Both the position numbers and the translations under genes were made by a program. A stretch of 38,619 nt of DNA from Desulfuromonadales bacterium (lineage in GTDB: Bacteria; Desulfobacterota; Desulfuromonadia; Desulfuromonadales; Syntrophotaleaceae), in contig JAUWLU010000006.1 in assembly GCA_030613545.1 (NCBI GenBank), positions 1 through 38,619 on the forward strand. The letters are read 5' to 3'. Below are positions 1-38,619 of the stretch, one piece after another. How positions within the stretch are numbered: position 1 is the stretch's first letter; every line of letters begins with the position of its first letter. The notes below the pieces were generated by a model, which saw only the letters and a list, made by a program, of their open reading frames with translations, ran no database searches and was not told where the DNA came from.

Positions 1-1308
1 CATGAAATCCTGCAGCAGGGGCACACAGGCGTGGGCGAAGAGGTAGCAGCCGTATTCGGCGGTATCGGAGATCACCCGGTTCATTTCGTAGAGCTTCTTG
101 CGGGCGATGGTATTGGCGATCAGCGGCGTTTCGTGCAGCGACTCGTAGTAGGCCGACTCGGGCTCGATACCGGAGGAGACCATGGCTTCGAAGGCCAGTT
201 CGACGCCGGCCTTGACCATGGCCACCATCAGGATGGCCTTGTCGAAGTACTCCTGCTCGGAAATCTCGCCAGCCCCTTCGGTCTGTTCGAAGGCGGTCTT
301 GCCGGTCGCCTCGCGCCAGGTGAGCAGATTGATGTCGTCGTTGGCCCAGTCTTCCATCATGGTGCGGGAGAACTCGCCGGACAGGATGTCGTCCATGTGC
401 TTTTCGAACAGGGGACGCATAAGGTACTTGAGCTCAGCGGCCAGTTCGAAAGCAGCCAGCTTGGCGGGGTTGGAGAGGCGATCCATCATGTTGGTGATGC
501 CGCCGTACTTGAGAGCCTCGGTTATGGTCTCCCAGCCGAACTGAATGAGCTTGACGGCATAGGGGGCGTCGATGCCGTTCTGGGTCATCTTGTCGAAGCA
601 GAGCAGCGCCCCGACCTGCAACATGCCGCAGAGGATGGTCTGCTCGCCCATCAGGTCGGATTTGACCTCGGCGACAAAGGACGATTCGAGGACCCCGGCG
701 CGGTCGCCGCCCTGAGCGGAGCAGAGGGCCTTGGCGATCTCCAGGCCGTCGCCGTTGGGATCGTTTTCGCCATGCACGGCGATCAGGGTCGGCACGCCGA
801 AACCGCGCTTGTACTCTTCGCGCACCTCGGAACCGGGGCACTTGGGCGCGACCATGATGACCGTCAGGTCTTCGCGAATCACGGTGCCTTCCTCGACGAT
901 ATTGAAGCCATGGGCATAGGAGAAGACCGCGCCCTGCTTCATCAGCGGCACCACGGTGTCGACCACGTCGGTATGCTGCTTGTCGGGGGCGAGGTTCATG
1001 ACGATGTCGGCGGTCGGCAGCATCTCTTCGTAGGTGCCGACGGCAAAGCCGTTTTCGGTGGCGTTGAGATAGGACTGGCGCTTCTCTTCGATGGCCCCCT
1101 TACGCAGGGTGTACGAGACGTCGAGGCCGCTGTCGCGCATGTTGAGGCCCTGATTGAGCCCCTGGGCGCCGCAACCGACGATGACGATCTTCTTGCCCTT
1201 GACGTATTCGCAGCCGTTGGTGAATTCAGCGGCATCCATGAAGCGGCAAGTGCCGAGTTCCTGCAGCTGCCGGCGCAGCGGCAGCGAATTGAAGTAGTTC
1301 TGTCCCAT
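1..1308 (-). CDS. ilvC: Ketol-acid reductoisomerase, class II (long, E. coli-like) form; C-terminus cut by window start
   Basis: The minus strand from the ATG at 1308 reads [29 protein letters not shown]..., closely resembling E. coli IlvC ([23 protein letters not shown]). It is open to the window edge, which ends ...[18 protein letters not shown] upstream. Not in the ORF track because it has no stop in the window. Confidence 0.95.
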
Positions 1309-1402
1309 GGCTGTTCTCCTTATGTGAGTTAATCGGGGAAATCTGAGTTTGGTGCACCATACCCGAAATTATCTATTGCGTAAATTGATTTGTTGTGAAT
1401 AT

Positions 1403-1416
1403 TGTATTGCAATACA
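1403..1416. promoter_or_regulatory. Perfect 14-bp palindrome TGTATTGCAATACA in the ilvC/ilvY divergent intergenic region; likely LysR-type (IlvY) operator
   Basis: Self-complementary sequence between divergent ilvC and ilvY. Position and symmetry fit a LysR-family binding site. Confidence 0.6.
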
Positions 1417-1434
1417 CGCAACACGGAGCACCTT

Positions 1435-2334
1435 ATGGACATCCGTCATCTGGAGACTTTTCTCACCCTGGCCGAACTGCTCCACTTCGGCCGGGCCAGC
1501 CAGGCCTGCAACCTCAGCCCTTCGGCATTGACTCGAACCATCCAGCGCCTTGAAGAAGAACTGGGCCAGCCCCTGTTCATTCGCGACAACCGCCGAGTGG
1601 GCCTGTCGGCGGTCGGCGAACGGTTTCGCGCCTATGCCCGGCGAACGGTGCAGGAATGGCACGCCATGCGCAGCACCCTGCAAAGGGAAGGCGACCTCTC
1701 CGGCAGCCTCTCTATCTATGCCTCAGTGACCGCTGTCTACAGCCTGTTGCCACGACTGCTGGAGGCCTTTCGCAGCGCCTATCGCGAGGTTCAGCTGGAG
1801 TTGCGCACCGGGGTGGCCGAACGGGCCGTGGCTCTGGTGCAGAGCGGCGAGATCGATCTGGCGGTTGCCGCCTTGCCCGACCGTTATCGGGCCCAGCTGC
1901 AGTTTCTGCCCATCATCAACACGCCACTGCTGTTTATCGCACCCCTGCAGAGCGATGCTGCCGAACTGCCTCTGCGCGACGGTATCATCGACCTGTCTCG
2001 AGCTCCGCTGGTGGTGCCGCAACGCGGCCTGTCTCGGCGCCGCCTCGACCAGTGGCTGAAAGAGCGGCGCATCACCCCCAATATCACCTCCGAGGTCTCC
2101 GGCAACGAGGCGCTCATCGCCATGGTCCGTCTCGGCTGCGGTATCGGCATCGTACCGGAGCTGGTTCTGGACCGCAGCCCGTTTCGCGAAGAGGTGCGCA
2201 TTCTCGATACCGCACCGGTCCTCGACCCTTATGTGGTCGGCCTCTGTTCCAGCAAGCGGAATCTGCAGCGGCCGGTGGTGCAGGCCTTCTGGCAACTGGC
2301 CGTGGAGCGCTCGGGGGTCAAGGTCGATTTTTGA
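1435..2334 (+). CDS. ilvY: LysR-family transcriptional regulator, IlvY-like
   Basis: MDIRHLETFLTLAELLHFGRASQACNLSPSALTRTIQRLEEELGQPLFIRDNR: N-terminal LysR HTH with IlvY-like sequence, divergent from ilvC. Confidence 0.9.
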   Translation: MDIRHLETFLTLAELLHFGRASQACNLSPSALTRTIQRLEEELGQPLFIRDNRRVGLSAVGERFRAYARRTVQEWHAMRSTLQREGDLSGSLSIYASVTAVYSLLPRLLEAFRSAYREVQLELRTGVAERAVALVQSGEIDLAVAALPDRYRAQLQFLPIINTPLLFIAPLQSDAAELPLRDGIIDLSRAPLVVPQRGLSRRRLDQWLKERRITPNITSEVSGNEALIAMVRLGCGIGIVPELVLDRSPFREEVRILDTAPVLDPYVVGLCSSKRNLQRPVVQAFWQLAVERSGVKVDF

Positions 2335-2415
2335 AAACGGCCTGCGCTCGGCCAGGCACTTTTCTCAGGCTTATCACAATAGCTGCAAAAGCAGAAAAAA
2401 CACGTAAACCCTTTA

Positions 2416-2547
2416 CTCACGCCACGCCGCAACGACGCCACGCAATCAAAATCGTGTAGGTCAGTCCTCATTCCTCGGCATGTAACAAAGAACGGTTCCC
2501 GTTTAACAGACCGGTTTTACGTTGCGTTCGTTGCGGCGTGGCGTGAG
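2416..2547. repeat. Long-range inverted repeat: 20-bp perfect arms (2416-2435 / 2528-2547), 92-bp spacer
   Basis: CTCACGCCACGCCGCAACGA and TCGTTGCGGCGTGGCGTGAG are exact reverse complements. The region lies between the ends of ilvY and kamA. Confidence 0.85.
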
Positions 2548-2610
2548 ACAAAAAGTCTGATTGTGGGCCCAGAGCGAAGGTGAAGCTACTCCGGAAACCC
2601 CGTCCCTGAT

Positions 2611-3654
2611 TCATATTTCGTAGTTTGGAAATTGAATGATCTCGCCATCAGCGGTGCGCAGCCGCGCCTTGTCACCAAGTTCCAGCAAGTATTCGGGCAG
2701 CAGCGGAATCTTGCCCCTGCCCCCCGGCGCATCGATGACGTAATGGGGCAGGGCCATGCCGGACAGAGACCCGCGCAGCGTTTGCAAAATCTCCAACCCG
2801 GCCTCGATGCGAGTACGGAAATGACCGGTGCCGCGCACCAGATCCATATGGTGCAGATAGTAGGGCCGCACCCGCAGTTGCAGCAGACCGCGCCACAGGG
2901 TGGCCAGGGTGTCCGCCGAGTCGTTGACCCCGCGCAGCAACACCGTCTGATTGCCGAGCACGATACCGGCATCGGCTAGCCTGGCACAGGCGGCGGCCGC
3001 CTGCGGGGTCAGTTCCCGAGGATGATTGAAGTGGGTGTTGAGATAGAGGGGCGAGAAACGGCGCAGCAACTTGCACAGATTGTCGGTAATGCGCTCCGGC
3101 AGGGTCACCGGCAGCCCGCTGCCGATACGCACCATCTCCACATGGGGGATGGCGACCAGGCGCTGCAGAATCGCTTCCAGCTCGTCGTCCTCAAGAAGCA
3201 GGGGGTCGCCACCGGACAAAAGCACGTCCCGCACCTCGGAGCGGCTGGCGATATAGTCGATACCGGCGGCAAGGTCCGTCTCGCTGACCGTCATGGACGA
3301 ACAACCGAGTTTGCGCTTGCGGGTACAAAACCGGCAGTAGGTGGCGCAATCTCCGCCGGCCAGCAACAGCACCCGATCGGGATAGCGATGCACCACCGCC
3401 GGGGTCGGTGACAGCCGTGCCTCATCGAGAGGATCGGGCGAAGGGGTCGGGTCGGAGAGCTCCCGCACATCGGGGACGCACTGGCGCCAGAGGGGATCGC
3501 CGGGCTCTTCGATGAGATTCAGATAATAAGGGCTGATGCGCATGGGATAGCGGCGGGCCACCTCTCGCAGTGGCGCCGAATCGATGCCGAACCGCTCCGC
3601 CAGTTCGGCGGGATCGACCATGGCCTGCCGCATACTCTGTTGCCAAGCTTGCAT
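2611..3654 (-). CDS. KamA-family radical SAM protein (lysine 2,3-aminomutase-like)
   Basis: CATYCRFC (CX3CX2C) cluster motif, LSGGDPL, and PLP-lysine type motif DAPGGRGKIP. Confidence 0.88.
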   Translation of the reverse strand: MQAWQQSMRQAMVDPAELAERFGIDSAPLREVARRYPMRISPYYLNLIEEPGDPLWRQCVPDVRELSDPTPSPDPLDEARLSPTPAVVHRYPDRVLLLAGGDCATYCRFCTRKRKLGCSSMTVSETDLAAGIDYIASRSEVRDVLLSGGDPLLLEDDELEAILQRLVAIPHVEMVRIGSGLPVTLPERITDNLCKLLRRFSPLYLNTHFNHPRELTPQAAAACARLADAGIVLGNQTVLLRGVNDSADTLATLWRGLLQLRVRPYYLHHMDLVRGTGHFRTRIEAGLEILQTLRGSLSGMALPHYVIDAPGGRGKIPLLPEYLLELGDKARLRTADGEIIQFPNYEI

Positions 3655-3736
3655 AACGAAATCTGCTCCATGAATCAGAAAGAGCGAAGAGGTACCGCAG
3701 GGAGCGCCATAAAGTCCATCGGCGCTTTAAGAGGCT

Positions 3737-3886
3737 GATGCTTTCGCAAAAACTCATAAGATGGCTAAGCAAAAATTTCGCCCTACAAGGCGTAGTGGTT
3801 TTTCAGGGGTGAAGGCATACATATGGTATGTCGAGGTCCTGAAAAAGCACTGCAACGCAGTAGGGTGGACTTTTTGCGACGCCATC
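3737..3886 (-). repeat. 150-bp palindromic repeat, copy A (reference orientation on minus strand)
   Basis: GATGC..TCGCAAAAA...GCGACGCCATC; flanked by direct repeat AGAGGCT (3730-3736 and 3887-3893). Confidence 0.9.
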
Positions 3887-3938
3887 AGAGGCTGCCAGAT
3901 TGTAACAAAGCCAGGCCGGCTAGTTCTTGCCTCTGCCG

Positions 3939-5540
3939 CTACCCCTTTTGTGCATCGAAGAAAAACGCATGATCGGAGGTAAATAGCGGCGGAGTGCGGT
4001 TGACGATGGTCCGTATGGCCGACGAGGCAAGCAGCTTTTGCTGGATGAAGCGCCGCGCCTCGCTACGCCGCTGCTGCTCTGCGGCGCCGGTCAGATAAAG
4101 CCCCCGCGCACTCCCCTCACCTTCTGCTTCGACTGCTGCTGTCCGCCCGGCGGCCAATTCCGACTGATGAGGCAGATTCATGATCGCCAGGTTGAGAAAA
4201 CCGATGGCGTCGGCATGCTCTTCAAGAAAGTGCAGGGTCGCACGGCGGTCCTCGTCCGTTTCGTCGGGGACACCGAACATGACGTAAACATAAGTGGCGA
4301 TGCCGGCCCGCTGCAGGGCACGCAGCACCGCCGAGGCCGTCGCGACACGCGTGCCCTTGCCGAGACGGTCAAGAACCGTCTGGGAGCCGCTTTCCAGGCC
4401 GAGCTGCAGCATCCGGCAACCGGCAGCGGCCAAGTGATCGACCAGTTGAGGGTCGGCCAGCGCTGCTTCGAAACGAACGAAGCCGTACCAGGCCAGCCCG
4501 GCCAACTCGTCTCGCCGCGCCGCCAGTGCCTTTAGCACCGGCAATGGCAGGGCATTGTCGGTGAGATGAAAATGTCGCACCCGCCACCGGTGCGCCAGAG
4601 TCAGCAGCAGGTCGGGCACCTCGGCCGGCGCACAACTGCGATAGGGGTGGGTCGGAGCAACCGCTTCAGGACAGAACAGACAGCGTTGCCAGTAACAGCC
4701 CCGCGAGGCGGTCACCGGCAAGACCGGTTCGGGACTCAGATATGCCGCTGGCGTCAGACCGCTGAAGTCCGGTTCAAAGGCCAGGCAGGAGCTTCCTTCG
4801 AGAAAAAAATCGTCACCGGCCTCGCCCTGAGCCAGCTGCAACAAAGCCTCTTCCCCCGGGCCGAACACCAGATGATCGAAGGGAGCCAGGGCGCCAATGG
4901 CCTGTTCCAACACCCCCCGCCAGGAAGTCAGCATGCCACCGCCAGCCACCAGCTTCACGCCGGGCAGGGCGCGGCGTAGCAGTCCCGCCAGCTCGAAAGC
5001 CGGCAAAAGCTGGTGGCGATAGTTGATAGACAGGGCGATAAGGCGAGGCTTGCAGGCCGCAACCGCCGGCAACAGCTCCTCAGCAAAGTAGGCACCAAAC
5101 AGCGTTGAGGCTTCGCCGGCGGCCAGCTGTTGCAGATCGTGCAGAGAGAATTCCGAACGCCCCCCGTGCCGATAGTCGCCGAGGGTCAGGCGCTCGTCGC
5201 CGCTCGTGCCGCGATAAACGCCCAGCGCGGTATTCAGATGCTGAACGGCGCTTTGATAGCGAGCAAAGGAGCGGCAGGCGGCAGGAGAAGCGAGCAGATT
5301 CCAGGACCGCGAAACGTGCTTCAGAGCCCGGTGCTGAGCCGTATTCAAAGGTGCCGGAGCCATCGCGGCCAACCGTTCAGGCTGCAGCAGATAACGGTAG
5401 GCGGCCAGATTGGCGTCGAGAGCCCGGGCCTCTATCCCCTGGCGGCGCAGGTGGCCGAGCAGCACGGCCAGGCCAAGGGGCGGGCTGGCCGGCTTGATCG
5501 CCGGCGGCTGCAGCAACAACACGGACAGGCCTTCAACCAT
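3939..5540 (-). CDS. B12-binding-domain radical SAM protein
   Basis: N-terminal LLLQPPAIKPASPPLGLAVLLGHLR typical of B12-binding rSAM proteins; GCYWQRCLFC cluster motif; LQLGLESGSQTVLDRLGKGT rSAM core. Confidence 0.85.
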   Translation of the reverse strand: MVEGLSVLLLQPPAIKPASPPLGLAVLLGHLRRQGIEARALDANLAAYRYLLQPERLAAMAPAPLNTAQHRALKHVSRSWNLLASPAACRSFARYQSAVQHLNTALGVYRGTSGDERLTLGDYRHGGRSEFSLHDLQQLAAGEASTLFGAYFAEELLPAVAACKPRLIALSINYRHQLLPAFELAGLLRRALPGVKLVAGGGMLTSWRGVLEQAIGALAPFDHLVFGPGEEALLQLAQGEAGDDFFLEGSSCLAFEPDFSGLTPAAYLSPEPVLPVTASRGCYWQRCLFCPEAVAPTHPYRSCAPAEVPDLLLTLAHRWRVRHFHLTDNALPLPVLKALAARRDELAGLAWYGFVRFEAALADPQLVDHLAAAGCRMLQLGLESGSQTVLDRLGKGTRVATASAVLRALQRAGIATYVYVMFGVPDETDEDRRATLHFLEEHADAIGFLNLAIMNLPHQSELAAGRTAAVEAEGEGSARGLYLTGAAEQQRRSEARRFIQQKLLASSAIRTIVNRTPPLFTSDHAFFFDAQKG

Positions 5541-5961
5541 TGCGACGGTCGGCGCAGAACCAGGTCACTAGGGCCAGCAGCATGATGCCGGCGTCCCGCA
5601 GCAGGGCCAGCTGAGCGCTGGTATGCCCTTCGCCGCCGGGCCGAAAACAGCCGCAGTCGATATCGAGGCCACGCAGGATAACGGAAAACAGGGCGACTAT
5701 AAACACCCCGTTCATCCCGGCTACCAGCAACACGGCCGGTCGCACCTGAAGCCCGGCCAGCAACAGCAGGCCGGCGGCCAGCTCGACATAAGGCAACAGG
5801 CCAGCGACCAGAAAATTGAGCTGATAGGGCAGCAGCTGATAGTTGGCCACACTACCGGCGAAGGCCACCACATCCAGAGCCTTGACCAGTCCGGCATAAC
5901 AGAAAAGGGCGCCGAGCAGCAGCCGGCTGCCGTGATAGAGCATGCTGCGCAAGCTTGTCAT
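5533..5961 (-). CDS. MauE/DoxX-like integral membrane protein
   Basis: LFCYAGLVKALDVVAFAGSVANYQLLP...YVELAAGLLLLAGL...LDIDCGCF; multi-TM. Start taken at MTSLRSML, which overlaps the upstream stop by 4 bp. Confidence 0.8.
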   Translation of the reverse strand: MTSLRSMLYHGSRLLLGALFCYAGLVKALDVVAFAGSVANYQLLPYQLNFLVAGLLPYVELAAGLLLLAGLQVRPAVLLVAGMNGVFIVALFSVILRGLDIDCGCFRPGGEGHTSAQLALLRDAGIMLLALVTWFCADRRNG

Positions 5962-6470
5962 GGCTGCGCCCCCTCTACCGGCAGCCCGGCGTCCCGCCAT
6001 TCGGGAAAGCCGCCTTCAAAGATCCGCACCTGCCGGTAGCCTGCGGCGATCAATCCCTCGGCCAGCACAAAAGAGTCATTGCAGTCGTAACCGCTGCAGT
6101 AAACGATGAGTGGCGTGCTCAAGGGCACCTCAGCCTGCAGAGCGCCCACCCCTGCAACTTCTTCACCCCGGGGCAGGGAACGGGCAGCGGGCAGATGGCC
6201 TTCGGCGAAAGCCGTCCGGCTGCGGGCATCGATGAACAGGGTAGTAGAACCCTGAAGTTCGCGCACCTCGGCCAGTTCCACCGGCAGGGGCAGGGTCGTT
6301 TCAGCCGGTCCGTCGACGGTAGCCGGCACGGCGTTCAGGGTCCGGCCGGACAACACCCGCCAAAGCAGCTGACTGTTGACCGCCAGGCCGACCGCAGCAG
6401 CCAGCAGAGCGATGAGCAGCGCCTGCTGCAAATCGCGCCACAGCTTTCTTTTGTTGAACTCCTTACTCAT
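5958..6470 (-). CDS. Membrane-anchored rhodanese-like domain protein
   Basis: LFIDARSRTAFAEGHLPAARSLP...LIVYCSGYDCNDSFVLAEGLIAAGYRQVRIFEGGFPEWRDAGLPVE; N-terminal TM helix. Confidence 0.88.
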   Translation of the reverse strand: MSKEFNKRKLWRDLQQALLIALLAAAVGLAVNSQLLWRVLSGRTLNAVPATVDGPAETTLPLPVELAEVRELQGSTTLFIDARSRTAFAEGHLPAARSLPRGEEVAGVGALQAEVPLSTPLIVYCSGYDCNDSFVLAEGLIAAGYRQVRIFEGGFPEWRDAGLPVEGAQP

Positions 6471-6654
6471 CGGGAGATTCCGCCAACTCGGGGGCAAAGG
6501 ACTTCACCATCTCCCGCAGGCGGCCGTTATCCTTTTCCAGCCGGGCAATGCGCTGGTTGCATTCGGTGACCACCTCGTTCAGGTCCTCGATGAGACGAGC
6601 CTGATGGGTATAGCGGATTTCAAGTTCAGTCAGACGTTCATCGCATTGCGACAT
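6463..6654 (-). CDS. slyX: SlyX family protein
   Basis: 63-aa coiled-coil MSQCDERLTELEIRYTHQARLIEDLNEVVTECNQRIARLEKDNGRLREMV. Confidence 0.75.
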   Translation of the reverse strand: MSQCDERLTELEIRYTHQARLIEDLNEVVTECNQRIARLEKDNGRLREMVKSFAPELAESPDE

Positions 6655-6720
6655 GGTCTTTTCCTTCGGCAGAATGTCTATTCATGGGGCTGATTGCAGC
6701 AGTCCTTTTGTTGCAAACTT

Positions 6721-6870
6721 GATGCCGTCGCAAAAAGTCCGTCCTACTGCGTTGCAGTGTTTTTTCAAGACTTCGACATACCATATGTATGCCTTCACCC
6801 CTGAAAAAGCACTACGCCTTGTAGGTCGAAATTTTTACTTAGCCATCTCATGGCTTTTTGCGAACCCATC
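6721..6870 (+). repeat. 150-bp palindromic repeat, copy B
   Basis: Same 150-bp unit; flanked by AAACTT (6715-6720 and 6871-6876). Confidence 0.9.
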
Positions 6871-6939
6871 AAACTTGGCTGCCATGCTAGCAGAACCGTG
6901 GAGTCCCGGCAACAAGGACAGTCCATCGGCAAGGAGGCT

Positions 6940-6967
6940 TTGCATAATGAACTGTTTTGCGTATAAT
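6940..6967 (+). promoter_or_regulatory. Sigma70-type promoter, TTGCAT-N16-TATAAT, upstream of SCO/cytochrome oxidase operon
   Basis: -35 TTGCAT at 6940-6945, -10 TATAAT at 6962-6967. Confidence 0.55.
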
Positions 6968-7010
6968 TTCATGAGTTGATTCATCCGTTTAGCACCCTTC
7001 CGCCCAATCG

Positions 7011-7024
7011 ATCGAGGCCTCGAT
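7011..7024. promoter_or_regulatory. Perfect 14-bp palindrome ATCGAGGCCTCGAT at the SCO gene start; possible operator
   Basis: Self-complementary sequence between the predicted promoter and the SCO start codon. Confidence 0.35.
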
Positions 7025-7946
7025 GATCTGCAACGTCTCATTTGCGCGGCAAACCTTGCTCAAAAACAGCCGCCTGTCCTTGCTGACGCTACTGGCCTTG
7101 GCCGGCCTGCTCTGCCTGCTAGCGACCAGGGCCGGCGCAACTCAGTCAGCCGCTGAATCAGACATGACCGGCACGGCCCCTATGCAGCACCACGGTCAGC
7201 AGACCGAACAACAGGCCCCGCAACACCGGCATGAACATTCAGCACAGGCGATGCCGAACAATCAGGTCGGCATCGATGAGAAGCTCGGCGCTTTCATCCC
7301 CCTTGACCTGACCTTTCGGGATGAAGAGGGCCAGTCGGTGGCCTTGCGCGAACTCATTACCGGCCCAACCATCATCGTCCCCATCTACTACAGCTGTCCC
7401 AACGTCTGCGCTTTTTTGCAGGCCGACCTGGCCCGCAACCTGCCGCTGGTCAAGATGCAGCCGGCGCAGGACTATCGGGTGCTGTCCATCAGTTTCGATG
7501 AGCTCGATACCCCGGCGGCGGCCCGGGCGGCGCGCAAGACCTACCTGACCGCCATGGGCCAACCCTTTCCGGAGCAAGGCTGGCGTTTTCTGACCGGTGA
7601 GGCCGACGCCAGCCGGGCTCTGACCGAAGCGGCCGGCTACCGCTACCTGCGCCAGGGCAATGACTTTCTCCATCCGGTGGTGATCTTCGTCGTCACCGGC
7701 GAGGGCCGCATCGTCCGCTACCTGCACGGCACCCGTATGCTGCCCATGGACCTGACCCTGGCTCTTACCGAGGCCAGCGAGGGGCGCCTCGGCAGTACCA
7801 TCCGCAAGGTGGTGCGCTTCTGCTTCAGCTACGACTCGCAACAAAAGCACTATGTGTTCAACCTGCTGCGCATCGCCGCCACGGTGATCCTGGTCACGGC
7901 CGGCGGTTTTCTGCTGTTTCTGTTTATTTCTGGTCGCAAACGCTGA
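7023..7946 (+). CDS. SCO1/SenC family copper chaperone for cytochrome oxidase assembly
   Basis: IVPIYYSCPNVCAFLQADLARNLPL (CxxxC), HPVVIFVV; located directly upstream of the oxidase genes. Start codon uncertain. Confidence 0.88.
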   Translation: MICNVSFARQTLLKNSRLSLLTLLALAGLLCLLATRAGATQSAAESDMTGTAPMQHHGQQTEQQAPQHRHEHSAQAMPNNQVGIDEKLGAFIPLDLTFRDEEGQSVALRELITGPTIIVPIYYSCPNVCAFLQADLARNLPLVKMQPAQDYRVLSISFDELDTPAAARAARKTYLTAMGQPFPEQGWRFLTGEADASRALTEAAGYRYLRQGNDFLHPVVIFVVTGEGRIVRYLHGTRMLPMDLTLALTEASEGRLGSTIRKVVRFCFSYDSQQKHYVFNLLRIAATVILVTAGGFLLFLFISGRKR

Positions 7947-8017
7947 CCCCGCTGCCGACAGGCCCGTGGCCGGGCCTCTATGCAGCCTGTTAACCAAGCA
8001 CGGAAAGCTGTCATCCT

Positions 8018-9631
8018 ATGGCCAAGCAAAATGACCGCGGTTTTCTTCAGGCTTCCGACCGGCAGCCACTGCTCTTCGACTGGATCTTCTCCGTCGACCA
8101 CAAGCGCATCGGCCTGCTCTATCTCTATTCGGTCGGCGCTTTTTTCCTCGCCGGGGTGGCGCTGGGCGTGCTGCTGCGCCTGGAACTCATCGCTCCCGGA
8201 CCGACCATCGCCACGGCTCAGACCTACAACGCCCTCTTTACCCTGCACGGCGTGGTAATGATCTTTCTGTTTATCATCCCCGGCATCCCCGGCGCCTTCG
8301 GCAACCTCATGCTGCCGCTGCAGATCGGCGCCCGGGATGTGGCCTTTCCGCGCCTCAACCTGCTCTCCTGGTGGCTCTATATCCTTGGCGCCTTCATGGC
8401 CCTGACCTCCCTGTTCAGCGGCGGCGGGCCGCCGGATACCGGCTGGACCTTCTACGTGCCCTTCAGTTCCGAAACCCCGACCAACGTCTCGCTGGCCCTG
8501 CTGGCGGTGTTCATCATCGGCTTTTCCTCGATTCTGACCGGGGTCAACTTCGTCACCACGATCCATCGCCTGCGGGCGCCGGGCATGCACTGGGGGCGGC
8601 TGCCGCTCTTCGTCTGGTCCCTCTACGCCACCGCCTGGGTGCAGATTCTCGCCACTCCGGTGCTCGGCATCACCATGGTGCTGCTGATGGTCGAACGGCT
8701 GATCGGCCTCGGCCTGTTCGATCCGGGCCGCGGCGGCGATCCGATCCTCTACCAGCACCTGTTCTGGATCTACTCCCACCCGGCGGTCTACATCATGATA
8801 TTGCCGGCCATGGGGGTGGTGTCGGAGATCATTCCGGTCTTCGCCCGCAAACCGACCTTCGGCTACAAGGCCATCGCCGCATCGAGCGTCGCCATCGCCG
8901 CCGCCGGCTCCCTGGTCTGGGGCCACCACATGTTCGTCAGCGGCATGAGCGACACCGCCATCCTGGTCTTTTCCCTGCTGACCTTTCTGGTCGCCATCCC
9001 GTCGGCGGTCAAGGTCTTCAACTGGGTCGCCACCCTCTACCGTGGCTCCATCTCCCTTGAGCCACCGATGCTCTTTGCCCTGGCCTTCGTCTTCCTCTTT
9101 TCTATCGGCGGCCTGACCGGCCTGATTCTCGGCTCGGCGGCCACCGACGTGCACGTCCACGACACCCACTTCGTAGTCGGCCACTTCCACTACGTCATGT
9201 TCGGGGGCACCGGCTTCGCCTTCTTTGCCGCCCTGCATTACTGGCTGCCGAAGGTTTTCGGCCGAATGTACAATATGAAAGCCGCCACCATCGCCTGGGC
9301 CATCATCTTCGTCGGCTTCAATCTGCTCTATTTCCCGATGATGCTGGTGGGCCTGCACGGCATGCCCCGTCGCTACTACGATTATCTGCCGCAATTCCAA
9401 CAGCTCAATGTGATCGCTACCGCCGGTTCCTGGGTGCTGGCCGCCGGCCTGCTGCTGATGTTCGTCAATCTCTATCGCGGCATGCGGCGCGGCGCGGCAG
9501 CCGGCAGCAACCCCTGGCAGGCCGCGACCCTCGAATGGGTGCTGACCTCACCGCCGCCGGCAGAAAGCTTTTCACAGCCGCCCCAGGTAACCCACGGACC
9601 CTACGATCTGCAACAGGCGGGGAAACCATGA
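8018..9631 (+). CDS. ctaD: Cytochrome c oxidase subunit I (A2-type heme-copper oxygen reductase)
   Basis: YSHPAVYIMILPAMG, WGHHMF, HDTHFVVGHFHYVM; 12-TM heme-copper oxidase. Confidence 0.96.
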   Translation: MAKQNDRGFLQASDRQPLLFDWIFSVDHKRIGLLYLYSVGAFFLAGVALGVLLRLELIAPGPTIATAQTYNALFTLHGVVMIFLFIIPGIPGAFGNLMLPLQIGARDVAFPRLNLLSWWLYILGAFMALTSLFSGGGPPDTGWTFYVPFSSETPTNVSLALLAVFIIGFSSILTGVNFVTTIHRLRAPGMHWGRLPLFVWSLYATAWVQILATPVLGITMVLLMVERLIGLGLFDPGRGGDPILYQHLFWIYSHPAVYIMILPAMGVVSEIIPVFARKPTFGYKAIAASSVAIAAAGSLVWGHHMFVSGMSDTAILVFSLLTFLVAIPSAVKVFNWVATLYRGSISLEPPMLFALAFVFLFSIGGLTGLILGSAATDVHVHDTHFVVGHFHYVMFGGTGFAFFAALHYWLPKVFGRMYNMKAATIAWAIIFVGFNLLYFPMMLVGLHGMPRRYYDYLPQFQQLNVIATAGSWVLAAGLLLMFVNLYRGMRRGAAAGSNPWQAATLEWVLTSPPPAESFSQPPQVTHGPYDLQQAGKP

Positions 9632-10224
9632 CCATGCAACGGGATGCGACCGCAGCCCGCCTCGGCATGTGGCTGTTTCTGTTTTCGGAACTGCTGCTGT
9701 TTGGCGGTCTGTTTCTACTCTACGCCGTCTACCTGGCCCGCTATCCGGCCGATTTCGTCGCCGGCGGCCGACAGCTCGACCTGCTGCTCGGCACCGGCAA
9801 TACGATACTGCTGATCACCAGCAGCCTGACCGTGGCCCTGGCCCTGAGTGCCTTGCAACAGGGGCGGCGGCGCCTCTGCCTGGGGCTGCTCTGTGCCACC
9901 GTGCTGGCGTCGCTGCTGTTTCTGGTCAACAAGGGCGTCGAATGGCAGGCCAAGTTCGACCACGGCCTCTTTCCCGGCGGCGCCCGGCTGGAAGAGACGG
10001 CGCCGGGACAGAAGGTCTTTTTCGGCCTCTATTTCGTGACCACCGGCCTGCACGGCCTACACGTGCTGATCGGTGCGGCGCTGCTGCTGTGGATTCTCGG
10101 CCTGGTGGGCAGCGGCCGCGTTACCGAACAGGATCCGGTCATGCTGGAAAACGGCGCCCTCTACTGGCACCTGGTCGATTTGATCTGGATCTTCATCTTC
10201 CCCCTGTACTATCTGCTGCTGTAA
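9628..10224 (+). CDS. ctaE: Cytochrome c oxidase subunit III
   Basis: LGMWLFLFSELLLFGGLFLLYAVYLARYP...GLHGLHVLIG...YWHLVDLIWIFIFPLYYLL; 4-bp overlap with the subunit I stop. Confidence 0.93.
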   Translation: MTMQRDATAARLGMWLFLFSELLLFGGLFLLYAVYLARYPADFVAGGRQLDLLLGTGNTILLITSSLTVALALSALQQGRRRLCLGLLCATVLASLLFLVNKGVEWQAKFDHGLFPGGARLEETAPGQKVFFGLYFVTTGLHGLHVLIGAALLLWILGLVGSGRVTEQDPVMLENGALYWHLVDLIWIFIFPLYYLLL

Positions 10225-10234
10225 CGAGGGATTC

Positions 10235-10519
10235 ATGAACCGATATTCGCATCCGGCTCTCAGTTTTCGCTGTCTGACCACCGTCTGGGCTTTGCTGCTG
10301 GTTCTAACCGGGATAACCGTATTCGTTTCCCGTCTCGATCTCGGCGCCCTCAACATCTGGGCGGCCCTCGGCATCGCCACCTTGAAGGCGAGCCTGGTGG
10401 TCCTCTACTTCATGCACCTGAAACACGAGCCCCGACTGCTCAAGCTCTGTCTGTTCATCGCCCTGTTGACCCTGGCCAGCTTTATCGGCCTGACTTTTTT
10501 CGACGTCCTCTACCGTTGA
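10235..10519 (+). CDS. Cytochrome c oxidase subunit IV (bacterial COX4-like)
   Basis: Small 3-TM protein: WAALGIATLKASLVVLYFMHLKHEPRLLKLCLFIALLTLASF. Confidence 0.85.
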   Translation: MNRYSHPALSFRCLTTVWALLLVLTGITVFVSRLDLGALNIWAALGIATLKASLVVLYFMHLKHEPRLLKLCLFIALLTLASFIGLTFFDVLYR

Positions 10520-10527
10520 GACCGACC

Positions 10528-11460
10528 GTGACCGATCTGCCCTTTACTACCATCGAAGCTGTCGACGCCGTCTTTCTCTACATCTTCGGCATCGCCGCCC
10601 TGCTGCTGGTCGGCATTACCGCGACCATGGTGGTCTTCGTGGTCCGCTACCACCGCCGCCGCCATCCACAGCCGCAGCCGAGCCCCAGTTCCAAGCTCTG
10701 GCTGGAACTGGTCTGGACCCTGATCCCGACCCTGATCGTGCTGAGCATGTTCTGGTACAGCTGGGAGGGTTATCTGAAATTGATCGACGTGCCGCCCGAT
10801 GCGCTCAAGGTGCAGGCCGAGGGCCGCAAGTGGTCCTGGAATTTCAGCTACGAAAACGGTCGCAGCAGCGACCGCCTCTATGTGCCGGTGGGCAGGGCGG
10901 TACGGGTGGCGATCGTATCGCGTGATGTGTTGCACAGCCTCTATATCCCGGCCTTTCGGGTCAAAAAGGACGCCGTGCCCGGCATCACCACCTACGTCTG
11001 GTTCCGGGCCCCGGAAGTGGGCTCCTACGACCTCTTTTGCGCCGAATATTGCGGCGTCAGCCATTCGTCCATGGTCACCACCGTGGAGGCCTTGCCGGAA
11101 GCGCAATTCAGCGCCTGGCTGGAAAAAAGCAAAAAGCCGTCTGCCGCCGGCGGCCCGGCCCTGCTGAGCCGCCACGGCTGCACCGGCTGCCACTCGCTGG
11201 ATGGCAGCCGGCGGGTCGGACCGAGTTTTCTTGGCCTGTTCGGCCGCCAGACGCAGGTGCTGAGCGACGGCCGGGAACGGACCCTGACCGCCAACCAGGA
11301 CTATGTGCGGCGCTCCATCCTGCAGCCCCAGGCCGATCTGGTGCAGGGTTATCCGCCGGTCATGCCCTCCTACCAGGGGCAGATTCCACCGGACGAATTG
11401 CAAACTCTGGTCGATTATCTGTGCAGCGAGCCGTTGTCGGCCGCACCGGCTGGACCATGA
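10528..11460 (+). CDS. ctaC: Cytochrome c oxidase subunit II with C-terminal cytochrome c domain (caa3-type)
   Basis: CuA motif FCAEYCGVSHSSM, followed by heme c motif CTGCH and PPVMPSYQG. GTG start at 10528 likely; TTG at 10516 is the alternative. Confidence 0.92.
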   Translation: MTDLPFTTIEAVDAVFLYIFGIAALLLVGITATMVVFVVRYHRRRHPQPQPSPSSKLWLELVWTLIPTLIVLSMFWYSWEGYLKLIDVPPDALKVQAEGRKWSWNFSYENGRSSDRLYVPVGRAVRVAIVSRDVLHSLYIPAFRVKKDAVPGITTYVWFRAPEVGSYDLFCAEYCGVSHSSMVTTVEALPEAQFSAWLEKSKKPSAAGGPALLSRHGCTGCHSLDGSRRVGPSFLGLFGRQTQVLSDGRERTLTANQDYVRRSILQPQADLVQGYPPVMPSYQGQIPPDELQTLVDYLCSEPLSAAPAGP

Positions 11461-12248
11461 TAACCAGCCTGCTGCGCATTCGCCTCTGCGGCGCGGTGGC
11501 CGCGGCCGCCCTGACCGGGCTGCTGCTCTGTCCCGGCGCCCACCTGGCCGCTGCCCTGCCTTTGGCCTGCGGCACCTGGCTGCTGGCCGCCTGCGGTACC
11601 ATGCTCAATCAAATCCAGGAGCGACACAGCGATGCCCGCATGATCCGCACCCGCAACCGGCCTTTGGCGGCTGGCCGCCTACGGCCGCCTGCGGTGCTGG
11701 TCGCCGCAACGGTTTCCGGCAGCCTCGGCTTGGTGCTGCTGGCTCTGTGCAACTGGCGCAGCGCTATGGCCGGGGCTGCGGCCTTGCTCTGCTACAACGG
11801 CCTCTACACTCCGCTGAAAAAGCACACCGCGCTGGCCTTGCTGCCTGGCGCTTGCTGCGGCAGCCTGGCCCCCTGCCTCGGCTGGCTGGCCGGCGGCGGC
11901 CGGCCCGGTGACCACCGCATGGTCCTGCTGGGCGGCCTGCTGCTGCTCTGGCAGCTGCCTCATTTCTGGTCGTTCGCCCTGCGCCACTGGGCCGACCTGC
12001 AGCGGGCCGGACTCTTTCCGGACCTGCCCCTGCAGCCGGCTGGCCCCCTGCGCGGGCTGATTTTTCTCTGGACCTTCGCCCTGACTGTCGCTACCCTGCT
12101 ACTGCCGACTCTGGGTGTCCTGCCCCGCTGGCCAACCGCCCTGCTCTGCCTAGTTTTCTGGATCGGGCCGTTGAGGCGATGGTGGTCACTACGAGCGGCC
12201 TCAGCTGCCCCTGAAACCATTACCCCTGCAACAGCCATAGACCTCTAG
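11457..12248 (+). CDS. ctaB: Protoheme IX farnesyltransferase (UbiA family)
   Basis: NQIQERHSDARMIRTRNRPLAAGRL and YNGLYTPLKKHTALALLPGACCGSLAP; ATGA overlap with ctaC. Confidence 0.9.
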   Translation: MITSLLRIRLCGAVAAAALTGLLLCPGAHLAAALPLACGTWLLAACGTMLNQIQERHSDARMIRTRNRPLAAGRLRPPAVLVAATVSGSLGLVLLALCNWRSAMAGAAALLCYNGLYTPLKKHTALALLPGACCGSLAPCLGWLAGGGRPGDHRMVLLGGLLLLWQLPHFWSFALRHWADLQRAGLFPDLPLQPAGPLRGLIFLWTFALTVATLLLPTLGVLPRWPTALLCLVFWIGPLRRWWSLRAASAAPETITPATAIDL

Positions 12249-12265
12249 CTGAAGAAAAGACACCC

Positions 12266-13096
12266 ATGTTTTCCCGCACCGAAAAGACCCGTCTGTTCGT
12301 CTATCTGACCATTTTCATATTAGTGATGCTGACCGGAACCTGCGGTTTCATGCTTGTCGAACAGCTCTCTCTGGCCGATGCCGCCTATTTCACCATTGTC
12401 ACCATCGCCACCGTCGGCTACGGCGACATCTCACCGGCCACCGCTGCAGGCAAGGGGCTAGCCATCGTCCTGATCATTGCCGGGGTCGGCACCTTCGTCA
12501 GCTTGCTGGCCAATGCCACGGAAATCTTTCTCGACCGGCGCAACAACGAAATCCGCCTGCAAAAACTGCAAATGGTGATCGGACTTTTTTTCAGTGAAGC
12601 GGGGACCGGGCTGATACGTTTCTTTGCGGCGGCAGATTGCCACGGCAACGAACTGGCTCAGATCCTCACCCTGGACAATAACTGGTCCGCCCGCGACTAC
12701 CAACAGGCCCTCAAAGAACTCGAAGGCCATCTTTATAAGGTCGATGTCGAGTGCATCGACCTCGACCGCCTGCGCGCCTTTCTCGGCGAGCAGTCACCTT
12801 TGCTGATACGGCTGCTGGAAAGCCCCTACATACTGGAGCACGAGTCCTTTACCGATCTGCTCATCGCCGTCATGCACCTCAAGGAAGAACTGCAGCACCG
12901 CGAAACCCTCGACGGCCTGCCGGAGAGCGACACCGACCACCTGTGCGGCGACATCCGCCGCGCCTACGCGCAGCTGGTGCGGCAGTGGCTGCTCTACGTA
13001 CAGCAATTGCAACGCAACTACCCGTTCCTCTATTCCCTGGCCCTAAGAACCAACCCCTTCGACAGCGGCGCTTCGGTGGTCATTCAAGCGCCCTGA
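12266..13096 (+). CDS. Two-TM potassium channel family protein
   Basis: Selectivity filter TIVTIATVGYGDISP flanked by two TM helices. Confidence 0.85.
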   Translation: MFSRTEKTRLFVYLTIFILVMLTGTCGFMLVEQLSLADAAYFTIVTIATVGYGDISPATAAGKGLAIVLIIAGVGTFVSLLANATEIFLDRRNNEIRLQKLQMVIGLFFSEAGTGLIRFFAAADCHGNELAQILTLDNNWSARDYQQALKELEGHLYKVDVECIDLDRLRAFLGEQSPLLIRLLESPYILEHESFTDLLIAVMHLKEELQHRETLDGLPESDTDHLCGDIRRAYAQLVRQWLLYVQQLQRNYPFLYSLALRTNPFDSGASVVIQAP

Positions 13097-13101
13097 AGGC
13101 A

Positions 13102-13419
13102 TCAGTAGTCCCGATCCTTTCGGCCGCGTTTCAGTTCCGAACGTTGCCGTTTCTGCTGCAGCCGCCGTTCGCGGGCAGCACGACCGGGACGGGTCGCAAT
13201 CCGCCGTGCAGGACGCTGACGCAGTGCCCGTAGCCGCTCTTCGAGGCGCTCCAGAGCCCGATCCAGATTGCGCTGCTGGGAGCGCTCCTCGGTGGCGGTA
13301 ACCATGATCCCGGTCGGCAGATGTTTGATGCGCACCGCCGTCTCGGTCTTGTTCTTTTTCTGACCGCCGGGACCGGAAGCCTTAAAGAAGGTAATAGCTA
13401 GATCGTGTCGTTTCAACAA
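13102..13419 (-). CDS. Peptide chain release factor-like protein (RF-1 GGQ domain), TTG start
   Basis: ITFFKASGPGGQKKNKTETAVRIKHLPTGIMVTATEERSQQRN. SD GCAGGAGA precedes the TTG at 13419. The longer ORF in the track runs upstream into gcvR-like DNA. Confidence 0.82.
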   Translation of the reverse strand: MLKRHDLAITFFKASGPGGQKKNKTETAVRIKHLPTGIMVTATEERSQQRNLDRALERLEERLRALRQRPARRIATRPGRAARERRLQQKRQRSELKRGRKDRDY

Positions 13420-13542
13420 TGTCCTGTCTCCTGCAAAAAGATGGCTTTTTCTGCGATGGTATTTTTCTACCAGGCATGTTAGAAGAATTGCATCGATAAT
13501 GCAAAACATTGCCCCTTCAACCCACCTCAGCAGGAGGCCGCC

Positions 13543-14082
13543 ATGAGCCATTTTGCACTGACCGTCATCGGCCGCGACCATCCGGGCATCGTCGCCCAGG
13601 TCACTGAAACTCTCTACCGCCTCGGCTGTAATATCGCCGATTCGAGCTGCACCATCCTCGGTGGCCAGTTCGCCATGATCCTGATCATCTCCCATCCGCA
13701 ATACGATTCTCTGGAAAGCTTCGGCGAGGCCTTCGATTCCCTGGAAGAGAGCGGCCTGTCGGTCTTTGTCCGGGTCCTGCAGCCCGGCGGCGAAGCTTCG
13801 CCGCAGCTGCACGGTGAATTCTGTCTGATCTCGGTCTACGGCTCGGACAAACCGGGCATCGTCTATCCGGTGGTCAAAGAACTGGGCGACCGGCAGATCA
13901 ATATCACCGACCTCAACACCAAGCTGGTCGGCCCGCCGGAACGCCCGGTCTACGTCATGATGATCGAAGCGATTCTACCCCCCAACATCTCCCTGGAACA
14001 GTTGACCGAAGTGATGGCCGAGCTGAAGGCCAAGCTGCAAGTCGACATTTCGGTGCGGGACATCACCCCGGTGGAGCTGTAA
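13543..14082 (+). CDS. GcvR-like tandem ACT-domain protein
   Basis: MSHFALTVIGRDHPGIVAQVTETLYRLGCNIADSSCTILGGQFAMIL plus a second ACT (SVYGSDKPGIVYPVVKELGDRQINITDLNT). Confidence 0.85.
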   Translation: MSHFALTVIGRDHPGIVAQVTETLYRLGCNIADSSCTILGGQFAMILIISHPQYDSLESFGEAFDSLEESGLSVFVRVLQPGGEASPQLHGEFCLISVYGSDKPGIVYPVVKELGDRQINITDLNTKLVGPPERPVYVMMIEAILPPNISLEQLTEVMAELKAKLQVDISVRDITPVEL

Positions 14083-14085
14083 GCG

Positions 14086-14589
14086 ATGGCGGTTCGGGAA
14101 ATTCTGTACTACCCCGATGCGCGGCTAAAAACGGCCTGTGCACCGATCGCCAAGCTCGATGAAGAAACCGGTGTCCTGATCCAGGATCTGCTCGACACCA
14201 TGATCGACTCCGGCCACTCGGTCGGAGTGGCGGCGCCGCAAATCGGCGTCTCCCGGCGGGCGGTGGTGGTCGATGTCTCGGGCAGCAAACTCGGGCGGGA
14301 CAACAACCACGGCCAACTGGTGATGATCAATCCGGAAATCCTCGAGCAATCAGGACAGAAGATCATGCGCGAAGGCTGCATGAGCGTTCCCGACTACACC
14401 GGCAACGTGGCCCGGGCCGAGGAAATCCTTGTGCAATTTCTTGATCGCTGCGGCGACCGCCGGGTCATTCGCGCCACCGGCTTCGAAGCAGTGGCCATCC
14501 AGCACGAACTCGACCATCTCGACGGCTTGCTCTTTCTCGACCGGATCTCCAGCCTCAAAACCAATCTGTTCCGCCGCAAAAAACGTTAA
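14086..14589 (+). CDS. def: Peptide deformylase
   Basis: GVAAPQIG, EGCMSVP, HELDHLDG. Confidence 0.96.
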   Translation: MAVREILYYPDARLKTACAPIAKLDEETGVLIQDLLDTMIDSGHSVGVAAPQIGVSRRAVVVDVSGSKLGRDNNHGQLVMINPEILEQSGQKIMREGCMSVPDYTGNVARAEEILVQFLDRCGDRRVIRATGFEAVAIQHELDHLDGLLFLDRISSLKTNLFRRKKR

Positions 14590-14693
14590 GGGCCACCGGA
14601 AGCAACTTAGGCGGCCACCTTTTCCTGCTATACTTTTTTTGCGTTTATTGTCTGTTTGATGATGCTCATGCCATGCCCCCCTGGAGCGGCCCC

Positions 14694-16220
14694 ATGAACG
14701 AACCGTCCACTGTTTTGCCATCCAGCGAAAACAACCAAACCCTGATTGACAATGTTCACCCGGCCGGTTGGGAGAATCCGCAACCGGCCCCCCGTTACAA
14801 CCTGGTGGTACTCGGCGGGGGGCCTGCCGGTCTAGTAACGGCCGCCGGTGCAGCCGGCCTCGGTGCCAAGGTGGCTTTGGTAGAGAACGCCCTGCTGGGC
14901 GGTGACTGTCTCAACAACGGCTGTGTCCCCTCCAAAAGCGTGGTTCGCTCCGGCCGGGCGCTGCATAACGCCCGCAATACCGGGCTGCTCGGCGCTCTTG
15001 ACGGAGCGAACCTCCGAGCAAACTTTGCCGGCGTCATGGCGCGCATGGAAAAGATCCGGGCCGGATTGAGCGACCACGACTCGGCGCAGCGGTTCAGCCG
15101 GGAACTCGGGGTCGATGTCTTCTTCGGCCATGGCCGCTTTGCCGGCCCCGACCGGCTGCAGGTCGGCGACAAGATCCTGCGTTTCAAAAAAGCTGCCATC
15201 TGCACTGGCGCCCGGGCCGCTGTTCCACCGCTAGCGGGGCTGGAGGAGAGCGGTTACCTGACCAACGAAACGGTCTTTGCCCTAACCGAGCTACCGGAGC
15301 GGCTGGCGGTGTTCGGAGCCGGCCCCATCGGCTGCGAACTGGCCCAGGCCTTTGCCCGTCTCGGCAGTGAGGTGACCATCTTCGAATACGGCCCCCGGCT
15401 GCTGCCACGGGAAGATCGGGACGCTGCCGAGATCGTACGTAAGGCTTTTACCGCAGAAGGAATCCGTCTCTGTTTCAACGTCCGCACCCAGCATGTCGAG
15501 CGTCGGGGCTCAGAGCGAATCATCACCTATGTAGACGACGGCCACAGTGACACACTGGCCGTCGACCAGATCCTGATCGGCATCGGCCGGGCGCCAAATG
15601 TCGACGGTCTCGACCTGGAAAAAGCCGGCATCGACTACCACCCCAAGTCGGGGATAAAGGTCAATGACCGCCTGCAGACCAGTAATCCGCGCATTTTCGC
15701 CGCCGGAGATGTCTGTTCCCGCTACAAGTTCACCCACACCGCTGACGCCCAGGCGCGGATCGTCATCGCCAACGCTCTGTTCATGGGCAGACAGCGCAAT
15801 TCACGGCTGGTCATTCCCTGGGCGACCTATACCTCTCCCGAGATTGCTCACGTCGGTATGTATGAAAAAGAAGCACGCGACCGCGGTTACCAAGTCACCA
15901 CCCTGACCGTGCCTCTGGACGATACCGACCGGGCCCGGATCGACGGGGAAACGGAAGGGTTTGCCCGGGTCCATCTGAAAAAGGGCAGCGACAAAATCCT
16001 CGGTGCCACAATCGTCGCCCAGCATGCCGGCGAGATGATCGGCGAACTGGCGCTGGCCGTCACCAACGGACTCGGCCTGACGGCCATCGGTCGGACGCTG
16101 CACCCTTACCCGACCCAGGCCGAAGCGATCAAAAAACTGGCCGACGCCTACAACCGTAGCCGCCTGACCCCGGGGCTGAAAAAAGTGCTAGACCTCTGGC
16201 TGCGCTGGCAGCGCCGCTGA
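14694..16220 (+). CDS. FAD-dependent pyridine nucleotide-disulfide oxidoreductase (MerA/dihydrolipoyl dehydrogenase-like)
   Basis: GGGPAGLVTAAGAAGLGAKVALVENALLGGDCLNNGCVPSKSVVRS, IFAAGDVC, C-terminal LHPYPTQAEAIKK. Confidence 0.9.
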   Translation: MNEPSTVLPSSENNQTLIDNVHPAGWENPQPAPRYNLVVLGGGPAGLVTAAGAAGLGAKVALVENALLGGDCLNNGCVPSKSVVRSGRALHNARNTGLLGALDGANLRANFAGVMARMEKIRAGLSDHDSAQRFSRELGVDVFFGHGRFAGPDRLQVGDKILRFKKAAICTGARAAVPPLAGLEESGYLTNETVFALTELPERLAVFGAGPIGCELAQAFARLGSEVTIFEYGPRLLPREDRDAAEIVRKAFTAEGIRLCFNVRTQHVERRGSERIITYVDDGHSDTLAVDQILIGIGRAPNVDGLDLEKAGIDYHPKSGIKVNDRLQTSNPRIFAAGDVCSRYKFTHTADAQARIVIANALFMGRQRNSRLVIPWATYTSPEIAHVGMYEKEARDRGYQVTTLTVPLDDTDRARIDGETEGFARVHLKKGSDKILGATIVAQHAGEMIGELALAVTNGLGLTAIGRTLHPYPTQAEAIKKLADAYNRSRLTPGLKKVLDLWLRWQRR

Positions 16221-16252
16221 ATGAGGCCCCGGAAGGGAGCTGAGTATTCGCA

Positions 16253-16681
16253 ATGAAAAAACTGACCCCAGCACAAAAATTGGCCCTGGAGGATGCGGCC
16301 CACCAGGCTTGCCAGCATAGTTACGCTCCCTACAGCACATTTCCGGTCGGGGCGGCGGTGCTGACCGACAGCGGTCGCATCCTGGCCGGTTGTAACGTTG
16401 AAAATGCCTCCCTGGGGCTGACCTGCTGTGCCGAGCGGGTTGCGCTGTTCAATGCCGTCTCCCAGGGGGAGCGACGGATCGTCGCCGTTGCCATCTACAC
16501 TCCGACTGCGGCCCCGACCGCGCCCTGTGGCGCCTGCCGCCAGGTACTGCAGGAGTTCGGCGCCGAGCTAACGGTGATCGCCATCTGCGAGGGCCGTGAA
16601 CGACTGGAGACCTCTCTCGCCTCCCTGCTGCCGGCCCCCTTTGCCCATCCCGGCAACGAAGGTAAGTCCCATGAACCATGA
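16253..16681 (+). CDS. cdd: Cytidine deaminase
   Basis: NVENASLGLTCCAERVALFNAVSQG, APCGACRQVLQEF. Confidence 0.94.
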   Translation: MKKLTPAQKLALEDAAHQACQHSYAPYSTFPVGAAVLTDSGRILAGCNVENASLGLTCCAERVALFNAVSQGERRIVAVAIYTPTAAPTAPCGACRQVLQEFGAELTVIAICEGRERLETSLASLLPAPFAHPGNEGKSHEP

Positions 16682-17483
16682 GCCCCTCTACCATATCGGT
16701 TTCGGCCGCCAGGATCTGGGCGACCCTGCCCCGGTCATGGCGCTGCTGTGCGGAGACCCCGAACGCAGCCGCCAGATCGCCGAGCAGACGCCGGGGGTGA
16801 CGCTGCTCAAAACCCTGTCCCGACAGCGTGGTCTTAACAGCTATCTGGTTAACCTGGTAAATGGTCGCCCCCTGCTGATCGCCACCAGCGGCATGGGCGG
16901 ACCGTCGCTGAGCATCGTAGTCAACGAACTCTATCAGGTCGGCATTCGCCAGATTATTCGAGTCGGCACCTGCGGTGCCATCGCTGACAACATAACAACC
17001 GGCAGCGTGGTGATCAGTAAAGCGGCCCTCTGCCGCCAGGGGGCTGCCGAGGATATCGCCCCCCTCGAATATCCGGCGGCAGCCGATCCCTTTCTCACCG
17101 TCGCTCTGGTCGAAGCAGCCCGTACACTCGATGTGCCCTGGCATCTCGGCATCACCGCTTCCGTCGACACGTTCTACGAAGGTCAGGAACGGACCCAATC
17201 GTCAGCCAACCCTCACCTGCTGCGGCGTCTGCAGGGCATCACCGACGAATACCGACGGCTCAACATTTCCAACTACGAAATGGAGGCCGGCACCCTATTC
17301 AAGATGGCTGGGGTCTACGGCTTTGCCGCGGCCTGCATCTGCGCAGTGCTGGCGGATCGCAATCGAAGTGAGAACGTGGAAAGGGCAAAGAAAGAGCAGG
17401 CGGTACAAGGGGCTATTCAAGTGGCCTTGCATGCGGCACTTCACCAGCAGCAGACCGCCGGAACCACATCGGCCAAAGCCTGA
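16671..17483 (+). CDS. udp: Uridine phosphorylase
   Basis: LCGDPERSRQIAEQ, ATSGMGGPSLSIVVNEL, IRVGTCGAI, NYEMEAGTLFKMAGVYG; overlaps cdd by 11 bp. Confidence 0.92.
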   Translation: MNHEPLYHIGFGRQDLGDPAPVMALLCGDPERSRQIAEQTPGVTLLKTLSRQRGLNSYLVNLVNGRPLLIATSGMGGPSLSIVVNELYQVGIRQIIRVGTCGAIADNITTGSVVISKAALCRQGAAEDIAPLEYPAAADPFLTVALVEAARTLDVPWHLGITASVDTFYEGQERTQSSANPHLLRRLQGITDEYRRLNISNYEMEAGTLFKMAGVYGFAAACICAVLADRNRSENVERAKKEQAVQGAIQVALHAALHQQQTAGTTSAKA

Positions 17484-17534
17484 TGCTTTCGCAAAAAGTC
17501 ATGAGATGGCTAAGCAAAAATTTCGACCTACAAG
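17482..17534 (-). repeat. Truncated copy C of the 150-bp palindromic repeat (53-bp terminal fragment)
   Basis: GATGCTTTCGCAAAAAGTCATGAGATGGCTAAGCAAAAATTTCGACCTACAAG matches one end of copies A/B/D/E, then homology stops. Confidence 0.85.
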
Positions 17535-17537
17535 CAG

Positions 17538-19406
17538 TTAGAGATGGGGCTGGTCGTTGGAAGAAGAGGAACCGAAACAGGAGAAAAAGACCGCTTCCGG
17601 TTCCCGGCTGGCAATGATGATCTGGTTTCTGCCTCGAGCCTTGGCTTCGTACAGAGCCTGATCGGCGCGGCGCACCAGATTCTCCGCCGGTTCGCCCGGC
17701 AGATGCTCCGCCACGCCGATGCTCATGGTTATCCGGCCGGCATTCTGTCCTTCAGATCCGAACCGGTGGGCTTCCAGTTCGCCGTTAATCCTTTCGTAGA
17801 TTTCCACGGCCGTCGAATTCTGCCCGCCCGGCAAGATAATGGTGAACTCCTCGCCACCATACCGGCAGGCCACATCCTTGCCCCTGACGCAGGAAAGCAT
17901 GACCCTTCCCAGCGTGGCCAGTACTCGGTCTCCTTCCTGGTGGCCGTAGCGATCGTTGAACGCCTTGAAATTATCCACATCCAGCATCATCAGGGTCAGT
18001 TTTTGACCGAGCCGGTCTACCCCTTCGATCTCGAGATCGATCTGCGTTTCGAAATAGCGACGATTGTAGAGCTCGGTCAGCACATCGGTTACGGCCAACT
18101 CCTTGTGGCGCCGTTCGCTGTGGCTCAGTTCTTCGCGTTCCAGGCGCAGCAGGTTGATCCGGTCGGCCAGGGCAAAAGAGAGCAGAATCGCCTCCAGGGC
18201 GGAGCCGATCTGAAAACTGTGAAAGCTGAAATAGTTGAAGGGCACCCAGCCTTGAAAGGTTAACGCGTAAATCAAGCCGCAGAAACCGTAAAGGGCCCAC
18301 GATAAAACCAGAAACCGTGCCGGGCGATAACCACTTCGCCAACAGGCCCAGGCCGCCGCGATGACCACAAAGGGAACAAGACCTCCGACCACCAAATACC
18401 ACTGGATAAGAAAGGCAATGGGGGCAAAGGGAACCAGCAACAGGGCCGCCACCAAGGCAACCAGAAGCCCTTGAATCACGCGATCCATCCGCGGCGCCCG
18501 CTCCCAGGTCCGCAAAAAAGAACGGGCGAACAACACCATGGCAATCAGACTGACGGCCAGAGCTACTAAACTGAGGCGCAAGACCGTGGTCGGCGGATAG
18601 TCGAAGAGGAATTCGAAGGTCAGCCGGTCGACCCCCAAAAAGTAGGCCCCGATCGCCGCGATGGAAGTCACATACCAGAGATAGCTGTGATCGCGCAGGC
18701 AGAAATAGAGAAACAGGTTATAGAGCAGCAGCGCCAGCAGAATGCCGAAATAGAGACCGAACCAGAGCATCCGCAGAGTCGAGGCTTCGAAATAGCTTTT
18801 GACGGTACAGACCACCGGATGAAGAAAAAAGACACCGTCAGGGCGCAAGCGCAGATAAATCGTCTGTTCGGCGGCGGAGAGTTTTGGCAACCGGGCCAGC
18901 AGCCCCTGATTTTCCGAGAATCTGCCGCCAATGGGGCGGTAAACATCGAAAAAACGGAACGGCACGATCTCCGCTTGGACACCTGCCGCCCCGCCGCTGA
19001 CCAGATAGGCGTCGGCACTGGCAAAAAAGGGCCAGCCGATATCGAGCAGCCAGGAAACTTTACGGGACCAGGCAGAGACGCTACCCGGCAACGGGCAGAG
19101 AGAAAACCTTACCCAATAGGTGGAAGAGCTGACACCGCGATTGACGGTAGAGGAATGGACCGGAGAGAAAGCTGCGTTGAAAGCGGGTTTGGCGACATCG
19201 TCGATGGCCCACTGCCCCTTGGCATCTTCCAGTATTTCCAGATGGGGACCGACCTCGTAACGTTCCGCGCCGTCACCGAGGCGTAGCAGTGACGTCGCTC
19301 CCTCGGCCAGCCCACTGCCTGCGAGAAGGCTGCCAAACAGGCAGCCCCCCATCAGAAACAACCAAAGGCGTGAAATCCTTTGCTCTGTTAGACCTGAGAA
19401 GCTCAT
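17538..19406 (-). CDS. Diguanylate cyclase with 7TMR-DISM sensory module
   Basis: Seven-TM region then LTELYNRRYFETQ...RGKDVACRYGGEEF: GGEEF active site with an RxxD inhibitory site 5 residues upstream. ATG at 19406 preceded by AGGGAGGGAG; the track's 19421 start is TTG. Confidence 0.9.
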   Translation of the reverse strand: MSFSGLTEQRISRLWLFLMGGCLFGSLLAGSGLAEGATSLLRLGDGAERYEVGPHLEILEDAKGQWAIDDVAKPAFNAAFSPVHSSTVNRGVSSSTYWVRFSLCPLPGSVSAWSRKVSWLLDIGWPFFASADAYLVSGGAAGVQAEIVPFRFFDVYRPIGGRFSENQGLLARLPKLSAAEQTIYLRLRPDGVFFLHPVVCTVKSYFEASTLRMLWFGLYFGILLALLLYNLFLYFCLRDHSYLWYVTSIAAIGAYFLGVDRLTFEFLFDYPPTTVLRLSLVALAVSLIAMVLFARSFLRTWERAPRMDRVIQGLLVALVAALLLVPFAPIAFLIQWYLVVGGLVPFVVIAAAWACWRSGYRPARFLVLSWALYGFCGLIYALTFQGWVPFNYFSFHSFQIGSALEAILLSFALADRINLLRLEREELSHSERRHKELAVTDVLTELYNRRYFETQIDLEIEGVDRLGQKLTLMMLDVDNFKAFNDRYGHQEGDRVLATLGRVMLSCVRGKDVACRYGGEEFTIILPGGQNSTAVEIYERINGELEAHRFGSEGQNAGRITMSIGVAEHLPGEPAENLVRRADQALYEAKARGRNQIIIASREPEAVFFSCFGSSSSNDQPHL

Positions 19407-19656
19407 CTCCCTCCCTGACAACCTGGCGCAGAATGGAGCTTGTCGGCAGGCAGGAAGTACGGCTCAAGGCCGTTGACCGGTGGAGGTAGCCCGACAGTTG
19501 GCACGATTAGCTTTTCCTTATACCACGACTCAGCTACTTCTTGACAACAAAAAAGTGCCGGCAGCCCCTGGGGACCCTCGAACGCTGTCGTGGCCCCTTG
19601 ACAAGCAGGAGGTAAGTGGTTAGATTGGCGACGATAAAAAACCTGGAGGTAGCCCC

Positions 19657-19911
19657 ATGCCGATGTACGAGTACCAATGCGAAGAGTGCGGTCTGGTTTT
19701 TGAAACCAGGCAAAAGTTTTCCGACGATCCGCTGACCGAATGCCAAGCCTGTGACGGCCCGGTCAACAAACTGATCTCCCAAACGGCCTTTGCCCTCAAG
19801 GGCAGCGGCTGGTACCAGCAGGGTTATTCAAAGTCCGCCGCCAAGCCGGTCTGCTCGTCCGCAGCAGCTGGCAAGGGTTGCGGCGGCTGCCCAAAAGCGG
19901 CCAACGAATAA
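19657..19911 (+). CDS. FmdB-family zinc ribbon protein
   Basis: MPMYEYQCEECGLVFETRQKFSDDPLTECQACDGPVNKLISQTAFALKGSGWY. Confidence 0.92.
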   Translation: MPMYEYQCEECGLVFETRQKFSDDPLTECQACDGPVNKLISQTAFALKGSGWYQQGYSKSAAKPVCSSAAAGKGCGGCPKAANE

Positions 19912-19920
19912 CAGTTATTG

Positions 19921-19951
19921 AAAATCCCCGGCTTATAGCCGGGGATTTTTG
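19921..19951 (+). terminator. Rho-independent terminator
   Basis: AATCCCCGGC-TTATA-GCCGGGGATT followed by TTT. Confidence 0.9.
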
Positions 19952-19999
19952 CGTCCGCCTTACGGACCAAGGTTTGCGCTTTCGCTTCAGGAGAACAGG

Positions 20000-21076
20000 C
20001 TGAACCTCAAAAGACTGATCAGAACCTTACCGGTAATGGCAGGCCTGATGGTATTGGCCGGCTGCGGTCAGCTCGGCTATTATGCCCACTGCACCCTGGG
20101 ACATCTGGCTCTGCTAAACGGCAGAACCCCCATCTCCAAGCTCCTCTCCGATCCTGCCACACCCGACGAACTGGCTGAACAACTGCGAGAATTTTCCCGC
20201 ATCCGAGATTTTGCCAGCACCGAGCTACAGCTTCCCGACAACGGCAGCTACCGAAGCTACAGCGATTTGCAACGTCCCTACGCCACCTGGAACGTGGTCG
20301 CCGCCAAAGAGTTCGCTCTGCAACCGCTGCGCTGGTGCTTTCCCGTCGCCGGCTGCCTCCCCTATCAAGGTTTTTTTGAACGCCAGCGCGCTGAATCCTT
20401 TGCCGCAGAACTGCACCGCCAGGGACATGACACTTATCTTTACGGGGTTTCCGCCTACTCCACCCTGGGCTGGTTCGACGATCCGGTGCTGAACACCTTT
20501 CTGAGCAGATCGCCTGCCGATCGGGCAGGAATCATCTTTCACGAACTGGCCCATCAACAACTATTCCTCCAAAATGACCCGGCTTTCAGCGAAGGCTTTG
20601 CCATGGCCGTTGAACAACTGGGGGTCGAACAATGGCTGGCCCACAACGGTTCTCCTGGGGCGGCAGCCGTTTATCGACAGCAGTTACAGCGGGAAGAGGA
20701 CTTCACCCAACTGCTGGGCAGCCTTCGCCAGCAACTTGCGGATCTCTATCACCAACCCCTGTGCCCCGCTTGCAAGCGGCAGGCAAAAGCCAGACTGCTC
20801 GCATCCTTTATCGCCGATTATGATCGATGGAAAAAAGACCGGGGCAACGATTGCGGTTACGATCGCTGGGTAACAGACCAGCTCAACAACGCCAAACTGG
20901 CTTCGGTCAACACCTATCGCCAATTGGTGCCAAGTTTTCGTGCCCTGTTTGCCCTGCAGGGCAATGATTTTGAGAGGTTTTACCAGGCGGCCAGGCAGAT
21001 CAGCGAGCTGCCGGAAAATGAACGGATCAACCGGTTACAGCGCCTTGAGCAGAACCTCCATAGCACCCCCCTCTGA
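20000..21076 (+). CDS. Putative aminopeptidase lipoprotein (PF10023/DUF2265-like), probable CTG start
   Basis: Lipobox VLAGC after LNLKRLIRTLPVMAGLM; HELAHQQLF metalloprotease motif. SD AGGAGA lies upstream of the CTG at 20000. The ORF-track start at 19949 is a TTG inside the terminator. Confidence 0.8.
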   Translation: MNLKRLIRTLPVMAGLMVLAGCGQLGYYAHCTLGHLALLNGRTPISKLLSDPATPDELAEQLREFSRIRDFASTELQLPDNGSYRSYSDLQRPYATWNVVAAKEFALQPLRWCFPVAGCLPYQGFFERQRAESFAAELHRQGHDTYLYGVSAYSTLGWFDDPVLNTFLSRSPADRAGIIFHELAHQQLFLQNDPAFSEGFAMAVEQLGVEQWLAHNGSPGAAAVYRQQLQREEDFTQLLGSLRQQLADLYHQPLCPACKRQAKARLLASFIADYDRWKKDRGNDCGYDRWVTDQLNNAKLASVNTYRQLVPSFRALFALQGNDFERFYQAARQISELPENERINRLQRLEQNLHSTPL

Positions 21077-21197
21077 AGACCTGGCTTTCCGGCTTTACAG
21101 GACCTGAGCCTTCTCGTATAGTTTTTTCAGGTCAGCGGACAACAAGACGCAGGCAGCGTTGCGCAGTGCCAAATAAAGTTCTACTTGAAATCAGGTT

Positions 21198-21593
21198 TTG
21201 GAGGAAAGAATGGAAATACCTGAGGAATTGCTTTATACGGAGAAACACCTCTGGCTGCGGGTGGAAGGAGATACCGCCACCATCGGCGTGACAGAATATC
21301 TGCAGGAAGATTTGGAAGAACTAACGTCTATCGAGCTTCCCGAACCGGGCGATCTGCTGGAACTTGGCAGCCCCATGGCAACAGCCAAGTCGGTGAACAC
21401 GCTGCTTGACCTTTATGCCCCTTTGACCGGGGAGGTCCTGGAGACCAACGACGCCTTGGCGGACTCACCGGAATGGCTGCATCATTCGCCTTATGAAGAC
21501 GGCTGGCTGCTGCGGATCAAAATCGCGGTTTCGGCGGAGCTAGAGGATCTGCTCGAAAGCGACGACTACCAGGACTTCGTCGAAGGAGTTTAG
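21198..21593 (+). CDS. GcvH-like protein lacking the canonical lipoyl-lysine
   Basis: H-protein fold signature YTEKHLWLRVEGDTATIGVTEYLQEDLEELTSIELPEPGD...LYAPLTGEVLETNDALADSPEWLHHSPYEDGWLLRIK. At the ESVKAASDLYAP site it reads KSVNTLLDLYAP. Confidence 0.85.
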   Translation: MEERMEIPEELLYTEKHLWLRVEGDTATIGVTEYLQEDLEELTSIELPEPGDLLELGSPMATAKSVNTLLDLYAPLTGEVLETNDALADSPEWLHHSPYEDGWLLRIKIAVSAELEDLLESDDYQDFVEGV

Positions 21594-21602
21594 AAGCGCC
21601 CC

Positions 21603-22430
21603 TTACCGGGCACCGAAGATGTCACCGCCGCGCTGACCGCTGAGAGACAGCCGATACTGGAAAAAGGCCATAATTTTCAGCTTGTCGTCCGTATAGGCGC
21701 TGGGCAACGCCCCATAGGACGCGCCACGATAGACCGCTGCCACGGCTTCCCGGTCGAGAGTCGGAAAGCCGGAGCTTTCCAAAGGCTTAACGGCTTCAAC
21801 ACTGCCGTCGCGATTAATGATGATCTCCAGCAGGCAAACCCCCTGTTCTCTGCGCTTCGCCGCCTGTGGCGGATAATTCCAGACATTGTAGATATTGCGC
21901 CGAAAGCGATCGAAAAAAGACAATAGAATGTCCTTTTCCGTATCGAGCCAGACAGCATCCCCAGCTTCGACATCCTTGCGATATTTACGCCGCCATTCTT
22001 CTTGATAGCGCGACCGGGTGTTCTGCGCCAGGTTAAGGTCGATGGCGGCGGGATCGGGCAAAGAGGCCGCAGCTGGCGCCTTGGTGGTCGGCGACGGTTG
22101 GCGGGGCTTCGACTGCACCGGCGGTTTGGGAACCGGCAATCGGTCCTCGGGCGCGTCACCCTTGGGAGCAATCTCCTTCGGCACCGTGCGGTTGCTCGGA
22201 CCGAGGCGCTTTGCCGGCGTTTTACGAGGCTCCGGTTGATCCGGTTGAGGCGGCAGATCGAGTTCCCGGTCGCGGTCCTGCGGCGGCCGCACCTCGACGA
22301 CTACCGGCGCCTTCTGCCGCGGGCCGATCAAAGAACGGGCGGGAAGAAAATGCAGCAGCAAAAAGTGCAACAACAGTGAACAGAGAATGAATCCTGCGAG
22401 AATGGCATCATGCCGGCCATGAATGTTCAT
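21603..22430 (-). CDS. TonB-family energy transducer-like protein
   Basis: N-terminal TM, Pro-rich linker, C-terminal RREQGVCLLEIIINRDGSVEAVKPLESSGFPTLDREAVAAV TonB-C motif. Confidence 0.85.
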   Translation of the reverse strand: MNIHGRHDAILAGFILCSLLLHFLLLHFLPARSLIGPRQKAPVVVEVRPPQDRDRELDLPPQPDQPEPRKTPAKRLGPSNRTVPKEIAPKGDAPEDRLPVPKPPVQSKPRQPSPTTKAPAAASLPDPAAIDLNLAQNTRSRYQEEWRRKYRKDVEAGDAVWLDTEKDILLSFFDRFRRNIYNVWNYPPQAAKRREQGVCLLEIIINRDGSVEAVKPLESSGFPTLDREAVAAVYRGASYGALPSAYTDDKLKIMAFFQYRLSLSGQRGGDIFGAR

Positions 22431-22554
22431 TGGGGGTAGCAGGCTCCAGCTATGGTCTTTAGCATAGAAGGCATTATACAGTAAGCTCGGAACAGGATGC
22501 CAGCAATGATTCGTTCGGCCTCGATCAACAGCGGATTAGAGGGGACAAAATAGG

Positions 22555-22583
22555 TTGACCCTCGGTATTCCATAAAGTATAAA
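22555..22583 (+). promoter_or_regulatory. Sigma70-type promoter for pta, TTGACC-N17-TATAAA
   Basis: -35 at 22555-22560, -10 at 22578-22583, followed by SD GAAGGAGG and ATG 22633. Confidence 0.65.
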
Positions 22584-22632
22584 AGGGACCGCTAACGTAT
22601 ACCCATTCCCTGCTGCCACGAAGGAGGAAGCA

Positions 22633-23634
22633 ATGCATTTAGTAGATCAGATCAAGGCAAAAGCCCGTCAGAGCCTGCAGACGGTCGTACTGCCCGAAGG
22701 CTACGACGACCGCATGATTCAGGCTGCCGGCCCGATCGTAAAAGACAGTCTCGCCAATGTCGTACTGCTGGGCGCGCCCGCTGCCCTGCAGGCCAAAGCT
22801 GCCGAACTTGGTGTTTCCCTCGAGGGCGTCACCCTGCTCGACCCCAAAAGCGCGCCTCAACTCGACGCCTACGCAGACGAACTGGTCGAAATTCGCAAGA
22901 AAAAGGGCCTGTCCCGTGAAGATGCCCTGAAGCTGCTGACCGCCGAGGACAATCTGTTCTTCGGTGCCATGATGGTACGCAAGGGCGATGCAGGCGGCTG
23001 TGTCGCCGGAGCCTATAATACCACCGGCAATGTGCTGCGCGCCGCGTTTCAGGTGATCGGCCCCGCACCCGGCATGAAAACCGTATCGTCCTGCTTTATC
23101 ATGGTAACCAACACCCCCGAATACGGTGAAAATGGCTCCATGTTGTTTGCCGACTGTGCCGTCAACCCCAATCCCGACGCACGCGCCCTGGCTGAAATCG
23201 CCGTCTCCACCGCCCGCAGCTGCAAAAGCTTCCTCGGTGTCGATGCGCGGGTGGCCATGCTGTCCTTCTCCACCAAAGGCAGCGCCAAGCACGAAGACTC
23301 GGATAAGGTCATCGAAGCCCTGGCCATCGCCAAGGAGATGGCACCCGAGCTGCAGATCGACGGCGAACTGCAGGCCGATGCAGCCCTGGTGCCCAAGGTC
23401 GGCGTCAGCAAAGCTCCCGGTTCGACAGTGGCAGGCAAGGCCAACACCCTGGTATTCCCCGACCTGGATGCCGGCAACATCGGCTACAAGCTGGTTCAGC
23501 GCCTGGCCGGTGCCGAAGCCGTCGGCCCCATCATTCAGGGTCTGGGCAAACCGGTCAACGACCTGTCCCGCGGCTGCTCGGTGGACGACATCATCAGCGT
23601 CACCGCCATCACCGCCGTTCAGGCTCAGGGCTGA
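22633..23634 (+). CDS. pta: Phosphate acetyltransferase
   Basis: [64 protein letters not shown]. Confidence 0.95.
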
Positions 23635-23663
23635 TCACAGACCTGAAAGCAATCAAACAACAA

Positions 23664-23700
23664 AAAAAGGCCGGTGGAGCAATTCCACCGGCCTTTTTTT
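23664..23700. terminator. Bidirectional terminator between convergent pta and ackA
   Basis: AAAAAAGGCCGGTGGAGCAATTCCACCGGCCTTTTTTT. Confidence 0.92.
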
Positions 23701-23720
23701 ATGGAACGTTTCGAATCGAC

Positions 23721-24986
23721 TTACTTGCGTTCGTAGTCCTTCGACTTGAAGGTATAGTCGAAGTCCATGTGATCGCAGTAGGTCTTTTCCAGAATACCGA
23801 CCACGTCTTCGGTGAAGACCAGCTCTTCGTCGGTGGGGATAACAAACACCTTGACCGGTGAATCGGGGGTGGAGATTTCCACTTCGGCCTTTTTGGTGCG
23901 GGTCTTGAGGTTCTTTTCCTTGTCGACCTTGACCCCCAGGGCCTCGAGCCCTTCGAGAGCCTGCTGGCGAATTTCGGAACCCATTTCACCGACACCGGCG
24001 GTGAAGACGATGGCGTCGACCTTGCCCAGCACCGCCATGTAGGAACCGATATATTTCTTGATGCGATAGGCTTCGATGTCATTGGCCAGCTGGCAGCGCT
24101 TGTCGCCGGCCTTGATCCCTTCACCGATATCGCGGCGATCGGTGTACTTACCGGTGATGCCGAGCAGACCGGACTTCTTGTTCAGGATGCTGTCCATCTC
24201 CTTGGCGGAGTAGCCCTCACACTCCATCATGAAAGTAGGGATCGCAGGGTCGATATCGCCACAGCGGGTACCCATAACGGCCCCCTCCAGAGGGGTCATT
24301 CCCATGCTGGTATCGACGCAGACACCGCCGCGGATAGCCGCGTGGGAGGCACCGTTACCGATGTGCAGGGTAATGATGTTGCACTCCTTGGGATCCTTGT
24401 CGAGCAGTACGGCGGCCCGCTTGGACACGTAGAGATGGGAGGTGCCGTGGAAACCGTAACGACGCACGCTGTGCTTTTCGTACCACTCGTAAGGCAGCGG
24501 ATAAATAAAGGCTTCTTCGGGCATGCTCTGATGGAAAGCGGTGTCGAAGATCGCAATATGGGGAACGTTGGGCAGCACCTTTTGGGCCGCTTCGATACCC
24601 ATGATGTTGGGCGGATTATGCAGGGGGGCCAGGTGCTGCACGTCCTTGATGCCTTGGAGTACGGCATCGTCGATCATGACCGAGCTGGCAAATTTTTCCC
24701 CGCCGTGAACCACGCGATGGCCGACCGCGGAGATTTCGTCCATGGTCTTGACGACGCCGACTTCCTTGTCGGTCAGGGTCTTGATGATCAGACCGATGGC
24801 AACGGTATGGTCGGGACAGTCATGGGAACTTTTGTAGTCGTCGCGACCGGGCACTTCATGGGAGATAAAGGATTCGCCGATGCCGACCCTTTCAACCACG
24901 CCCTTGGCGATGACTTCCTTTTTGTCCCAGTTGTAAAGCTGGTACTTTACCGATGAGCTGCCACAATTTAGTGCAAGAATATCCAT
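23721..24986 (-). CDS. ackA: Acetate kinase
   Basis: MDILALNCGSSSVKYQLYNWDKKEV, FDTAFHQSMPEEAFIYPLPYEWYEK, FHGTSHLYVS, FTAGVGEMGSEIR. The track start at 25130 is upstream of this ATG. Confidence 0.96.
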   Translation of the reverse strand: MDILALNCGSSSVKYQLYNWDKKEVIAKGVVERVGIGESFISHEVPGRDDYKSSHDCPDHTVAIGLIIKTLTDKEVGVVKTMDEISAVGHRVVHGGEKFASSVMIDDAVLQGIKDVQHLAPLHNPPNIMGIEAAQKVLPNVPHIAIFDTAFHQSMPEEAFIYPLPYEWYEKHSVRRYGFHGTSHLYVSKRAAVLLDKDPKECNIITLHIGNGASHAAIRGGVCVDTSMGMTPLEGAVMGTRCGDIDPAIPTFMMECEGYSAKEMDSILNKKSGLLGITGKYTDRRDIGEGIKAGDKRCQLANDIEAYRIKKYIGSYMAVLGKVDAIVFTAGVGEMGSEIRQQALEGLEALGVKVDKEKNLKTRTKKAEVEISTPDSPVKVFVIPTDEELVFTEDVVGILEKTYCDHMDFDYTFKSKDYERK

Positions 24987-25255
24987 AAGCCTTCTCCCTC
25001 GCTTTTTGGTTTGGCAGACCGTCGACAGGCTGCCTAACTCCTGAACAATAAAACGCTTTTTTATAAAAACAGCGCCTTCCTTATCCGATACAAACCTGGA
25101 AATACTAAAGCACAGCCCTGGGAATTGCAAGGGCTTTTATGGAGAGGATCACCAATAGGCTGCTTTAGGGTGGACAAGGAAACTGAAGCTGTTGTATATA
25201 TACCGCAATGGCATCCAGCCATGGATCCTATCTTAAAGAAAAGGAGGTGAATCCC

Positions 25256-25426
25256 TTGGCCTATACCATCACTGACGAATGTATCAACTGTGGTGCCTGC
25301 GACGATTCCTGTCCGCTCGGCGCTATCTCCGAAAAGGGTGATGTCCGCGTTATCGACGCCGATGCTTGCACCGATTGCGGCGCTTGCGTTGACTGCTGTC
25401 CCGTGGACTGCATCAAAGCTCCCTGA
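25256..25426 (+). CDS. 2[4Fe-4S] ferredoxin, TTG start
   Basis: [24 protein letters not shown]...[32 protein letters not shown] directly upstream of the TTG at 25256. Confidence 0.92.
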
Positions 25427-25436
25427 CAACAAAGCG

Positions 25437-25474
25437 GAGAGGAGCGCCACTAAGGCGCTCCTCTCTTCTTTTGC
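25437..25474 (+). terminator. Rho-independent terminator
   Basis: GAGGAGCGCC-ACTAA-GGCGCTCCTC followed by a T-rich tract. Confidence 0.85.
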
Positions 25475-25494
25475 CACGGTCCAAAGAGGAACGC

Positions 25495-25686
25495 ATGGGG
25501 ATCCCCGGCACTTTTGAATTAATCCTGATCCTGGCCGTTGTCGTGCTGATTTTCGGCGGCCGCAAACTGCCCGAAATCGGTGCTGCCCTCGGCAAAGGCA
25601 TTAACAATTTTCGCAAGAGCGTCCAGGGGAAGGACGAAATCGACGTCACCCCGAGCGATCAAAAAGACGATGAGCCCAAACCCTGA
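25495..25686 (+). CDS. tatA: Twin-arginine translocase TatA/TatE family protein
   Basis: [39 protein letters not shown]. Confidence 0.92.
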
Positions 25687-25718
25687 CCGGCCACCAAAAC
25701 CGGCAATTCACCAGAAAT

Positions 25719-25756
25719 GAAAAAAAGCCGCCCTTCAAGGCGGCTTTTTCATTTTT
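25719..25756. terminator. Bidirectional terminator
   Basis: GAAAAAAAGCCGCCCTTCAAGGCGGCTTTTTCATTTTT. Confidence 0.88.
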
Positions 25757-25775
25757 AGTCTGGCGCCGATACCGG

Positions 25776-26948
25776 CTACTTGATGACCGGCTCACTGGCC
25801 TCCACGATCACCTCGTATTCCACCACCTCACCCGGCAGGTCCTTGAACACCAGGGTAAAAGGAATGGCCCTTTGCGGTTCCAGATTGAGATTGGCCAGCA
25901 TTTCGCCAAACTGGTTCTGCATCCGCTCGGCCATGCGCATCATCGGCCAGACGCGAAGCTGCTCCTTGCCCATGGGATTGCCGCAAAAGGCACTCTGCTG
26001 AGCCAGCCGTGCGCCGCTACGATCATAGACGCTACCCTGCACGATGATAGCCGCCCGCGGTTCGGTTGCTTCATTCAGCACCTGTCCCTGAATAATGAAC
26101 AACCGGCCTTCCCGCCGATTGGTTATAAAATACCCAGCCAGTTTTACCGGCTTCAGCCCCTTGCCTTCGGCCGGTGGAGCCGGAATCAGCTGCCAGTCGA
26201 TCAACAGCTTCTGCCAGGAAGCCGTCAACTGCTGACGAGCATGATAGACATAGCCGCCGCCGGCCAGCAACAACAACAGCATCAGCAACCACACCCATCC
26301 CCAGGGAAATTGTTTGCGGCGCTCCGCCGGTGGGCGCGGAGCGGGCAAGGACGCGCGGGACGAAGCTTCGTCAAAAAAGAACTCCTCTTCGGGCAGACCC
26401 GAAACCGCATCGCCGATCGCCGGCCCATCCTCCTCCGCAAGAAGCAGAGAAACCTCCACCGGCGCCTCTTGCGCCGTCGGCTCTGCAGCGTGAGGAGCCT
26501 CGAGCTCCCCGCCAAGAAGGTCCGCGGCAAAAGGCAATTCACCTGCCTGTTCCGGCTCCGGGACTAAAGGGGACGGATCCGAATCATCGGACCAGCCCAA
26601 ATCGTTTTGCTCCTCGGAATCTGTATCGCCCGCCGCGAAAAAGTCGCCGTCATCGTCTGCAAAGGTCGTCTCGCCGAGCGAGAACTCGTCCCCTTCATCG
26701 CCATCGGAGAAAAAATCGGCATTATCGAAGTCCTTGCCGAACTCCTCGGCAAAACCGGACTCGCTCTCCCCACCAAAATCCTTTGCGGTGGCATCAGCGT
26801 TTGTGGGTCCTGACGGAGCGCCGCCCTGGGGCGGAGTGACCATAAAGATGATCTTGCACTTGGTGCACCGCACCTTGGTACCGCCCGGTTTTAGCTTATT
26901 CTGCGGCAGCTTGAAACAGGCCTGGCAATGGGGGCATTGAATCACCAT
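25776..26948 (-). CDS. Zinc-ribbon (MJ0042-type) protein with C-terminal DUF3426-like domain
   Basis: MVIQCPHCQACFKLPQNKLKPGGTKVRCTKCKIIFMV, acidic linker, one TM, C-terminal LFIIQGQVLNEATEPRAAIIVQGSVYDRSGARLAQ. Confidence 0.85.
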   Translation of the reverse strand: MVIQCPHCQACFKLPQNKLKPGGTKVRCTKCKIIFMVTPPQGGAPSGPTNADATAKDFGGESESGFAEEFGKDFDNADFFSDGDEGDEFSLGETTFADDDGDFFAAGDTDSEEQNDLGWSDDSDPSPLVPEPEQAGELPFAADLLGGELEAPHAAEPTAQEAPVEVSLLLAEEDGPAIGDAVSGLPEEEFFFDEASSRASLPAPRPPAERRKQFPWGWVWLLMLLLLLAGGGYVYHARQQLTASWQKLLIDWQLIPAPPAEGKGLKPVKLAGYFITNRREGRLFIIQGQVLNEATEPRAAIIVQGSVYDRSGARLAQQSAFCGNPMGKEQLRVWPMMRMAERMQNQFGEMLANLNLEPQRAIPFTLVFKDLPGEVVEYEVIVEASEPVIK

Positions 26949-26961
26949 GAAAGAGCCCCCC

Positions 26962-27498
26962 CTAAACCGACCGAGCCGGATCGAACAGATAGATATCGGC
27001 AAGGTTTCGATAGTCTTCCTGATAATCGAGACCATAACCGACGACGAACCCGCTATCGAAACGGATGCCGACATAGTCGGCCTCAAAGGCCGCTTGCCGA
27101 GCATGTCGTTTATCGAGCAACACGCAGGTTTTGAGACTCGCCGGCTGGCGGCCGGCAAGGTGCTGATAGAGCGCTTCCAGCGTATAGCCGCTATCGAGAA
27201 TGTCGTCGACAATCAGCACATGGCGATCGGTAACGGACATTTCCAGATCTTTACGTAATTCCACCAATCCCGTGGTCTGGGTATGGGGGCCGTAACTGGC
27301 CACCCGCACAAAATCAACGTTCACCGGCAGGGAAATAGCCCGTACCAGGTCGGCAAAAAACAGAAACACCCCCTTCAACACACCGACCAACAATAGTTCC
27401 CGGCCCGCATAGTCGCGGCTGATTTCCGCACCGAGGCGCTGAACCTGCCGAGCAATATGCTCCCGGCTGTAAAGTTTTTCCAATCCCTGTGACGGCAT
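26962..27498 (-). CDS. hpt: Hypoxanthine phosphoribosyltransferase
   Basis: LLVGVLKGVFLFFADLVRAI, VLIVDDILDSGYTLEALYQHL, ADYVGIRFDSGFVVGYGLDYQEDYRNL. Confidence 0.94.
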   Translation of the reverse strand: MPSQGLEKLYSREHIARQVQRLGAEISRDYAGRELLLVGVLKGVFLFFADLVRAISLPVNVDFVRVASYGPHTQTTGLVELRKDLEMSVTDRHVLIVDDILDSGYTLEALYQHLAGRQPASLKTCVLLDKRHARQAAFEADYVGIRFDSGFVVGYGLDYQEDYRNLADIYLFDPARSV

Positions 27499-27624
27499 AA
27501 GTCTCCGATATATTGTAAGTCAAAAACGATGTTATTCTATAGCAGATCGCTAAAGAGGGTGTCAATTTATTCACCAGACACCGGGCCTCTGGCAGTGAAG
27601 CCTTGTTCTATGCTATATAGTTAA

Positions 27625-27651
27625 TGTGCATCCGAAAACTCCGGATGAACA
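27625..27651. other. Small hairpin (CATCCG-loop-CGGATG) in the intergenic region upstream of the DUF1573 gene
   Basis: TGTGCATCCGAAAACTCCGGATGAACA: 6-bp stem plus TGT/ACA across one mismatch. Confidence 0.5.
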
Positions 27652-27808
27652 CTGGCGAGTTTCTGATTTGGAAACGAGCAATTTTTCGTAAGGTCTAGGA
27701 AAGCAAGGCTGTAGATTGACGCAGAGATTACGGAAAAGGGCCGTTTCCGGACAGAAACTAGTTAATGCAGGTTCGCCAACCTACCCATCTATCGACAGGA
27801 CAGTCACA

Positions 27809-28495
27809 ATGATGAGATACCTTCTGCTGTTACTGACAATCCTGGTTTTGCCTAGCACAGTCCTGGCCGCTCCGCGCCTGCAGGCGGAAGCTCCGGCGTT
27901 CAACTTCGGCCGGATTGCAGAAGGCAGCAAAACCGAACACACCTTTCGCTTTCAAAACACCGGCGACGCCCCGCTGATCATCAGTAAGGTTCGCAGTTCC
28001 TGCGGCTGCACGGCGGCCCTGCTGTCCGCCGAGCGACTGGCACCCGGCGAATGGGGTGAATTGAAAACCACTTTTAATTCCAAGGGATTCCAGGGAGCGG
28101 TCAGCAAGACGGTCTATGTCTATTCCAACGATCCCGTTCAACAGAAGACCCGATTTCGCCTGCAGGGAGAGGTGCAAAGGGAACTTCTGGTGATGCCCGG
28201 ACGCCTGAAGTTCAGCGCCAGAAAAGATAAAGCGCCCTTCACAGCAGCCATCAACCTGCGTAACGACGGCACCACGGAGCTTTTCCTCTCTGACCTCAAA
28301 ACCACCAGCAAGGAACTGCAGGCCGAGCTCTCCGCCTCGCGTCTGGCGCCGGGACAAAGTGTACAGATCGCTATCCGCCTGGCCCCCAACACGGACAAGA
28401 GCCGTTTTGCGGGCTATGTGACCCTGCGCACCAGCAGTCCTCGAACGCCTACGGTGCGAATTCCCGTGACTGCCGTTCTGGTCACCGGTAAGTAG
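27809..28495 (+). CDS. DUF1573 domain-containing secreted protein
   Basis: Signal peptide, then FNFGRIAEGSKTEHTFRFQNTGDAPLIISKVRSSCGCTAA and a second Ig-like repeat. Confidence 0.88.
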   Translation: MMRYLLLLLTILVLPSTVLAAPRLQAEAPAFNFGRIAEGSKTEHTFRFQNTGDAPLIISKVRSSCGCTAALLSAERLAPGEWGELKTTFNSKGFQGAVSKTVYVYSNDPVQQKTRFRLQGEVQRELLVMPGRLKFSARKDKAPFTAAINLRNDGTTELFLSDLKTTSKELQAELSASRLAPGQSVQIAIRLAPNTDKSRFAGYVTLRTSSPRTPTVRIPVTAVLVTGK

Positions 28496-28617
28496 CAGAG
28501 CCGTCCCGACCGGACGTAAGGAGCAAAAAGCGTTGTAAAGCATGGGATTTATGTTTAAATGGCCAAGGAGCCTGCCTGCCCGAGACCGATGATTGCAATG
28601 CACGGCTGCCAATAGTT

Positions 28618-28767
28618 GATGCCGTCGCAAAAAGTCCGTCCTACTGCGTTGCAGTGCTTTTTCAGGACTTCGACATACCATGTGTATGCCTTCACCCCTG
28701 AAAAAGCACTACGCCTTGTAGATCGAACTTTTTGCTTAGCCATCTCATGGCTTTTTGCGAACCCATC
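28618..28767 (+). repeat. 150-bp palindromic repeat, copy D
   Basis: Same 150-bp unit; flanked by AATAGTT (28611-28617) and AATCGTT (28768-28774). Confidence 0.9.
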
Positions 28768-28812
28768 AATCGTTGTGCGATCCATTTTTCTCCCACGCCC
28801 CAGGGTACCCGA

Positions 28813-30027
28813 ATGCTACCGGTCATCCAGGAACAACTGTTGCTCATCAAAGCGATGCAGGGCGTTTGCCAGACCCTGCTCTGCCTGTCCCTCGGCTACC
28901 TGGCGGGCGAGGTTCTGCTCACCCTGCCCGGCAAAGCACTCTTTACGCCCAGCGCTCCACAGCCTCCCTCGACCGACACCGCCCAAGGCCCCAAAGTGCT
29001 TACCGGCAGACGCGCCGGCCTGTTGATCGCCCTGATCATGGCCTGCAACCTGCTGCTGATGAAAATCGCCTATCGCGCCGCACTCTTCACCGGCCCCTTC
29101 TGGGGGGGACTGACGGTCCTGTTCATTATCGGCCTGGCCCTCATTCTGACGGCCCGGCAGCACCTCAAGGGCGCTCACCCGGCCGGGCGCCTTTCCCTCG
29201 CTGCGGCGGTGATCGGCGACTTACTGCTGTTGTCGATCTGCTATTTTCTGCTCAACGCCGAAAGCCTGCTACTAACCCCTGAGGCCTGGCCATTTCTCGC
29301 CACCCGGCCACCGTTACTGCTATCCTGGCACGGCACCGTCCGTTTTGCCCAGTTCACCCTGCTGGCTCTGATGCTGGCCGGACTCGACCGACGACGCAAC
29401 CGCCAGGTGCTGATTTTCGGTGCAGCGCTACTCTGGCCGCTCGGTCAGATTCTGGAGTTGCTGCTGGGCCCGGAACTGGCCCGCTCCCCATGGCTCTACC
29501 TGGCGGCAGCCCTGGCCCTGATGACAAGTGCCGCCCTGGCCCTGATGACGACCGGGCCCCTGCTGCAAAAACGGCCGCTGCCTCTAACCCCTCCCCTGGC
29601 CGGTATCATCGTGCTGGCCATGCTCTGGGTGCTGGGAGCTCAAACCGCTCGGGAGAACACCCTCACCGGCGTCGCCCTGGCCGGCCTGCAGCTCCCCCCG
29701 GTGGCAGGCCAGACACCGGCAATCCCGTCCGCACCACAGACTGCAGCAAAGCCGCAAGCGGCACCGGCAATCGACGGCGGCCAACTGTTCCAACAAAAGT
29801 GCAGCGTCTGCCATCGCTTCGACCAACGCCTGGTGGGTCCGCCGCTGAACACCGTGCTCGGAAAATATCGTCCGGATAAAAACAAACTGGCGGGCTTTCT
29901 GCGCAATCCGCAAAAAGTCGATCCAGGCTATCCGACGATGCCCAACCTCAACTTGACGGAGCAGGAAGCCGACGCGGTAGCCGGCTATCTGCTCGATCGC
30001 GAGACTGCTCAACCAGCGCCGCGCTAG
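28813..30027 (+). CDS. Multi-TM membrane protein with C-terminal monoheme cytochrome c domain, associated with alternative complex III
   Basis: Several TM helices, then GGQLFQQKCSVCHRFDQRLVGPPLNTVLGKY...MPNLNLTEQEADAVAGYL. Confidence 0.85.
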   Translation: MLPVIQEQLLLIKAMQGVCQTLLCLSLGYLAGEVLLTLPGKALFTPSAPQPPSTDTAQGPKVLTGRRAGLLIALIMACNLLLMKIAYRAALFTGPFWGGLTVLFIIGLALILTARQHLKGAHPAGRLSLAAAVIGDLLLLSICYFLLNAESLLLTPEAWPFLATRPPLLLSWHGTVRFAQFTLLALMLAGLDRRRNRQVLIFGAALLWPLGQILELLLGPELARSPWLYLAAALALMTSAALALMTTGPLLQKRPLPLTPPLAGIIVLAMLWVLGAQTARENTLTGVALAGLQLPPVAGQTPAIPSAPQTAAKPQAAPAIDGGQLFQQKCSVCHRFDQRLVGPPLNTVLGKYRPDKNKLAGFLRNPQKVDPGYPTMPNLNLTEQEADAVAGYLLDRETAQPAPR

Positions 30028-30122
30028 ATGGTTGCAGGGCTTAAGGGGCCGGTCAAACAATTTTGCCGCCGGTTCCCTGGCAAGCTCCTTCAACCTGCGG
30101 CTCGGCCCAAAGAGGCTTCGCA

Positions 30123-30635
30123 ATGCCCAAGTGGTTGCCCCATATCCTGTTATGCGCCTACTTTGGCGGCTTTTTACTGCTCATAGCAGTGCTTGCCTGG
30201 TTCAGGCCCGCAGCGCATCGGGACAACAGTCAGCCCATCGCTTTTCCTCATACGGTGCATGCTGGCCGCCTTGGCCTGGCCTGCAACTTCTGTCACGAAT
30301 CGGTTGCTCACGGCCCGCAAGCCGGCATGCCGGCCGTGGCCAAATGCGTTTCCTGCCATCAGGCGATCGCCACGGAGCGACCGGAAATCCAGAAGCTGCT
30401 GAGCTATCAGAAAAAGGGCGAACCGATCCGCTGGCGACGAATCCACCAGTTACCCGACTTCATCTACTTTTCTCACAAACGCCATGTCAGCAGCGGCCTG
30501 GATTGTAGCGCCTGCCACGGCGCCATCGCAGAGATGAAGGAGGTGCGCCGGGTCCGCTCCCTGCAGATGGGCTGGTGCCTGAGCTGCCATCGCAGCCGTG
30601 GCGCTTCCTTCGACTGCGCCACCTGTCATAAGTGA
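30123..30635 (+). CDS. Pentaheme cytochrome c subunit of alternative complex III (ActA-like)
   Basis: Five CxxCH motifs (CNFCH, CVSCH, CSACH, CLSCH, CATCH) and an N-terminal TM anchor; precedes ActB/ActC-like genes. Stop TGA lies at the repeat E junction. Confidence 0.88.
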   Translation: MPKWLPHILLCAYFGGFLLLIAVLAWFRPAAHRDNSQPIAFPHTVHAGRLGLACNFCHESVAHGPQAGMPAVAKCVSCHQAIATERPEIQKLLSYQKKGEPIRWRRIHQLPDFIYFSHKRHVSSGLDCSACHGAIAEMKEVRRVRSLQMGWCLSCHRSRGASFDCATCHK

Positions 30636-30783
30636 TTGCGTCGCAAAAAGTCCGCCCTATTGCGTTGCAGCGCTTTTTCAGGACTTCGACATACCATATG
30701 TATGCCTTCACCCCTGAAAAACCACTACGCCTTGTAGGTCGAAATTTTTGCTTAGCCATCTCATGCCTTTTTGCGAGTCCATC
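30634..30783 (+). repeat. 150-bp palindromic repeat, copy E
   Basis: Same 150-bp unit; flanked by ATAAGT (30628-30633 and 30784-30789). Confidence 0.9.
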
Positions 30784-30806
30784 ATAAGTAACGGAGAGAA
30801 CCGAGC

Positions 30807-33605
30807 ATGGATCGACGGCAGTTCCTACAGATGCTCGGCCTGGTTTCCGGAGCCGCAGCACTCTCATCCTGCGGCTCCGATAAGGGCCAGAAGGAGCTCG
30901 TTTCGCTACTGGTGCCCACCGAAGACGGCATCGTTCCCGGAACCGAAGCCTGGCGGCCGTCGACCTGCTGTGAATGCCCGGCCCACTGCGGCCTGCTGAC
31001 CCGCATACGCGAAAACCGCCCGGTCAAACTTGAAGGCAACCCTCGGCACCCTGTCAACCGCGGCGGCCTGTGCCTGCGCGGCCAGGCCTCGCTGTGGCGG
31101 CTGTATCACCCTCAGCGCCTGCAGTCCCCCCTCAAACGGCAAGCCGACGGACGCTTGCAGACCATCCCCTGGTCTCAAGCGTTGGCTGAAATTGCCGAAG
31201 CCCTGCAGCACAGCCGCCGGCAAAGCCGGCAAAATGCCTGGCTGGCCGGTCGCACCAGCGGCACCCTGAATGCCCTTCTCGAAGAGTTCTGCAGCTCCCT
31301 GGGCATCGAACGGCTGGCGGAATTTGAACCCTTTTCCCACGCCGCCCTGAGGCAAAGCTATGGTCTACTCTTTGATCGTGCCGACCTGCCCCGCTATCGC
31401 GGCGATCAAGCCGACCTGCTGATCACCGTCGGTGCCGATTTGCTGGAGACATTCCTCAGCCCCGTCGATTACACGACCCAAGCCAGCGCCCTGGCGGCCG
31501 ATCAAAAACGCCACTGGCTGCACCTGGAGCCGCACTATTCCCTGACCGGCGCCAACGCCGACGACCGATTGGTCCTGACACCCGGCAGCGAAGGGTCGCT
31601 GTTGCTCTGGCTGCTGCAGTCCCTGGCTTCCCAGAGACGTTACCGGGGCCGCTGGCCACAAGCGCTGCAGGATTTGCTTCCCGCCAGCGATCTCGCCGCA
31701 ACGGCCGCCGCCACCGGCTTGCGATCCCAACAACTGCAGCAATTGGCCTCGCGCTTTGCGCGGGCTGAAAAACCGCTGCTGATCGTAGGCGGGGTTGCCA
31801 CCGGCCATCGCAACGGCCAGCCGGTCGCCCTGCTCGGTGCTCTGCTGCAGTGGCTGACCGCCCTGCCCTGGGGCGGCATGGATTTTTCCGCCGGAGAAAA
31901 CTATTCGCGGGTCGGCTCCCTGCTGGACCTGGAAGAATTGAGCCAGCGCCTCGCCGCCGACCGCATCGGCGTGCTGTTCGTCAGTCGCTGCGACCCGGTT
32001 CGCCACAGCCCCGCCGCCCTGGGCTTACAAGGCACCCTGGCCAAGGCGCGGTTGCGGGTCGGTCTGGCGGACCTGGCCGATGACACCACCGACCAGATGG
32101 ATCTGATCCTGCCTCTGGCCCACGGCCTCGAAACCTGGGGCGACACCGAGCCCCGCCGGGGCGTTATCGGCCTGCTACAGCCATTACGAACCCCGCAGCA
32201 GCAAGCCCTGAGCGAGGGCGATCTGCTGCTTAAACTGCTGCGACAGGCCACCGGCAAAAGCCCGGCTGCCGACTGGGAGACCTATCTGCAAAGGAACTGG
32301 CAGAACCGCTTTAGCCGCGTTCAACTGGGCCAGCTGATGGACGATGGCTACCTGACCGAACCCCAGCCGCAGCTCTCCATCCGCCTCGACCTGGCCCGCG
32401 CGGCGAAGGCTCTGCAAGGCCTGCATCTGCAGGCTCCCCTGACCCTGCCGGCAGCGGTCATCGCGCCGTCGATCCGCTCCTTTGACGGCCGCAGCCGCAG
32501 CCTGGAACTGCTCTCGGAGATTCCCGACCCCCTCACCACCATCTCTTACGGCAGCTGGGTTGCCATCGCCCCGCAGACCGCCGCCCGCCTGCGCCTGCAG
32601 GACGGCGACGAGCTGCAGATGAAAACCGCTGCCTGGCAGAGCAAGCAACCGGTTCGCATCCAGCCCGGCCAGGCAGCCAAAGTCCTGACCCTGCCCATGG
32701 ACAGCCTGCCGGCCCCGGCAACAGGCATCGATCCCCTTACCGGCGAGGCGCTGCGCTATTGCGAAGCCCTGCACTTAAAGCCCACCGGGAAGCGCCATCG
32801 CTTGCCGATTCTGGCCGGCTCGCCCTCACAGCAGGGGCGCGGCCTGATTCCCACGCCGGTGCATCGCCAGCAGAAGCATGACCAGCAAAATCACGGCCCC
32901 CGGGCCTCCTTCTATCCGGAGCCGCATTACGAAAACTACCGCTGGGCCATGGCCATCGATCTGCAGCGCTGTATCGGCTGCAGCGCCTGTGTAGCCGCCT
33001 GTTATGTGGAAAACAATGTGCCGGTGGTCGGCGCAGCCGACCATCTGGCCGGACGGGAGATGTCCTGGCTGCGCATCGAACCCTTTTACGATGAACAGGG
33101 GCGGGTCGATTTTCTGCCCATGCTCTGCCAGCACTGCAACTACGCCCCCTGCGAGGCGGTCTGCCCGGTCTATGCCGCCTACCACAATCCCGAGGGGCTC
33201 AATGTGCAGGTCTACAACCGCTGTGTCGGCACCCGCTACTGCAGCAACAACTGCCCCTACAAGGTGCGACGTTTCAACTGGTGGCAGCACAAGCGCACTC
33301 CGCCCCTCGACCTGCTGCGTAACCCCGACCTGCCTCTGCGCAGCAAGGGGATGATGGAAAAATGCACCTTTTGCCTGCAGCGGATTCGCATCGCCAAGGA
33401 TCGCGCCAAGGACCAAAAACGCCTGGTGCAAGACGGCGAAGCAACCCCGGCCTGCGCCCAGAGCTGCCCGGCCGGCGCCATCGCCTTCGGCAACCTGCTC
33501 GATAAAGAGTCGGGAATCTACCGCTTGGTGCACAGCCAGCGCGCTTACCGGGTCCTGGCCGAACTGGGCACCGAACCGGCAGTCCACTATTTGCGCCCCG
33601 AATAA
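30807..33605 (+). CDS. Alternative complex III iron-sulfur subunit (ActB-like: molybdopterin-oxidoreductase-like plus NrfC-like ferredoxin domain)
   Basis: Tat-like MDRRQFLQMLGLVSGAAALSSC; CCECPAHCGLLTRIRENRPVKLEGNPRHPVNRGGLCLRGQ; C-terminal CIGCSACVAAC, CQHCNYAPCEAVCPV, CTFCLQRI. Confidence 0.92.
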   Translation: MDRRQFLQMLGLVSGAAALSSCGSDKGQKELVSLLVPTEDGIVPGTEAWRPSTCCECPAHCGLLTRIRENRPVKLEGNPRHPVNRGGLCLRGQASLWRLYHPQRLQSPLKRQADGRLQTIPWSQALAEIAEALQHSRRQSRQNAWLAGRTSGTLNALLEEFCSSLGIERLAEFEPFSHAALRQSYGLLFDRADLPRYRGDQADLLITVGADLLETFLSPVDYTTQASALAADQKRHWLHLEPHYSLTGANADDRLVLTPGSEGSLLLWLLQSLASQRRYRGRWPQALQDLLPASDLAATAAATGLRSQQLQQLASRFARAEKPLLIVGGVATGHRNGQPVALLGALLQWLTALPWGGMDFSAGENYSRVGSLLDLEELSQRLAADRIGVLFVSRCDPVRHSPAALGLQGTLAKARLRVGLADLADDTTDQMDLILPLAHGLETWGDTEPRRGVIGLLQPLRTPQQQALSEGDLLLKLLRQATGKSPAADWETYLQRNWQNRFSRVQLGQLMDDGYLTEPQPQLSIRLDLARAAKALQGLHLQAPLTLPAAVIAPSIRSFDGRSRSLELLSEIPDPLTTISYGSWVAIAPQTAARLRLQDGDELQMKTAAWQSKQPVRIQPGQAAKVLTLPMDSLPAPATGIDPLTGEALRYCEALHLKPTGKRHRLPILAGSPSQQGRGLIPTPVHRQQKHDQQNHGPRASFYPEPHYENYRWAMAIDLQRCIGCSACVAACYVENNVPVVGAADHLAGREMSWLRIEPFYDEQGRVDFLPMLCQHCNYAPCEAVCPVYAAYHNPEGLNVQVYNRCVGTRYCSNNCPYKVRRFNWWQHKRTPPLDLLRNPDLPLRSKGMMEKCTFCLQRIRIAKDRAKDQKRLVQDGEATPACAQSCPAGAIAFGNLLDKESGIYRLVHSQRAYRVLAELGTEPAVHYLRPE

Positions 33606-33650
33606 CCGGACGCAGCCGCCAACGACCTTTATTCACACGACTGAGGGACC

Positions 33651-34943
33651 ATGCAGAATTCAGCTTCCGCTCAGCAGATCGAACAGGACGTTCTCGCGGC
33701 CATGAGCAGGCCGAGTCGCTGCTACCTGGCCTGCATCCTGCTGGCCGGGCTGCTGTTCCTCGGCGGCATGGCCCTGTGGGGCCGGCAGATCGCCCTCGGC
33801 ATGGGCGTGGCCGGCATCAGCCACCCGGTCGGCTGGGGGGTCTACATTACCGACTTTGTCTTCTGGGTCGGCATCGCCCATTCCGGCACCCTGATTTCGG
33901 CGGTGCTCTATATCTTCCGCGCCCGCTTTCGCACCAGCTTCAACCGGGCCGCCGAAGCGATGACCCTCTTCGCCCTGATGGTGGCGGGACTGTTTCCCCT
34001 GATCCACCTCGGCCGCGTCTGGCTCGCCTATTTTCTGTTTCCTTACCCCAACCAGCGCCAGCTGTGGGTCAACTTCCGTTCGCCGCTGGTGTGGGACGTG
34101 TTCGCCGTTTCGACCTACATGCTGGTCAGCCTGGTCTTTTTCTACATCGGCCTGCTCCCCGACCTGGCCATCGTCGCCCGCCGCCGCCCAGGTCCCGTAG
34201 GCAAAATCTATCGCCTGCTGACCCTCGGCTGGGTCGGCAGCTCGCAGCAGTGGCGCCACTATGCCAAGCTCTACTTCCTTCTCGCCGCCTTTGCCACCCC
34301 GCTGGTCGCTTCGGTCCACTCCATCGTCTCCTGGGACTTCGCGGTCAGCATCGTTCCCGGCTGGCATACCACCATCTTTGCCCCCTATTTCGTGGCCGGG
34401 GCAATCCTCTCCGGCACCGCCATGGTCATCACCCTGGTGATCCCCATGCGCCGCCTGCTGCGCCTGGAAGCCTATATCCCCGTCACGCATATCGAAGCGA
34501 TCGCCAAGATTCTGTTGCTGACCTCCTTGATCGTCAGCTTCGCTTATATTGTCGAACAGGGCCTGGCCTTCTACAGCGGCAACCTGTTTGAGATGGAGCA
34601 GTTCCGCTTTCGCGCCCTCGGCGACTACCGGCTGCTGTTCTGGATTATGATCAGCTGCAACTCGCTCCTGCCCATGACCCTGTTCGTCGGCCGCCTGCGG
34701 CGCAACCTGGCCTACCTGTTCGTCCTCTCCCTGCTGGTCAATGTCGGCATGTGGCTGGAGCGGTTCGTCATCGTGGTCACGTCCCTGGCACGGGACTTCG
34801 ACCCCTATGCCTGGGGGAACTACACCCCTTCCCTGACCGAAATCGGCATTACCGCCGGCTCCTTCGGTCTGTTTTTTCTGCTCTTTTTGCTCTTCATCAA
34901 GGTTCTGCCTGTGTTGTCGATCACCGAACTGAAGGAGCGCTGA
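33651..34943 (+). CDS. NrfD/PsrC-like membrane subunit (ActC-like)
   Basis: GVAGISHPVGWGVYITDFVFWVGIAHSGTLISAVLYIFRARFRTSFNRAAEAMTLFALMVAGLFPLIHLGR. Confidence 0.92.
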   Translation: MQNSASAQQIEQDVLAAMSRPSRCYLACILLAGLLFLGGMALWGRQIALGMGVAGISHPVGWGVYITDFVFWVGIAHSGTLISAVLYIFRARFRTSFNRAAEAMTLFALMVAGLFPLIHLGRVWLAYFLFPYPNQRQLWVNFRSPLVWDVFAVSTYMLVSLVFFYIGLLPDLAIVARRRPGPVGKIYRLLTLGWVGSSQQWRHYAKLYFLLAAFATPLVASVHSIVSWDFAVSIVPGWHTTIFAPYFVAGAILSGTAMVITLVIPMRRLLRLEAYIPVTHIEAIAKILLLTSLIVSFAYIVEQGLAFYSGNLFEMEQFRFRALGDYRLLFWIMISCNSLLPMTLFVGRLRRNLAYLFVLSLLVNVGMWLERFVIVVTSLARDFDPYAWGNYTPSLTEIGITAGSFGLFFLLFLLFIKVLPVLSITELKER

Positions 34944-34944
34944 T

Positions 34945-35397
34945 ATGGCCCGGCAGCTTATCTTTGACGATCAACAGACCTTTCTGCAGCAACTGGAACA
35001 ATTGCTGGCCGACGGCATTGCCGGTGAACATCTGGAGGTGCGCACCCCCTACCACCTCAGCGAGGTTGAAGCCTTGCTTGGCCAGCAGCCGAGCAAACTG
35101 CCGTTTTTTGCCCTGGGAGGAGCTCTGGCCGGTTTCGGCGGCGGCTTCCTGCTGGCGGCGCTAACCTCCCTCGACTGGCCTATCATCACCGGTGGCAAAC
35201 CGATCGTGGCGGTGCCGCCCTTTCTGCTTATCGGCTATCTGATGACCATCCTGATCGGATCGCTGGCCTCCTTTGGCGGCTTTCTGCTCTTGGCCAGGCT
35301 GCCCCGAATCGATGCCCTGGTCGAAGAACAGGATTTCGACGCCCATTTTATCATCACCATTGCGGACGAGGTTGCGCCATGCACGACTCCAAGCTGA
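34945..35397 (+). CDS. DUF3341-type membrane subunit (ActD-like)
   Basis: Two TM helices: LPFFALGGALAGFGGGFLLAALTSLDWPIITGGKPIVAVPPFLLIGYLMTILIGSLASFGGF; position between ActC and ActF. Confidence 0.85.
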   Translation: MARQLIFDDQQTFLQQLEQLLADGIAGEHLEVRTPYHLSEVEALLGQQPSKLPFFALGGALAGFGGGFLLAALTSLDWPIITGGKPIVAVPPFLLIGYLMTILIGSLASFGGFLLLARLPRIDALVEEQDFDAHFIITIADEVAPCTTPS

Positions 35398-36446
35398 GCG
35401 CCGGCGGCTGCTATAGCCTGCTGCTGATTCTGGCCGCCACCATCGGCCTCATAGAATACGGCGGCCTCATCGATCAGCAAGGATCGTTGCTGATCACCCT
35501 GACCTTCTGGAGTGCCGTCATTCAGGGAGCGGTCGCCGTAGCGGCGCTAACCGCCCTGGTGCGGGCCCAATGGATCGCGTCCTTGCGCCGCGAGCTGCTG
35601 GCCCTCTATCCGCTGCTGTTGCTGTTGGCGCTGCTGTTTGCCCTGCTCTGGCCCCAGCTCGACCTTTTCCCCTGGAGCGACCAGCCAACCATCTGGCTCA
35701 ACCGCCCCTTCTTCATGGGACGCAATCTGACCAGTTTGCTGCTGACCTTCCTTGCCGGCCGACAACTGGCACTGCATAGCACCAGCGGCGCTCCCTTCAA
35801 GGACCGCTACGCCGTGGTCTACCTGCTGACCTTCGTCCTCTCTCAGAGCCTGGTCGGTTTCGACTGGCTCATGTCGGCCGCCTACCCCTGGATCAGCACC
35901 ATGTTCGGCCTCTATTTCTTCACCGAAGCCCTCTATGCCGGCATCGCCGTTGCCGGCCTGGCCATGCTGCTATACTTCCGCCCCCGGCAGCAGATCGCAC
36001 CGAAGCAAACCGCCCGGCATCTGCGGGATGTCGGCCTGCTGCTGTTCGGCTTCAGCATCCTCTGGGCCGGGCTGTTTTTCGCCCAGTTCCTGCTCATCTG
36101 GTACGCTAACCTGCCCGAGGAGGTTCACTTCGTCACCGAACGTCTGGCCAGTTCCCCTGAAAGGGAGCTGTGCTGGCTGTTTCTGCTCGGCCTGTTTCTG
36201 ACCCCCTTTGTCACCCTGCTCGGCAGCGAGGCAAAGGGCGACCTGCGCTTTGTTTCGGCCGTTTCGCTGCTGGTGCTCACCGGTCTCTTCGCCGAGCGAC
36301 TGTTCATTCTGTTGCCGGCCATCCCCCATCATGGCGGCGCCCTGTTGCTTTACAACGGCCTGCTGTTCATCATGCTGCTGCTGGTCCTGCACAGCAGCGA
36401 GCGGCTGCTGCCACAAGCTTCGTCGGAAAGAGACGATACGCCGTAG
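35379..36446 (+). CDS. Alternative complex III membrane subunit (ActF-like)
   Basis: Multi-TM protein containing SQSLVGFDWLMSAAYPWISTMFGLYFFTEALYAGIA; 19-bp overlap with the ActD-like gene. Confidence 0.85.
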   Translation: MHDSKLSAGGCYSLLLILAATIGLIEYGGLIDQQGSLLITLTFWSAVIQGAVAVAALTALVRAQWIASLRRELLALYPLLLLLALLFALLWPQLDLFPWSDQPTIWLNRPFFMGRNLTSLLLTFLAGRQLALHSTSGAPFKDRYAVVYLLTFVLSQSLVGFDWLMSAAYPWISTMFGLYFFTEALYAGIAVAGLAMLLYFRPRQQIAPKQTARHLRDVGLLLFGFSILWAGLFFAQFLLIWYANLPEEVHFVTERLASSPERELCWLFLLGLFLTPFVTLLGSEAKGDLRFVSAVSLLVLTGLFAERLFILLPAIPHHGGALLLYNGLLFIMLLLVLHSSERLLPQASSERDDTP

Positions 36447-36493
36447 CATGCTGGCCACTGCAGTCTAATACCGGTCCACGACAAGCCATACCT

Positions 36494-36636
36494 CACGCGG
36501 AGCCGCGGGGAACGCGGAGCAACCATGATGATTGTCTTCATTGCAATTGACAAACCGCACATATGCCCGAGCTGTTACGGAATACCTGTGAGGTGATTTT
36601 TCACAGATTGCCGCCGCGTCTCCGCGGCTCCGCGTG
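36494..36636. repeat. Long-range inverted repeat: 15-bp perfect arms (36494-36508 / 36622-36636), 113-bp spacer
   Basis: CACGCGGAGCCGCGG and CCGCGGCTCCGCGTG are exact reverse complements. Direct repeat CATTGCAATT at 36539-36548 and 36650-36659. Confidence 0.8.
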
Positions 36637-36691
36637 CCGGCCAATTATCCATTGCAATTCCGCCGCGAATGGGTTATACCATCAGGTCCAA

Positions 36692-36768
<77 letters not shown>

Positions 36769-36779
36769 AGTAAAATCAA

Positions 36780-36811
36780 AGGGTTGCGGAATCTCCGCAA
36801 CCCTTTTTCTT
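36780..36811 (+). terminator. Rho-independent terminator after tRNA-Arg
   Basis: GGGTTGCGGA-ATC-TCCGCAACCC-TTTTTCTTTC. Confidence 0.92.
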
Positions 36812-37047
36812 TCTGTTATGTTGTTGTGACGAACTTGTGTCACCTCCTCGCCGAAACCGGACCCTCTGCTACCCCTGGGCTCTCATCCCGAATCTTTTCC
36901 ATCTTCTGCCGCGCGCCGGCCCGACACCCCTCGGTACGATCATGCGCCAGCCATACCGTCGCCTTTAACCGCCGCCAGCTGGTCCGGCCACCTGTTTCAG
37001 AATCACTACAAGTCCATCGCTCGCCAGGAAGCCCCCCACCTCTGTGC

Positions 37048-37184
37048 TTTTCGACATATAGATTGTTTTTAAAACATTTTTCGACAAAAACAACTGGAAT
37101 TCGACCAGCCATCGCGCTAGAATGGCATTCGACACAGATTCCAAAAAATCATAGCTTTTCGACCCCCATGAATCGGTTTTCGAC
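37048..37184. promoter_or_regulatory. Array of six (T)TTCGAC sites directly upstream of fic
   Basis: TTCGAC ends at 37055, 37085, 37105, 37133, 37163 and 37184; four have TTTTCGAC. Spacings 30, 20, 28, 30, 21 bp. Confidence 0.55.
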
Positions 37185-37186
37185 TT

Positions 37187-38619
37187 ATGAAGCTTGAGAT
37201 TTTTGACGTCCGCCTGATCCAGGACAGCCTTGTGCCTAACGGCTGCCGCCCTGCCGGCTGGACTGCACTGGGCGCGGCCCTTGCAGTTGATGCGCCGCTG
37301 CGACACTTGTCCTGCATCGCTGACCGGCACATCCGTGGCAGCCGCAGAACCGAGGGCGATTGGCAGGTTTTCGACAAGCGCTACTGGCCGGGGGAGACCT
37401 TTTCCGATCATCTCACCTTTGCGCTGCGTCACGAACCCATTGACCTGCTGTTCCTGATACGCATCCTGAAAGCGGTTCCAGCCTCTACTATCGAAGACTA
37501 TGTCCGAAGGGCGCCTACCGGTCAGCCGAACCGCCGGATCTGGTTTCTTTTTGAGCACCTCACGGGACAGCAGCTCGATCTTCCCGACGCTGAACAGGTG
37601 GCGGCGATTGACCTTCTCGATCCGGAGGATTACGTCACCGGCAAGTCACACCTCTCGAAGCGTCACCGCGTACGCAACAACCTGGTTGGCGTGGCGGGTT
37701 ATTGTCCCGTTATCCGCCGGACCATCCGACTAAAAGAGCTCATGTCCGCCGGCCTCCAAGATCAGGCAAGACAGACGGTGGGCCGAACCGGGGGCCATCT
37801 GCTGTCCCGGGCAGCGAGTTTTCTGCTGTTGGCTGACAGCCGGGCGAGTTTTGCGATTGAGGGGGAGCGCCCGCCGCGCTCGCGCCTTGAGCGATGGGGG
37901 CGGGCCATCATGCAGGCGGGCAGACATCCGCTCTCCCTCGACGAGATTCTGCGCCTGCACGGCATTCTGATCGAAGATACGCGCTTTATCCGTGCCGGGC
38001 TCAGGAAAGACGGCGTCTTCGTTGGCGAGCGGGACCACATCGGAGACCCACTGCCGGAATTCATCGGCGCACGACCGGAGGACCTAGTGGACCTCATGCG
38101 TTCCCTGATCGAAGCCAACGCTCGGATGCGCTCTGACGGACTTGATCCGGTTCTGCAGGCTGCGGCCATCGCTTTCGGGTTCGTCTATATCCATCCCTTT
38201 CAGGACGGCAACGGCCGCGTTCACCGCTGTCTTATCCATCATGTGCTCGCCGAGCGGGGCTTTACGCCGCCTGGCATGGTTTTCCCCGTGTCGGCCGTCA
38301 TGCTGGACCGGATCGGCACCTACCGCAAAGCCCTGCAAAACCACTCGGCACCGCTCATGCCATTTATTGATTGGCGACCTGCCCCGGACCGAAATGTTGT
38401 GGTGATAAACGAAACGGTGGATCTTTACCGATACCTTGATTGCACGGAAGCCGCCGAGTTTCTCTATGCCTGTGTTCAGCGCACGGTGGAGCAGGACCTG
38501 CCGCGCGAAATCGACTATTTGCAGCGGCATGATGAGGCCCTGCGCCGGATCATGGCCACAGTCGAGATGCCGGATAGCCTGGCCGGAGACCTGATGATCC
38601 TGATTCGCCAGAACAACGG
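37187..38619 (+). CDS. Fic-domain protein (putative AMP/NMP-transferase, class II), truncated by window end
   Basis: ATG 37187 opens a frame with no stop through 38619. Contains HPFQDGNGRVHR (HPFxxGNGRxxR) and an upstream inhibitory motif SFAIEG ([ST]xxxE[GN]). Absent from the ORF track because the stop is outside the window. Confidence 0.92.
   Translation, partial: MKLEIFDVRLIQDSLVPNGCRPAGWTALGAALAVDAPLRHLSCIADRHIRGSRRTEGDWQVFDKRYWPGETFSDHLTFALRHEPIDLLFLIRILKAVPASTIEDYVRRAPTGQPNRRIWFLFEHLTGQQLDLPDAEQVAAIDLLDPEDYVTGKSHLSKRHRVRNNLVGVAGYCPVIRRTIRLKELMSAGLQDQARQTVGRTGGHLLSRAASFLLLADSRASFAIEGERPPRSRLERWGRAIMQAGRHPLSLDEILRLHGILIEDTRFIRAGLRKDGVFVGERDHIGDPLPEFIGARPEDLVDLMRSLIEANARMRSDGLDPVLQAAAIAFGFVYIHPFQDGNGRVHRCLIHHVLAERGFTPPGMVFPVSAVMLDRIGTYRKALQNHSAPLMPFIDWRPAPDRNVVVINETVDLYRYLDCTEAAEFLYACVQRTVEQDLPREIDYLQRHDEALRRIMATVEMPDSLAGDLMILIRQNN

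Follow-up and report, generated by a model that had tools for sequence, protein, structure and literature searches.

The short direct repeats that flank a 150-bp repeat element in this Desulfuromonadales contig are true target-site duplications (TSDs), left by insertion of a non-autonomous MITE into single-copy targets of 6–7 bp. The window, which is the whole stretch of 38,619 nucleotides that was analysed, contains four full copies (A, B, D and E) and one fragment (C) of the ~150-bp element, and a repeat search finds the full copies to be at least 91% identical and present in both orientations. Copy A (3737..3886, + strand, 150 bp, GATG...CATC) lies between AGAGGCT at 3730..3736 and AGAGGCT at 3887..3893, and copy B (6721..6870, − strand) between AAACTT at 6715..6720 and AAACTT at 6871..6876. 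Copy D (28618..28767, − strand) is flanked by AATAGTT at 28611..28617 and AATCGTT at 28768..28774, and copy E (30634..30783, − strand) by ATAAGT at 30628..30633 and ATAAGT at 30784..30789. Copy C (17482..17534, + strand) is a left-end fragment of 53 bp and has no TSD. Read directly from the letters, the flanking repeats at A, B, D and E have the sequences and coordinates given by the first-pass annotation, with a length of 6–7 bp and one mismatch in D. The 8-bp CAAACTTG that it offered for copy B merely adds the terminal C and G of the element, which fall outside the TSD.

Comparison with relatives provides the empty orthologous sites. Synteny of the locus extends over ~25 kb in two genomes of the same genus and is found on shorter contigs in two further ones. 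At site A the element is absent from G002 and G003, which carry AGAGGCT once and read TTTAGAGGCTGTCTGA. Site B is likewise empty in G002 and G003, where its length equals that of the joined flanks, with substitutions. At site D, G001 and G002 have one copy, AATGGTC, within GCCAATGGTCTTGC. None of the four relatives has the element at site E, next to which ~46 bp are deleted in the host genome. The expectation that empty sites would carry a single copy is borne out for A, B and D in same-genus genomes, and relatives also lack the element at E. The insertions at A, B, D and E are lineage-specific.

The host genome (G000) is a fragmented MAG of 2.85 Mb in 403 contigs, in which the pattern of the terminal inverted repeats (TIRs) matches 194 times forward and 190 times reverse, with no match for the reversed control; the copy number in this Desulfuromonadales MAG is roughly 190. 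Duplications were counted in 89 distinct full copies from G000 with both flanks present, the element being taken as GATG...CATC. An exact TSD of at least 6 bp borders 64 of them (72%), with lengths of 6 bp (47 copies), 7 bp (15), 8 bp (one) and 10 bp (one), whereas of 7832 mis-pairings of a left flank with the right flank of another locus, 0.38% match over at least 6 bp. It is this difference, together with the empty orthologous sites, that identifies the repeats as TSDs. The tabulation of duplication length proposed by the first-pass annotation gives a majority of genomic copies with duplications and a mode of 6 bp. Its claim that every full copy is flanked holds in the window (four of four) but not across the genome, where 25 of the 89 copies lack an exact TSD. 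An earlier set of 69 copies contained 19 such non-exact ones, and 6 of these were off by one base, under a one-mismatch rule that 5% of mis-pairings also fit. The mismatch at copy D may plausibly mark an older insertion, as was suggested; mean identity to copy A is only slightly lower for copies that lack an exact TSD than for those with one (92.3% versus 94.0%).

The duplicated sequences share their edges. Their first base is A in 60 of 64 cases and their last is T in 58 of 64; the two positions before them are pyrimidines (55 and 53 of 62) and the two after them purines (46 and 49 of 62). The preferred target is symmetric and palindromic, YY-A(N4-5)T-RR. The bordering T...A is assigned to the TSD and not to the element because the copies with exceptional borders agree across sides, with A on the left in L024, L031 and L032 and T on the right in L043 and L044. 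An internally deleted copy of ~85 bp (L318, 179-263) still has the flanks AAACAA/AAACAA.

From GATG to CATC the element measures 150 bp, and nearly all copies of the family fall within 149–156 bp. No ORF of at least 80 aa is contained in it. The terminal inverted repeats GATGNNNTCGCAAAAA...TTTTTGCGANNNCATC are kept in 36 aligned copies; at the left end the outer motif GATGNNNTCGCAAAAA is followed, at least 7 bp inward, by GATGGCTAAGCAAAAA, and the right end reads TTTTTGCGACGCCATC. Pairing between the right TIR and the inner left motif folds ~126 bp into one long hairpin with a z-score of −6.4. Among 36 sequences of two types, 62 cells of this hairpin are double-changed with pairing kept, compared with 19 in shuffled alignments (0 of 500 reach 62) and 5–27 when the pairing is slid. 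The shuffle keeps relatedness and many of the changes separate the two types, so the covariation counts as supportive evidence only. The idea of a 126-bp form in some lineages, ending at the inner left motif, was rejected, as L265, L266, L287 and L288 have the outer left end further upstream, with the TSD bordering it. An Rfam scan matches no family to the element; the sole Rfam match in the window is a tRNA gene at 36692-36765. Short and non-coding, with TIRs, TSDs and a high copy number, the element has the hallmarks of a MITE, and with no ORF, its TIRs and a covarying hairpin over its whole length it is a non-autonomous one.

A short, palindromic, high-copy element whose whole length forms one hairpin could also be a REP/REPIN-like repeat that a RAYT (Y1 HUH) transposase disperses without producing a TSD. 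Y1/HUH insertion leaves no TSD, however, and this origin is made very improbable by exact duplications of 6–10 bp at 72% of copies and by empty sites with one copy of the target. We give as little credence to a conserved regulatory RNA, attenuator or protein-binding site beside which the flanking repeats would be incidental. Compensatory changes do keep the hairpin, and similar multicopy sequences are termed putative regulatory elements in earlier genome papers (PMC2700814), but the Rfam scan is negative, placement of the element at A, B, D and E is not shared with relatives, and genomic copies occur in both orientations (49 + and 40 −). A regulatory side effect of single copies is possible. 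Amplification by homologous recombination or gene conversion instead of transposition would accommodate the copies without a TSD and the tandem copies of L147 and L164, expected if copies recombine together, but it is the least credible reading because locus-specific 6–7 bp duplications at single-copy empty sites, seen for most copies, are not made in this way.

The best explanation, in which we have high confidence, is that the MITE transposed into single-copy targets of 6–7 bp and duplicated them. A transposase would probably bind GATGNNNTCGCAAAAA at each end, and perhaps also the second, subterminal motif GATGGCTAAGCAAAAA at the left. It would then make a staggered cut of 6–7 bp in the target, and repair of the resulting gaps would produce the TSDs. 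DDE transposases leave staggered-cut target duplications of such a size, and as no autonomous element was found the TSD is the sole guide to the class of the transposase. The exact-TIR sites examined in G004, G050 and G042 comprised only MITEs, fragments and unpaired ends, with no convincing pair at 0.3–3 kb, and the fetched loci of PF01609, NF033594, PF00665 and PF01610, which are part of the matches, included none with MITE ends. The sequence scanned held no gene-sized, TSD-bounded element with MITE ends, except one between two MITE copies. The transposases found in G000 were one PF01609 protein (C403) and one weak ISL3 (PF01610) match with an internal stop, and this genome gave no match for PF00665 (rve) or NF033594 (ISNCY). 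The IS1182-like C403 was discarded as a partner, its inverted repeat GAGCCTCTTGCAAAAGT being only loosely like the MITE end and its ends having no matching TSD. End-only matches in distant genomes were also discarded as IS ends; most were diverged MITEs of the same layout and none was an IS. An autonomous partner was not found among these four transposase families in partly sampled, fragmented MAG sequence, and the G000 assembly, being fragmented at repeats, could lack a multi-copy IS. This raises the question of which transposase moves ~190 copies with no matching autonomous element found. One wider scenario, conceivable though rather doubtful, is a phylum-wide orphan MITE superfamily with the palindromic target YY-A-N4/5-T-RR, moved not by a matching IS but by a transposase that resides in the host or has yet to be recognised, in genomes apparently poor in the searched families, with pairs of copies also carrying host genes as composites.

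In a survey of the order the family occurs in 29 of 58 genomes (16 of 36 genera), with conserved ends and near-constant length in those 29, and in a sample of the phylum in 35 of 395 genomes (20 of 246 genera); these relatives share ends, layout and TSD rule. A second type has the same ends around a different interior, is 153–156 bp long and shows a TSD of 6–7 bp in seven of eight copies. Diverged copies in other, distant families of Desulfobacterota keep the TSD rule as well (L265 ATAATT, L266 AAGTTTT, L287 AAAGTT, L288 AATATT). The named relatives of one neighbouring gene are Desulfuromonadales MAGs. Plasmid and phage collections gave no match to copy A or to a distant-type element. TIR-pattern matches in IMG/VR were mainly unrelated coding sequence; L260 carries a partial sequence of the same type as the window copies, and L259, L261 and L263 carry a related type.

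TSD-bearing MITEs are a familiar kind of element (PMC10969869). The nearest described case is Chunjie, from Geobacter uraniireducens (Chen et al. 2008, Genetics 179:2291; via PMC10969869), which resembles the present family in being non-coding and mostly intergenic, in having TIRs and direct repeats and in belonging to the same phylum. Compared by description only, it is size-variable at 178–235 bp, whereas the present family keeps to 149–156 bp nearly throughout. The genomes of G. metallireducens, G. bemidjiensis and Pelobacter carbinolicus contain multicopy nucleotide sequences (PMC2700814, PMC2996986, PMC3543383) that are likewise short, intergenic and abundant repeats within this bacterial group. 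Again by description only, they are termed putative regulatory or unexplained, unlike the MITE reading presented here. Correia/NEMIS, ERIC, RUP and other bacterial MITEs are likewise high-copy, non-autonomous and hairpin-folding, with TIRs and TSDs. Correia and RUP duplicate TA. The present family differs from Correia/NEMIS, ERIC and RUP in its TSD of 6–7 bp within a palindromic target, in its ends and in repeating the end motif subterminally at the left. A literature search on the terminal sequence gave no repeat of such kind among the matches listed. The element is of a known kind, and a description of this particular family was not found in the literature searched, which is not proof of its absence. 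The family, which many genera of Desulfobacterota carry, makes up roughly 1% of the host genome. If undescribed, it may account for some of the multicopy sequences of the group as mobile DNA, and its copies would serve as insertion-dated markers.

Several arrangements of copies extend beyond the single insertion. In L110 (3296-4401, G000:C196) two inverted copies, one of 150 bp and one shortened to 76 bp by an internal deletion, enclose a segment of 0.88 kb with an apparent OmpA-like gene. Of the flanks of this pair, the outer ones match (ACAATT/ACAATT) and the inner ones do not. It is a candidate MITE-bounded composite transposon, as one case recognised post hoc. Tandem copies a few bp apart occur in L147 (G004:C1:1258300-1263700) and L164 (14994-15286), and the two adjacent copies of L164 have a single outer TSD, AAGTTTT, in common. 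Several contigs of G000, among them C168, C326, C167 and C308, begin or end within or at a copy (for example L022, L035, L046 and L047), and the MITE repeat probably helps to fragment this assembly. At copy E the last T of the left TSD and the GA of the element form the TGA stop of a cytochrome c7-type ORF (30063-30635). Among flanking frames of at least 100 codons that reach a junction, a post hoc count with small numbers (n = 14), T|GA is in TGA phase in nine, the other phases accounting for four and one. Further junctions that supply a TGA stop lie in L110 near 5041 and in L004, L003 and L109, which suggests that insertion into stop codons is tolerated.
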